DNA of 64,000 bases from Chrysophaeum taylorii. Taxonomy: Eukaryota; Sar; Pelagophyceae; Pelagomonadales; Pelagomonadaceae. The translations under genes were made by a program, and so were the position numbers. This document shows positions 1 to 64,000 of this stretch, piece after piece (positions within the stretch are counted from its first letter, which is position 1; every line of letters begins with the position of its first letter). The stretch spans positions 124,001 through 188,000 of the forward strand of contig JAQMWT010000480.1 of assembly GCA_029834535.1 (NCBI GenBank). The letters are read 5' to 3'. The notes beneath the pieces are model-generated. The model made no database searches, was not told the DNA's origin, and worked only from the letters and a program-made list of their open reading frames with translations.

Positions 1-1260
1 TGGGCACGCACCGGTATCACTAGGATGCGACTCGAGGCGATCACTAGTCACGCCAACGACCAGAAGCATCAGAGGCACCTCCAGGACGCCGAAAACGCGA
101 AGCGTGCCGAACTGTCCACGCTCCACGCGCCCCAGCCTCAACCGCAACAACCGCCAGCAGTGCAGGCAACGGGGGTGCAACCACCCGCCGACCCCAGCGG
201 CGGCGACCAGCTGCCGCATCCCAACTGACAGACAATACTCGGGGGGTCCACCGTACGTGGTGTGTACATTGCGAACGATACCCTCAACCAGATTCGGCCT
301 TTGCGACCATCACCCCCTGACGGAGCCTCCCTCTTTTCTTCTCATCGACGACGGCGACGTTGCTCTCCTCCGCGCGATCGTGACACCAACCAAACTACCT
401 CAGGGCGCTGCGTACATCAGACCGCATGCCTGCGCGGACCACCGTGAGATGGCAGCTGCGAACGGCAAACGGCGCGAACCGCGATTATTTGGTTGGGCAA
501 TGCGGCGCTCGCCGGCGTCGGCACGTGCGCGAACGTGGCAAAGACTCTTGACTTTGCACCACATCTGCAACATGTACTCTTTCTCCACGACTTGCTAGTG
601 ACATATGCTACCTCTTTGTTGGTTGTCCCGGGGTCTCGCTTATTTCGCAGTCTATAAGTGTTGATGAACTGGATGTCGACAACTCGAGAGTGTAGCGGCC
701 CGTCAAGAAGGTGGAAGGCGAAGGACACATACCTATCTCGAAAGCTGCAGTCCCAAAGGGACAGGTGGCAAGCGTAAGGTCACAACGACCCTCACAACGA
801 TCCTCTTCTTAGGGCCGCTCGTGCGGGCCACGCCCGAGTTGCTGCATATTGCTGGCCGGGCTGTGCGATCGTTGTCAGGTGTTGGCCGGCGTCGATGGCG
901 CCCACATCGAGCTCCCGAGTGACGAGCGAGCGCTGGACGCTGGAGGACGACGGAGAGCGACACGAGAAGCAAGGCAGTACCGCGGGCGTCGACGGGAGCT
1001 AGGAGCTCCACGTGTTAATGTTGGCGTGCTTTGTCACGCGCCGCCGACTTGCAGTTGAGACATTTCGGGATCCGAGGGCGTAGACAGATTGTTTCGGAAT
1101 GTGTTCCGGTTTTGACGTAGTGCAAGTAGACCACGTCACGTTCATACGTAGTTCATCACGTTTTTGTGTGGATTCCTGGAATATTGGAAAGACATACATA
1201 CGCCACAACGCGTCATGATGATGACTCTCGTGCATTCCCTCTCAATCGCGCACTTCCACT

Positions 1261-1545
1261 GAGCCCATACCCTTCCGGCTCGCCCGGGTTATCAATCGTC
1301 CAAGACCAATCGCCTGGCCACACACAATCGCGGGCGACGCTGAGCTCGACCTGCCACGCGTCAGCCAGGACGACCGATTATGGCCACACGCTGACGCCTT
1401 CCTCTTGGAGCTCGCTCGTATCGCGTTCGACCTTGTTGTCCACGCTGCCTTCGAGACAAGGGCGGATACTTCTGTCCGTCCCCCCTTCTGCCTCGGACCA
1501 GTCCCCTACTCGCTCGAGTTTAAGCGTCGCGCACAACGAGCGTGA
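1261..1545 (+). pseudogene. Coding-like open stretch, unknown protein
   Basis: This frame stays open for about 95 codons up to a TGA at 1543-1545 and has no ATG. Its translation has a natural amino-acid balance, for example FLLELARIAFDLVVHAAF, unlike the Ser/Arg-rich shadows in the other frames. It could be the last exon of a spliced gene or a piece of a decayed one. I recognise no family, and neither flank gives a matching exon. Confidence 0.25.
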
Positions 1546-2144
1546 ACGCCACTGGACGTACCGATCTGACTTACACCGTCGGCTTATCTCCGAAGCTAGA
1601 CAGAAGGAGGGTAATATAACGGCGCGAAGTGAAGTCGCCGCTCGAAGCGACGCTACAGTACAATAAGCAGTATTGTAATCGCGACAAGAGTGCGACTCGG
1701 CGGAGTGGAGGTCAGACATAAAGTCAACACCGACTGCATATTCTTGCAGCATGACGCTTTCTCAATACTAAGATACTCACATAATTTGGCCTTGAAATCG
1801 TCGACCGTAGTCTGACGGCGTTGCAAAGCCATCGGCGTTCTTTGCCACGTCGGCGAGGCAGTCGTTGATTTGGGGGACGAGCAAAACCTCCGGAACGGCA
1901 TTATATTCGCGCACGTTGGCGGTATGCTATACGCACCTCGGTAGCTGAGTAAAAGCGTTTTATTTTGGAACACGCAGTGGCTCCCGGGTGGCATATTCGC
2001 GCTCGTTGGCGAATTGTTGCTGGCACGACGCCATCCAGGCAGGTTGGGGAGAAACAGTGACAAACAAGAAGGTCTTGTATTTCAGCACGCCGTGTATTTA
2101 ATTAATTCCCAGCAGTGTCATCTTCGGCGCCTCGAAAGCGCCAC

Positions 2145-2580
2145 TTAAAGTAAAGTAAAACGGGGTCTTATCGAAAATCTGCTGGTCACGATAGGGATAT
2201 GGCCACATCTCAATGTCCTTGGGCTCTTCGCTCCTTTTTCAATAGAATCGCGGCGATATCGCCTGTCGCGTTCGATGTGTGATGTCTGAAGTATTATTTC
2301 GTCTATTTCGCGTCGCACGCTAAGTCCCTGAGTGCGTGTGTACGTCGGCAGTATGTTTCTGAGAAATTTTTCGAACTCCACAAAGGTGGGTCGTGAGACT
2401 ACGCTTCGGGAATGTATTATACGCATGGGTTTGCCATCGCTACCTTTGAAAGCGCGACGGAACTGTTCTCGCTCGAAACTGTAGTCATGACTTCCATCGA
2501 GTCGATCGTGCGCTCTTTAATGCTCGGTCGAGTTCTGGTCTACGACCATATCGAAGCGGCATTCATAAACTATAAAGCGG
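2145..2580 (-). pseudogene. Decayed coding stretch, unknown family
   Basis: The minus strand reads as plausible protein from about 2580 down to a stop near 2145. Segments include FEREQFRRAFKGSDGKP and RPTFVEFEKFLRNILP, followed by a charged helix-like stretch. An in-frame stop lies near the upstream end, so the frame is not intact as one exon. Similar coding-like pieces continue at 1780-2040 on the same strand, so both may come from one degraded gene. No domain is recognisable. Confidence 0.25.
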
Positions 2581-2931
2581 GATGATAGGATTTCGTCAAT
2601 GGGCGCGGGCGAAAGACACCGTGCTGCTGTAAATACCGCGCGACGAGTGCCGTGGCCCTAGCGACGTCGCCGATGCCCGCCCGATGTGGTGGTCAATCTA
2701 AGAGGAAGAAGAAAAGACGCATCTAACGGCCTTCCGCGAAAACTCCCCAAATCCTTCAACCAAAAAAGAAACAACAATTCGAAAACAATGTGTTGTTGTA
2801 ATAACTCTAACCCGCGTATGCTGCGAAGGCCTCTCTTTGGCCGGATCGACGTCGGTCCGTTTCGTTCTTCGAGGACGACACCTCGAGCCCGATCGAAATG
2901 TCCTGGCGACAGGGTGGCCGCTGATCGATTC

Positions 2932-4644
2932 CTATCGATTATTCGTTGACAGCCTCTTCATGCATGTGGCCAACAAAAAAAGGCGCCAAGGAGGACATCG
3001 CGCGCAGCATTTGCGCGGGGGTGCCGGTGGGCGCGGCTTGCCGTACCAGAAGGCGTAGGGGTCGGGGATGCCGATTCGGCCGAGAAGACACAGCGTCGGT
3101 ACGGACCAGGGTGTGAAGTGCTGGATATTTAGGTCCTCGACGACTTTGTTGTGCGACGGGTTTTGGAGCAGCGCGAGTCCGCGTACGGAAGTGGAGTGGC
3201 GGACCTCGATTTCGAGCAAGCTAAGGAAAAGCGAAATCGAAGCTGCGCAGAACATTATGTCAAGTACCTCCAGCAAGAAAGACGTACGTCCGAATCTGAT
3301 GTCCGGGTCGTGGAGCACGACGAGGCGGTACGCGGTCTTGAGACAGAGGTCGCGTTCCCAGAGGAGGTAGGCAACAACGAGAGCGGGTGACCGGTTAATT
3401 CCATCATCGCAGCAGATCAGAACTCGGCCGCCGACGGCATGTCCCCCGGCGATAAAGCGGCGGCCCATTTCGTACTCGAGCTTGATGCGATCCTGGGGCT
3501 GCGTCGCGGCGTCGCTCACCTCGACTCGGCAGTAGATGAAGTCGTCGGGGAACTCGACATCGTCGTCCATGACGGAAAAGTCGGAGGTGATTTTCACGAT
3601 ATGCGTGACCCCGAGGTCGAGGAGTCGCGTCCTATTTTTGGCGAGCTTTGCGCTCGAAAAGACGAGGTCGGTTTCGACGAAGAACGCGTCCTGTTCCTCG
3701 TAGACGAGGCCCATCCCCTGGGACCGGAGATGGATCATGGAGTTGATGGTGAGAAAGGAGCGGCATCGACGCCAGCGACGTTCCATGCGTTTGCGGCGCT
3801 TGGCGGCTTTTGCTATCGCGTCGTCTCCGCGGCGATGCCGGACGACGGCTGCCTCGGCGTTTAAGAGGTCGGCGGGCGATGGCCGCGGATCGCTGGCGTT
3901 GACCTCGACTGTCCGTCGTTCCTCGAGGATCATTTGCTTCTTGCTTTCCGTCGCCTGCTCATCCTTGAGGTCCTGCTGGCGGCGCCACTCGTCGTACGAG
4001 AGACCCTCTGATTTGGCGACGTGCTTGAGATACTCGTATTTGTTGATGACAACCGGGCCGGGCCGATGAATCGATACGGGGCGTTTGTCGGCATTTCGTC
4101 GGTGTCGTCTCGTCGCGTTGTGCTCGCGAAACACTGACGACATTTTCTCCGCGTCGCGTTCGAGCATGTCGCGCGCGACGCGCTTGGGATCCCAGCCGGG
4201 AGCGATCGCGCGGATTGGTTCCGTGGGGTGCGCGACGAACAATTCGAGATCAGGGGCGACGATAATCCGAGGCTTTTTGAAATCCCCTTCTTCGGCGGCC
4301 TCGCTCTCTGCTCGCTTCTTCGCGGCTTGGAGTGCTACCCTGAACTCCTCGATGCCCTCTGCGATCCGAAGCCCTTGGAGCGAGCACCCGTTGATGACCA
4401 GCTCCAACTTGGCTCGCTCTCGAGCTTCTTCGTCGGGATCTACCGGGAGCGGCTCCTCCTCGGGGAGTTTTTGGGCAAAATTTCGTACCTTGCGACGGGG
4501 GAGCTTGGCCTTGCGCTTCTGGTAAGCGAGCAACGAGTGGACGCGTTCCTGCATGGCGTCCGAGCCCACGGCAAGCGCCCACGATCGATTGATGTTCGGG
4601 CTTTGCGGCGCCGCGGTGACCGCACCAACGCGGTGTGCATTCAT
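2932..4644 (-). CDS. Dual-specificity protein phosphatase-like protein
   Basis: This is a single open frame of 570 residues. The C-terminal half holds a dual-specificity phosphatase fold. The signature loop CDDGINRS has the nucleophile at Cys412 and the phosphate-binding Arg at 418. Asp378 in VEVSDAA is placed like the general acid. The residue before the nucleophile is Cys instead of the usual His, and the loop is acidic (DD), which argues for an atypical or weak phosphatase. Residues 1-300 are charged, rich in Arg/Lys/Glu and match no domain I know. The product probably acts on phosphoproteins or another phosphorylated substrate in cytosol or nucleus. The start is the first ATG after a TATA-like stretch shared with the divergent aldo-keto reductase gene. 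The fold is well supported; the substrate is unknown. Confidence 0.75.
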   Translation of the reverse strand: MNAHRVGAVTAAPQSPNINRSWALAVGSDAMQERVHSLLAYQKRKAKLPRRKVRNFAQKLPEEEPLPVDPDEEARERAKLELVINGCSLQGLRIAEGIEEFRVALQAAKKRAESEAAEEGDFKKPRIIVAPDLELFVAHPTEPIRAIAPGWDPKRVARDMLERDAEKMSSVFREHNATRRHRRNADKRPVSIHRPGPVVINKYEYLKHVAKSEGLSYDEWRRQQDLKDEQATESKKQMILEERRTVEVNASDPRPSPADLLNAEAAVVRHRRGDDAIAKAAKRRKRMERRWRRCRSFLTINSMIHLRSQGMGLVYEEQDAFFVETDLVFSSAKLAKNRTRLLDLGVTHIVKITSDFSVMDDDVEFPDDFIYCRVEVSDAATQPQDRIKLEYEMGRRFIAGGHAVGGRVLICCDDGINRSPALVVAYLLWERDLCLKTAYRLVVLHDPDIRFGRTSFLLEVLDIMFCAASISLFLSLLEIEVRHSTSVRGLALLQNPSHNKVVEDLNIQHFTPWSVPTLCLLGRIGIPDPYAFWYGKPRPPAPPRKCCARCPPWRLFLLATCMKRLSTNNR

Positions 4645-4716
4645 GTCTCTGCAGACTTAGCTTATAGTATATTATGAATCCTCCTCCCCCCCGACGGACG
4701 CACTGCACTGCACTCC
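4645..4716. promoter_or_regulatory. Divergent promoter, 72 bp
   Basis: Only 72 bases separate the ATGs of the phosphatase-like gene (-) and the aldo-keto reductase gene (+), so both promoters must overlap here. The interval contains an AT-rich TATA-like stretch (ttatagtatattatg, about 4661-4675) in otherwise GC-rich DNA. Co-regulation is an inference. Confidence 0.4.
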
Positions 4717-5724
4717 ATGCATCTTGGGGCTTGGTTGATCGCGATGGCTCTCATAAAAAAAAACTTTCAAGTTCCGAAACGAATGGGCTTGGGGCTCGCC
4801 GCGCTGGGGAGGCCTGGGTACATAAACCTCGGTCGCGAGAAAGACCTCGAGTCGCGGAGCGTCGAGGCCATGCGGCAGCGAGCGTTCGAGGTTCTGGACG
4901 CCGCGTTCGATGCGGGCGTGCGGTGGTTCGACGCCGCGCGGTCGTACGGGCTCGCGGAGGAGTTTTTGGGGGATTGGCTGCGCGCGCGCGGCATTGGTCC
5001 TTCCGAGGTCTGCGTGAGCTCCAAGTGGGGGTACCGGTACGTGGCCGAGTGGCGGGTCGACACCGAGGGCGCGCCGCACGAGGTCAAGGATCACTCGCTC
5101 GGCCATCTCGAGAGGCAGACCGCCGAGACTCTCGCCGCGCTCGGGGACTACGTCGACCTCTACCAGATCCATAGCGCCACCTTCGAGTCGGGCGTCCTCG
5201 ACAACGCGGAGGTGCTCGAACGCCTCGCGTCGCTCAAAGCTGAACGCGGCTGGAAGATCGGTCTCTCGGTGTCGTCCCCCAGGCAAGCCGACGTCATCGC
5301 CGCCGCCCTCGAGAGGCGCGTCGGGGACGTCCCTCTCTTCGATTCATGCCAGTGCACGTTTAACGTCCTCGAATCGGCTCCCGGCGACGCGCTCCTCGCC
5401 GCTCGCCGCGCCGGACTCGCGGTGATAGTCAAGGAAGCCCTTGCCAACGGCCGAGCTCTCGACTGCGCCCCCCTCGTCACGGCGGCGCACCGCTTGGACG
5501 TCCCCGTCGATGCCCTCGCCTTGGCCGCCGTCCTCGCGCAGCCCTTCGAGCCTTACGTGCTCTCGGGCGCCGTCACGACCGCCCAACTCGACTCGAACCT
5601 CCGAGCCGCCGAGATCGCAGACCGCCTGCGCGCCGATCCCGTGTTTCTCGCGACGCTCATGCGCGACTGCCGCCAGGACTCCGAAGCCTATTGGGCCGAT
5701 CGGGCCGCACTCGTCTGGAGTTAA
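4717..5724 (+). CDS. Aldo-keto reductase
   Basis: This is a single-exon protein of 335 residues, the usual AKR length. It would use NADPH to reduce aldehydes or ketones, or act in reverse as a sugar dehydrogenase. The catalytic tetrad is visible: Asp72 and Tyr77 (FDAARSYG), Lys103 (SSKWGY) and His152 (LYQIHSA). The C-terminal barrel strands end near residue 320. The sequence resembles the bacterial-type, L-galactose-dehydrogenase-like branch of the family. Met10 (4744) or Met23 could be the true start, because residues 1-22 are weakly hydrophobic and dispensable. The gene shares a short promoter with the minus-strand phosphatase gene and converges on the SEC14 gene, from which it is separated by a T-rich spacer (5776-5820). 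Confidence 0.85.
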   Translation: MHLGAWLIAMALIKKNFQVPKRMGLGLAALGRPGYINLGREKDLESRSVEAMRQRAFEVLDAAFDAGVRWFDAARSYGLAEEFLGDWLRARGIGPSEVCVSSKWGYRYVAEWRVDTEGAPHEVKDHSLGHLERQTAETLAALGDYVDLYQIHSATFESGVLDNAEVLERLASLKAERGWKIGLSVSSPRQADVIAAALERRVGDVPLFDSCQCTFNVLESAPGDALLAARRAGLAVIVKEALANGRALDCAPLVTAAHRLDVPVDALALAAVLAQPFEPYVLSGAVTTAQLDSNLRAAEIADRLRADPVFLATLMRDCRQDSEAYWADRAALVWS

Positions 5725-5831
5725 TTACATTAATATTGACTTCTTGACGAACCCCGTCCTATCGCCGCCGGTCTCTTTCTTTCTTTCTTTCTTTCTCGTA
5801 TGTTTTATTTTTTTTTTGTCAAAAACAGTTA

Positions 5832-7195
5832 CTAGTGGCGACGAGGGCGGCGCAAGGACGGTCGATGGCGCGGCGGCGGGACCGCGGGGGCCGAGAGGCG
5901 CCGCACGAGCCGACGGAGGACGAGAACCACGAGGCCGTAGAGCGAGACGAAGAGACGGAAGGTCGCGGCGACCAGCCGGACGAGGGTGGCGGCGAGACGC
6001 CGCGGCAAGGAAACGTCGTCGTCGGGAGGTGGAGGCGTCGCAAGCTTTAAAGACGGGCCGCGCTTGCGCTCGAGAGCGAGAGCGTCGTCGTCGTCCTCGC
6101 CGCCGCCGCCGTTCGTCGACTTGGCGTATAGGCGCTCGACGACGTCGGCGACGAGGCGGCAACTAACGAGGGCAGCCGCCCCGCCGAGGTAGTCCGGGAT
6201 GCATTCGCGCGGCACGCCGGCGTCCAGGAGCGCGGCGCAACAGGAGTTTCCTGTGGGCAGGAATCGAACGATGTCGCGGGTTTCTTCGTCGACCATTCGC
6301 TCGACGACGCGCCAGCCCGCGCGCGCGACGCCCGGCGCGTTGACGACTAAATTCAACCACACGGCGTCGGCGAACATCTGCTCGGTGATCTTGGCGTAGT
6401 GCTTGGCGAACTCCAAGACGCGCGAGCTCGCCAGCGCCCAGGAGTTGACGTTCCCGACGTCCACGATGTAGACCACCTTGTAGACGCGATGGCTTTGGCG
6501 CCTGGACCACCTCTCGCAATCGACCTGCATCGCCTCGAGCGCCTGGATCCGCAACTCGAGGAGCTCCTCGGTCGTGAGACGCAGCGCCGCGTCCCAGTCG
6601 AGCGCCGAAAACCGTTCGAGCACGACGGGGTGGCCGTACGTGTCGCGTCCGAGGATCCACGACGGCCACGCGCGACGGTGAAACGCGCCCGCCGGATCGC
6701 ACGCCAACGGGCCCTGCCTGCGACGATGGCGTCACGGCGACCAGGCACCACGCGCACAGGATGGTAGCGCAGCGATACCGACGCCGCATCTCGGCCACCG
6801 TCTCGGCGACGCTAACCACGGTCCTCGTGCGGTCCTCGTACTTCCAGTACCCGCGCACGAGCCGCAAAAACAACAACCTAAATAAATAAATAAATAAAAC
6901 GTGGTGAGTGGTCGACACCATCATCGAAGAACAAAAAAAAAATCACGCACTCGTCGTGCTCGTAGATCGATTGCGCCCCCGGGCTCAGGTGTGCCCAGAC
7001 AACGGCGCGCTCCACGCGCTCCTCCTCCGTCCAGCCGTCGGACTCTGATTGGCGACCAAATTTACCCGGGGGTCGTTCTAATTCAAAGCGCATCGTCTCG
7101 TCGCTCGACGACGAGCACGTCGTCTCCTCGTCGGAAAAGTGCCCGAGAGACCCCAGCGACACCACGCGCGCCAGCCTATCGCAGTCGGCGACCAT
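5832..7195 (-). CDS. SEC14-like CRAL-TRIO lipid-transfer protein
   Basis: The model has three exons (7195-6951, 6877-6758, 6717-5832) with GT-AG introns of 73 and 40 nt that keep frame and give 416 residues. Residues 83-115 (LLFLRLVRGYWKYED) match the CRAL-TRIO N-terminal helix. Residues about 125-300 form the lipid-binding lobe, with LGRDTYGHPVV, VYIVDVGNVN and the closing PDYLGG that matches the family's LPxxYGG hallmark. After an acidic low-complexity linker, residues about 355-385 are hydrophobic with interspersed Arg and may anchor the protein to a membrane. Members move phosphatidylinositol or other hydrophobic ligands between membranes. An AT-rich, TATA-like stretch lies about 80 bases upstream of the ATG. 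The ligand cannot be read from the sequence. Confidence 0.85.
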
Positions 7196-7335
7196 GATGC
7201 CCCCTCGAAGGCCTCCTCTCGGCGGCGGATACCTACCACCGAGCCTATTATTAGAATTATTCTAGTCTAGTGGTATATATCTGCCACATCAGTGGTGACG
7301 ATGGGCGCCCGCAGAGTTCCGGCAATCATACGACG

Positions 7336-7722
7336 CTATTTTGCCCTTCCTCGCGCTCGACCACGAAATCTGCGGCCGCACGCCCGTCGAGTAGATTCAT
7401 GATAGACGCCGTTTGCGAGCATGCCCGCGACAAAAAAAAGCACCGCGGTACGAGCGCAAGCAGACGACGACGGAGGAACTGAGAGACGACGGACGACCTC
7501 TGGTTCGTTCTCCTGGGAACTAACTGCCCGGGAGAGCTCCTCCTCGCGCTCGAGATCGCGCTCGCGCCGCCGGCGCCGCCGGAACCCTGGATCGTCGGAT
7601 CCTCGCCCACGGTCGCAGACATCAATCATCTTCTCTCGACCACCCCAGAATCTACCATATCGGGCAACGTCGCTACCTTCTTCGATTGCGAGGGTCAGCG
7701 CGTCCACGACGCCCTCCGTCAC
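7336..7722 (-). CDS. Uncertain small protein with one possible membrane segment
   Basis: This is an open frame of 128 codons with no recognised family. It starts MTEGVVDALTLAIEEGSD, continues with an Arg/Glu-rich stretch and has one hydrophobic segment (VLFFVAGML) near the end. Two GT-AG introns are possible: one in-frame near 7640-7570, and one that would replace the C-terminus with VVEREEGQNSVV and end near 7330. It lies between two well-supported minus-strand genes with the spacing expected for a third gene. The opposite strand also has a long open frame, but that reads as Ser/Arg low complexity. Treat as tentative. Confidence 0.3.
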   Translation of the reverse strand: MTEGVVDALTLAIEEGSDVARYGRFWGGREKMIDVCDRGRGSDDPGFRRRRRRERDLEREEELSRAVSSQENEPEVVRRLSVPPSSSACARTAVLFFVAGMLANGVYHESTRRACGRRFRGRARGRAK

Positions 7723-8036
7723 GTGCCCAGGCTCCGAACCTGCGTCGACGCGGTGGGTAGTCTATCCGCCATTCGCCGCCGCCGCCGCCGCCGCCGCCGC
7801 TGGGAGCGCCATAACCCCGACACGGTCTCCCGACGATGCCTCCTGTGTAATACAACAGTATCGACCGCCGAACCGTCGGACTTGCATAAAAAACAAACCC
7901 CGCGCGACGTCCGGTGCGCGTGATTCTTAGGACACGAGCAAGCGCGAAGAAGGCGAAATGTCGTCGCCGGCGTTTCTGGTGCATCAGAAAGGAATTTAGG
8001 GACTTAGTGGTAGCAAGTCAAAGACCAGCTCTCTCT

Positions 8037-8689
8037 TTACGATCGCCGTTTCAATCCTGTCATAAACGAGTATCCAACTTGCTTGTTTTGCAAGATGCGC
8101 GCGACGAACAAGGTCGAAGACCACGAGTCGCCCGCGTCGAGAGGGTAGCCTGGACGTACGAGCGTCATTTCGTCGGAACCACGACGCCACTAGCTGACCT
8201 TCGCCGATCCGAATGCGTCGCAAGGGCTTGGCTTCGTCGTCGGGTTTGAGGAATGCCCAGGCTTTGGCCATTGTCACCTACCCAACGATAGATAAGGAAA
8301 GCTGCTCGGCTGTCGACTCACGTCTTCGAATTCAACGCTAGCGACGCCGCCGTCGTCTAGAATGCGCAAGAACGAAGCCCAATCAATGGAGTCTTCTTCG
8401 AGAGGTTTGGACAACCCGGGCTCATCGACGCCGCGCGGCGAATTGCAACCAAACCCGAGACACCTGGGAAGCACGTAAGATCCGTCGTTCCAACGGCATA
8501 CATCGAGTTGAACGGGTCGACGGGCACATCGGCGACGGCGGGCTGCGCTGCGGCAATCGCAATCGAGACGGGAATCTTCACCAACGTGCGTCGTAGTACG
8601 CTGCCTTCGAGCCCGTGAACCGCTGTCGTCGCGGTCATCAACGCGATGACGAAGACCTGCACGACCATCGTGACGAGTGATGACATCAT
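8037..8689 (-). CDS. Plastid protein with FtsH-N-terminal-like domain
   Basis: Four exons (8689-8502, 8463-8322, 8277-8199, 8149-8037) with introns of 38, 44 and 49 nt give 173 residues. The N-terminus reads as a signal peptide (VVQVFVIALMTATTAVHG), then a twin Arg (VLRRTL) and a second hydrophobic segment ending PAVAD, which is the layout of proteins sent through a secondary plastid to the thylakoid lumen. The mature part has CLGFGC, then DWASFLRILDDGGVASVEF and, across the last intron, IGEGYPLD and SSTLFVARILQNK. That order resembles the N-terminal (FtsH_ext) region of FtsH proteases and small plastid relatives lacking the protease. No AAA or protease domain follows. Fold and targeting are inferred from family resemblance only. 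Confidence 0.65.
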
Positions 8690-9002
8690 TTTTCAATATA
8701 ATGTGACGACGCGTCGTCGTCGTCGTATTCGGGGGGGGGGTTGACACGTCTCTCGCCTTGCTAATAAAAGATGTGGGGTGCGCGGGAGTTGAGGGGTATT
8801 CGGAGGTGTTTGTAAAGGTCGACTGCGAAGAGTAGGGGGGGGAGCTTGAAGGTTTCGAAAGGTCGACGGCTGCTTACACGCAGCAGGGGACGGCCAAACG
8901 CGAGCACGCAGGGCGTTCCGTGGTTCGGGGAAAATGTGCAGATACGTAAGGCGTGGATACGTAAATGGTGCCTAGAAAGCAGATGTCACCCGAGGCCTAG
9001 TC
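8690..9002. other. Intergenic, promoter side of the plastid gene
   Basis: I see no gene in this stretch. It contains a short (GTC)n run and a G-run near 8730-8740, then unremarkable GC-rich sequence up to the edge of the dispersed repeat. Confidence 0.4.
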
Positions 9003-9297
9003 AGGGTCATCGCCGAGCCGCGGACCTGGCGAAGAGTAGATGGGGGTCCCGTCCCGTCCCGTCCCACCCCGTCCCGCCCGCAATTCGTACGCATGCTGCC
9101 GCCGAACGTATGTGCGACGAAGTGTGACGTCCTGCTGGCGGCCTGAGTGGGGCTGCCCGAGACGGCGACATGGCCGGGGGCGGTGGGGGCACAGCGCGCC
9201 CTGCCCAAGGCGTCGGCGATCCCCCATTCGCGGTAGAATCTGCGGCGGACTCGGGCCGCCTAGGCCTCGGTGTTGAAAATAGTCATGGCCACATTTA
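9003..9297 (-). repeat. Dispersed repeat with conserved coding tail, copy 1
   Basis: Read on the minus strand this matches 12308-12553 and 54800-55080, and its end also matches 28806-28860. Shared landmarks are a RRIYRxxGIAN-like start, SPTQAA, RRQHAY and a tail ending RLGDDPD before TAG. The G/C-rich interruption at 9045-9080 (tandem gtccc units) is private to this copy. Because all copies share the end and vary at the start, a 5'-truncated retrotransposed family is possible, but no reverse transcriptase is seen. It lies directly downstream of the NudC-like gene. Confidence 0.6.
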
Positions 9298-9298
9298 A

Positions 9299-10238
9299 TT
9301 ACCCACGTCCGTGCTGCGATTCGCACGGCGCGGGTTCCTCGGGGTCGTGGACGTCCGAAAAGAACGGGCTTCCCGGAAGGTGCTTGACCTTGTCGAGGAG
9401 TTCGTTTGTCGTGATTTCTTCCGAGGTCGGGAGTCCACGAGCTTTCTGCTGCTGGTCGAACATAATTTTGCGTATTGTGGCCTGCGTTTGGTCATCGTAC
9501 TCGTCCATGCGTTTGGTGGAGTCGACCTTGGTCGTGTCGATGCGCTCCTTTGGGTCGGCATCCTTAAAGACCGAGGACCACCAAGTCTCCCTCGTCTTCT
9601 CGAGAGTCACGACGAGCGAGGCGCGGCCGGCGCTGCGGTCGAGCGTCCACATGGAGTCGTCGGCGACGACGCGGTCGTAGAGCTCGCCCGAGACAAGGTG
9701 TGCGTTGGGAACGACCACGTCGAGCGACGTCGTCGCGACGGCACAGCGAACGTCTTTTGCCCTCGTCCCTTCCGGAACTTCAAAATATACCGTCGCCTCG
9801 GCGAGCGTCTGCGTCCATGTGTGGGACGACGCCACGCCGCCGTTCCCGATGGGAATCTGCTTCCCTTCGTCCGTGTACCGCACCAACGAGGTTCCCGACC
9901 GCGACGCCTTACCCTTTGGCGGCGGCGGCGGCGAAACCTTGCGGCGCTCTTCGAGCCGGCTCCCAGCGAGCGGCTTGGACGGCCATCGTCGGAACGCCGC
10001 CACCACCATGCGCTCGGCCTGCCCGGGCGCGAAGCCCGCGGCGTACGTCTCTCCCGTCACGCCCCCATGCACGTGATAAAAGTCCGTCTTGCGGTGCAGG
10101 AAGCTGAAAAAGGCGTTTAACAGGGGCTCGATCCCGCCGGCCGTGCCAGCCGCACCTGGACACCGCCGTTTGGGGTCGCACGCTCATCGACTCACGAATG
10201 AACAACTCGTCGAACCGTTCGTCGTGGGCAAACATCAT
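9299..10238 (-). CDS. NudC-family CS-domain protein (NUDCD3-like)
   Basis: Two exons (10238-10196, 10155-9299) with one 40-nt intron give 299 residues. The N-terminus (FFSFLHRKTDFYHV, residues about 25-38) is the conserved NudC-family helix. Residues about 121-220 form a CS domain: TWTQTL, then a GELYD loop, DSMWTLD, and the TLEKTRETWW strand typical of NudC proteins. The C-terminal helix contains DQQQKARGLPTSEE, also a family hallmark. NudC proteins are Hsp90 co-chaperones that stabilise dynein and other client proteins. A poly-Pro/Lys linker joins the two parts. The gene is divergently transcribed from the coiled-coil gene to its right, only 60-110 bases away. Confidence 0.88.
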
Positions 10239-10346
10239 CTTCTTCGGCGGTAATTACGAGGGTAAGTAAGCGTCGTCCTAGGAGACAGTTCCTTTCGAAT
10301 GTATCTTACCGCATATCCTTCCTTAGGGGATCTCTTTCTCAACGCG
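10239..10346. promoter_or_regulatory. Divergent promoter with possible 5' leader intron
   Basis: The ATGs of the NudC-like gene (-) and the coiled-coil gene (+) are about 100 bases apart. On the plus strand a consensus donor (GTAAGT, from 10262) and an acceptor (cttccttag, ending 10326) would define a 65-nt leader intron upstream of the ATG at 10347. An upstream ATG at 10299 lies inside that intron, which is why the later start is preferred. Confidence 0.4.
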
Positions 10347-11756
10347 ATGGTGGGGTCGTTCGGACCGCCGACTAGGAACAGTGTTGCGGCCTCGAAGCGG
10401 CTCCCGTCGCTCCAAACGAGTACCAAGACATCTTCGAGACCATTTAAAGGCGGCGAGCAACGGCGCCAGAAGCTCGAAGCCTTGCGAGCCTCGTCAAACC
10501 TGCCCAGGGTGCTCGAAGGCAAGAAGAAGGCCGCGAAGAAGAAAGAAGTCGGGGTCGAGGTGGCGCTCCAGACAGCGTTGCCCGCCGCGACGCAGGCGAC
10601 GGCAGCCCTAAAGCCACTGGCGGCGACGGCCAATGACGCGCGCGGTTCGACATCGCGCGACGATGACGACGACAAGCCCGTTCCCCTCGACTGGCGAGTC
10701 CTCGCCGCGTGCGAGGTGGTACTCGACAACGAGCAGGACAAGACGCGACGGCAGAAGCACGACCATGCCGTGTCGCAAATGCGTCAGGCACTAACGACGC
10801 AGCTGAGCGACAACAAGGCGCGTCGGGCGCGCGAGCGCGAGACGAAGAAAGAGTGGATGCAGAGCGTGCGTGCCGAGGCTGCCAAGGCGGAGGAGCTCGA
10901 GCGACGCGAGATTCAAAGGCTCAAAGAGAAGCGGCTCCGGGACCGCGAGATTTTCGCCCAGCAGGCTCGCGAACAGCGGGAGTCCGTCGAGGCGGCCAAG
11001 GCGGTGCGAGCGGCCGAAGAGCGCGAGGTCATCGAGGCCGCGCGGCGAGGACTCTTATCTGAGGAACGGCGCCGCCAGCGCGAGAGAGATGAACAGAAAA
11101 AACGACAAGAGGCGCTCAAGAAAGCCATCGAGGAAGAGCGCAAGCTCAAGGAGGAACGCGTGCGAGCGCAATGGCGCGACGACGAGCGAATCAATCGCGA
11201 GTCTATCCAGCGCGCCGAGGAATTGGAACGGCGACGCGAGGCCGCGCTCGCACACCGCGACGCCATGATCAAGGGCCGCCAACGTATACACGAACAGACG
11301 GCTGGGAAGAAACAACTCGAGGACGAGCTGAGGGAGCAAGAACTCAACGCGCGCTACCTCGCCGACAAGGCCAAGGCTGACCTCGAACAAGAACGTACAA
11401 AGCGGCAAGCCCGCCAAGAACTGAATGATAAGGTCCTGCGCGAGAACGCTTGCCAGATCGCGCAGCGTCAGGTCGAGCGCCAAGCTGCGAACAAAGCGCG
11501 AGGTGAAGAGAAGTTGAGATTAAACGAGGCGATCCAGGAGCTCCGCCGCGATGAGCAGCGCCTCGAGCGCGAGCGCTACGAAAAACAACGCAACTTTCAA
11601 GCCGCCTTAAAAGAGCAATCCGATCTCGTCAAGGAACGTAAGGCCCAGGAGAGCGTTGCCATGACCCACGACGAACAAGCCTTGAACAAACCACTCGTGT
11701 CCAAGGTCCTCGCAAGACCCGAAAGAAAGCGCGAGCTCGTCGGCTTGATACAATGA
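10347..11756 (+). CDS. Long coiled-coil protein, trichohyalin-plectin-like
   Basis: This is a single coding exon of 469 residues from the preferred ATG; an in-frame ATG at 10299 would add 16. From about residue 130 to 440 the protein is almost continuous alpha-helical coiled coil, dominated by Glu, Arg, Lys, Gln and Ala. The composition is that of TPH-domain proteins of cilia and the cytoskeleton (CFAP53, CFAP45 and MNS1 belong to this class). The last 40 residues (MTHDEQALNKPL) look like a conserved capping motif. The N-terminal 110 residues are Lys/Ala-rich and disordered. A role in a flagellar or cytoskeletal complex is inferred from composition only. It pairs divergently with the NudC-like gene, whose family supports dynein assembly, so a shared ciliary theme is possible. 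Confidence 0.7.
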   Translation: MVGSFGPPTRNSVAASKRLPSLQTSTKTSSRPFKGGEQRRQKLEALRASSNLPRVLEGKKKAAKKKEVGVEVALQTALPAATQATAALKPLAATANDARGSTSRDDDDDKPVPLDWRVLAACEVVLDNEQDKTRRQKHDHAVSQMRQALTTQLSDNKARRARERETKKEWMQSVRAEAAKAEELERREIQRLKEKRLRDREIFAQQAREQRESVEAAKAVRAAEEREVIEAARRGLLSEERRRQRERDEQKKRQEALKKAIEEERKLKEERVRAQWRDDERINRESIQRAEELERRREAALAHRDAMIKGRQRIHEQTAGKKQLEDELREQELNARYLADKAKADLEQERTKRQARQELNDKVLRENACQIAQRQVERQAANKARGEEKLRLNEAIQELRRDEQRLERERYEKQRNFQAALKEQSDLVKERKAQESVAMTHDEQALNKPLVSKVLARPERKRELVGLIQ

Positions 11757-12307
11757 GAGGCACCTCCTCGATTATTATTATGAACTCGTTCGATGTATGT
11801 TATTTCGCATTCCGCGCCGCACTGCAGCCACCATCACTTCTTTTCGCGTTCCCCGAAACACGAGGCACGTCGTGCTCGACTCCTTGACATTCACGCCGGA
11901 TTCTTTCTCGGTATGCCTAATCACCTTCGTGACACACTTTTCCTTTAATCCAATCATGCCTCGGGCAGCTGCGATCGATAATAACTAATAAAAGTTCGTC
12001 CTAGTTGGTTAGGTGTCTTTTGGCGCGTCGATTTTGGCGCAAGGACTCGCAGCAGAACCCGTAGCCCCTCCTCCAGGCTTAAGATATAGACTGTCTAGCG
12101 AGAAGAAAACTGTGAGCAGAACAACAGCGCTTACATTGCCTAAACTTGTTGCTCGCGCCAGTGTAGTCGTAAAACTAGGGACGGCTTCGCCAGATCAGCC
12201 AGTAGTCCCTCGAATTCCCGCGATATAAAGGAACTCTGCTACACCAGCCCCCCAAGTGCGGCTCGGGCCTCTTAACAGCCAAAAACCGAGTTAAACAACC
12301 CCGGTTC
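11757..12307. other. Intergenic, no gene seen
   Basis: Several short open frames are present but none looks coding. The AT-richer stretch right after the coiled-coil gene (11757-11790) may hold its polyadenylation region. From about 12240 the sequence approaches the dispersed-repeat copy. Confidence 0.4.
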
Positions 12308-12553
12308 ATGGAGGCAATTGCGGCGCAAGTTCGCCGCATCTACCGCGAGTTGGGGATCGCCAACCAACGCCTTGGGCCGGGCGCGCTCCCCCCCCCCCCG
12401 CCCTCGCCATATCGCCGCTTCGGGCAGCCCCACCCAGGCCGCCTACGCCCAGGAGGAGTTGCACATTCGTCCGACAGCAGCATGCGTACGACCTACAAAA
12501 GCAGGGCCCCTGTTCACTTCGCCTGCTCCGCGGCTCGGCTTTGACCCCGACTG
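12308..12553 (+). repeat. Dispersed repeat with conserved coding tail, copy 2
   Basis: This is the plus-strand counterpart of 9003-9297 (minus) and 54800-55080. It keeps the RRIYRELGIAN start and the block around catgcgtacgacctac but has lost a single open frame, with a poly-C run in the middle. It lies just upstream of the sulfotransferase gene, so it contributes to that gene's 5' region. Confidence 0.6.
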
Positions 12554-12637
12554 CGTACATCCGCCTTCAACGTCAAGGCAGCAGCACAGTTTAAACTGTC
12601 CCAGAAGTTGTTAGCGTTGAGCTTTTTTGGTGGGAGC

Positions 12638-14041
12638 ATGAAGAGCGTGAATGTGATGCGCGTGAGTCGTGTGGCACTCATAGTAGGGACGTGCTGTGGC
12701 GTCCAACGTATCGAGGAATTTCCCGAGCTGACCATCCAGGTGGGCGACGATCGCGATGTGCGGATCAATTGGGTGCCTGGGGCTTCAGTCGCTGAAATGG
12801 TATCGACGGCGCGGCGGCTGGCGATGCTCGTGGGTCTCGATCGCGTCGCCGGGTTCGGGTGTTCCGTTGGAAATGTGCAGTGCGCCACGGACGTAGTGGC
12901 ATCGACGATGGAGCGTATGGAAGAGCGATGGCGGCGACTCTACGCGATCAAGCCGGACGCATCGTCGGATGGCAGCAGCTGCGAGCCTTGCGATGAGACT
13001 TGGCCCGAGCGCTGGACAGCGCCGGTGACGCAGGAGCGAGATAGCTTGGCGCTCGTAGATCGGTCGAGAAACTTGGGCCTCGACTGGTCCGCGCGAGCCG
13101 GATCGTCGGCGGCGATGGCAGCGTTCTTGATGTTCATGGGATACAACTCGACCGAGGCCATCGTGCGGCAAGCGCGGCGCGTATGCCGAAAGCTAGGCTT
13201 TGAGCACAAGACTTCGTTGGGGCTGTGCCCCCCGGAGGATGGCTGGGCTGAGCACGACTGGGACCGGTTCGACTTCCGCGCTCGAGGCTCCAACAACGCA
13301 CACCTCTTGCGAATCCTCCTTCAGCACTACGACGAGCTCCATCTGACGCCGTGCGACTTGGTGGCGCCACGGTTCAGATTGATCAAGGTCGTGCGCAATC
13401 CGTATGACCGCGCGGTCAGCTCGTACCGTTGGGCGATGCTCTACGGCTACCTTGGCCATGGGGATGGCGTCGAGCCGACTGCCGGCCATAGTGACAGAGG
13501 CTTGGGATCGGCTAATGCCTCTTTCGCCGACTTTCTTGGGCTCCTCTTGCGCGTCCACCGGCACTATTTTGACTTTCGGCATCTCGCACTGAGCGGACTC
13601 TACCGCGAATCCGGATGGGCGGGACATCACCGCCCACAAAAGCGGCTTTTCGAATTTGAATTTCCAGAAGCGATCGACCTCGTCGTACACGCCGAAGACC
13701 TCGCTGACGACCGAGACATTGTTGCTGCCTGGCTTCAAATTTTCAGTAACGACCCAGCTCCTGTTGTTGTGGCGGCGACGCCGAGCGGGATTGTTGCCAA
13801 TGCTGCTCGCAATGCAGTCCAGAGAACAGCGTCATCAGCAGGGGTATCGGGCCACACTTCAGCTGTGGGGGATCTTGGGTATCTCGAAATTAAAAATCGC
13901 TTCGCGGGCGCCATGCCACCCAACGACGACTTCTACGACCACCCCACCAACGCTCTGGCTGTTGCCGAGTTGTACGCCGACGATCTCGCGACTTACGGAT
14001 ACGCATGTCCCTACGACAGTCATACGGAGCCGTATAGATGA
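12638..14041 (+). CDS. Sulfotransferase, probably Golgi type II
   Basis: The ATG at 12638 gives 467 residues in one exon. The frame is open further upstream but has no ATG there. The 3'-phosphate-binding motif of PAPS-dependent sulfotransferases is clear at residues 253-262 (RNPYDRAVSS, with Arg253 and Ser261). A 5'-phosphosulfate loop candidate (SARAGSSAAM) lies at about 151-160 but lacks the usual Lys. Residues 1-20 are mildly hydrophobic (VMRVSRVALIVGTCCG) and could be a signal anchor. The family transfers sulfate to carbohydrates or tyrosine in the secretory pathway. The family level is well supported; the acceptor is unknown. The missing Lys may mean low activity or a divergent branch. 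Confidence 0.7.
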   Translation: MKSVNVMRVSRVALIVGTCCGVQRIEEFPELTIQVGDDRDVRINWVPGASVAEMVSTARRLAMLVGLDRVAGFGCSVGNVQCATDVVASTMERMEERWRRLYAIKPDASSDGSSCEPCDETWPERWTAPVTQERDSLALVDRSRNLGLDWSARAGSSAAMAAFLMFMGYNSTEAIVRQARRVCRKLGFEHKTSLGLCPPEDGWAEHDWDRFDFRARGSNNAHLLRILLQHYDELHLTPCDLVAPRFRLIKVVRNPYDRAVSSYRWAMLYGYLGHGDGVEPTAGHSDRGLGSANASFADFLGLLLRVHRHYFDFRHLALSGLYRESGWAGHHRPQKRLFEFEFPEAIDLVVHAEDLADDRDIVAAWLQIFSNDPAPVVVAATPSGIVANAARNAVQRTASSAGVSGHTSAVGDLGYLEIKNRFAGAMPPNDDFYDHPTNALAVAELYADDLATYGYACPYDSHTEPYR

Positions 14042-14568
14042 TCCGCGTCCTTAGAGCGTAGCAATGCCCACAACATCAAGAAGCAGGTACGATAGTAATA
14101 GCTCGATACTGACTTCGTGGCGACGTAAACAAGTAGCTTTCTTGTAGTTTCTTTCCTTGTTAGGACACGACACACAGGCGGCGGCCCGCGACATGGCCCG
14201 CGCGTGTCTCCGCAGAAGAAAATCGTGACGGACTTTCGACTTTGTGCTTCTTGCAGGAGCACGCGGTGGCCTGCAGCAATTTAAACCTCGTGGGTTGCCG
14301 TCAACAGTTTAGGGGTCGCAGTCGCCCGCGTCGCGCGTGCTAGGGGGCGCCGCAAACACGAGTGCAAAAAAACCACCACCGCGCGCGAACGCGCGTTTTC
14401 GAGGTAAGAAGAGTGGTCGTTGAGCAGCAAGTGCGAGTTTGGTGTAGAAATTGAGCGTGAAGAGTCTTGGGTTTCAACAACACAGTGGAAACCGCCGCAG
14501 ATAGTGTGGTGGAGCGGTGGGGCGCGGTGGAGCGCGAAGAGAACTTGAGCGACGAACTAAAGCGGGAT
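14042..14568. other. Intergenic between convergent genes
   Basis: This separates the 3' ends of the sulfotransferase (+) and channel (-) genes. Frames in 14340-14840 on the minus strand are Ser/Arg-rich shadows. No gene or long repeat is seen; both 3' untranslated regions must lie here. Confidence 0.4.
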
Positions 14569-17549
14569 TTACAGGCTGCCTCTTGGGCTAAGCTCCACGG
14601 ACTCATGAGGAGGATGAGAAGAAGTGGAAGTAGTTGACGTGCTTTTGTAGAGAAGCTTCCTGTAGCTGAAGATGTCGTCGTCCTTCGATCTCGTGCTACG
14701 AAAACACGGGTTGCCATCAATGGGGGTGACCTCAACCTCGGCGAACGCGGGGAGAGGCGGGGCAGACGCGGACGACGGACGGTCGACGGCAACTGGGGTC
14801 GGCGGTCGAGGAACGGGAATGTGGAGCGCTTTGAGAACAAGGTCGAGCTTGGTGGTGAGCTCGGTGACTTGCCCCTGAAGTTCTTCGATCTGGCGGCCGC
14901 GTATGTCGTCGGTCAGCTCATGGTTCCTCATCGAGAGGGACAAAAGCTCGTCGGTGTGATGGGATTGCGAAGCCAGCTTGCTCGCGAGCAAGCGCTCGAA
15001 GTGCGTCGACGCTGCTCCGACCATCATCGCCTCGTACATTTTTGACTGGTCCAGCTTGTTGAGCGTCAGCTGTTGCGACTCGTCGAGCCACGTTCCAAGG
15101 ATTCGGTCGTGCAACGTCCCGTCCTTGAGGGCTTGGTAGAACCCGATTTTGAACTGCGACACAAATGAGAGTGATCTTTTCACAGAGTCTCACGTTTGCC
15201 CAGACGCCGTACCGCTGGATATACTTGAAGAAGTTCTCGTAGCCCGGCCTGTTTCACGGTTGTGCGGGATGCGAGCGGTCGACGCACGTGGAGATGATGT
15301 CGAGGAAGTCGTCCGCGTTCAAGACGAGGATGCGAGCCATCACCTGGGCGATCTCTTTCACGCAGGGAAGAGAAGGAGGAAAAAAAGCAAGCTGACTCTG
15401 GCGGCGTGACAGTCGCGCGCGCGTTGTACCAGTGCAGACGCGGGCGATGCCCCGCGGCAAGCATGGCGAGCTCGCTGTCGCCGAATGCGCCGCCCTCGCG
15501 GTAGTGTTGCACGCTAAAGGGCTTGGTGATGTCACGGCCGAAGCTGACGACGTTGCCCTGGTCGACGAGGTACATGCGTTTGGTGCGGCTGACCTGCGGT
15601 GTGTCTTCGAATAAACAGAAACACTCCTCACATTCTTGCGAATGACGTAGTCTCCACCATTATACAGCGTTATCTTCATGACCTTGGCGAACTGGGTGAC
15701 GATGAGCTTCGTAACGTGATTCATGTTGTCCACCGCTCGTTGGACCTCTGGGGGCTCGTGGTCCATCGAGATGCGGGAATGTGGGACGTTGCGCTCGATT
15801 TCTTCGCCATCTCGGATAAACCGAATGTCGTAGTGCATGTTGGGTCGAAGCATGATGATTTTGGCAGGGCGCGCGTACTCGCGTCTGTGGTGGTGGAGGA
15901 TATTTAACGGTTTGTGCTGTGTTTCAGTTGCGACCTTCTCCGTCCCAGCGACTCGCTCCTTGGAGGTTTTTTGGTGCGGGATGAGCGTGTTGAACGCCGC
16001 CGAGGCCTGACGCTTGAACCCTTCTTTGGCAGATTGACGGGGTTCTTCGCACTTGACCCAAATGACGCGGCCCGCGACGAGGCCGAGGGTCGCCTGGCGC
16101 GCGTAGCTAAAAAAGGGTGCCTGAAGGACGCGACCGCCTAACATGAAGTGTGCCACGAGTTCCTGGAGAGGCGGCGAGAGCCGTTCGACCAGATCGTCGT
16201 GGAAGCGTGCGCGAAACAAATCCTCTGAGTGTGCGAGGTAGACGCGGAGCTGCCATTTCATCTCGTTCGGGAAGGCGTGCTCGCCCATGTAGCTGTTGAG
16301 CATGTCTACGGTTTTTTTATACTCGTTCTTAGCTGGGTCGAGGTTGCACATGACGTTCGCGAGTTCCCCAATCAGAAAGGAAATATACATAACTCCCACA
16401 AAATTGTTCAAAATCGACATGACGCCCTCCGTCGTGTTCGTGTACATCGACTGTCCGAGCAGCGTCTGGAACGCCCAATCGAACGAGTCGACGTAGAGAG
16501 CAAAATTGCCGGTTTTGAAATGGGACCGGTAAAGTCGAAATCTTACGGAGAGGAACGAGGTGATGTGGAGGTTGCGGCGGTTGTGCCGCAGGATGTCGTG
16601 CGAGATGCGCAAGCAGCACGCCTCGAGGTGGAGTAGACTGATCAACAGAAAGCAGTATTTGACCACGAGCGTCGTCTTGAACGACACGGGCATGCGGTTT
16701 GTAAGGCGCGCCATGATTTCGGGCGCCTTAAGGATGCGGACGAGCCGAACTAACCTCAGCAACCGCACGAGCTTGAGCAACCGCAAGCCCTTGTTCGACC
16801 CCGACCCAGACCCTGACGTGCCGCGGATGAAATGCATGATCTCGTACCACCGCATCAACGCGGCCATGTCGATCCACAACCACAATCTGCAGTACTTTCT
16901 CCAAACAATCCACCGGTTGACCACCCACGCGTTCCGGTATTTGTCGAAGTACGCCGTATTCAACGTGATCAAGATGTCGACGAAAAAACCGACGTCCACG
17001 ATATCGTTCAATATCTGCAACCCGCCCCACCGAGGCACGCGGTTCACGAATGCGAGCTCGAAGGGTGTCACGTACAACACGAAGAGCATGAGCATCATCA
17101 AGTACACGTCCCAAAAGAAACGCCACCGCAAACTCGGGTTGAACATCCAGTGTTGCCGCGCGAGCTCTTCTGGAAAGTCACGCCGATTCTCCGTGACGAC
17201 CACCGGCGCCTGCGCTTCCGCCCGCATCTGCGGCCGTTGCGCGTTTGTCGTCGGCCTGAACGCCGGCGACTTGGGGTTCGATGACGTCGTGTTCTCGATA
17301 TCAAAGTCATCAAGCGTTATGCCGCCGCTCTTCCGGCTGCTCTTCCGCCGCGGCGCCCGCCCGGTCGTAGGAGCCACTATGACACACCGACTCCACGTCA
17401 CGACATCTCACAGACGGATACACGCGAACACACACACACACACACACAGCTCTCTGAACGCACTGCTTTTGCTCTTTTTGTCGTGCACGTCGTCTGGAAT
17501 GGACCGTGCACCACTCCTCCGTGCCTGACGCAGACTTTGCCACAGACAT
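14569..17549 (-). CDS. Cyclic-nucleotide-gated channel relative
   Basis: The six-exon model (17549-17489, 17376-15632, 15593-15411, 15343-15288, 15248-15194, 15153-14569) gives 894 residues. The first exon is the least certain; it is proposed because the main exon has no ATG at its 5' end. Six membrane segments follow an N-terminal tail. S4 has Arg/Lys every third residue (RLLKLVRLLRLVRLVRILK). The pore segment reads LLGQSMYTNTTEG in place of a GYG filter, so potassium selectivity is doubtful. After the C-linker, exons 2-4 encode a cyclic-nucleotide-binding domain with GGAFGDSELAML as phosphate cassette and ARAT|VMARILVLNADDF across an intron. The last exon is a helical, Pro-rich tail. CNG/HCN-type channels sit in the plasma or ciliary membrane and couple cAMP or cGMP to ion flow. 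Introns are 38-67 nt except the first (112 nt). Confidence 0.82.
17428..17448. repeat. (CA)n microsatellite in the channel's first intron
   Basis: About ten CA units lie inside the proposed 112-nt first intron of the channel gene. Such a run would be an unusual coding sequence, which supports calling this stretch an intron. Confidence 0.7.
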
Positions 17550-17630
17550 TTCAGGCCTTCTTTCTTCGGGGCGAATGTTATTCTCGCTGTGCGTCCCCAA
17601 TACGCACCTTATAACCCCGTCTTGCATTTC

Positions 17631-18330
17631 AGGGAGCGCCAAGACGCTTACAGAAACGCCAACGGCCCCTACGTCTCTCGGTCGCCGGGCCCCTAGCGGC
17701 GCCCGTACGGTTAGGCGAACGCCTTGCCGCCCTTACTTACACCTTACACCCCTTACACCCTCCCACCCCACTCTCATTTCAGCTCGACGCTCTCACCCCC
17801 GCCAATCTAAGCTGCTTTGATCAGCGCACGTTCGCTAACCTTTGAGGTTACTCCTAAAACCCCTTCGTGACGGCCCCTACGTCTCTTGGCCGCCGGGTCC
17901 CTGGCGGCGCCCGGACGGTTAGGCTCGCGCTTGGCCGTCCCCTATAATCGGCTTGCGCCAACGCCCTTCCTTCCACGCACCCCCACTCTCCTTTCCGCTC
18001 GACACTCTCACCCCCGCCAATCTAAGCTGCTTTAATCAGCGCACGCTCCGCCCTTTAACCTTTCAGTATACTCCTAAACCCCTTCGTGACGCCAACGGCC
18101 CCCACGTCACTCGGCCGCCGGGTCCCTGGCGGCGCCCGGCAGGTTATTAGGCTAGCGCTTGGCCACCCCATATAATCGGCTTGCGTCAACGTCCTTCCTT
18201 CCACTCACCCAGCTCTCCTTTCCGCCCGACGCTCTCACCCCCGCCAGTCTAATCTGCTTTAATCAGCGCGCGCTCCGCCCTTTAACCTATGAGTTTACTC
18301 CTAAACTCCTTCGTGAGGAGGGGTGCGGGC
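17631..18330 (+). repeat. Promoter-side tandem repeat, three diverged units
   Basis: Three units of about 200-230 bases start near 17631, 17870 and 18087. Each runs through a ggcgcccg block, a cctataatcggcttgcg block (weaker in the first unit), a ccgccaatctaagctgc-like block and a core like acctttgagtttactcc. The same unit recurs at 30044-30400, and its tail is found twice within the 35.4-37.5 kb duplication. The repeats lie between the 5' end of the channel gene and the 3' end of the giant gene. The cctataa element looks TATA-like. No open frame spans a unit. Confidence 0.7.
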
Positions 18331-18459
18331 TCGCGACCCGTCTCTCTCGGCGTCGGGCACAGCATGAAACCGTGGACGTCGGTTCACACGCATCATAAGG
18401 ATTTTTAACACGATCCGATCTACAGGTTTTATCTGCCTGCTGAAATGGCAGAAAATTCT
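18331..18459. other. Spacer at the 3' end of the giant gene
   Basis: This short interval follows the repeats and must contain the 3' untranslated region of the minus-strand giant gene. Nothing else is seen. Confidence 0.3.
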
Positions 18460-21400
18460 CTAGCCAGGCCTACCCTTCCTACGGAACTTTGTGCGACTTC
18501 TATTTGGGCGACCACCATCCAGAACCGATGGTCGGAAAAGCGAAAGCAACCAGCGACCTGGCCCGAATTCCAGTCGGCTCGCCAGTTTCTCGTCGAGCAG
18601 TCTCCGTGCCAGCAGCTCGTCGGCTCTGGCGTCAATCAGCAAGTCCTGCTGCTGCTTGGCTCGACGCGCCTGTTCAAGGGCCATTTCGAAATCGTCGGCA
18701 GCTTTCGTTCGTTGTGCTTCGGCGGCGCGTCGCCGTTGGAGTTCCTCTTTTTCTTCTTTTTCAATGCGCTCCTCGATGTCTGCGAGAGCCGTGTATGGTA
18801 CAAGATCGTGGTCACGCCGTTTTCCTTTAGCGTGAAGCTTGACAAAGCACCGCGGCTTACCCATCCATGTGCAGAAGACCTCGTCGCACTGGACGCAACG
18901 CGTGTCTGGCCGTCGACCACACACGGCACACTTGGTCGGATAGTCGACATCCACCCCCATTGCGATGGCTTTGGCACCTCCACGCTTCGAGCACGATGAG
19001 TCGTGCTCAAACAAAAAGCACGAATCGCATAGTCGAGCGCCACAGAGTGTACAGTCGTCCGTTGCTTCACGATGGTCGCAGCATTCGCAGTGTGTTGCCG
19101 ATTTATCAGCGGGATCGAGGGGCTCTCGGACCAGCACGATGCTGTGCTGCTTGAGGGTCGTGTGAGCTGTAGCGCTGCAGTCGTAGCACAGCATGTCGCC
19201 ACATGTTTCGCAGAACAAAGTCGCGACCGCGGCCTCGCACAGTGAGCACACGGGCGCTGCCGCTGCGAATCCTGCCCAGGCGTGCTTCGCCCGCGCGCCT
19301 TTCGCATGGCTCGTGGACCAACAGCTCGCGCAGTAATAGTCGTTACACTCGGCCGAAATCTTGTCGAGATGCTCAAGGAGAATGGTGTGGTATGATGCGA
19401 GCTGCGAAGCGCGATCGCCGCTCGAACTCACGCTGCAGTCTTCGTGTATTTCCTCTGCTCGAGCGAGTGATAAGGGGACTTCAGCCTGCCGCAGCATACT
19501 GCGCAGTTTTGTGGCAGAGAGTGCCGCGAGTTGATGCCCAATGTTTTCGTCGTCCTTCTCCGACGTGTTCGGGTCTGATCTGCCTGCGCTAACGGCGTGC
19601 TGCATAAAAAAGCGTCGAATAATCCTGCGCCCACGCGGCTTCAGCGTTAGACCACAACACCTCCGCGTCGCCAGGTCGCTGCAGACGCAGCATCGCAACG
19701 GTGGCGCCGTTGTATCCTTCGTAACCTCGAATTCATGCGACCTAAGCTTCAACGAGGTTTCGTGGTGCGCTGCAAAACACGCGAAGCAGAAGTAGAAGTA
19801 ACCGTCCCCCCAGCTCGGTTTGCGCCCCTCGAAAGTTGGGACAGCGCAGGACAGGCAGCGTCGCGTCGCCTCTTCAACTTTGCACAACATGCATTTGCCC
19901 GTCATTGGCTGTTGAAGATGAAATGGCTTCGGATGGTCCAGCTGAGGCCACGCCAACATCAGCCTGCCCGTGAAACGGTCTTTGACCTGGGGCCGATAGC
20001 TCGCCTCTCCGCCGGCTGGTTCTTCCCAAGACACTTCGGCTGTCGAAACATGCAGGAAGTAGAACGCTTGGACACTGTCATCCCAAATCATCTGCCAATC
20101 GGCCATTTGCTGCATTCGATACAACTGTGCCATGCGGCGAGCCATCGCAGCACGCCATATCATTTGGCACGTGGTCGCGGCGCGGGCACGCGTCGCCAGC
20201 ATCTCTATATACCACCTGGTTGCCAAACGTTGCCGACATTGCGTTTGGACGTAAACCGCTCCACGCAAGACTGTATCAACCATACCAAGGACATTGTCAT
20301 CCAGAATCCAACACGCTCGCGCGGCGGGGCCACTCATCTCGGGGTCGGTTTCATCAGGAGGGTGCTTTGAGTCTTGTTGTTTCTTCATCTCCCCTGCCGT
20401 CCGCTGCATTGCTCGCACGACGGCCACTTTCCCAGATGCCAGGCCAGCATCATCATTCGACGAACCACATAACTCTTCAGCGGCTTGAAGTGCATAGTCG
20501 CATCGGGCTACTAACGATGGGAGCTGCATGCGCTCAACAAGTTCTCGAACACGCTGCGCGCCCATCTTGAGCACACTTAGTGCCTCAAGTTCCTCGTGTT
20601 GTGTCGATGTCGTTGCCACATCTAGAAGCCTGGACTTCAGCGCCTCTTGCGCCGCCGCCGGCTTCCCGGGAAAGTCTACTGCAAGACGTTGCAACTGCGC
20701 CACTGTCACCGGGTATCTGGACTTCGTAAGTGCCTCGGCCATGTGCTCGCAGCGCGTCTTTGCATTTTTGAAGTGGCGCTCGAGCTCGTGTAAATAGGCA
20801 ACTTTCGCATTCTCAAGAACTTCACGCATAGAGCGGTCGTCCTGTGGCGAATTCCAGTATGCGACAAAACGCGCTGAGTCTTCGTTAGTCGTGAGCAACC
20901 AGTTTTTGTCAGCGGGGTCCTTTAGACCCAAAGAGTCGAGGTATTTTTCGTCTTTGATTTGCTGGAGATGAAGTCTTTGACCCAAGGACGACATTCTCAC
21001 CTTGTCTTTTGATACCTTGTTGCTGCTGTTGTTGCTCTTTACATCGGCAGATGTTTCAGCCTTTTTTCCTTCGTCCAGCGCGCGTGGCGTACTTCCTGAC
21101 AGGTGTCTCAGACGTTGCAGTGCACGCGCTTGTACTCGAGCCAAAGCGTTACTATTTCCACTCGTTCGCCGATCTTCGGTTTGCTTGCCATGTCGACTCG
21201 TACTGAGCACCTTCTTTGCCTGTCGATTCGTGACTCGTAGTACCGAAGAGATGGCTGCTGTCCCAAAACCGCGACGGGACATCCACAACGCCAGCGGAAT
21301 GCGATCGCTGGCCGCATGGCCGATCCCCGAGGGAGTCCATGCTGCGTTTATCGCCGCGACCCGCGTGTTGGTGATGAGTTCGGGCAAGTGCGAAGATCCC

Positions 21401-24400
21401 AATGCGCAATCAAGTTCTCGCCGCCTCGCAGCAAGTCTATAGCATCTCTGCACGCATCTAGCAGCCATCTCATCCTCGAACGAAAAGGCAGGACGCTCCC
21501 ACGTCGTGCAACCCGAGAACTCATGTGCATAGTACGTCGCACCCATGGATTGATCGTCCCTTACTTCGCGCCAGCCGTAGCGCAGTTCAACGCGCGTATA
21601 TTCAATCTTAACTGACACGACGACGCGCGGCTGCATCAGTTCGCGTATTTTCTTGGCGCAGATTGCCATCTCTGCCATAGCAAGCGCGTGTGGATCATGG
21701 GGCATCTCGTGTTCTGAGAGCTCTCGATGTTGACGCATGACTTCTTCCCCGCGTGAAACGGCGCGTGCAGCGCGGAATCTCTCGCGGAGGACCTTGAGTT
21801 CCGCCTGGCTTGATGCGAGGTCCCGCCGTCGCCTTTCGTCCCGCGCACGCTGTCGAGCGCGATCTCTGCTCTCGCGCGCACGCGCCCGATCATGTTGTGC
21901 TTCGACTTCGAGCAGCGACTCGAGGTCCACCACCCGTAGTTTTGCACGAGGCACGCAGGCATCTACATCACCATCGTCGTAGCGAACCTTGAAGAAGGAC
22001 CAGTTCGCTTCGACCACGTTCGCCTCGTAGTACGCGTCGCCATCACGGTACCTTGCCTCGACGCGTGTGCCCACCGAAATACGAGGCACCTTGATCCTGG
22101 TGCGCGGAACGTTTGCGTCGACGTCTCCGTCGTCGAAGACCACGCCGAAAGCATCGTGTCGCCGATCGTCGAAGATCGTTCCGGCGTACCAATGGTCGAG
22201 TTCACCGAAGCGCGCGAGAACGTGGAGGCCGCGCTCTAGTCTGTCAAATCCAACGGGCTCAAAAAGCGAAGGTTCGTCGAAATTGTAAGCACTTTGCTTT
22301 GGCTCATCGTTTTTCTCTTTGAGCAATAGGTCGGGTTGTTGCATTCCAAGAGCGAAGCGTACGGTAACGAACCGCGAACGTTCTTGCTGTCTGCGCTCCC
22401 ACTCTTGGCGATCACGCTCTTCGCGGACTCGCCGCATGTCATCCCTACGCTTCTTATCAGCCCACCTCAGAGCAACGCGGCAGCGGAATGCGCATTGGAT
22501 AACTAGGCTCGCCTTGTCATCTTCGACGTCGTACAGAGGAGGCACGCGCCGCCGCTCGCGCTCTTTCGCTTCCCACGTGTTATCGTCCACGTCTTCATGC
22601 GGTTCCATGATGACGCGCGGTACGCCAGGATCTCGAGCCTCGTCATCATCTCGAAACTTCGGGTATGTCTCGACACCGTTTCGGTGGACTGGTCTAGGCA
22701 TACGAGGCCGCAGTCGTTCGAAGATTGGCACAAGCAAGGCACGATCAAGAGTATCGTCTTTGGGCTCGCGCAAGGCAGCCTGGACTTGGCCCTTCCGTAT
22801 TTCCGAACAAAACCAACCATATCGCAAGATTGTCGACAGGCGGCGCGTGATTTGAGCTTGCTCTTTGGTCTCGATACTGGCTAGCTCTTCGGCGTGTTTG
22901 TGCTCTGCGTAGACCTTCATGTCTGCTTCCCATGCTGCCCAAACCGCCGCGCCACTTCTCTCCTGCAGGTATGCAGAATTGGCTTTTGAAACCACGTGCA
23001 TGTGCTGCGTGGCAGACTTGACCCGTCGAGACAACCGCCGTTTCACAGCAGCACTGACGCGCTTTGCAGCTACAGCATACGCTTCGATGAGACTTAGTGC
23101 CCGTGCGAAGACAGTGTTTGCGACTGCGAGAGCAAAAGAGCCTTCGGACCGCTCAATGCCCGGGATAATGGTTAATATCTTTTCGAGGTTTATATGTTCA
23201 AAGAAACTCAAAGGATACTCACTCTTGAGCTGGGCGACGTAGCCAGGGACGTCAGCGTTCGTCTCGTTTATTTTCGTGTCCAACTTCTTGCTACTCTTGC
23301 ATTCGCCTCGCGCTATTAGCCTTCTCTGTGTATTTGTTCTCCGCACAGTTTGTCGCCAGCTTTCGCTATCGCCTCTGAGTGACATCGTAGTCGCATCTTC
23401 TGAAAATTGCTTGGTTGTCGGCGATGCCGCGGATCCGTCGGAAAGCGAAGAGGCATCGCTCTGCACTACCTCTTTGGTGGTAGAGCTCCCGCTACTTCGA
23501 GTACGTGTAGCACTTCGAGCCCGTATTTTTAAAATGCTAACACTGCCGAGACCGAGGCTTGATATGGAATCGCAATCAGACTGCGAGCCACCTAGCTCGC
23601 AATCGCATCTTCGCTTGTTCGCATCCCTAGAACGCGCATTCGCGACGTTGATGGCTGCGTCGCCAGCCGCGAGCGCCCTGACAATAGCGCCACCGAGTTT
23701 GCTGTGCTGCTCAAAATCAGGATCGCGCGACTCGAGAAAAAGGCGGAGGCGTTCCAGCGCGTCGCGACGAATATTGAAGGCATGCTTTACGCGTGCCGTG
23801 TCATGATCGATCTCGGCCTGATTTGGCACCCAAGGCGCCTTAACGAGTTCTTTTGAGCGCAGTGCGCGCAGCGCTTTCTCAGCATCCAGAAAGCGAGAAC
23901 AGAATTGCTGCATCATCGCGCGAGATAGATCTCGCGGAGCATCTCCATTGGCGTAGAGGTTTTCATCACTGAAGGCCGTAACCAGCTTCCGGCATGGGAA
24001 CGGCAGTTTTTCAAACTTAACAAGACTCCCGATATCTTTCGGGGACGGCAGGGCATCGACCTGGCGCTGAGAGAGGCCGGCGAATTTGAGTGCACAGACG
24101 AGCAGCGCCGCATCTCGTCGGCCGTTAGCGTCGGATAATGCGGTGCACTCTTCCAGAAGCTTGTGTTCAATGGCCAGTGACGCTGTGTTATTTTCGCCTT
24201 CAACTTGGCACCGTGTGATGATGATTGCGCGAGCAAGCGCAGAGATCTTCTCGAGCGAAATGTCAGCCGAAGACGTGCTTCCAGAGTGCGGCTGTTGGCG
24301 CGGTTTCTTGTGCGAGGCGAGTGCCTGGAGAGTTTTACGTCCGATGGGTGCCGCGTCAACATACCCGGCGCGGCGGCATGCGGCGTGAGGTCCGACCCCA

Positions 24401-27400
24401 ATCCATCCGTCGTCGATGTCGTACCATAGCCAAGGATTTTGCGTCGCACTCGGAATGTTGCTGCATTTTCTTAGCTCTGTGAGCACTTCTTCAAAGCACT
24501 CGCAGGCCTTGAATCGGCTTTTCATTTTTCGGCGAGCAAAATTCAACGCTCGAAGAGCGGCCATGTAACGACTTCGTCGACGCGCGGCGCGCTGCAGAGT
24601 CAACGCTGCGATCGATATGGAGCGGGCATATCTCCCTGCGAGCCGCATGACGAACCGCGTAAGCTGACCGCGCACGCTAGCCTGGATCCGGGTTGCGTGT
24701 GCGTGCAACTTGCGACGGTAAGTATTGAGCTGCACGAAAAGTGCATCGCGAATAGGCCTGCTCACCAACTTGTGTACAAAGCTCGTTCTTTTTTCGGCAC
24801 GTTTACGCCGCACTCTCAAATGGGCGAGCTTCATCCTGCATTGCATCAGAATGGCCAGGATGGCAAGTTCACGTCGCATCCAATTGCGTGTGAGCTGTCC
24901 GTGGATGATGGCCTGGATCGTCGCGGCGGCAGTATTGCGAATCCTCCGGTCCTCTTCTTCCTCGGCTTTCTCGGTCGCCACCAGGGCGCGCTCGAGGTGG
25001 CGTAAGAAACGACCCCGCTTAGCGCGCCACCAAAAAAAGGCGATTCGTCGTGAGCAAGTGTGCCGTAGCTTCATCCGCATTCGGACAAAATTCTGCAGCT
25101 TGCGGCGTGCCCACCTGCTTTTTCGCATCCCCAAAACTTCGCTAATCGACTGGAATCGCCGCCAACACGAGGCGATTCTAAGAGCAGCGCCACGTCGCAC
25201 GCGTTTCAGATGTTTCGCGTAGTAAATTGAGATGCGTTTCGCTGCCATCTTGCGAATGCACACTTGAACGCTTTCTGCATACCGTTGATCTTCTTCATCA
25301 GAGACGCGCAAACACGACAGCAGGAGGAAGGTCGAGAAATGGTTCTTCTTCTTATACCACGCGAATTGCAGCCTCAATCCAGCCCAGTGTTCGCGTGTCA
25401 TCTCGGCATTAATCGAGGAAACGCGGCGTCTCCCAACGAGTCCGCGCCAGCACTGCTGAATGAGCCGGGGCGCCGACATGCGTCTCTCCACGGCGCGCCT
25501 TTGTGCACAGAGCTTATCATACGCTCGCATCCTGCCTTTGTGGCCGCGCACGATTCGCTGAGCTACACATGTGGCCATGTAAATGCGCAAATATGGATGT
25601 CGGACGATGAACATGAGGATTGAGGCTTGCATCAAGATGGCGCAGTCGCGCATCCGCAGGTACTTGCGTCGCACGGGCCACATTCGAAAGATGGAAACAA
25701 ACTTAATCGCGGTCCGTCGCGCATGCATGTAGTGGCCGCGGGCCGCATTGCGTCGTTGTCGTGTTTGGATCGTAATCGCCATAGCCCACAAGCCACGTCT
25801 TTCGAGGCGCACGCGCGCGTCGATAGAGAATCGGACATCCCTTTTCTCGGCCAAGGCCACGTCGGCGTATGCTCCGTCAATAGCCTTGGCATCGTGACGC
25901 GCGACGAAGAGCCGGTGCGCACAGAGTTGACGGTAGGCTGTTTGTATCCTGAGCGTCGCTCCCGCACGCTCAACAAAAATTAACCATCCGACACGCGAGA
26001 CAAGTCGCGCGAATGCGCGAGTAATGCTGCGGCGCCGGCGGGTGGAGAGGAAAGCTGACAGCTTTGCTACAGCAGCCTTCTGTCGATAGCCCGCCCAGGT
26101 TACCAGACGCCGATCTTCCCAAACACCAATCCGCCACAAGCCGAGCGCGACGGAAAGCTGCGCCTTCTCGAACTCTTCGATCCATCGGCCGAAAATGAGC
26201 CGGAGACGCTTACGCACAGAGATCGCGACGAGGAGCCTGTTTTCTTCGTCGGATGGACCACCGCGATTCAAAAAGGTTGCAAAACGAGCAAACATGCGCA
26301 GTGGAAGTGCTGACACGTTCGCTTTGATAAGCTCGTGATTCTCAGAAAGAAGAGAGTTCGCGAGCTTCTCTTCAGCAAGCTGCGCCATGTTGGTCGCTTG
26401 TGCGACGCGCGTCATGGGTATGTCCTGAGGCACGTTGCATGGAATAATTTGATCCACAGTCCGTCCCTGAAGTATGGAGTGCTTGCGTGCGTCGCGCCAC
26501 GCGATCTTCGCGTCGCGCGCAGCCTGCTGTAATTGCATCGTCACTTCCTTTTGCTCGGCACGAGCCTCCAAGATATTGGCAGCCGACACCCGAGTGCTGA
26601 CTCTTTTCGTGGCACAGTCTCCACAATTCCCGAGCGTATCGCTAGAACCCTCACCAAACCGCTCTTGTACCTCTATGGCATCGTCCACACGTTTGCGCAC
26701 CGCGTCGAAGCCGCCGTGCAGCTCAACGGCGGATGGCAGCGAGCTGACTGTGCCCGATCGTAGCGCGTGGTCATCGACCGCCATACTCTGGGCTGGTGAG
26801 AAATTGGTGATTGGAGTGCGCCGCGCTTCTCGCGCATCGTATGAATCAAAGCTGCAACGAACTTCAAGCCTACGAAAGATTCGCAATGGTATGTCTGTCT
26901 TGGAACGACGACATCTACTCACGAATTAAGCGGATTCGATATCACGTTTCTGCGCCCCGTCGAGCTGGATGAGCAAGACGTCGTGCCCCTCGAGTCGCTT
27001 TTTTTGGGCTGGCGAGCACCCACGCGGGGTGACCACGATACTGCGCGCCGGACGTCGTCGGGCGACACTGGGGAAAGAGGCGACGCTTGGTTCAGCGCCG
27101 CAGGGCCCGTTAGTACAGCGAGCGGTGCATCCACAGTAATACAAGTTTCAGGATAAGCTTCGCCTCTCGGAAGAGATAGATCGGGCGGTTCCACGGGAGC
27201 TTGAACGTCGTCACGTGTTTTTTCTCGCGCAAATTCCTGGTTGCCCTCCGACGCGTTCACAGCGCCCCGTACCGTAATTGTCGGCGAGTGTGGGGAGCGC
27301 GGGATTGCCGGCAATATCTCTTTGCCTCCAGTGAGCGATGCATCTTGAAACATCGAGAGAATCTGCCTGGTTCGAGGATGCTTCGGATCAAGAGCGGCCA

Positions 27401-28601
27401 TTCCGGCATATGCCGAGAATGCCGTGATGTTACCTGCGAAGATCGTTGCACGTACAACGAAGAAGAAAACCTCACAATGTTCTTGTAACACAGCGGTAGG
27501 TGTAACTTGCCGCTGAGCCCGCTCTAACGAGTTCTTCGCGCGCGGTGTGAGCCCCAAGTTGGACCCATGATGGGGTGCGAGAAGAGGACGCTCGTTGGGC
27601 ACGAGAAGCTGACCGATTTGATACCCCAGCTGCGCGTTCGCCAGACTTCGAGACTTCCCCGATAAGTCCGGCAAAGAACGGCTGTCGTTGAGGTACATGA
27701 CGGCTGGTCGATGATCTTCGATCCTTTCCAGCGGTGTCCGGTATCCGCCGTCCACTTTTCGCAGGTACCCACGGTGATGCCCCGGTCGTGCCGCAGTTCT
27801 CGCGTGATCGTACAGCCGCGTGGTTGTCGTCGGTGACGTTGGGTACCTTTCGAGCGACGCAATGTAGTTGCGTGCCTCGCTGGAGTTTACTTCCGCTTGG
27901 TATTGTATTGGCGATGAGAGCGCGGCCTTGACGTGAGCGTCGACGCCGACATCGGGCGCGGACGCCGAGTTGACGAGAGAGAGGTAGCGGAAATCTCCGG
28001 CAGCGGCCGCCGTCATGTTTGTGAGAGGCATCTTCGAACAAGAAGATTTCGTGGTGATGCCCGCTGGCTTCCGGTTGTTTGCGTTGGGTTTGGGGGCCTC
28101 GGTGGCACGGCGCGCTTCGCGCGATATGGTCTGGCGCATGATGTTTGCACTCGCGGCGACCGACTCCGGAACTCTGTTCATATCTTGCAGCGGCGGCGAG
28201 TTTTCTGGACGGGTGTCAGTTGCCGAGAGGAAGGCAATCAGCATGGCAAGCACGGCGGCGCAGTTCTGCCTCATCTTCTTTGCGTCGGAGACCGTGAGGT
28301 CGACGCCGTCGGGGATCGCGTTCGTCTTTTTATTGGGAATGGTCCGAGCCCACAGTTGCCAAAGGCGCTGCTGTCGAGACGCGTAACCGACAAGTTCGAG
28401 GAGTGCGTCTTGGATCGGAGTGGTGGATTCCAGCGCATCGAGTGCCGACTTGACGCGGCCAGAGGGATCCGGCTCTTGTTGCAGTTCCTCGAGATGGCGG
28501 CCCAAGGACGTTGCGGCCAAGGCGCGCTCGTATGGCGGGCCGTCGCTGGCGATCGCGGCGGCCAGGGGTTCGATTCCCTCCAGCCGCCGCGACGTCGTCA
28601 T
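18460..28601 (-). CDS. Giant IQ / Tudor-like / WW / B-box protein
   Basis: Two exons (28601-26923 and 26869-18460) joined by a 53-nt GT-AG intron give 3362 residues. The second frame opens on a GTG inside the intron, so it has no start of its own. Residues 1-560 are Ser/Pro/Arg-rich and unrecognised. Residues about 770-1370 carry many IQ-like calmodulin-binding helices (for example AATIQAIIHGQLTRNWMRR). Two adjacent Tudor-like repeats with VFDDGDVDANVPR and RYDDGDVDACVPR lie near 2105-2205. WW-like domains lie near 2320-2350 (TYYAHEFSGCTTWERP) and 2820-2850 (FYFLHVSTAEVSWEEP). The C-terminal 450 residues hold at least four Cys/His clusters of B-box type (CSLCEAAVATLFCETCG, CECCDHREATDDCTLCG). 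This suggests a calmodulin-regulated scaffold, perhaps ciliary or cytoskeletal. The gene at 32462-35377 has a related layout. Confidence 0.82.
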
Positions 28602-28770
28602 CTGCAGCCTTTTTTCGATCGGCAGGCGTTAAAAGGGTAAGGTTTTTGTCGACGACAGCTTAGGGGGGGGGGGTTATTAGAAGATGTACCCGAAAGGCGG
28701 GTCGTGTTCGGGGGTGGGGGGGGGGTTAAGACCAAGGAGTATTGATTATTACCCCTTGTAAAGACGTGAG
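28602..28770. other. Short 5' flank of the giant gene with G-runs
   Basis: This is the region upstream of the giant gene. It contains runs of G (28663-28673 and 28715-28725) and no open frame of note. Confidence 0.35.
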
Positions 28771-28805
28771 GGCTGCCTGCCTGCCTGCCTGCGCTGCCTG
28801 CCTGA
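28771..28805. repeat. (GCCT)n microsatellite
   Basis: Tandem gcct units with one interruption lie directly next to the tail of a dispersed-repeat copy. Confidence 0.8.
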
Positions 28806-28860
28806 GAGGCGGGGCCTAGTCGGGGCCAACGCCGAGCCGCAGGCGAAGAGAAGATGGCCG
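28806..28860 (-). repeat. Dispersed repeat, tail-only copy 4
   Basis: On the minus strand this repeats only the last 50 or so bases of the family seen at 9003, 12308 and 54800: cctacgggcgg, a cttctcttcgcc block, gcggctcgg and the closing gactagg. Retention of the 3' end alone fits 5' truncation. Confidence 0.5.
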
Positions 28861-28886
28861 CCCGTAGGTTTTACGCGTAAGGTTGA

Positions 28887-30039
28887 TCATAGGCGACTCG
28901 AGTTTCCAATAAGAACGACGACTTTGCCCGTGGAGGTGCCGGACTGGAGGAATCGGAGGGCGTCGGGGAGTTCGTCGAAGGAAAAGGTGCGGCCGACGTG
29001 GGGCCTGGTGGGTCCGAAGAGGGAGGTCCGCGCCGCGATGTCGTCGAGGGCCTTGGAGAGAAGGTCGGTGCGGTGGGTGAGCCAGATTAAGTTGAAGCCG
29101 AAGACGGCGCGATTGGTCGAGGTGAGTTCGCCAGGGTCGAGGCGCGGCCTTTTGAGGTATGCGAGCGCGAGATTGGGCCATTTGAGGGGGCCGTCGGTCG
29201 CGGAGCCATAGGCTGACGTCGCGCCAAAGTGGACGAGGCGGCCCATCGGGTTGAGGAGGTCGAGGGCAGCTTGGAACCAGGGTCCGCCGAGGGAGTCGAG
29301 AACAACGTCGAAGGGACCGCCGAGGGCGTCGAGGTATGCCTTGGTCGGTCGGCCGGAGGGTCTGACGACGACGGCAAAAGGCGCGCGCGCCGCCGCGACG
29401 TCGCGCTTGGCCTCGGAGCCGACAACCGCGACCGCCTCGCAGCCGAGATCCGCGCAGATCGTGAGAGCGGAAAGGCCGACCTGCGCGGGGCTGAGAGGGA
29501 GGAGGCGCGGGACGCACGCCACCAGCCGCCGAATGCACGAGGACGCGGCTGCCCGGCTTGGCGTCGCCGAGCGATACGAGGCCGTGCCAGGCCGTCAGGC
29601 CCTGAACCAGGACGCTCGCGGCCTCGGCGTCGGTCCAGCCGTCCGGACAGGCGCGCACGTAGGTCGCGCGTTGCACGATGCGATCGACAAAGGCGCCGAA
29701 GCGCGTGAAACCCATGACGCGGTCGCCGGGCGTGAAGCCCGACGCCGCGCCCGCCATCTCGACGACGCCCGAGAACTCGAGCCCCGGTACGAACCACCCC
29801 TCTACCTCGTTCGCGGCGGCGTAGAGCCCCAGGACCGAGAATATGTCGGCGTAGTTGAGGCCGATCGCCTTGACCGAGACTAACACCTCCTCATCCCGCA
29901 GCGGCTCGGGCCGCCACGCTACCTCTGCGAGCTCGAGAGATCCAATAGATCCGAGCCGCCGGCTCTGCCACACGCGCCGTGTGCTGGGCGACAAGGCCGC
30001 GGTCGAGCAGACGAAGAGCATCCTAACCTTCATTCTCAT
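28887..30039 (-). CDS. Zinc-free MDR oxidoreductase (quinone oxidoreductase / VAT1-like)
   Basis: Two exons (30039-29518 and 29480-28887) with a 37-nt intron give 371 residues. The intron falls exactly inside the nucleotide-binding loop AAGG|VG (residues 171-176). The N-terminal GroES-like domain shows LNYADIF (61-67), PGLEFSG (85-91) and PGDRVMGF (104-111). The catalytic and structural zinc ligands of true alcohol dehydrogenases are absent, which places it with quinone oxidoreductases, VAT1 and RTN4IP1. These use NADPH to reduce quinones or enones. The C-terminal domain has FDVVLDSLGG and NPMGRLVHFGA, typical of VAT1-like members. The first 25 residues could be an organelle presequence. The gene is divergent from the COP9 gene across a repeat-bearing promoter region. 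Confidence 0.85.
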
Positions 30040-30043
30040 TCCT

Positions 30044-30400
30044 TCGACACTCTCTCACCCCAATCTAAGCTGCTTTAAACAACTCCCGCTCCGCCCTTTA
30101 ACCTTTGAGTTTACTCCTAAACCCTCATCCTCACGTCAGGGAGCGCCAAGGCGCTTACAGAAACGCCAACGAGCCCTACGTCTCTCGGCCGCCGAGTCCC
30201 TGGCGGCGCCCGGACGGTTAGGCTAGCGCTTGGCCGTCGTCCCCTATAAATTGGCTTGCGTCAACGTCCTTCCTTCCATTCACCCCCAGCTCTCCTTTCC
30301 GCTCGACGCTGCTCTCACCCCCGCCAATCTAACAAGTTGCTGCTTTAATCAACAGCCCGCGCTCCGCCCTTTAACCTTTGAGTTTACTTCTAAACCCTCA
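30044..30400 (+). repeat. Promoter-side repeat, two further units
   Basis: A partial unit (30044-30130) and a fuller one (30140-30400) match the three units at 17631-18330. They share ggcgcccggacggttaggc, the TATA-like cccctataaattgg, the ccgccaatctaa block and the acctttgagtttact core. The rest of the interval to 30488 has no gene. The block fills the space between two divergent genes, so it may carry promoter activity for COP9 subunit 8 on the plus strand. Confidence 0.7.
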
Positions 30401-30488
30401 TTCTCCCTGAACGAATCCTCGTCGCATCCTAAACCCCTCCAGGTTACTTACTACCATCCCTGAACCCTCGTCGTCATCAAGTCGAAGG

Positions 30489-31046
30489 ATGTCGGCCGCC
30501 GAGCTGCTCAAGCAGGCCGAGGAGCGCGAGATCGCCCTGTGCGACTCGGAGGACTACGGGGAAATGGTCCGAAATGCGACGGAGCAGATGTTGCTGTACT
30601 TTTTCGAGAACCGCCTCGAAGACGCGAGATTTTTGTGGCGGCGCAGCAATCCCGCAATCAAGACCGACACCTCGCTCGCGGCGGCCTGGGGGGTCGGTCA
30701 GTGCCTCTGGCAACGCAACAACGTCCCCGAGGCCCTGCGCCGCCTCGCGCACACGGCGTGGGGCCCTTCAATCGCGCCCCTCGCTGCCATGGTCCTCGAC
30801 CACATACGCCAGAGAGAACTAGCGGCCATTGGCCTCGTCTTTTCCGCCATTCCTCTCGCGCAAGTTGCTAAGGCCCTCGACCTCTCCGACCAGCACGCCC
30901 TCGACGCCTGCCGCCAGGTCGGCTGGGCCTACGACGCGACCACCACCAACATCCATCCGACGCCCCTCGCGCAGGCCGACACTTCCCTCGACGGCCTCGA
31001 CCAGCTCCAGCACCTTACGGCCATCGTTACCCAGCTTACGACGTAG
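30489..31046 (+). CDS. CSN8: COP9 signalosome subunit 8
   Basis: This is a single exon of 185 residues, close to the family's roughly 200. The sequence follows the CSN8/PSMD8/eIF3K (PCI-related) pattern throughout: YFFENRLEDARFLWRRSNPAIK (as two short blocks, 38-47 and 48-59), AAAWGVGQCLWQRN (65-78), a helical repeat region, and VFSAIPLAQVAKALDL followed by GWAYD near the end, corresponding to the winged-helix part. CSN8 is a small subunit of the COP9 signalosome, which removes NEDD8 from cullin ubiquitin ligases in nucleus and cytosol. The start is the first ATG after the repeat-derived 5' region. The eIF3K and 26S lid relatives are the main alternatives, but the N-terminus fits CSN8 better. 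Confidence 0.8.
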   Translation: MSAAELLKQAEEREIALCDSEDYGEMVRNATEQMLLYFFENRLEDARFLWRRSNPAIKTDTSLAAAWGVGQCLWQRNNVPEALRRLAHTAWGPSIAPLAAMVLDHIRQRELAAIGLVFSAIPLAQVAKALDLSDQHALDACRQVGWAYDATTTNIHPTPLAQADTSLDGLDQLQHLTAIVTQLTT

Positions 31047-31144
31047 AGGCAGGCGGTTGTTTTGTGCAGGGAGTGCCGGGGTTTTTGACCACACACTTTT
31101 TTTTTGTATGTACAAGCTATTTACATCGTCATATTCATAAACGA

Positions 31145-32356
31145 ATGACGATGATCATGATTCTTCTTCTGGTTGCTTGGACGGAGGCGTTCGTCGCGGC
31201 GCCGGGTCGTCCTCCAGGTCGTCCCCGATGGTTTTTGGCGACCGCGGAAGAGGAGGTCGCGGCCATCTTATCGGCGGGCGAGGCGGGCGAAGACGTGACG
31301 GAGCTCGTGCGCGGTGTGTCGCAGCGCGGGTTGGCGGCGGCGCGCGAGGTGGCGGAGACGCGGGCGGCGGTCGAGTCGCTACGGGGTGAGCGCGAGGCGT
31401 TTCTCGCCGAGCGCGAGGCCGAGGTCGCCGCGCTCGAGGCGGCGACGGCGTCGACGGAGACGTCGCGGTCGCGCGTCGCGGCGCTCGCAGTCGAGGTTGA
31501 GGCGGCCGAACGACGGCTCGCGGCGGCCGAGGCGGCGCGGAGAGCCGCCGTCGTCGAGGCCAAGGCGGCCGAGCAGCTCGCGCTGAACGCGAGCGCGGAC
31601 CTCGGCGACGTCCGCGGCGAGCTCGAGTCGACGTCCGCGTCCTTGGCGGACGCCGAGTCGAGGGCGGAGGCAGCGCGGCGCGATGGCGATGCGGCGGCCG
31701 ACGCCCTCGCCGAACGTCGCCGCGCCAACGCGGACCTTCAGGTACTCGTGCAGTCGCGCGAGCGCGCGGCGCGGGACGTCGCGGCGGCGTTGGAGGCGTC
31801 GCTCGAAGATCTGCGCGAGGCGGCCGGCGTCGCCGTCGAACGCGCCGAGACGGCGCGCGCCTCGATGGCCGGGCTCACCACGCTCCTGTGGGCCTCCGGA
31901 TCGAACGCGGCCCTCGAGACCAAGGTGGCGGACCTGCGGCGGCGCGCCGACCGCGCGCGCCGCGATGCCGACGACGCGACCGAGCTCGCGAACGAGAGAT
32001 CCCGAGAGCGGCGGCTCGAGGCCCAGCGCGCCGACCAGGCCCGCGTCGCCGCCGACGCCGCGCTGCGCGACTCCCGGGCTGACCTCGCCGCCGCCAGGCA
32101 GGAGAGAGAGCAAGCTGCCGCCAAAATCACCAACCTCGAGGCCGACCTCGACGACGACGCCGCCCTCGCGCGCCGCCTTCGCGCCCGCCTCGCGGCGCGC
32201 CTCGCGGGCGTCTTCCTCGCCATCCCGCGACGAACAAAAATCGTCTCGGTCGCCCTCGTCAACAAGATTCTGAACCTCTTCAAGAGGCTCCTTCTCCCGC
32301 CGCGTAGCGGCCGCGACGCTACCCTCGCGCCCGCCAACGCCACCAACACCAACTAG
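31145..32356 (+). CDS. Plastid-targeted coiled-coil protein
   Basis: The ATG at 31145 gives 403 residues in one exon. It opens with a short signal peptide (MIMILLLVAWTEA) followed directly by FVAAPGRPPGRP. A signal peptide cleaved before Phe, with a basic, Pro-rich stretch after it, is the presequence of proteins imported into stramenopile secondary plastids. Residues about 45-370 are one long Ala/Glu/Arg coiled coil. Near the C-terminus, VFLAIPRRTKIVSVALVNKI is mildly hydrophobic and may associate with a membrane. No enzymatic domain is visible. The codon third positions are extremely GC-rich, which makes the antisense strand open as well. The targeting inference is good; the function is unknown. 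Confidence 0.65.
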   Translation: MTMIMILLLVAWTEAFVAAPGRPPGRPRWFLATAEEEVAAILSAGEAGEDVTELVRGVSQRGLAAAREVAETRAAVESLRGEREAFLAEREAEVAALEAATASTETSRSRVAALAVEVEAAERRLAAAEAARRAAVVEAKAAEQLALNASADLGDVRGELESTSASLADAESRAEAARRDGDAAADALAERRRANADLQVLVQSRERAARDVAAALEASLEDLREAAGVAVERAETARASMAGLTTLLWASGSNAALETKVADLRRRADRARRDADDATELANERSRERRLEAQRADQARVAADAALRDSRADLAAARQEREQAAAKITNLEADLDDDAALARRLRARLAARLAGVFLAIPRRTKIVSVALVNKILNLFKRLLLPPRSGRDATLAPANATNTN

Positions 32357-32461
32357 CGGAGGCATCATTATCATATCATCATCATCGGAGTAAAAAACAA
32401 CAAAGCGGCGGCGGGGGGCTGTATTGTTTTTGATACGACGCGAGCACTAGCGACATCTTCA

Positions 32462-35377
32462 TCATAGACGGGCCCAGGCAAGGGTCGTCGCGCTGTGGAC
32501 GCGCTTCTGGCAGGTACCGCAGGCGACCCGACCTTCGAGCCGTCCGTCCAGCTCGCGGTCGCGGGTGCATCGCCACGCCGCGACGCTCCTTTCGCAGAAC
32601 GAACAGACGGTCGGAGTGACGCGGTCGACCGCGCCGTTTGCGGCCCGGAGGACGTCGAGATCGACCGTCTCGCGGAAGCAGCCAAAGCAAAAAACCCCAG
32701 ACGCCGCCGCGTCGCAGCGGAGGAGCGCGAGCGACTGGAGGCACCGCGTGCACCGCGGAACGCCGGGGGGCTTTTGGAAGATGCGGCGCAGGGGCTGGCC
32801 TGGTGGGACATCCCACTGCACGTAGGGCCCCGTGCCGACAAAGTCGTGCGGTCTGTGCACTGGCTTGGGCGGCGGGTCCCACGAGCAGGCGCCGCTCTTG
32901 TGGTTGTAGTAGTAGAGACGCCCGTCGCTCAAGTCGGGGATCGCCTCGACGTGGAGACGCACGGCGAGGCCGTGGAGCCACTGGGACCGGCAGCTGCGAT
33001 ACCATTGCTGGACGCGCCGCGCTGCCGCGTCGCGGAGGACCTCGCGATCCTTTTTGATCCTCGACCGTATCTTCCAGTCGAGCCGGTCGAGCTCCATCCT
33101 CGCCTTGAATCGGCGATAGAGGCGCTGGACCGTCGCGGCCGCGTCGTTGACGACCAAGGAATCCCACGCCTCCTTGCGATCCTGCCGCGCCTGTTTGATC
33201 GCCGCCAGCTCGGTCTCGGCGAGGTAATTGGCGCGCGTTATCTCCGCGAGCTTGCGGTTCGTCATGCGGTGCTCGAGAATCGACTCGCCCGTCGTCAGGT
33301 TCGTGTAGCACATGACGTCCTGCGCTGGATCGATGTACTGGCGCCACGGCGACGCCGCGAGGCCGTTGTACCGGTGGACCGTTTCCAACGCGTACTCGAG
33401 CTCGCCGAGGTCGACGTACCCGTCGTCGTCGGCATCGATCTCGCGGATAATTTGCCTTACCTGCTCGGCCGAGAGATCGACCGGGAGGTCGTCGACGAGG
33501 CGCCTGAATTCGTCGTGCGACAGGTAGCCGCGCGCCTGCTTGTCGTACTGGCGGATCACGTCCTGGAGCAACAAGCCCTGCTGGAACAAAATCGCCTCGA
33601 TCTTGATGAGCACGATCGACGCGAGCGACTTGAGCTTGGCCTCGCGGTCCATCGACCGTGGAGTCGGCGGCTGGTAAAACTCGCGACGGATGCGCTTGAA
33701 CTCCTTGAGTATCGTGTCTTTCGAATCTTTCGCCGCGAGCCACGCCGTCGTCTTTTCTCGCTGCTCCTCGACGCGCTCGATTTCAATTTTGTCCCACGTC
33801 TTTGCGAACGCCTCGGACCGCTCCTTTCGAAGAATCGCCGCCTGCTTGGCGCGGTCCTCCTGCTGGATCGCGGCCGTGATGCGGTCGTCTGCGGCGCGCT
33901 CGGCGGCCCGACGTCGGGTCTTCCACGCGAGCACCTCGCGCTTGTCTATCCTCTCGCGCTCTTTCTCGGCCTCTTCCCGCGCCTCTCGCCGCGCGGCGTC
34001 CTTTGCCTCGGCTCGCTTTCTAAAGTCCTCGGCCTCCTGGAGAATGCGCTGGAGCTGCTCTTGGCGTCGAACGCAATCACGCTCGATCAGTCTCTCCGCT
34101 CGGCGATCGAGGTAGTATTCTTTCCACGCGCGCAAGTGCCATCGCCTTCGTAATTCGCCCGCGAAATCGCGCGCCGTCTCCCACGTTCGAACGTGCACCG
34201 CGGTCTCGTGCCAGCGCCCGACACTTCGTCGCAACCGCACGACCCGCGCTGCTACGCGCAAATAAAAGAAACCGTGCGCGACCCGCTTTTGATATTCTTT
34301 CGAAACGCCCGCGGCGTCTCGAACGCGCCTCTCGTTCCGCGCCCACCGTCGCCATCGTCGCAACAAGACGCGCCGCAGCAGCGCCCTCCGGCCGAGCACG
34401 AGGGCGACCCGCCGCCGCCGAAGCGACACTCGCCTCGCGAGGACAAAAGCGTGCCAGAGTTGGACCGCATGGACGCAACGCTTTCGGCCGATGCGACGCG
34501 CCCGGGCCTCGAGCGCGCGTCGCTTCCTCAGAAACTCGCACCACCTCCGATAGTGCCGCACGAGCGTGCTATTTTTCCATAGTGAATTCGCCTTGGTGAC
34601 GTTGTGCTCGTATATGTACTTCTCGAGCCACTGGTTCGACGCTTCCTCCTGGACTTGCAAATACGTAAGCTTCTGCGACGACGGCAACCGCCTCCACATC
34701 TGCGCTTTGAACGCCGCGAGAATCGCCGGCGAGTCCTTCGTCACGGCCCGTCGAAACGTCGAGTAGTCAACGTACCTTGGGGTAACGTCCTTCTCAGGAT
34801 CCTTGCAACAAATCTCCGAGCGCTTCAGACACGCGTCCATTGCGTGCTTGGTCTCCGCGACCTCCGCGTCTCTCACGGCCGCGAGAGCGACGAGCGCGAG
34901 GATGTCCTCGCGCGCGACGACGTTCGCGTGGCTGGGAAGCGCGTAAATAGCGAAAAAATGTTGCAATAGCTTCATCGGCTTTTTGTAGCAGTGCCCCGTG
35001 TTGTTGAGCGCGTGAAGCGCGCACACGATCTCTCGCCAGTCGACGAGGCCGTCGATGGCATCGTGGTTTTGGCAGACCTGCATCAACTGCTGCTCGACCT
35101 TGCCGAGCCGCTCAAAGCCATACGCGTTCACCACCGCGCTCACCAAATGTGTTGCCTCGACGCCCACCTCGTACCTCGGGTCTTGACGCCTGTCAGGGCG
35201 TCGATTCGAGACTTCCCACAACACGTTCTCGATGCACGCTCCTCGATGCCGCGTCTTCCGGGCGCTGATCATCTTGTGCACGTAGCGCAAGCATTTCCAT
35301 CGCGTCCGACGCTTCGCTTCTTCCTCGTTCAGTTCATCCTCGCTCTCCTCTTCTGGAGAAGGCTTCGTTGCGGCCAT
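32462..35377 (-). CDS. IQ / EF-hand / WW / zinc-finger protein
   Basis: This is a single exon of 971 residues starting at the ATG at 35377. Residues 1-230 are helical and unrecognised. Residues about 270-410 are Arg/Trp-rich IQ-like repeats, followed by a charged coiled coil to about 580. Two EF-hands follow: a degenerate one (YDKQARGYLSHDEF) and a canonical loop DADDDGYVDLGE at residues 648-659 with all calcium ligands. An IQ helix (AAATVQRLYRRF) leads to a WW-like segment (LYYYNHKSGACSWDPP, about 820-840). The C-terminus holds Cys pairs (CTRCLQSLALLRC, CSFCERSVAAWRC, CGTCQKRVH) resembling B-box fingers. The IQ, WW and B-box order repeats that of the giant gene 4 kb to the left. A calcium- and calmodulin-responsive scaffold is inferred. 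Confidence 0.82.
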   Translation of the reverse strand: MAATKPSPEEESEDELNEEEAKRRTRWKCLRYVHKMISARKTRHRGACIENVLWEVSNRRPDRRQDPRYEVGVEATHLVSAVVNAYGFERLGKVEQQLMQVCQNHDAIDGLVDWREIVCALHALNNTGHCYKKPMKLLQHFFAIYALPSHANVVAREDILALVALAAVRDAEVAETKHAMDACLKRSEICCKDPEKDVTPRYVDYSTFRRAVTKDSPAILAAFKAQMWRRLPSSQKLTYLQVQEEASNQWLEKYIYEHNVTKANSLWKNSTLVRHYRRWCEFLRKRRALEARARRIGRKRCVHAVQLWHAFVLARRVSLRRRRVALVLGRRALLRRVLLRRWRRWARNERRVRDAAGVSKEYQKRVAHGFFYLRVAARVVRLRRSVGRWHETAVHVRTWETARDFAGELRRRWHLRAWKEYYLDRRAERLIERDCVRRQEQLQRILQEAEDFRKRAEAKDAARREAREEAEKERERIDKREVLAWKTRRRAAERAADDRITAAIQQEDRAKQAAILRKERSEAFAKTWDKIEIERVEEQREKTTAWLAAKDSKDTILKEFKRIRREFYQPPTPRSMDREAKLKSLASIVLIKIEAILFQQGLLLQDVIRQYDKQARGYLSHDEFRRLVDDLPVDLSAEQVRQIIREIDADDDGYVDLGELEYALETVHRYNGLAASPWRQYIDPAQDVMCYTNLTTGESILEHRMTNRKLAEITRANYLAETELAAIKQARQDRKEAWDSLVVNDAAATVQRLYRRFKARMELDRLDWKIRSRIKKDREVLRDAAARRVQQWYRSCRSQWLHGLAVRLHVEAIPDLSDGRLYYYNHKSGACSWDPPPKPVHRPHDFVGTGPYVQWDVPPGQPLRRIFQKPPGVPRCTRCLQSLALLRCDAAASGVFCFGCFRETVDLDVLRAANGAVDRVTPTVCSFCERSVAAWRCTRDRELDGRLEGRVACGTCQKRVHSATTLAWARL

Positions 35378-35796
35378 CACACGGAGGATACGAGACTTCT
35401 TATAATATTACAAGTGCAGGCCAGTAAGTTCACCTAGTCCCAATCTCTAACCCCAGTAAGTTCACCTGGTCCCAATAAGTTCACCTAGTCCAAATCTCTA
35501 ACCCCAGTAAGTTCGGCGTAAACCCACTCGTGCTCACACCACTCCTTCGAGCTCGTCGCTCTCGCCTCCGCCAATCTAAGCTGCTTTGATCCGCACACGC
35601 CGCTAACCTTTGAGTTTACTCTAAAACCCCCAGTAAGTTCATCTGGTCCCAGTAAGTTCACCTGGTCACTATATTCACCTATCCCAATCTCAAACCCCGG
35701 TAAGTTCACCTGGTCCCAGTAAGTTCACCTACAGTGCGCGTGTAGACGCCGGGAGGGGGCTTATCGGTATTGCGGAGCACGTGTGAGGTAGGGTGG

Positions 35797-36060
35797 AGTC
35801 GTCGACTCAGAAGAGCATATTCTCGGGGTTGCCGATCGACAGAGAGCCACGTAGAGCTGGACGTGACAGAAGACGGGCTTGTGGGCAAGAGGACGCCGAC
35901 CTCGCGGGGCGTCTGGCCCTGGCTCTTGGTGATCGTTTGGCGTCGGCGGGCCTTACGGGATACAGGTTGGAGGAGCCTCGGTGACAACGACACGATCGAT
36001 CATGTATCTGGTACCGTTGCAGTGGCCGTGCGACGGGTCGAGGTTGCGAAGACTTTAAGC
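35797..36060 (-). pseudogene. PIF1/Helitron-type helicase remnant, copy 1
   Basis: The minus strand encodes pieces of the C-terminal domain of PIF1-like helicases, including QTITKSQGQTPREVGVL and, in another frame, VFCHVQLYVALCRS. A shift separates the pieces, so it is not functional. Helitron transposons carry this helicase, but no Rep domain or clear Helitron end is visible here. Confidence 0.5.
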
Positions 36061-36819
36061 TCGCGATCAAAGTCAGCATGCCGTTGGTTGTCAGGGAGTT
36101 GAAAACTCGACTATAAAGAGCGAGCCGTCGTCTTCCGACCCAACCTAGTCTGCCTAAAAGAACTCCGACGCCTCGTCTCCGGGAAAAAAAGGCCGCGGTC
36201 ATGCGCGCGTTGTCAGCATCGACAACATCGTTTCGACGGGGCGTGAGAATGGCGCGCTGGCTAAAAGAGCCGCCGCGGGTCGTGGAAATAGTCTGCGAGG
36301 TCGCCGTAGACGGCTTGGAGGATCACTGTCTGGCTCTCGCGCCTACCTGATCCTTACTCTCGCGCCTACATGATCCTTACCCTAAATCGAGGGACAGACA
36401 AACAGACAAACAAACAGACAGACAAACATCTGTCGATTAGTAGTTAGGACAAGTGCAGGCCAGTAAGTTCGCCAGTAAGTTCACCTAGTCCCAATCTCTA
36501 ACCCCAGTAAATTCGGCGTAAACCCACTCGTGCTCACATCCACTTTCCTTTGAACTCGTCGCCGTCACCCCCGCCAATCCAAGCTGCTTTGATCCGCACA
36601 CGCCGCTAACCTTTGAGTTTACTCTAAAAACCCCAGTAAGTTCACTTGGTCTCAGTAGGTTCGCCTGGTCACTAATTTCACCTAGTCCCAATCTCTAACC
36701 TTCGCAAGTTCACCTGGTTCCAGTAAGTTCACCTGGTCCCAGTAAGTTCACCTGGTCCCAGTAAGTTCACTTACAGTGCGCGTGTAGACGCCGGGAGGGG
36801 GCTTATAGGTATTGCGTAG

Positions 36820-37100
36820 CACGTGTGGGGTAGGGTGGAGTCGTCGACTCAGAAGAGCATATCCCCGGGGTTGCCGATCGACAGAGAGCCACGTAGAGCT
36901 GGACGTGACAGAAGACGGGCTTGGGGGAGAGGACGCCGACCTCGCGGGGCGTCTGGCCCTGGCTCTTGGTGATCGTTTGGCGTCGGCGGGCCTTAAGGGA
37001 TACAGGTTGGAGGAGCCTCGGTGACACGACACGATCGATCATGTATCTAGTACCGTTGCAGTGGCCGTGCGACGGGTCGAGATTGCGAAGACCTTAAGCT
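36820..37100 (-). pseudogene. PIF1/Helitron-type helicase remnant, copy 2
   Basis: This copy is longer in one frame: LRNLDPSHGHCNGTRY, then QTITKSQGQTPREVGVL, then PVFCHVQLYVALCRS. These match the family blocks LRNLxPxxGLCNGTR, TINKSQGQT and GQLYVALSR, with the second and third domain signatures spaced as expected but the intervening sequence shortened. It lacks the Walker motifs, so it is a fragment of a DNA-transposon or host helicase gene. Confidence 0.6.
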
Positions 37101-37672
37101 CGCGCTCAAAGCCAGCATGCCGTTGGTTGTCAGGGAGTCGAAAACTCGACTGTAAAGAGCGAGGCGTCGTCTTCCGACCCAACCTAGTCTGCCTAAAAGA
37201 ACTCCGACGCCTCGTCTCCGGGAAAAAAAGGCCGCGGTCATGCGCGCGTTGTCAGCATCGACAACATCGTTTCGACGGGGCGTGAGAATGGCGCGCTGGC
37301 TAAAAGAGCCGTCGCGGCTCGTGGAAATAGTCTGCGAGGTCGCCGTAGACGGCTTGGAGGATCACTGTCTGGCTCTCGCGCCTACCTGATCCTTACTCTC
37401 GTGCCTACCTGATCCTTACCCTAAATCGAGGGACAGACAAACAGACAAACAGACAGACAAACATCTGTCGATTAGTAGTTAAGAAGACAAGGACAAGAGA
37501 CTAAAGGATCAGGGTTTATTTGAGTCAATTCGTTTTAAGGTCGGTCGGTCGGTCGACTGGGGTGCTAGAAAGTTGTTTAAAGGAGTTGTTGATTAATTAG
37601 CTGCTTAGATTGAAAGGGGAGGTGTTGATCGTCGTCGAGATATATATGAGGCGAGGCGTCGTTTTCGAAGAA

Positions 37673-38743
37673 ATGGGAAAATTGCTCGGTGCGCTCGTTG
37701 ATCCAGCGCCCGGGTCTAGCTACCCGAATCCAGCCGTCGATTTGTACGTGGCTGCGTGGTTCGCTGTCTCGCTCTTCGTCATCAACTGGTCGCTCCGGTT
37801 GTTCGTCGTCATGCCGTTGGCGCATGTGCGTCCCGATACCACCCCCGCTCGATGATTGCTCTCCTGATGCGCAGGTGGTGCTCCGGCGAAAGGCACGCAA
37901 GAGCCAAGTCATCAAGTTCGCCCAGGCGTCGATGGAGCTCGCGTTCTACGGCTCGTTCGCGGCGCTCGGGACGGTCATCGTGCCCGCGCAGCCTTGGATC
38001 TGGCCCTCAAAACACTGGTGGATCAACTTTTCCAGCGGCGAACACTCGCTCATGCGCGACGACCTCCGCTGCTACTACGTCCTCTACGGCGCGCGCTACG
38101 TCCAGGGAGTCGTCTCGGTGCTCCTCGAGTTCAGGCGCAAGGACTTTGCGGAAATGGTCGTCCACCACGTTGTCACTGTTGCCGTCGTGGCGATAAGCTA
38201 CTTGTACGGCTGGAATCGCGTCGGCGCCGTGGTCATGCTCCTCCTCGACCCGGCCGACGTCCCGCTCCACTTTGCCAAGGTACGCTACTACTTTGCTATC
38301 GTCGACCGCTTGCGCCCGTAGCTCGTAAAGTACGTGTCCGAGGCGCGGGCCAAGATCAACCCCAAGATCTCCGCCGTCTGCGCCTTTAGCGCCGATCGCA
38401 TCTTTGAGTTCTTCGCCGTCGTATTCTTCGTCACGCGCGTCGCCATGTATCCCTACGGTTCGTTCGCGTCTCTTTTTTAATCTTGTTACTACCCGGCTTG
38501 TTCGCAGTGTGCTGGTCAGCCCACATCGAGGCGACGCGCTACTTTCCCAAAGGCATCCCAGAATGGACCTGCGTCGCCCTGCTCGAGACCCTCTACGCGC
38601 TCCAGTGCTACTGGTTCTTCCTCATCATCAAGGTTGCCATCCACATGATACGCACGGGTCACGCCGAGGACGTCCGTAGCGACGACGACGAAGACGAGCC
38701 GCCAAATGGTGAAGTCGGTTCGCGGCCTTTGAAAGAGGACTAA
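37673..38743 (+). CDS. Ceramide synthase (LAG1/TLC family)
   Basis: Four exons (37673-37825, 37875-38279, 38322-38457, 38508-38743) with introns of 49, 42 and 50 nt give 309 residues. An in-frame ATG at 37646 lies within the TATA-like atatatat stretch and is less likely. The protein has several membrane segments and the Lag1 motif: His148-His149 in HHVVTVAVVAISY, then NRVGAVVMLLLDPADVPLHFAK. The usual HD pair before the conserved Asp reads LD here, so one conserved His is replaced by Leu. The C-terminus is acidic (DDDEDEPP), as in the family, with no HOX domain at the N-terminus. Ceramide synthases join fatty acyl-CoA to a sphingoid base in the ER membrane. Confidence 0.85.
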
Positions 38744-39826
38744 TTGTCCTTTGTTGAAGTAGTGGTGTGCACACTGTCGATCGACAACGTCGTCTCCTCC
38801 CTTTGGGTTCCGAGCGAATATCATTATTGCTGGGGGATTTCTCTTAGCGCCATTATTTATCGACGTATATAATATCGTTCCTCTCGCGTTCATTTGTTTC
38901 CCTTTTTTCCGGGTCGGGGGCGGGGCGTCGCCGAGAGGTCGCCGGATGATAGTTTCGTAGTCGCCGAGTTGTAGTTTGGCGGTAGCCGACCGAGGGGCGC
39001 TGAAAAGCGTGCAGGAACGTCACCCCGGCAACGGCGTCGTCGATACCGCGAAGGGACAAGTCGCGGGGCTTGGACATTTATCCAAATATACCCACCATCA
39101 TTCAATCCCCGTGGTGGGTGGACCCCCCCCGGTAGAGCGCCGAGGCCACGCGTCGAAAACACCGTCCTAGCAGTCACAGCCCGAAGGCCTTGAGGGCCAT
39201 GTACGACACCTGGGGTTGGAACTCTTGATCCTTTACTAATAAAGCCTGAAGCTTTATATACGGGCTCCTCTACGCAGGTCTTCCCAGCCCCATCCCCAAG
39301 TCGTGTTGGAGCTCACGAGACGCGCTTCCATAATGCGAGAAGCTGCCAATTGAGCCTGAAAATCCGCCCGGCCCGCGGCGGCCCGGGGGTCGTCCGTCAC
39401 CTTACATGGGGAGTAAGCCTCGCGTAGGGTCTGCTGATAAGGGACGCGGGGGTCCCGCGCCGTGGTCAAAAATTCCCAAGGATCGGCCGGCTCTTTTGTC
39501 CATCGTCAAGTTGACCTAAAATGGTGCCGATTTTATGCTGGAACGAAGTCGGTAGCTGCCGATTTGGCAGAAAATCTATATGGGAGTGAAGTTTTTTTTT
39601 TCGGCCCCTAGGGGGGATGCGAGAGCCAAGGTAGCTCTATTCTGCACGATGCCATCGGCTCCTCCAAATACAACATCCGGCGAATCGCGAATGTCTGTAG
39701 GCCCAACGAGGGTCGTGCGGGCGTTTAGACTGCGCCTTTCGCGCGCTGGGGCCACTTCTTCTATTGGCCCGGTATTTATGCTGGGTATCCACGGGGGAAG
39801 ACGTGCGTAGGGCCCCGCAAACACAG
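38744..39826. other. Intergenic with short open frames
   Basis: No gene is recognised. A 76-codon plus frame at 39580-39810 and its antisense are both open, and neither resembles a known protein. AT-rich sequence at 38850-38880 may serve the 3' end of the ceramide synthase gene. Confidence 0.4.
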
Positions 39827-40650
39827 CTACTCGAAGTCGTCGTTGCCATCGACGTCCATCGCGTCCTCCTCTTCGCTTTCATTGTCCTCGGACACGAAGC
39901 GCCAGGAAGCCGGCTTGGAGTCAATCGTTGAAGAAGATGAGGCGGTTCGCGCTGAGTCACCCGCTGAAACCGTTGTCGTATGAAACGAAGCTCCAACCCA
40001 GCCCGAGTTTTTTGCGACCGTCTTTTGAGTTTTCGTCGGATAACGCCTCCCTCGATGGTGCCTGGCATCCAGTAGCAACCCGGATTTTAACCCGACAACT
40101 CCCAGAGAACCTCGACGCGTGACCCAACAACGCCGCGTTGATCGTCGGTAGCTTCGAGCCACCACTCGTTGTCCGCGTCCGCTTCCTAGGGTGGCGAGAG
40201 GCGCGGCACTCCTCAATCTTAGCCTTGAGCTTGTCAACGCTCAAGTGTCGCCTCGCGTCGAGTTCGACACGCTGGGTCGTCGCGGTCCCGAACACTGGCA
40301 CCCTCGGCGACTAACTCGCGGGAGTTGGTCTTGATGTGTTCGTAGACGTACTTGAGGTGGAGGAATTCGACGTTGGCCTTGGAACCGCCCTGGCCGATCG
40401 TCGGGTCCTTGCCCGAGGTTTAGGAGTTGGGTTTGAGGTCGCCCATGCCCGCTCCCATTCCGACGACTTACCCCTCGATGTTCGCCTTGAGAACGTTCGC
40501 CTTGAGAACGTTCGACCGACTAGCGTCGCTCGGGAGCTGCTTAAGTGTCGCGTCGGGTCGCGTCTTGACCGTCGAGAGATGGGCCCTCCCGAAGAGGGCA
40601 TGCTCGTCGACGATTGGTTTGACTTTCACACCTTGGCATCGCGCGCGGGC
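39827..40650 (-). pseudogene. Degraded gene, Tudor/agenet-like fragment
   Basis: Coding-like blocks alternate between frames on the minus strand: QGGSKANVEFLHLKYVYEH, then VVGSRVEVLWELSG followed by a MPGTIEGGV stretch, and a final acidic tail (EEEDAMDVDGNDDFE) before a stop. The VGSRVEVLW...PGTI pattern resembles Tudor or agenet domains. Stops and shifts fall between the blocks and no set of GT-AG introns repairs them all, so I read it as a pseudogene. A short direct repeat (NVLKANVLKANIEG) sits near its upstream end. The family is not identified. Confidence 0.35.
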
Positions 40651-41144
40651 CATGCTTTGCGCGCGGGCTTTGCGTGCGCTATCCCCAACACGCTCAACTT
40701 CCAGGCACTTTTCGATGGAAGCGTACGCTCAGCAACACGCACGAAAGATCTCGCACGACATGGAGTTAGTGCTTCGTTGACACGGTAGTGTAAAAGTGCA
40801 GCCCTGCTCTGGGTGCTCGGGCTGCGACGCAACGGCATCGCAGCAGCAGTGGTACGAGAACATATCGTCGAGTTTAATGAAGTATGAGTCGGTATGACGT
40901 GTTCAGCATGATTTGAACAAGAAATTGCCGCAAGAACGTGCACCTTAATTTTGAGCCAAATCTGCGCGTTACCATTTGTTTCGGGCGCCCGAGCAGCGGT
41001 TGAGGATGGCGACGTGCCTGCACGCGGCCCCTGCGCTGCCTTCGCGCGCGCGGCCGTCATGGTCAAGGATGAGAAACGTCTGGGGGGGGGGCGCGAGCCC
41101 ACGCTTCGCTAGGAGCGCTGAGGAAGCATTGTAAGTCGCAGCAA
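40651..41144. other. Intergenic, nothing recognised
   Basis: A poly-G run lies at 41083-41091. Open frames are short and unlike proteins. Confidence 0.3.
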
Positions 41145-42287
41145 GTGGAAGTCGATGATGTGCGGCGCATCAAGAGCGTCAAATCCATAGGCGCCACGCG
41201 GGAGGGCGACAAGTGCGGCCGAGCCATCGCCGCGGCAAAAGCGACGGTGACGCTCACTCGCGCAAGGAGGGTGCTCGAGCGCGTGAGAAGCGCGTGGCTC
41301 CACGGGCTCCACCGTCGTCGACGGTCCGGCTGGCGCCACTGTAGACACCTGGACCCGAATGAGACTCGCTGCCGCCCTGGAACGCGTCGACGCTATGTTC
41401 GCAACGCCCATCCTGTTGGGCGAGAGCCTCGTGTCACTCTTCCGTCGCAAGACGTTGGGCGGCTTCTGCGCCTCCGGACGCGCGACCCACGATGGAATAA
41501 TCCAGCAGCTCGACATGCCCAATGGTACATCGATCGACACACGTTCAAAGGCATTCGACATGTTGCTGCAGCGACAGATCGCCTCCTCGTTCCAACTTCG
41601 ACCGGACGACCGACGAGGAAAAAGATGGCCGAATCCGAGGTCGAGGCCACTTCTGCTTCCCTGAACGACGCGAGTGCAGCCGGCCGCGTCGAACTGGCCG
41701 CCCAAAAGATGGAGGGAGACTTAAAGGCGGCGGGCAGGGTGATGCTGACGGCGACGGCTCCGATGGTCCAGTGGTCCTCGCTCCCCATCAAGCGCCATCT
41801 CGGGTGGTCCTGGAACAAATCAAGAGTGCGCATCACCGATGTCGAGTACGAGATTTCCTTGTTCGAAGAGGCCACCGCCAAGGAGAAGAGTGATGCCGCC
41901 GTCACGGCGAAGGAGCAGAACGGGCCGACGCCTGGGAGAAGCGCCGCTCCGAGATCCGTGCAGCCGAGCGGACCTTCGCCGCTGTCCGGACGCGCCGTCG
42001 AAGCTTCGTCCTGGCCAGATCAAGTCCTTCATCTACGGCCACACAGGCACGGGCGCCAAGGCCAAGAACAGCAAGCAGAATTCCCTCCTCGAAGAAGCGC
42101 GCTCTCACGTCGACAAGCCCCTTCATCTGCCTTCGACGCCAGCGCCAGCTCAAGACAAGCCCGCGGGCGAGCCGGCTGCCGCATCCAAAGATGAGCCGCC
42201 AAGTCCGCCCCCGCCGACAACGACGACGAGAGCCTCACCGAGGGCGAGATCGCCGGTTTCTTCGGCGATCTTTGCGATGACTCCTAA
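41145..42287 (+). pseudogene. Frame-disrupted gene of unknown family
   Basis: The plus strand reads protein-like in successive frames: VEATSASLNDASAAGRVELA and VRITDVEYEISLFEEATAKE near 41640-41880, then IKSFIYGHTGTGAKAKNSKQ near 42020, then ESLTEGEIAGFFGDLCDDS with a stop at 42285. One step (GT at 41987, AG at 42021) could be a 35-nt intron, but the others look like single-base shifts. There is no ATG at the upstream edge. It is either a pseudogene or a real gene with sequence errors; the conserved-looking acidic C-terminus leaves both open. No domain is recognised. Confidence 0.35.
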
Positions 42288-42912
42288 GTCGATCTTAATG
42301 CCTACCCGCGCGCTGCGGGCGCGTCCCCTCGACGCCGACGCTCCATGTCACCACACTAGATGCACACCCCATTGTCCATCCGGCCTCGCAGGTGGCGCTT
42401 CTCGTGGCCCTTCTCTTCCTCGAATAACGCTCACCGCATTTTGATCATTTGTTTGGCCGCCTCGTCTCCAAAAAAGGCCACTTTCGTACAAATTGGCTGG
42501 CTCAAAACGAAAATTCGCCTCAGAAAGACCCGACTTTGGCGCGACACTTTTTGTAACGGCAACGACTCCTGCGGGTCTCCCTCCGGCTTGTTCCCACGTG
42601 TGGGCGCGGATGTCGAAGCTGTGTTCCTGGCTCGGGGGCGCCCGGGGTCGACTTCTTGCGTGTTTTCGCAGGGTCGCGCTTGATTGCAAAAAACTGCCTC
42701 AATTATTAGGTACGTAGCGCGGAAAACATCAAAAACCGAAAAACAGAAAAGTGATTCGCGGTATGTTCCCCGCGGATGCCCATACTTTTCTTTCGTACTT
42801 ACCGGACTGCAAACGGACCTAGGACTCGCGATTTTGACACAAGTTCGGTTTGGAAGCACGAGCAAGACGAGCGCTTACGCGGACACACGGGCGAACACAC
42901 GGAGCAAAATCC
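42288..42912. other. Upstream region of the HSF-type gene
   Basis: No convincing gene is seen. Moderately long frames exist on both strands across 42350-42870, but their translations are not protein-like. The promoter of the HSF-type gene must lie in the right part. Confidence 0.35.
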
Positions 42913-43771
42913 ATGCTCAAGGACACTCACCACGACTCGCACGAAGATCAATTTCGCTGCCCGTACAACAAGCCTAGACAGCGACGCAAGGTACGCGCAT
43001 CCTTTCTTCCTTGATATTCTCTGACATGCTCTCTCCTAGACGTCCAAGTTCATGCGCAAGCTGTTGTCGCTCATGGCGCAGCACCCGACAGTCATCTGGT
43101 TCGAGGAAAACTCGATCGTGATTTCCGACCCCCAGCGCCTCGAAGCCGTGCTCGACAAGCACTTTGGCCATCATCATTACACGTCATTGCAGAAACAACT
43201 CAACAATTTCGGCTTCAACAAGGTCATCAAGCCGAGTCATCCCTTCCTGACGACCTACGTCAAGGTTCGCGGGACAGCTGTCACCAAGATCTCGGACCTT
43301 CTCGACCTCCAACCGATTCATTCGATCCCGCGGCGACGTGCAGTCGGCGCGAAATTCATTGACGAAGACAACAAGGTGAACAAACACAATGATGTCGAGC
43401 AGCCGGTGCCCTCGCACACGTCCCCGCTTCTCCTCCCTTCTCCTCAGTTCGGTTTCGTTCCACCATTTCGGGTTCTGTTTCCAGCACTTCCCCTGGCACC
43501 GCCCGTTGAACCCAGCGCGTTGTTCAAGCAACCAGAAGATGCGCCCGAAAAACTTGCCCGCACCTACGACCATCTCCCGCTCGCGCCCACGCCACCGCGC
43601 GAGGTTGCGTTGCCGTCGTCCTCGCCCTTCGCACTTGGAAATTTTGCCTCACCTTTTTGCCGCGATGATACCGTGCTCGACGACTACGATATCTTCCCGC
43701 TTCTCCTCGCCGACGACTTCGAGCCCGAGTACTACGATATCTTCGGGCTTCTCCTCGCCGAAGACTTCTAG
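42913..43771 (+). CDS. HSF-type DNA-binding transcription factor
   Basis: Two exons (42913-42990 and 43040-43771) with a 49-nt intron give 269 residues. Residues about 25-95 are a heat-shock-factor DNA-binding domain: SKFMRKLLSLMAQHP, VIWFEENSIVISDP, VLDKHFGHHHYTSLQKQLNNFGFNKV, written here as short blocks of the HSF signature. The intron splits the start of the first helix block, and exon 1 supplies a short basic N-terminus. No leucine-zipper trimerisation region is obvious. The middle is Pro-rich. The C-terminus has a near-perfect duplication (YDIFPLLLADDF and YDIFGLLLAEDF) of acidic, bulky-hydrophobic type, a likely activation domain. HSF-like genes are multiplied in diatoms and other stramenopiles, so a nuclear regulator is likely; its targets are unknown. 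Confidence 0.8.
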
Positions 43772-44065
43772 CCCGACACTGCCTTTTTTCTGCCCCAACG
43801 GTCAGGATATGCCCGCACTTTTAAAATGAACCGTTCTGGCACGCGCACGTCAGTGGCCGCCCGTGCGTCTGCTGTTGCGCTAGTAATCCCCGCCCCTTCA
43901 TCCCACAACCCAACATATTACCTTTGTGTGCTGCATCCCACCCAATTCCTCTACTCGATGCGCATGTGTAACATCGTGGTCGCCCCGCCGAATATTCTCC
44001 TATTCTCCTCATCACACTGTCGTCCTTGCAATCCCAACAACCGACTCGCTGTTCCAGCTTGCAAG
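43772..44065. other. 3' flank of the HSF-type gene
   Basis: This is pyrimidine-rich sequence with no gene or repeat recognised. Confidence 0.3.
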
Positions 44066-44452
44066 TAAGAGCACAAGCGGCGGACTTGGATTACCCCAGA
44101 ATATGGGCGGTATTGGCGGCGACGGCGGTCGCGGCGGTCCTGCCTCTGAACCAGTCCCACCCCCCCCAAACACTCGTTCTGGCCCCTTCCCTATCTACGC
44201 GCCCAACGCTCGTTTTGCTGTCCCCCCCCTTCTACACCTCGCTCTCTTGCGCTCTTTTTGTTGCTCTCACCATGCTTCTCACAGCGCCACCGCCGCTTCC
44301 GGCCTTCTCCCGTCTGCTTTGCCATTTCCATTTTGCTTTTCTCATCGCTTTTTCTGCGGTCCTCTTTGGTCTGCTCTCCTTTTTTGTTTCTCTTCCTTTG
44401 AGCGATCGTCCATTCTGGCTCTCTGAGCCTGGGAGTTTCTAGCCATAATATT
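44066..44452 (+). repeat. Dispersed repeat pair, left member
   Basis: This matches 58200-58730. Both start with gcacaagcggcgg followed by a cttggatt block and a ggcggcgacggcgg run. Both then turn into long pyrimidine-rich sequence and close with gaccgtccattctgg or gatcgtccattctgg and a cctgggagtt block. Neither copy has a convincing open frame. It is probably a non-autonomous element; no terminal repeats were found. Confidence 0.5.
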
Positions 44453-44638
44453 TTTATAAGGGGCCACAAACTCCGACCACAAGGAGAGTACACTATACAT
44501 TTTGGACCACCTGCCTACATGTTTTCGACTCCGTGATGAGTAGTGGGCATCGGAGACCAAAGCGCCTTCGATTAGCAATGTGAGACCAGCGCTCTAATGT
44601 CACGTCATTTCCTATAGACATAGAACAAGAACCCACCT

Positions 44639-45073
44639 GTGACGGTTACTACAGCTATACGTGGCGAGAAGTGTATGGTCCAAATAGGCTAATCCGGAGA
44701 AGCCGCCCATACACACTTTTATACCGCTAGAAGAGATATAGAAGCCGCCCATACACACTTTTATACCGCTAGAGATATATCTACTAGCTGCCCATACACA
44801 CTTTTATACCGCTAGAGAGGAGAGAAGCCGCCCATACGCACTTTTATACCGCTAGAGATATCATACACACTTTTATACCGCTAGAGAGATGTCACCAAGA
44901 TGTCTGAGAGATGTCAGAGATGTCTGAGAGATGTCAGAGCGGTGACATCTCTCTAGCGGTATAAAAGTGTGTATGATATCTCTAGCGGTATAAAAGTGCG
45001 TATGCGCGGCTTCTCCGGATTAGCCTATTTGGACAATACACTTCTCGCCACGTATAGCTGTAGTAACCGCCAC
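44639..45073. mobile_element. Palindromic MITE with internal tandem repeats
   Basis: The element is bounded by terminal inverted repeats of about 70 bases (44639-44708 and 45006-45073), beginning gtg(a/c)cggttactacagc. Only a few bases differ between the arms. Inside lie about five tandem copies of a unit built on cccatacacacttttatacc and gctagag, then gatgtctgagagatgtcaga copies, then the inverse of the first units, so almost the whole element can fold on itself. It encodes nothing. A target-site duplication is not clear. Confidence 0.8.
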
Positions 45074-45359
45074 ACCACCCACCCCTAACCGCGCTGCCCC
45101 ACTTCAAAATTTCAAAATTTCAAAATTTCAACGGGTTCAAATTATCAACGGCGGCCTGAGTAAAATTTAAAATTTTATGCACCCTTTTCATCGCCCTTAC
45201 CCTGCGGTTTAGGTTCGACCGGAGTTTCCAAGAACCAGTACTCTAAGCAGTAATAAGTCAGACGCTTTTATGACGTCATGCTTTACGAATACTTGAAGCC
45301 GCACCGGGCTTGGTGGCTTCATTTGAAGCACGGGGTAGCACCCGAGAGTCGAAAGGGGA

Positions 45360-45609
45360 AAATCACCGTCCCCGCACCTTCCCCGTCCCCGCACTTTCTC
45401 CGCCCCCGCACCTTCCCCGCCCCCGCACCTTCCCCGCCCCCGCACCTTCCCCGCCCCCGCGCCTTCCTCGCTCCCCGCACCTTCCCCGCTCCCCGCCATA
45501 TCCCCGCCCCCGCACCTTCCCCGCTCCCTGCCATATCCCCGCCCCCGCACCTTCCTCGCCCCCGCGCCTTCCTCGCTCCCCGCACCTTCCCCGCCCCCGC
45601 ACCTTCCTC
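45360..45609. repeat. GC-rich minisatellite, left block
   Basis: Tandem copies of a unit close to ccccgcaccttccccgc, with variants carrying ccatatccc or gcgccttcctc. The same array continues at 52956-53190 on the far side of the LTR retrotransposon. It is one locus split by the insertion, as the shared cctc at both junctions shows. Confidence 0.85.
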
Positions 45610-46206
45610 TGTGCCAGGGTCGGATAAGAAAACGAGACTAGCCCGCGCCGCAACGACGGGTCCTACAACGCGTGGGCTTTTTCCTTTTTTTGCGTGAGGG
45701 GGCGAAAGGATGCCGGCTTCACTATGGGGACTAGTTCCATCGCGACGATCTCGCGGCGTGGCGGCACATACTGCTTGAGTACAAATGAACATAGCTCAGC
45801 GATCCGTTGAGTATGTCTTAGTACAAACTGAAACATAGTTAACGGCTCGTACGAACTTTCTTATCCGACCCTGTCTGTGGCAGTAATGCCCATTTCCCCC
45901 ACTTGCTTGCCTGCCACCTGACTTACCCTGATTGTTGCTCTGGTATTGATCTTGCATTTATGGGGGGGGTGTCATCTTGACACCTTCACCTGCGCTTCCA
46001 CTCGACCCAATGTACCGGGCATTTGTATTGCTTTCTTGTTGTATTCTTGATATTACCCTCTTTTGATTGTCCGATTTCGTAATGGCGTGAGGTGTTACGC
46101 TGAGATCGGGCGTGTGGTGGTTTCACCCGCGGTTCGGGTAGGGAGAAAGGGTTGTTGAGGCCCCCGGTCCGGCCAGGAGGGGCGGGTATCTGAGAAAACC
46201 ACTACA
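45610..46206 (+). repeat. Left LTR, split by a MITE
   Basis: The LTR starts with TGTG at 45610, is interrupted by the MITE at 45615-45873, resumes at about 45876-45880 and ends with CTACA at 46206. Without the insertion it is about 330 bases, matching the right LTR. Confidence 0.8.
45615..45873. mobile_element. MITE with 17-bp terminal inverted repeats, inside the left LTR
   Basis: This 259-base element has perfect 17-base terminal inverted repeats (CAGGGTCGGATAAGAAA). The target sequence tctgtg is found on both sides (45608-45613 and 45874-45879). A CAGGG terminus and a duplication of 6-8 bases are typical of hAT-like non-autonomous elements. It encodes nothing. It inserted only a few bases into the LTR, so it is younger than the retrotransposon. 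Confidence 0.8.
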
Positions 46207-47799
46207 GTGGTCTCAGAAACGGGAATCGATAGTCTAACTCTTGGACTATCGATCTCCTGTTTCTCGGCGGTGAGTCGGTTCGTAACGGTCGAGTGAGTGC
46301 GAAGCCGACGCATTTGTGGGTGAAGATCCAGAGGATCACGGGTACCTCCGCGGGGTTCATTTTACGTGATTCAGATCGAACGGGGAGCGGAGTCACTACG
46401 ACTCATTTTGCATACTTTTGCATATCGACTCATTTTGCATACTTTTGCATATCGATCGTCATACTGTGGGGCAGTATCGTAAGGCCTAACTAGCTCGTGC
46501 GCGGCAGACCACCTCCCTGACGGCGAGCGACTACACCGGGAAGGCCGTCCATAGTCTTCACGCGCAAGGCAATAGCTTTCGTAAGACCAGCGCACCGGTA
46601 CAGCGCGCAGTAATCAGACGGCTGCCGGCAATTGTCGTCTGACGAAAAGAATACAACAAGTGAATTGTGAACATCCGGAACAAACATATTATACGGGCAA
46701 ATCGCGATCATGGCAGAGAGGCCAATGACAGAACGATCGCAGTGGTTTCGGGACGCACAGGGGCGTCTGCAACGATTCAGTGCAGGGACTCCGTTTGCGT
46801 CTATTGGAAGAACACCGTTCAGTACGCCCTTTCAACGACAGGAAGCCGAGGAAAGCGGCATCGGAAGAGAGGCCAGATCATATGATAGCCTCGACAGCCC
46901 CCCGAGCGTGGCCATCCTTCCGGATCCACGCGGTGACGAAAGAGGAGATACGGTTGCGTCAGACGCAACTTCAAGACAAGGGGAGCCGACGTTCCCGTAC
47001 GCACAACCCTACGAACGTGCAATGAATACTACGGAGTCATCTCGAGCGGAACCCGAACCGTTTACGGCGATGCGTGGACCAGAGGAGAGTGCACCTCCTA
47101 GGCCACCATCTGTGAATATGAGAGCGACAGATTTTCGCGGGGATGTCGACCCCGAGGTTCTGCAGACCATCAACGAACGATTCGAGATGTACCAGTCGCA
47201 GATGGAGCAAATCATACGTGAACTTGAGAATACCCGTCGCGACGCTCAACAACAACGCTCAGAAGTGGAGCGACAGCGGATCGACAACGATCGACTTCGG
47301 CGAATGATGGAGGAATCCATGCAAGCGCATGCTCGAGAGGCACGGCCAACCTCTCCGAATGCTACGCGTGTTACGCCCGACGACGATAATGACGCTGTAT
47401 CGGCACTGACCGACGATCCGCCACCGCGAAGTCGACCGGAGCCTACCCCGCACCATCATACTGACCCCTGTTCGGCGCGTCCTCGTGACGAAGAAGAAAT
47501 ACTTCGTATCAGGAAGGGAGCTGCTGGTATGACACGTATCACATTCTCGAATCTCACGGGGCAAGTTACCAAGGACCGTGATGAGGTGGACGCGTGGTGG
47601 ATGCAATTGCGGCGTATGGTCGAAGGCGAGATCATACCGCATGAAGGATGTGTCAACATACAGCTAGAAGCCATTGATGACGTGTGTCATGCCACTCTTA
47701 CGGCTACTGTTGACGACGACGAAGTCGAGGAGGATGTCTTGAGTGACAGACCTCCTCCTCAGCCACCTCCAGATGAAGAGTTTGGATACCCATACCCAT

Positions 47800-48665
47800 C
47801 ACCTACACTTTTGTCGTCGTCTATTTTGCTGGCGCTGGAGGATCAACGTTGGGTATCCGGCGATGCAATGAGCTATATGGCAGTTCATTTCGCATTGTCC
47901 TGGCTTTGGATGCTTGTCCTCAAGCCCGAGCCACCTTTGAACTCAATTTTCCGAAGATTCCCTATGTTTTGCATGAGTTGGGGAAATCTCATCGTCGTAC
48001 ATACGACTTGGTGTTATTGTATTTGCATTCAGATTTTTGGAAGCACTCTTATTTTCACGCCAGTCCGCCGTGTATCTATGGATCGACTGCCAATTTGCAC
48101 TACAGGGACACACGCAAAGGCGCTACTATTACTTCCTGGGTCCTGCGTCATTTCCGCAACGCGCCTTATGTGCTTGGACGATGGACACTCGAGCAGGAAC
48201 CATCAGTGATCCCTTTTGTGCATCACCAATTTTATGTGCCGCGTATTGTGGATTTCTATAGTATCACGCCAGAGCTGCTGTGCTCGCGCACGCGCCTACT
48301 TGCTTGCAATGTTCGCTTGGAACTGCCGTTATTATCGCGTGTACCACCGAATTTACGGGACCGTTTTGGCCCAGCGTTGGGATTTACAGGTGGTCACCCG
48401 CTCATTATAGTGAACAGTTTCTCGTCTACGCGCCCGGCTATCGGCCCTGCCTTCACGGTGACGCGCAATAAGCTCCGCTTAGGACCTCATTTCTCGAACA
48501 CCCGTCCACTCACGTTGCAGATGCACCAGAAATTATGAACGTTCCTGCTACGTGGCAATGGGGTACGACAGTTTCCGAGACAGTAGCTATGAAGATGCTT
48601 GGCAGTATGGTGCCACCCGCGACTATGACGCGGATTGCGCTAGCAGTGCACAATTCGTTTGAACC
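47800..48665 (+). mobile_element. C5-cytosine DNA methyltransferase domain within the Ty3/gypsy element
   Basis: Between the gag-like region and the reverse transcriptase, the element reads as a C5-cytosine methyltransferase. Motif I is FAGAGGSTLGI at 47825-47857, the S-adenosylmethionine-binding loop, followed by LALDACPQARATFELNFP (motif II region). Motif IV with the catalytic Cys is ASPPCIYGSTAN (about 48059-48094). A motif VI-like WTLEQEP follows near 48184. Further on are PAFTVTRN (near 48450, like the PxxTVT block before motif IX) and MLGSMVPPATM (near 48597, motif X-like). Order and spacing match compact bacterial-type enzymes. These enzymes methylate carbon 5 of cytosine in DNA. It is part of a broken element, so it is treated as a fossil and no activity is claimed. 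Confidence 0.8.
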
Positions 48666-51600
48666 TTCACTTCGAAATTTGGGTAAGTTGCGGAATATTG
48701 CGACGACTACGCTAGCCCAACCTGATCACCATATTCTACGGTTTTCACCTTTTGCTGTAGAGTCGCGCATTCCAACGCTCGACCCTGCCACTCGAAGTGT
48801 ATCATGGATTGCGCCCGATGAACTCTATTCTCCTGCGAGTCCTGCACCATCAGCTGCTGCCACCACCACCCCGCCACCACCTTCAGTTACATCGCCTGGG
48901 ACGGCTTCATCTTTGCAGGGGGCACCGTCGCCACTGCTGTTATGCAGAGCAACCAAGTTGATAACCAGCCCTCCGCAACTGCTGAAGAAGAAGGCACCGC
49001 GAAAGAGCGACCAGCGTATTTCAATACGTACGACGTTCCGTGGGCGGACGCGCCTCACGACGAACATGGTCAACCTTCACCGGTGATGCCTCCTCATTTA
49101 GCGGATCAGGAGAGCATGCAGGTCATCCCTCCGACCGTCGCGCAGGTCGAAGAGGTGATGACTGAATTGGGTATTACAGAGCATCCTGCTTTAGATGATG
49201 ACGAGAAGCTGATGATGAAGCATTTAATCTCGTATTCGTGGGCATTTTTCGATGATGTGATGAGACCTGTTGATTCACCTGAAGTGACGCTCCGGTTCAA
49301 AGAAGAGAACCCGACTCCCGTCAAACTCTCGCCATATCGGTTGTCGAAAGAAAAGATTGAATGTTTGCGGATGCAGATTGAAGCATGGACCCGAGACGGA
49401 GTTATTCGTCCCGCGAATTCTCCATGGGGTTTCCCTATTTTGATGTTGCCTAAGAAAGGTGCTGAGCCTGGCACTTCCAATGCTTACAGAGCAGCTGTCG
49501 ACCTACGGCGCCTCAATGCATTGCTCAAGGATGATAGCTGGCCGAGTGTGAGCATGGCTGACGCGTTGATGTTTCTCATTGACAAGTTTTGTCGTTCCAG
49601 TTTGGATATTCGTTGGGGCTATCACAATTTACGATTGTCGCTAGATGCACAAGATGTGGTCACCTTCACTAGTCCTCTGGGAGCGTACAGCTACATGCGT
49701 CTACCTTTGGGAGTCAAACCAGCCGGAAGTTTGTTTTGCAAGCAGTTGAACACTGACTTGTCGCAATGGCTATATCGTGATCTCGTGGCATATATCGACG
49801 ATATTCTCGCCGGTCACGCAGATACAAAGAATCACTTGCAGTGCCTTGTGCAAGTTATTCCCCATCTCGCCTTGAAGGGGTACAGCGCCAAGATCAAGAA
49901 GATTCATTTTATGCAAGAAGTCATTGAGTTTTTGGGTCATTTATCTACCCCGAACGGACTTCTTCCATCACCAAGATCTTTAGAAGCCATCAGACACATG
50001 CCAATTCCTGGCACTTTGTCGGATGCTGACCCTAAGAAGCAAGTGCGATCTTTCCTTGGAATGGGGAGCTTTTGCCGGCGTTATGTAAGGAATTTTGCGA
50101 AAGTTGCAGAGCCATTAAGACAACTGACGTTGCCGGACGTGAAATTCAAGTGGACGAAAGAGTGTCAGGAAGCTTGGGATGCCATCATCGAGGCTATTGT
50201 CACTTCGAAGGGCGTCTACCATCCTGATTACTCGTTGCCTTTTACATTCGAACTGATGCTTCCGCGCATGGGTTGGGTGCTTACCTATTTCAAAAAGTAC
50301 CAGTCGTTGACGACGATGGAAGAGAAAGAATCGAAGAGAGAGTTATCGAGTACTGGAGTCGAACCGTGCCTAAGTCGATGAGGAAGTATGATCCTCGGCG
50401 CTTGGAACTCCTCGCAGTACTCTCTGCTCTCGAAAATTTCCGATTTTATATCGAAGGTCATCAGACGAAGTTAGAGACGGATCATCGTAATTTAACGTTT
50501 CTGCGGGATTCGAATCATACGTCTGGACAGTTAGCACGATGGGCTATGCGGCTTGCTGCGTTCGACCGGGAGCTCGGATACAAGCCTGGAAGCTCCCCTG
50601 GCATGCGTATTCCGGATTGTCTGTCGCGCAACCCTATCGACAAATTGATCGAGAAAGATGAAGACGGGGAACCGATCAATGAAGCTTTTTTGATTTTCCA
50701 AGAAATCCCCACCGATGTCCCTGGCACAGCTTGCTTCACCTTCTCTTCGGTGACGATGCCTATGCTGACGGACAGCGGACCCACCGCAGCTATGGTAGCA
50801 GTTAGTACGCGACAGAACGTACAACCGCCTCAATTCTCGTACGAGTCTGAGCCAGTTGGCTCCGTCGAACGTCTCCCTTTTGCGGATCAAGCGGAGGATG
50901 AGGTCACTCTCGATGAGATAGCGAAAGAACAAGCTGAGGATGAAACACGCAAGCGCATCAGACGAAAGCTCGACTCTGAACAGAAAGATCAAGACGAGCA
51001 GTCATCCGTACCATATGAGATTGATAACAACGTGTTGTATAAGGCCGATGATTCAGCTTCTCAACGTCTTATTGTGGTCCCTCAGTCTACGCAGAAGCGT
51101 GTGATCGCCATGCATCACCGAGGCTTGTTCGGAGGCCATGTAGGGCGAGATTCCACAGCGAATCAAATCTTAGAACGGTATTGGTGGCCAACGTCTCATC
51201 ATCCGTTTATGAGTTCGTCAATGCCTGCATTATTTGCCAGAAGATTCGATCCACCATGCCTAGGCGCCATGGCTTGCTCTGTCAACCGAATCGCGTCGGA
51301 GACTGCTATGTCCTAGGTATGGATTTGATTGGACCTCTGCGAGGCGCTGACCTGTACACGTACATACTCGCAATGTACGATGCAGCATCACATTTCTTGA
51401 AATTAGCTCTGATCAACACGAAGCATGATTATTCGTTTTTGAACGCGTTCGTGGACAAGATTTTACTTGAGGGATGTCTCCCACGGTGCATAGTCATGGA
51501 TAATGGAAATGAGTCCGCGAACAGGCTATTTCGCACGTTTGTTCGTCAATTCAACGTACGTTATCGTACTACCCTTCCGTATCATCCTCAGAGTAATCAT

Positions 51601-52628
51601 ACTGAGCGTGTCAATCGATTCATCAAAGCCTTCTTGCGAGCTGCGATCGATGAACAGCGTCAGCCAGACTGGTCGAATTTCCTCCCATATGTGTCATTCA
51701 TGTACAATAGGATGTACATTCCGGGAACGAAGATTTCACCTTTCATGATGCGTACTGGCAAGCTACCCCTGTTACCACCCGATTACAATCTTTTGTGTGA
51801 ACAGCGTGATCTACCGCAATCACGTCATCAGATTTTGGTGGACTTTAAGAACAAGTTTGAATTTTATAGTCGACTCGTTACACGAGCTCATCAGAAAGCA
51901 CAGGAGAGTCAAAAACTCAACTATGATGCCCACCAAATTGACATCCAGTTTTCCCCAGGTGATTATGTTCAGCGTTTCGTGCCTAAGACACGCCACAAGC
52001 TACGGCCCATTTGGCGCGGACCTTACATGGTTACTAGAAAGATCTCTCCCGTCGTTTATGAAATTCAAGACGTTAACGACGATGATGCTGAATCGGTTGT
52101 AGTATCTGTACAACAGATTGTGCCTTTGAAAGTGCCAACCATCGACACTTCTTCAGCCCCTCTGCATTTACCCTCGGACCGCGACCGGTTCAAACATGGT
52201 AAGTTCGTGATTTTCAGGGTGAAAGGACGATCCAACGCGTGGAAGAAGCGTATCTATGTTGCCGAAGTCTACGAAGAATATGACCACGACAATGATACAG
52301 TTGCGCTTCACTATTATACCGATTTGGGACCACGCGATGATCCTCGCGTCTTTGATCCTACTAAGCCTCTGGCTGAGCGACGCTTAAGACCAGAATACAA
52401 AGATCCTGACGGAGGTAGCTTCACACGCCTACGACCCAACATGGAGGGCTGTGAGTCCTGTGTGACTGATTTTCGCCCGGATGAAATCGATGTTCTCGTC
52501 ACTAACTTCGGTCTCCACAGCAACAAAGTTCCTGCTGATGTAGCTGAACGAGCTTATCGTACCATTCGTGAGCGTGACCTTCGTCACCCTTGAAGTCGAG
52601 GACGACTTCATCTCAAGTAGGGGGCTCC

Positions 52629-52955
52629 TGTGGCAGTAACGCCCATTTCCCCCACTTGCCTGCCTGCCACCTGACTTACCCTGATTGTTGCCCTGGTATT
52701 GACCTTGCATTTATGGGGGTGTCATCTTGACACCTTCACCTGCGCTTCCACTGGACCCAATGTACCGGGCATTTGTATTGCTTTCTTGCTGTCTTCTTGC
52801 TATTACCCTCTTTGATTGTCCGATTTCGTAATGGCGTGAGGTGTTACGCTGAGATCGGGCGTGTGGCGGTTTCACCCGCGGTTCGAGTAGGGAGAAAGGG
52901 TTGTTGAGGCCCCCGGTCCGGCCAGGAGGGGCGGGTATCTGAGAAAACCACTACA
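52629..52955 (+). repeat. Right LTR
   Basis: 327 bases from TGTGGCAG to CTACA. About ten substitutions and two small length differences separate it from the left LTR, giving roughly 97% identity. A G-run (gtaggggg) just upstream is the likely polypurine tract. Confidence 0.88.
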
Positions 52956-53190
52956 CCTCGCTCCCCGCACCTTCCCCGCTCCCCGCCATATCCCCGTCCC
53001 CGCGCCTTCCTCGCTCCCCGCACCTTCCCCGCTCCCCGCCATATCCCCGTCCCCGCACCTTCTCCGCCCCCGCGCCTTCCTCGCTCCCCGCACCTTCCCC
53101 GCCCCCGCACTTTCCTCGCCCCCGCACCTTCCCCGCCCCCGCACCATCCCCGCTCCCCGCGCCTTCTTTTCCTCGTCCCCGCGACTTTCC
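52956..53190. repeat. GC-rich minisatellite, right block
   Basis: This continues the array of 45360-45609, with the same ccccgcaccttcc units and ccatatccccg variants. Its first bases (cctc) duplicate those left of the retrotransposon. Confidence 0.85.
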
Positions 53191-54065
53191 CCGTTCCCCT
53201 TGAGATTCACGGGGTAGCACTGCCCCTTCTTGGCTTAAGGCAATAAAGTGTCGGTTTCTTGTAAGCGGCAAGTCCTGCCCGACCGTCCCCCGCGCGCGCT
53301 CCTCACCACTCACAAAGAGTGTGCGACTCACCCTGTGGCCATGGGCCCAGATCTCGCGCCTTTAGCGCGTGACGCACCGCACGTTACAGCCCTGCTCCTT
53401 TACCATCCCGCTTCCTCCTCTTGTCGCGCCTTCATTTCCTGCGCCTATTGCGCCACTTTTTGCGGCTCTCTTCGCTCTCTGAGAATCGCATCTCCTTCGC
53501 TCCGCTAGACGGCCTCTGCTTTGCCCTGCCCACCCCTGTGTTCGTCATCACTCTTCTAGAGTGTGCGACCTTTTATTATCCTATGGATGTGAGGGGGCTG
53601 TAGGAATATGACGAAAGAAGCCGGGGGAGAAGAGAAGGGCACTGCTTTTGTAGTGCTTTAGCTCTTTGGCCGCGGTGACAAAACCGCCGTCAACATTTTT
53701 ACAGTTTTAGGCGGTGGTGAGTAGAAGGTCCAAAGTTCCGCCAGCCGCTCGCAAGAGAAAGAGAGCAAATTTCTTCTACCGTTTTCAGCCCATACACAGT
53801 CATGTGTACGACTACCCGTTTCCTAATGTTAAGGCGGGTGCATTGATGTGTCAGATGTGAGCAACATAACGAATGCAGCCAGTGTTTCCGAAGAGCCCAG
53901 GATGTCGCTCGGACTTCGTCACGTGCCTCAATTTCGATGCGGCGAGGCGTGTCCTGGCGTCAATCGCACTCTGCGGTCGAATGCGAAAAGCTGTTGCTCG
54001 AAGATAAGACTTCGCGCATTAAAAAGCACGGCGCTCATATTCGAACTTCTACTCTTGTGTGTCTG
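53191..54065. other. Spacer between the minisatellite and the HbpS-like gene
   Basis: No gene is recognised. Pyrimidine-rich sequence at 53390-53560 faintly resembles the 44066/58200 repeat pair. The right end must include the 3' untranslated region of the HbpS-like gene. Confidence 0.35.
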
Positions 54066-54778
54066 TCAGTGGCCACCGAGGGACGACGAGCGCCACGACT
54101 CGGACGGCGTTCCGGGGTTCGACATTAAGTTGGCACCGCGCACCGCATTTATTGCTGCCATCTCGTCCTTGTCCGACGTGTCACCGCTAACGCCAACGGC
54201 ACCTATCGCCTGGTTACGGGTGTCGAGAATAAGAACGCCTCCGGGAACCGGGACAAAGCGGCCTTGCGAAACCTGAGTGACGCTGCAGGATGGAAGCGAC
54301 TGGCGCGACGCACGTCACTGAGTGCCCCGATAAAGAATGGTCGGTCTTTGAGTCTGTCCCGAATCTTTCTGCTCGACATCCCCTGCGGCCAAAGTAGGAC
54401 AAAATCACTCGCTGTCGCGAATGGCACGCGTGCGTATCATGACTGAACTCAAGCGATGAAGCACGACAGCTCACGTACCATCGACAACGCAGCGTACGCC
54501 TTGGCTCGAGCGATGGAGGTGCGCATGACGCCGCACCCATCTTCGCGAAGGACGACGACATCGTTGCCCCCGGCATCAAGCACGACCACAGCTAACGGCA
54601 AGAGATCGAGACGGCGGCCACACGACAACACTCCGTCTGCGACGCCGCGAGCATCGTGGAGAGTGAGGGAGCTCACAACTGGAGTCAACTGTTCGCTTGC
54701 CATGTCCGCGCTGCTGTACATCTTGGAGGTCAAGAATGCCGCCGCGGGCAAGGCGCATGACGTCGCGAGACGCAACAT
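54066..54778 (-). CDS. HbpS/GlcG (DUF336) family protein
   Basis: Three exons (54778-54479, 54382-54314, 54272-54066) with introns of 96 and 41 nt give 191 residues. The family blocks are clear: LTLHDARGVADGVL, AVVVLDAGGNDVVVLREDG and ARAKAYAALSM in exon 1; SSRKIRDRLKDRPFFIGALSD in exon 2 (residues 101-123, shortened here to its recognisable core RPFFIGAL); and VPGGVLILDT, IGAVGVSGDTSDKDE and an AAINAV helix in exon 3. HbpS of Streptomyces binds haem, and GlcG is encoded in glycolate operons; the enzymatic role of the family is not settled. The N-terminal 25 residues could be an organelle presequence. This intact host gene lies isolated inside a transposon-rich region. It is common in bacteria, so a transfer origin is possible, but it has acquired introns of the local type. 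Confidence 0.8.
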
Positions 54779-54799
54779 TCAAAATCCTTACCCCTCCGA

Positions 54800-55080
54800 C
54801 TAGACCTCACTTGCGTCAACTTCGCAGAGGCCAAGGCGGCCCAAACTCGGCGCATCTACCGTGACTGGGGGATCGCCAACGCATTAGGCCGGGCGCGCTG
54901 TGCCCTCACCGCCCTCACCCATGTCGACGCCTCGAGCAGCCCCACCCAGGCCGCCCTATCCGAGCAGGACGTCACCCTTCGTCGCACATACGTCCGGCGG
55001 CAGCATGCGTACGACCTACGGGCGGGGCCCGTCCTCTCTTCGCCAGCCCCGCGGCTCGGCGATGACCCGGACTAGGTCCC
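54800..55080 (+). repeat. Dispersed repeat with conserved coding tail, copy 3 (best preserved)
   Basis: This copy keeps an open frame of about 90 codons running from TCVNFAEAKAAQTRRIY through SSPTQAALSEQDVTLRR and RRQHAYDLRAGP to RLGDDPD and TAG at about 55073-55075. The matching frame is recognisable at 9003-9297 (minus), which suggests that the family once encoded a protein ending here. No domain is recognised. Its other members are 12308-12553 and the tail at 28806-28860. Confidence 0.6.
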
Positions 55081-55257
55081 GCATACCTATCTACGTCCGT
55101 CAGGCACATCCTTCACACCCCGCACAAAACACAAAAAACAAGCAACCACACGCACCCCCCCTCTTAGCAGTCGTGGGTCCCTCTCCAGTCCGCCGCCTCC
55201 AACTCGTCGCTTCTCATTCCCATCACCGACCCAGCCCCCCGCTTGGGGGGCACCCTT

Positions 55258-56929
55258 CTCTTATAACATGGAAGTCCAAAATACAGCCCATAACTGCAAC
55301 CTCCACTCATGAGAGTGAGCTCATCGCTCTTAATACTTGCGCTTATGATGTGGCTTGGCTACGTAAGCTGCTGGCGGAAATGGCATTCGCAATAAACCCG
55401 CGATATTATCGCCGCCAACCTTCAGGTAAAGATTTGCTGCTGGACTATGATGCCCACGACAATCCTCTGCCATCGGATATGACGTTCATTCGTAACAGCC
55501 CAGTTCTTGGGGACTCGGCTTCTGCTATCCATTAGTCAAATAACCCCGACAGCGCGACTAAAGCTACAGCTATTAGCACTCGCTGGTTCCGTATTCGTGA
55601 CTATGTTCAATTAAAGCTTCAGACTGAAGAGCACAAAGCTCATTGCTTTGACGTCCCACGCCCAGTCTATCTCGCTGCGTGCTCGATTTGCAATCTGTCC
55701 AAGCAAGGCATTCCTAGCTTAATGTCCTGCATAGACGATTTTAAACTATCTTGTGCGGATGAGCATCACGCACACATTCGTGCAGCCCTGCTACGTTTTG
55801 GTAAAACCATTCCAATTAATAAAAGGCTCAAAGAAGCTATTCTCGAGCAATTGGCAGCAAGGAACATTAAAAGTTCTGACTTTCTGGTTAATCTGGATGA
55901 TGATACTGGAGCGCTACTCTTCCGGCTTCCGATCTTCTCGATTATAAGTATTGAGCATCTTGTTGTATGCTGGTCACTTTTGCACACTATGGAACCAAGT
56001 GTCCTATAGTGAACAACCCCGAAGAATTCCTGGCGGTTCTTATCGATTCTTTTGTATCTTGCGCTCTACGCCAACAGGAGTTAATGGTAGCTTCCGATCC
56101 TAATGCACTACCATCTTTGTTGGATTACTTCATTGAACTGGCACCAGAACACCAAGGTGCTTTTTCAAGCAATCTTGACCAAGCTGGCTACCCATCATCT
56201 ATTGCTGATGCACTTTCTATTTCAAAACCGACAGACGACAAAGTAATGTCCGCACCCGCTAAACCCAACAATTCTTCTGTTAATGAATCTTCAGACCATT
56301 CTTCTTCTGATGCCATAGAAGAGCTTGAAACCAAACTCACTGAAATGTCTAACAAGCTTGTCACTATCCAAGATAAAATATCAGCATTGCATGCGTCCTT
56401 TGAGCAGCTTAGCGCTAAATTCGAGCTACTTAATACGCAAGCCACAACTAACACCAATAATCTGGCGCTCTTAGATGATCGACTATCTAATCAGCAAATG
56501 CACCAGGATAATTCCTTGCCTGCTTTGGCCGAGCTCACTCAGATTCTTGCCCGCTCAATCCTTGGATCTATTGAGCAAGAGCAGTATAATGAAGAAAACC
56601 CTGCTCAACAAGCTGGACTCGAAAAAGCCACTTCAAACCTACATGATGTGTTGTTTGACTCCAATGATAATCTTATAACTGCTTCCAACCTTCGCCTCAT
56701 GTCTTCGGCTGCTGCTCTCTCTTATACAACTTCAGTACTTTCTCCACTCAGCTCTTTGTTTGCCTTCCATAATGGTACGACAACACTACTAACGATGACC
56801 TCGCAAGTGGAGCAACCAGACGAATCAAAAGAGACTGAAGATGAGTTGGACTACATCTCATCTTCGAAGGTGGATCAGGACGCAATGCGCAATTTAACAA
56901 CGCGCAGCGCGACTTCCCCTTCACCATAA
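55258..56929 (+). mobile_element. Ty1/copia 3' fragment with an unusual C-terminal extension
   Basis: The fragment starts inside the RNase H domain (WKSKIQPITATSTHESELIA, then AYDVAWLRKLL) typical of Ty1/copia. Downstream it continues with a Cys-containing block (VPRPVYLAACSICNLSKQG, LMSCIDD; about 55.65-55.75 kb) that recurs at 57.59-57.69 kb. It ends in a 320-codon coiled-coil-like region rich in Ser, Leu and Asn (about 55.97-56.93 kb). Base composition is distinctly lower in GC than in the host genes. The 5' part, integrase and reverse transcriptase are missing and the rest is broken in a few places, so it is an old fragment. Long C-terminal extensions after RNase H are uncommon in copia elements. 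Confidence 0.6.
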
Positions 56930-57299
56930 ACACTCATATCTGTCCTCGTTTTGTTATGTCTTGTTTAATTGTTTGGCGTTTCGCGTCTAGCGCACAATCT
57001 TCGCTCTCTCATGAGCGTCTGGAATGCATAAAGCATTTTCCACACGTTGAGGGGGTCCAGAAAGTTGACTCATAATATGTAAGACGCTCTGGAGATCTTT
57101 GCACATTTTCTCACACGCCATCATCATGAGGGTTTTCTCTCCGAATTAATACGGCTTTCCCTCATGCTTACGCTTCTCCCCCCTTCCGCTTTCGTTCTTT
57201 CTAGATTATGAGATATCATCTAGAGTTTCTCTTCTGACAAGGAGAAATCCACCAGGTGCGTGCCGTAAGGTCCAGAGTCTTTTGCTTAATTAGCAGGAG
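56930..57299. other. AT-richer spacer after the copia fragment
   Basis: No gene is seen. It may contain the decayed 3' end of the copia fragment; I found no matching LTR within the window. Confidence 0.3.
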
Positions 57300-58138
57300 C
57301 TCTGTTCCTCGTTGTCAGTGTGAAAGCTTCTACGGGACTTAATGTCCCTGTGGGAGTTAGAAGCCAAATTCCTGCCTCGAGTAGTAACACGTGACATGCG
57401 GAATGGTCTGTACACGCCTAAGACCGCACGCGGTCTCTGCCATGTACCCGGAGTGGGTCAAATCTCTCCAGAAAGAAACCACACCTGGGACGCCTCATAT
57501 CATTACCTCTGGTACTGAAGACGATCCAAAATTAGAAGAAGACACGAAGTTGGTAGAATCCCGCTTGGAATCCGAGGATCATAATTATCATCGGCTCAAT
57601 GTACCTCGCCCGGTTTACCTGGCTATTTGTGTTAGATGCAACCTTGCGTCTCATGGCATGCCAAAGCTTATGTCTTGCTTAGACAACCACAAGTTGTGGA
57701 GAGATTTGACCCACTCCGGGTACATGGTAGAGACCGCGTACGGTCTTAGGCGTGTACAGACCATTCCGCATGTCACGTGTTACTACACAAGGCAGGAATT
57801 TAGCTCCTAACTCCCATAGGGACATTAAGTCCCGTAGAAGCTTTCTCGCTGACAACGAGGAACGAAGCCTCTGTTAATTAAACAGAAAACCCCATACCGT
57901 TAGGTTAATTAAACAGAAAACCCCATACCGTTAGGGTATGGGGTTTTCTGTTTAATTAACAGAGGCTTCGTTCCTCGTTGTCAGCGAGAAAGCTTCTACG
58001 GGACTTAATGTCCCTATGGGAGTTAGGAGCTAAATTCCTGCCTTGTGTAGTAACACGTGACATGCGGAATGGTCTGTACACGCCTAAGACCGCACGCGGT
58101 CTCTACCATGTACCCGGAGTGGGTCAAATCCCTCCAGT
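57300..58138. repeat. Inverted-repeat cluster, three arms of about 190 bp
   Basis: Three near-identical arms lie in the order plus (57300-57475), minus (57690-57905) and plus (57948-58138). Each contains cttctacgggacttaatgtc, gtgacatgcggaatggtctg and a cccggagtgggtcaaat block. Arms 2 and 3 form an almost perfect hairpin centred near 57930, with aaccccataccgttagg at its tip. Between arms 1 and 2 is a 215-base insert encoding a second copy of the PRPVYLAxCxxCNL block (NVPRPVYLAICVRCNLASHG). This looks like a foldback arrangement built from pieces of the copia-type element to the left. Confidence 0.7.
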
Positions 58139-58199
58139 CTGAGGGAGGGTTGGAATCTATTTCAAGAAATGCGGCGTTACGCAACACGCCCTGAGCGGA

Positions 58200-58304
58200 A
58201 TCACTCTTCCCCCTTAGCACAAGCGGCGGTCTTGGATTGCTCCAGCTCCTTGGGTGGTAGCGGCGGCGACGGCGGTTGTGGCTGCCCCTCCATTCAAGTC
58301 CGAG

Positions 58305-58374
<70 letters not shown>

Positions 58375-58730
58375 CAAGTTCCAAACACCCATTATCCTTG
58401 CGCCCTCAACAATCGCTATTTTCATGCTTTTCTCTCGCGGCTTGCGTCACCATTGCTTTCACCATCCCTTTCGTTCTGCACCACGCTCCTTGCGCCCTCA
58501 CGCAATGTGCTCATATTGCGGTATCACCCCTTCTTCTCTCTGTGTTTCTGTTTCTCCCTGCGTCACAAGAGCCTTTCACGTAGAGCCTTTCACGTCTCCT
58601 TTGCGCTTCATTGCGCTCTTCTTCGCCGTCTCCTGCGGTCGTCTATCGCCGTTTCTTCTTTCTTTTTCTTTCTCTGCGACCGTCCATTCTGGCGCTTTTG
58701 ATCCTGGGAGTTGCATCAATCCGTAACAAT
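58200..58730 (+). repeat. Dispersed repeat pair, right member, with microsatellite
   Basis: This is the partner of 44066-44452. It carries a compound microsatellite at 58306-58374 ((CT)n followed by (AC)n) that the left copy lacks. The closing block gaccgtccattctgg and cctgggagtt matches the left member. Confidence 0.55.
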
Positions 58731-58739
58731 AAATCCGTG

Positions 58740-60185
58740 TTCAATGCCAATATCGCGGCAAATTGAGGAAACTTATGGCCAAACAAAATCGACGTTCGTA
58801 AATGAAACTAGCTGCGCAGTGCGTCCAGCGAGCGAACTTCCAAGGTTTTTGGATGTGATTGATTGCGACTTGGGGATCAAATCTTAGACGCACCGAGCGG
58901 CCCAACTGTCGCTGAAAAGCTCATTTTCGCGCCATTGTTTGAAAGCGTCCGCACGTGGTTGCATGAGACTCGACATGGCGGCTATTTGACGAGCCGGCGT
59001 ACTAGATTCTGGTTGTAATTCATGATTCGGCCTCTTGAGCGACTGCAACGTTGGCGCCGGACAGACTAAAGGTTCGGTTGCTACGGAATGTTACTTGGAC
59101 TATTGCCGGACGGAAACCGGACGAAACGACGGGGCAACCCCATTTGACTTTGCTTACGCGCAACAATTAATCAAGCGAGAGTCCGAGGCGCAGAAAAGAT
59201 TTTCAATGCTTTCGATCGAACGCCCGGAACAAGCGCAACAGTTAGCACTGCCACTCGATGCTGAATGTGGAAGAGCGCATTAGAATGAGCTGGGGATAAT
59301 TTAGGCTGATTTGTGAGTTGCGGTTATATTTAGGTGATGGAGTCCGTGTTCCTCGTCCTGTTGATGAAGCGACGACCACGACGGTGGCAGCGCCAACGTC
59401 GACCCTTGAGTAGACTCCGTTGAAGTAATGCGTGCGTCCGAACGTTGCGGCAACAAATCACCGCCATTTAAGGTTGCCGCAAGTACAGTGAAACGAGAAC
59501 TTATGTTTTACTTGGTTGACGAAGAAAATTAGGGCCGGCGCGGCAGGGCTTTGGCTGAAAAAAAAAAGGGGGGGATCGCAATTAGGGCAAGGGCTGATTA
59601 GTTAGATCGAACTATTCCGTGGTTTAATTAGAGCTTCACCATGACTTAGTTGGGGCAACGTCGATGGCTTAGTTTGATTCAAATGATATCAAACTAAGCC
59701 CAAGTGGTTCAAACTAAGCTGGAGCGTTGGGACGTGCACCAAAATAACCCGCAAGCCAGTTTCCGTGCCGTGCCACCCGTCATATCCGCACGGCACGGCG
59801 AAACCGTGCCGCCCCAAGAGCTGCACGGCGCGGTCACAGAAGTTATGTACTAGACTCGCTAGGCCGCCCACGTGCGCTTGTTATAGGTCTTCGGGTGGCT
59901 CTCCGTTCGGTTCCGAGGGGATCTCCGACGTTTTCTTGAGGCGTCTGCGCAGGAGATGTCCGTACTGCGCGCGGGCTTATTCGATGGACTCGCGATTCAT
60001 GCGGGATACAACGAGAGTGTCGTGTTCTTCGCATAGTCTTCGGACGCTGACGATGAGCGGCACCGCGCACTATTCCTGGATGGATTACACCCGTTGTACA
60101 AAGCACAATATGTGTAAGGAAGAACACACACAGACCCTCCCTCTCTTCGAGAGGGCTAGTTATTCAACCGAGTTATATGTTTCTC
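58740..60185. other. Intergenic, no confident gene
   Basis: An 82-codon plus frame (59035-59283) ending SIERPEQAQQLALPLDAEC is the most protein-like stretch but is not recognised and may be gene debris. Small palindromes lie at 59668-59702 (ggcttagtttgat and its inverse) and around 59763-59820 (ggcacgg arms). Nothing else is supported. Confidence 0.35.
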
Positions 60186-60312
60186 TGTTACGAATGGTAT
60201 GAGGCGTTAGACTAGCTGTGAGGAAGCTATGATACTTACCCCTGCACCACGTATCCAGTATCCTTACGTCTTTCTCTTATCGCTAGTCTAACGCCTCATA
60301 CCATTCGTAACA
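60186..60312 (+). repeat. Left LTR with 31-bp terminal inverted repeats
   Basis: The LTR runs from TGTTACGAATGG to CCATTCGTAACA. Its first 31 and last 31 bases are perfect inverted copies (through ggcgttagactagc), whereas LTRs usually have only 2-6 bases of inverted repeat. The boundary is set by TG...CA and the adjoining primer-binding site. Confidence 0.7.
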
Positions 60313-60799
60313 TGGTACCAGGTGTCCAAGGCCGAACGACCTGAGCTTGACTTCACGGACAACAGCGACTCCTCCTCGGCTTCAGTTCATTGCTACGTGT
60401 TCGGTTCGTTATCGTTTATCATGTCCTCGATCGAAATTAAGGATAGCAAGCTTTCGCAAAAACTCGATGCTTTCAGTGGTGAGCGACATCTTTTTCACCA
60501 ATGGACCCGGCGCCTGGAAAACATGATCATTTCCACCGGTGATCGCATTATCTTGACCACTGACACTTGGACTAGCATTTCCGCTTCTGGCTGCTCTGAA
60601 GAAGAATTTGGTCTCAAGCAGCAACGCTGGTACAGTGCACTCTTCATGGCACTACCAATGCATGATACTGATCGCGCGGATATCCGTGAAAACCGCGACA
60701 TGAACTTCACGCGACTTTACAAGCGCATTACCGATGTCTACATGGGCCGTGGATCGCGTATTGAACTTCCTCAACAAGTTCATCATCGGAGTATACAAT

Positions 60800-60895
60800 T
60801 TGCTTAGCATTGTACCTATCACCGGCGTTCAAGTTGCTAGCATTTTACCTATCACCGGAGTTCAAGTTGCTCGGCATTGTACCTGATCTGACGCA
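60800..60895. repeat. Short tandem repeat in the copia element
   Basis: Two to three copies of a unit of about 46 bases built on tgtacctatcaccgg and gttcaagttgct lie just downstream of the gag-like region. Confidence 0.6.
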
Positions 60896-62814
60896 CCCTC
60901 GAGTGTGTCCTCGCATTTGACTACGTGCATCGTGCTTCAAGCCTTACTGGCTTTGTTTTATCGTCTCGCGTTTCGTACCGATGAATGTGGTTCTACCCTT
61001 GAGAAGTTCAACAACAACCAATTTCGATGGCATGCACAACCACTTCCGCCGCGCTATCCGCCGCGTCGTCAGCCACGACTTCAGACTCTTCCAACTGACC
61101 TACCCTAGACGCCCCCCTTTCCCAACAACCTGGCTCTACTCGATTCCGACGCACTACCCGATGTCTTTTTGGCGGCTGCAAGGATCACTTTAAGGGGGAC
61201 TGCCGCAAGTTTCAAACTTCTTAGCTATTCCACGACAACGCCCTACCCACCATCGCCATTCTTCTCAACAGCGCAGCACTTTCAAGATAATTCCAAGTCA
61301 ACGTGTGTACCGCCGAATGTCTGATGCAAGCACATCAACACCCCATCCCACGGAAGCCCCTCGTTTTTGTTTTTAGCTCCCATTGCACAGGCGCCTCGTT
61401 CTGTATTTTCCGCTATTCGTTGCTCCACCCCTCGTTCTGTATTTTCCCCTCGTCGTTGCTCCCCTCCTCGTTCTGTATTTCGCCTATTCGTTGCTCCACC
61501 CCCCGTTGTGCATTTTCAGCTATTCGTCGATCCACTCCTCGTTGTGCTTGTCGGTTTTGTTTTCGTGCTTCCTATGTGGTTGGATCGCTCTTCTTCGGGA
61601 TCCTGTACAGATACTTCTTTGCTGTGTGATTTGTGGTTCTCCTTCACGCATTTTTTTTTTTCGCCGCTTTTCTGACCTTTAAAATTCGGTTTTGCTATCG
61701 ACGTGAATTCCGTGCTCAGCACCCGCGACGCTATCTGCAATGTTCTTACGTGCCACTGCGACGCTATCAGCAAGCTATCTGCAACGTTCTTACGTGCCAC
61801 AACTGTTTTGCCACTGTCGTCAACTTCTACCGGAGTCTATTCGAGTATGACGAACGAAGCTCACCGCTTACTCCTGCAACGTTGGCCCATGAAGCTCACG
61901 TTTGTCGATGATCATACGCGCCGCCGCACGCGTTACTTTGCTCCACGACACGATGCCCTTACGAACGCTCGTCAACTCGAACTTTTTTCTGTCTACCGTG
62001 GTTCGCCCATTCGGATATCGCGTTGCCCTCATCTACACCGATCGTGACCGCTCTCTTATGGGCCAATTCGAAACCTTCTGTCTGGGCAACAATATTGCGC
62101 TTCGGCGCTCCGGCAGCACAGTCCAAAACTTCACAGGCTCACGCTTTTTCCGGTGTTGTGGAACGCTCTCATCGCGCAACCGCGGATATTACTCGCACTC
62201 TTTTGGTACATGCGCACCGTCCACCTGATTTTTGGCGTTGGGCCATGGAAACGGCTGACTTCATCTCTGAGCGTATGCCAAATGCCTCTAGGAGGATATA
62301 TGACGCCATATGAAATGCTACATGAAACACTCCCGCGTGTCGATTTTCTTCGTGTTTGGGGCTGTCCTGCTGCAATTCTTACTGGCGACAAATGGCCTAC
62401 CAAAGCTATAACCGGTATCTTCATTGGGTATCCCTCTGCTGGCCCTGGATATCGCATATTGCTTCAACGCCCCACAGGTCCTGTCATCCACACCTCGATT
62501 GATGTTGTTTTTGACGAAAATTTCGCTCTGCGTAAGTCACTGTCCACCCAACCCCTTCCTCCGTCTCTCGTGGATTCTCTTTTTCCTGACTTGTTTTATT
62601 ACGACCCTCGTCTATCTTCGGCCATAGCCCCCATATCTTCTGTTTTTGATGCTCCGGAGCCGGCCTTATCGGGACTGATCACCCCAGCGTCACTGCCCAC
62701 AATGTTACCGGCCAATACGAAACGTGCACCATTACGTCGTGCCAAACGGGGCCGACCGCGCAAAGTCGACCAACCAACAAACTTTTTTACGGGCCATGTT
62801 TCATCCTGTCACAA

Positions 62815-62900
62815 TGTTGATACGGGCCATTCTGATGTTGATACGGGCCATTCTGATGTTGATACGGGCCCTTCTGATGTCGATACGGGCCATTCTGTTT
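62815..62900. repeat. 21-bp tandem repeat encoding DVDTGHS
   Basis: About four copies of gatgttgatacgggccattct, 21 bases each, keep frame and encode a heptapeptide repeat (DVDTGHS with one GPS variant) in the linker between integrase and reverse transcriptase of the copia element. Confidence 0.75.
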
Positions 62901-64000
62901 CCTCCTGTCGTGATGTTGATTCTGTTTCCTCTGTCGCTTCTGTTTCCCCCTGTAACTCTTTGTATGTCTCTTCTGTTAGCTTTCGTTTGTTAGTTCATTA
63001 TGTCTTCCTTCCCCTTTGTTTAGCTAACACCCTTGTTGATCCTCATGCACACGTTTATTACTCTGCTTCCGAAGAAATGTCCCAGTATTCAGACCTTGAC
63101 GAGACTACTATCACTTCCACCCATTTACGTGAAGCTTTAGCTCCGACCAATCCTGAGCGTCCTGGCTGGTTGCAAGCCATCGGTAAAGAATACAGCTCTC
63201 TTGGTCAACTTGGTTGTTGGGATGTGATTCGCCTCCCTCAGACTTTTTCTGGCAACATTTGTACCCTCAAGTGGATCCTCCGCAAGAAGTATGACTCTGG
63301 CCGCTTCAAATCGTACAAGGCTCGCCTTGTCGTCCGCGGTTACACCCAGGTTCACGGCGTTGATTATCATGACACCTACTCACCGGTCGCCAACATCGTC
63401 ACGATCCGTTTCTTTCTGACCTTTGTCGCTGTTCATGACTGGGATTTGCACAAGTTGGATGTTAGCTCCGCTTTTATTCAAGCTCCCATTGACGAAGACA
63501 TCTATGTCTGGCCACCCGAAGGCTATGCTCCTCGCCAACCCACCGATGGTTCCAAAATCGTTTACAAGCTCCGTCGCTCTTGGTATGGTTGCAAACAAGC
63601 TTGTCGCAATTGGTGGCTTTATTTGGAACGCTTCCTTCTCAATGATTGTGGCTTCGTCCGCGGATCTGGTGACACTTGCCATTACAAGCTCGTCCTCCTA
63701 CCGTGGTCCTCCGTTTTGGTCGTCGATGATCTTCTTGTGGCGCACCCTCCTCATTGCATTGGCCATTACCAAGCCTTTTTCCTCCGTTTCCGCGCTTTCA
63801 CTGACGTCAATGAACTCGATCTCACCTCTTACGTTGGTCTCCGCATTACGCGTGATCGCCCTCGGAGAACCCTCACCCTTGACCAATCCCATGCTATCCG
63901 TGAAATCCTTACCGAACATCGCTTCATCAACAGTAAACCCGAACTCACTCCCGCTCCCAAAGGTCTTCATCTTTCTGCGGCTGATTGTCCGGCTCCTGGT

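Follow-up and report, generated by a model that had tools for sequence, protein, structure and literature searches.

Putative C5 cytosine methyltransferases carried in the pol region of Ty3/gypsy and Ty1/copia retrotransposons of the pelagophyte Chrysophaeum taylorii

Introduction

It is already known that retrotransposons, gypsy elements included, can carry DNA methyltransferases (DNMTs): LINE and DIRS elements of Symbiodinium do so, as does a gypsy element of Klebsormidium (PMC5890265). The earlier note on the DNA analysed here had correctly referred to such captures in dinoflagellates and charophytes. In yeast, according to the same paper, de novo CG methylation was obtained with two DNMT3 enzymes from DIRS elements; the enzymes from gypsy and LINE elements gave no activity there, a result that the authors term inconclusive. 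The LINE-borne enzymes (SymbioLINE-Dnmt) are assigned to an orphan lineage, and the Copia elements of Symbiodinium are described, in the part of the paper cited here, as being without a DNMT domain. The published captures are tied to DNMT3 or to this orphan lineage, in dinoflagellates and a charophyte. A further account places some DNMT3 members in LTR Copia and DIRS elements of streptophytes and dinoflagellates (PMC12344493). For Copia it cites the 2018 paper, whereas the relevant part of the 2018 paper says Gypsy, and our own copia profile retrieved no DNMT3 chain from the PDB.

KnitGypsy-Dnmt3 of Klebsormidium nitens (PMC5890265) is, like the element described below, an LTR gypsy element with a cytosine methyltransferase in its Pol polyprotein and under purifying selection, its Ka/Ks being below 0.2. 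Its enzyme is a DNMT3, whereas the enzyme reported here retrieves no DNMT3 or DNMT1 chain from the PDB at E values up to 10; its host is a charophyte, whereas ours is the pelagophyte Chrysophaeum taylorii; and its repeats, by the paper's legend, are arranged as in DIRS elements, whereas our copy has two ordinary LTRs. SymbioDIRS-Dnmt3 and SymbioLINE-Dnmt (PMC5890265) offer another likeness, in that a single algal genome contains C5 methyltransferases by the hundred inside its elements, but their carriers are DIRS and LINE elements rather than Ty3/gypsy and Ty1/copia.

Among stramenopiles, transposable elements with captured epigenetic domains also occur in Ectocarpus, where chromatin-reader domains are found in Gypsy elements and an N4/N6-type methyltransferase in a Sola1 DNA transposon (PMC12477816). 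The part of that account cited here notes no C5 methyltransferase in a retrotransposon, unlike our case. A review mentions Dam/Dcm-type elements in stramenopiles in general terms, lumping adenine and cytosine enzymes, and in the passages concerned names no stramenopile cytosine case (PMC6338049).

We found no report in the open-access literature of a cytosine methyltransferase in a pelagophyte LTR retrotransposon, and the string "retrotranspos" is absent from the main text, as available, of the genome paper for C. taylorii NIES-1699 (PMC10366177). What is new here is the host lineage, an enzyme that does not appear recognisable as DNMT3 and, most surprisingly, a second capture in Ty1/copia. 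The earlier note had proposed an independent Ty3/gypsy case in a likely stramenopile; a gypsy precedent exists in KnitGypsy-Dnmt3 (PMC5890265).

A damaged Ty3/gypsy element

We analysed a 64-kb stretch of one C. taylorii contig (hereafter the window; the genome comprises 70.8 Mb in 697 contigs) and found a damaged Ty3/gypsy copy at 45875-52955 (Table 1). The matching LTRs previously reported around the enzyme are present; their identity is 95.8%, and 10 of the 328 aligned bases are mismatched (K2P 0.031). This was the sole copy in which a target-site duplication could be sought, and its flanks gave no match. Reverse transcriptase (RT), RNase H and integrase are spread over three successive frames, and their order, shared with copies L033 and L034, is that of Ty3/gypsy elements.

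Table 1. Features of the window element and of the copia enzyme. Positions are those of the window unless a locus is named.
Feature	Position	Strand	Basis
5' LTR, 332 bp	45875..46206	+	pairwise comparison with 3' LTR
Gag-like frame, interrupted	46671..47780	+	tblastn against copy L030
Putative C5 cytosine methyltransferase, motifs I-IX	47777..48538	+	PF00145, 19.4 bits (cut-off 22)
Motif I, FAGAGGSTLG	47825-47854	+	read in frame 47777-48538
Motif II-like	47897-47917	+	frame 47777-48538
Motif IV, ASPPCIYGS (SPPC)	48059-48085	+	frame 47777-48538
Motif VI-like, WTLEQEP (EQE)	48182-48202	+	frame 47777-48538
Motif VIII-like, SRTRLL	48278-48301	+	frame 47777-48538
Motif IX, PAFTVTRN	48446-48469	+	frame 47777-48538
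Methyltransferase C-terminal part with motif X, other frame	48529..48690	+	95% identity to L030 over 48529-48774
Motif X, GSMVPPATM	48601-48627	+	second frame
Reverse transcriptase frame (AYIDDIL, 49788-49808)	48822..50381	+	RVT_1, E 7.9e-14
RNase H and integrase zinc-binding frame	50228..51316	+	RT_RNaseH, E 5.6e-25; Integrase_H2C2, E 6.6e-9
Integrase core and C-terminal domains	51052..52593	+	rve, E 4.2e-6 (below its cut-off); Integrase_p58_C, E 2.4e-6
3' LTR, 328 bp	52628..52955	+	pairwise comparison with 5' LTR
Copia C5 methyltransferase (putative)	L009:4682-6340 (G000:C96); also L003-L008, L010-L028, L038-L040		PF00145

Alignment with L030 by tblastn (L030 residues 1-165, then 1031-1085) indicated that about 873 codons are missing from the window copy at about 47616-47633. 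Absent with them are the C-terminal part of gag, a nucleocapsid-like motif (CxxC/H) and a protease-like one (DGMAD), which in other copies were named by eye and have no Pfam match. Because the lost codons lay between gag and the linker ahead of the enzyme, the enzyme in this copy appears to adjoin gag; and because of the same loss and the splitting of pol over several frames, the copy is not autonomous in its present state. The extent given earlier for the methyltransferase, 47800..48665, had the place right, but the segment extends over about 47777-48690, and a frameshift near 48530, ahead of motif X, splits it.

A GC-rich tandem repeat with a unit of 17-18 bp (ccccgcaccttc-like) flanks the element at 45350-45644 and 52945-53204, the second array overlapping the final bases of the 3' LTR and the first ending about 230 bases ahead of the 5' LTR, as if the element had inserted into a minisatellite. 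Downstream of the integrase, a conserved stretch (HGKFV.FR...W.K.IYVAEVYE) occurs at 52195-52590 and at the end of the L034 frame; it could be a chromatin-reader-like module, and window 52102-52590 had no Pfam match at E 0.01.

The segment resembles a C5 cytosine methyltransferase

Motifs I, IV, VI-like, IX and X were all present where they had been claimed and in family order. For membership in the Pfam family DNA_methylase (PF00145) we used the curated cut-off of 22 bits, and frame 47777-48538 scored slightly below it (19.4 bits, E 8e-4). The profile matched all five aligned members of the gypsy enzyme, with a best E of 1.4e-9. Among open copies the scores were 30.9 (L029), 31.5 (L030) and 28.2 bits (L033), or 37.9 (L029) and 25.3 bits (L034) for the domain alone; L032, at 21.9 bits, fell slightly below the cut-off. 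In a profile comparison, the gypsy enzyme aligned with P0001, a free-standing metagenomic C5 methyltransferase, over 260 columns that were colinear from motif I to motif X (probability 86.6, E 4.4e-6).

The motif IV cysteine (SPPC), the RxR of motif VIII, the TVTR of motif IX and the VPP of motif X were invariant and in order in the five members, and motif I was nearly so, one member having GVGG. The usual C5 consensus has ENV in motif VI and PPCQ in motif IV; here motif VI is EQE, and PPC is followed by I or V. The enzyme is compact, at about 300 residues, and its target-recognition stretch is very short, about 50 residues separating motifs VIII and IX as read from the alignment. Against 177,635 distinct PDB sequences its profile gave five matches, none of them significant (E 0.16-1.5); two are bacterial-type enzymes, and the other three are DNMT2 chains (E 0.75-1.5). 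No DNMT3 or DNMT1 chain appeared in that set at E up to 10. An AlphaFold model of the window frame from its single sequence had a pLDDT of 30.8 and no usable fold.

Judged by profile match and domain order, the data support the earlier proposal of a stramenopile Ty3/gypsy element with a C5 methyltransferase, and we regard the window segment as a putative enzyme of that class. Chance or misread motifs are ruled out by the profile matches in all five members together with the selective constraint described below.

Copy number and gene order of the gypsy family

Searching the genome with the window segment returned at least 155 matches. Of the 150 listed, 139 formed group A (identity 55-100%), merging to at least 131 places, and 11 formed group B (identity 43-44%). 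A search with the group-B segment gave 118 matches at 78-100% identity; the enzymes of the two groups are about 40% identical to each other. With at least 131 group-A places, a chance insertion in one copy is ruled out.

Many gypsy copies are broken, and many others carry the segment in long open frames, of up to 2,129 aa in the window-segment search and 3,067 aa in the group-B search. At two places, enzyme and RT lie within single open frames of 3,063 and 3,067 aa. L033 joins PF00145, RVT_1, RNase H and integrase in one 2,115-aa frame, and in L034 a single frame of at least 2,906 aa stays open from ahead of the protease-like motif to the end of the integrase. The order in the longer copies is gag-like region, protease-like region, methyltransferase, RT, RNase H and integrase. 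The enzyme had been described as lying between gag and pol; it is indeed ahead of RT, but really inside pol, between the protease-like region and RT. No LTR pair was found in L029-L034, which are stretches of 10 kb or less.

The linkage to RT is regular. In group A, the segment lies upstream of 73 of the 100 listed RT places, on the same strand and no more than 4 kb away; the spacing is 572-615 bases in 50 of the 73, and 79 of the 139 listed methyltransferase matches have a listed RT downstream. Among the matches listed, the remaining 27 RT places and 60 methyltransferase matches are proof of neither loss nor presence. The segment is a family-wide feature under selection. The window copy had been called a broken fossil of such a system; it is damaged, but the family, with its many long open frames, is not a fossil.

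Selection on the gypsy enzyme

Six between-subfamily pairs, differing at 18-21% of amino acids, gave dN/dS values of 0.069-0.080 for the enzyme domain (NG86), at dS values of 1.4-1.7 that are near saturation; between groups A and B, synonymous sites are saturated. In 120-codon blocks of L033 against L031, dN/dS over the enzyme was 0.097, 0.052 and 0.120, compared with 0.174 and 0.432 in the adjoining blocks on either side and 0.10-0.24 further upstream; RT, at 0.018-0.065, was tighter than the enzyme. Block identities between L034 and L032 were 71-85% in the enzyme, 12-51% on the gag side, 61-71% on the protease side and 87-97% in RT. Contrary values came from two pairs with the stop-bearing L036 (0.57 and 0.22) and from four very close pairs with few changes (0.15-0.64). 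The gypsy enzyme is preserved by purifying selection.

A second capture in a Ty1/copia family

A PF00145 search of the genome gave 57 matches, the two best of which resembled host genes. We examined 21 of the other 55 (L003-L028), and all 21 carried one and the same enzyme, distinct from that of the gypsy family. In L009, an RVT_2 match (E 1.6e-38) and a weak integrase match (E 0.006) identify a Ty1/copia element, whose C5 methyltransferase lies after a protease-like motif (DGGAS) and before the integrase. PF00145 matched five of five members (best E 3.6e-9). The motifs include TLPCQ, ENV and LANAVP, with about 300 residues between VIII and IX (IX and X having been assigned by eye), and a genome search with this enzyme returned 129 matches, pieces included. 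The profile found no DNMT3 or DNMT1 chain among the 177,635 distinct PDB sequences at E up to 10.

The copia enzyme had dN/dS values of 0.086-0.496 in 28 pairs from eight copies, all four values above 0.3 involving L010. Compared with the linker that follows it, the enzyme gave 0.09-0.12 versus 0.34 in the pair with L013, 0.11-0.19 versus 0.57 with L012 and 0.05-0.22 versus 0.24 with L011; with L010 there was little contrast (0.09-0.52 versus 0.45).

Two LTR superfamilies each hold an enzyme directly after a protease-like motif, that is, in the same slot. We consider this the most telling fact on function, since it points to an enzyme that the protease frees and that is packaged alongside the enzymes of replication. 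Right before the copia gag-like frame, at L009:1657-2090, lie two adjacent identical 217-base copies, which are either a tandem duplication or an assembly effect.

Relationships of the captured enzymes

A single capture common to gypsy and copia was not supported: comparison of the two profiles gave a probability of 0.1, and the enzymes were not sisters in two rough ten-sequence trees, whose deep branches did not resolve and which include P0001, chosen by the copia profile. The gypsy profile scored P0001 at 14.0 bits and the host DNMT2 at 6.3 bits, and the copia profile scored them at 33.5 and -2.1 bits; host DNMT5 was listed by neither. For copia the comparison of P0001 with DNMT2 is biased, because P0001 was found with the copia profile. 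An origin from host DNMT2 or DNMT5 was not borne out, neither element enzyme being close and the gypsy profile scoring DNMT2 at just those 6.3 bits. The gypsy enzyme resembles host DNMT2 by eye around motifs I-II, but that score and a different motif X speak against descent from it. A DNMT3 origin, as in the published gypsy case, also appears unsupported, with no DNMT3 chain at E up to 10 and no significant PDB match for the gypsy profile; by these comparisons the captured enzymes do not seem recognisable as DNMT3.

Among protein-database sequences, no relative of the gypsy enzyme was found in sets of 2,250 and 4,685 candidates, and the copia enzyme had one match among 7,999 scored, P0001 (E 2e-3). 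Neither enzyme matched viral contigs, nor did the gypsy enzyme match bacterial and archaeal genomes. Across these sources (protein database and viral contigs for both, bacterial and archaeal genomes for the gypsy enzyme), we found no relatives of either element in another organism.

Host methyltransferases and traces of methylation

The two host-like PF00145 matches are L001, which is DNMT2-like (PDB 1g55, named DNMT2, E 4e-39), and L002, which aligns with PDB 7r76 across 640 residues (E 3e-143) and whose 2,086-aa frame also contains an SNF2 match. Although deposited as "DNA repair protein Rad8", 7r76 is, we take it, the Dnmt5 of Cryptococcus, and L002 looks like a host DNMT5 gene. Beside the DNMT2-like gene, at L001:688-2316 on the minus strand, is what by eye resembles a fucoxanthin-chlorophyll antenna protein, which would presumably fit a photosynthetic stramenopile. 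In an exon-by-exon PF00145 search that scored 123 of 474 candidates, no host DNMT1, DNMT3 or DNMT6 was seen. DNMT5a and DNMT6 have been reported from pelagophytes (PMC9998398), so the host list may be incomplete.

CpG observed/expected ratios, from stretches that include some flank, were as follows: gypsy group A, 1.03-1.06 (four stretches); window element, 1.11; gypsy group B, 1.18-1.26 (three stretches); copia, 1.01-1.08 (four stretches); and the two stretches with host genes together with the window's first 44 kb, 1.26-1.46. Gypsy group A and copia show a mild CpG deficit relative to host DNA, and window 53500-64000 is alike (1.09). Unpolarised pairwise C/T differences among 14 copia copies amounted to 12.6% at CG, 14.2% at CT, 10.5% at CC and 7.8% at CA. 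In three gypsy sets CG was likewise never the highest, and these four sets indicate that CpG is not hypermutable. The CpG data count against heavy, lasting CpG methylation; they neither prove nor exclude methylation.

Possible function of the element-borne enzymes

On balance we lean towards a role in which the enzyme methylates the element's own cDNA. It would be made as part of the pol polyprotein, packaged with RT into the virus-like particle and freed by the protease; if catalytically active, and if its substrate is DNA rather than RNA, it would then methylate cytosines of the cDNA during or after reverse transcription. New copies would integrate already marked, and the element might benefit through protected cDNA or through tuned chromatin once inserted. 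Our observations of gene order, motifs, copy number, purifying selection and RT linkage agree with such a role, as do the PF00145 matches in five of five members, the alignment with P0001 and the yeast activity of the DIRS-borne enzymes. Weighing against it are the EQE and PPCI/PPCV motifs, the lack of a CpG trace, the near-saturated dS values, the higher dN/dS in close and L036 pairs, the low pLDDT and the yeast experiments cited above, inconclusive by their authors' account, in which gypsy- and LINE-borne enzymes gave no activity (PMC5890265).

It seems to us unlikely that the domain has a methyltransferase fold but a task other than on DNA, such as methylating RNA or binding nucleic acids inside the particle. 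Such a task would accord with the altered motifs IV and VI, with the short interval between motifs VIII and IX, with the DNMT2 chains, enzymes that methylate tRNA, among the five weak PDB matches and with the RNA role proposed for SymbioLINE-Dnmt (PMC5890265); yet the motif IV cysteine and the residues of motifs IX and X are invariant in the five aligned members, and none of those PDB matches is significant, the best having E 0.16.

We are slightly more doubtful that the enzyme acts on the host genome, through de novo cytosine methylation that host DNMT5 would propagate and that would alter host silencing. What invites this idea is that the DNMT2-like and DNMT5-like genes are the sole host-like PF00145 matches, with no DNMT1 or DNMT3 seen among the 57. 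That inventory, however, comes from a search that scored about a quarter of its candidates and from 21 of the 55 other matches, the reported pelagophyte DNMT6 (PMC9998398) does not figure in it, and there is no CpG decay signature. A stronger version, in which de novo cytosine methylation would come mainly or solely from retrotransposons of the two families, through their separately captured non-DNMT3 enzymes, and a maintenance-type host DNMT5 would perpetuate the marks laid on cDNA, so that parasites would write the methylome and the host copy it, is in our estimate improbable.

That the enzyme is a functionless passenger, kept merely for sharing an open frame with RT, could appeal to the many broken copies, that in the window among them, but is already contradicted and has almost no chance of being right, given the lower dN/dS over the domain than in its flanking blocks (L033 against L031: 0.05-0.12 versus 0.17 and 0.43), its retention in groups A and B despite enzymes only about 40% identical, and the different enzyme held in the same slot by a second superfamily.

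With methylation of the element's own cDNA as the preferred reading, these elements may mark their own DNA with a chemical tag that hosts use for silencing. Two separate captures at the same pol site, of enzymes that do not look like DNMT3, suggest that retrotransposons profit repeatedly from having such an enzyme on board, and that its presence is no accident of one enzyme family. The small genome (71 Mb), the finding of only DNMT2-like and DNMT5-like host genes and the available culture would make the purpose of element-borne methyltransferases testable in one strain.

Other features of the window

Upstream of the minisatellite, at 44638-45074, are nested inverted repeats that resemble a foldback element, with 94-nt arms 96% complementary and 75-nt arms 99% complementary. 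A gene with an HSF-type DNA-binding domain lies at 43040-43771 (PF00447, E 1.3e-10). Another RT, of copia type, occupies 63170-63925; because it is only 28% identical to the RT of the methyltransferase-bearing copia family, we assign it to a different copia lineage.
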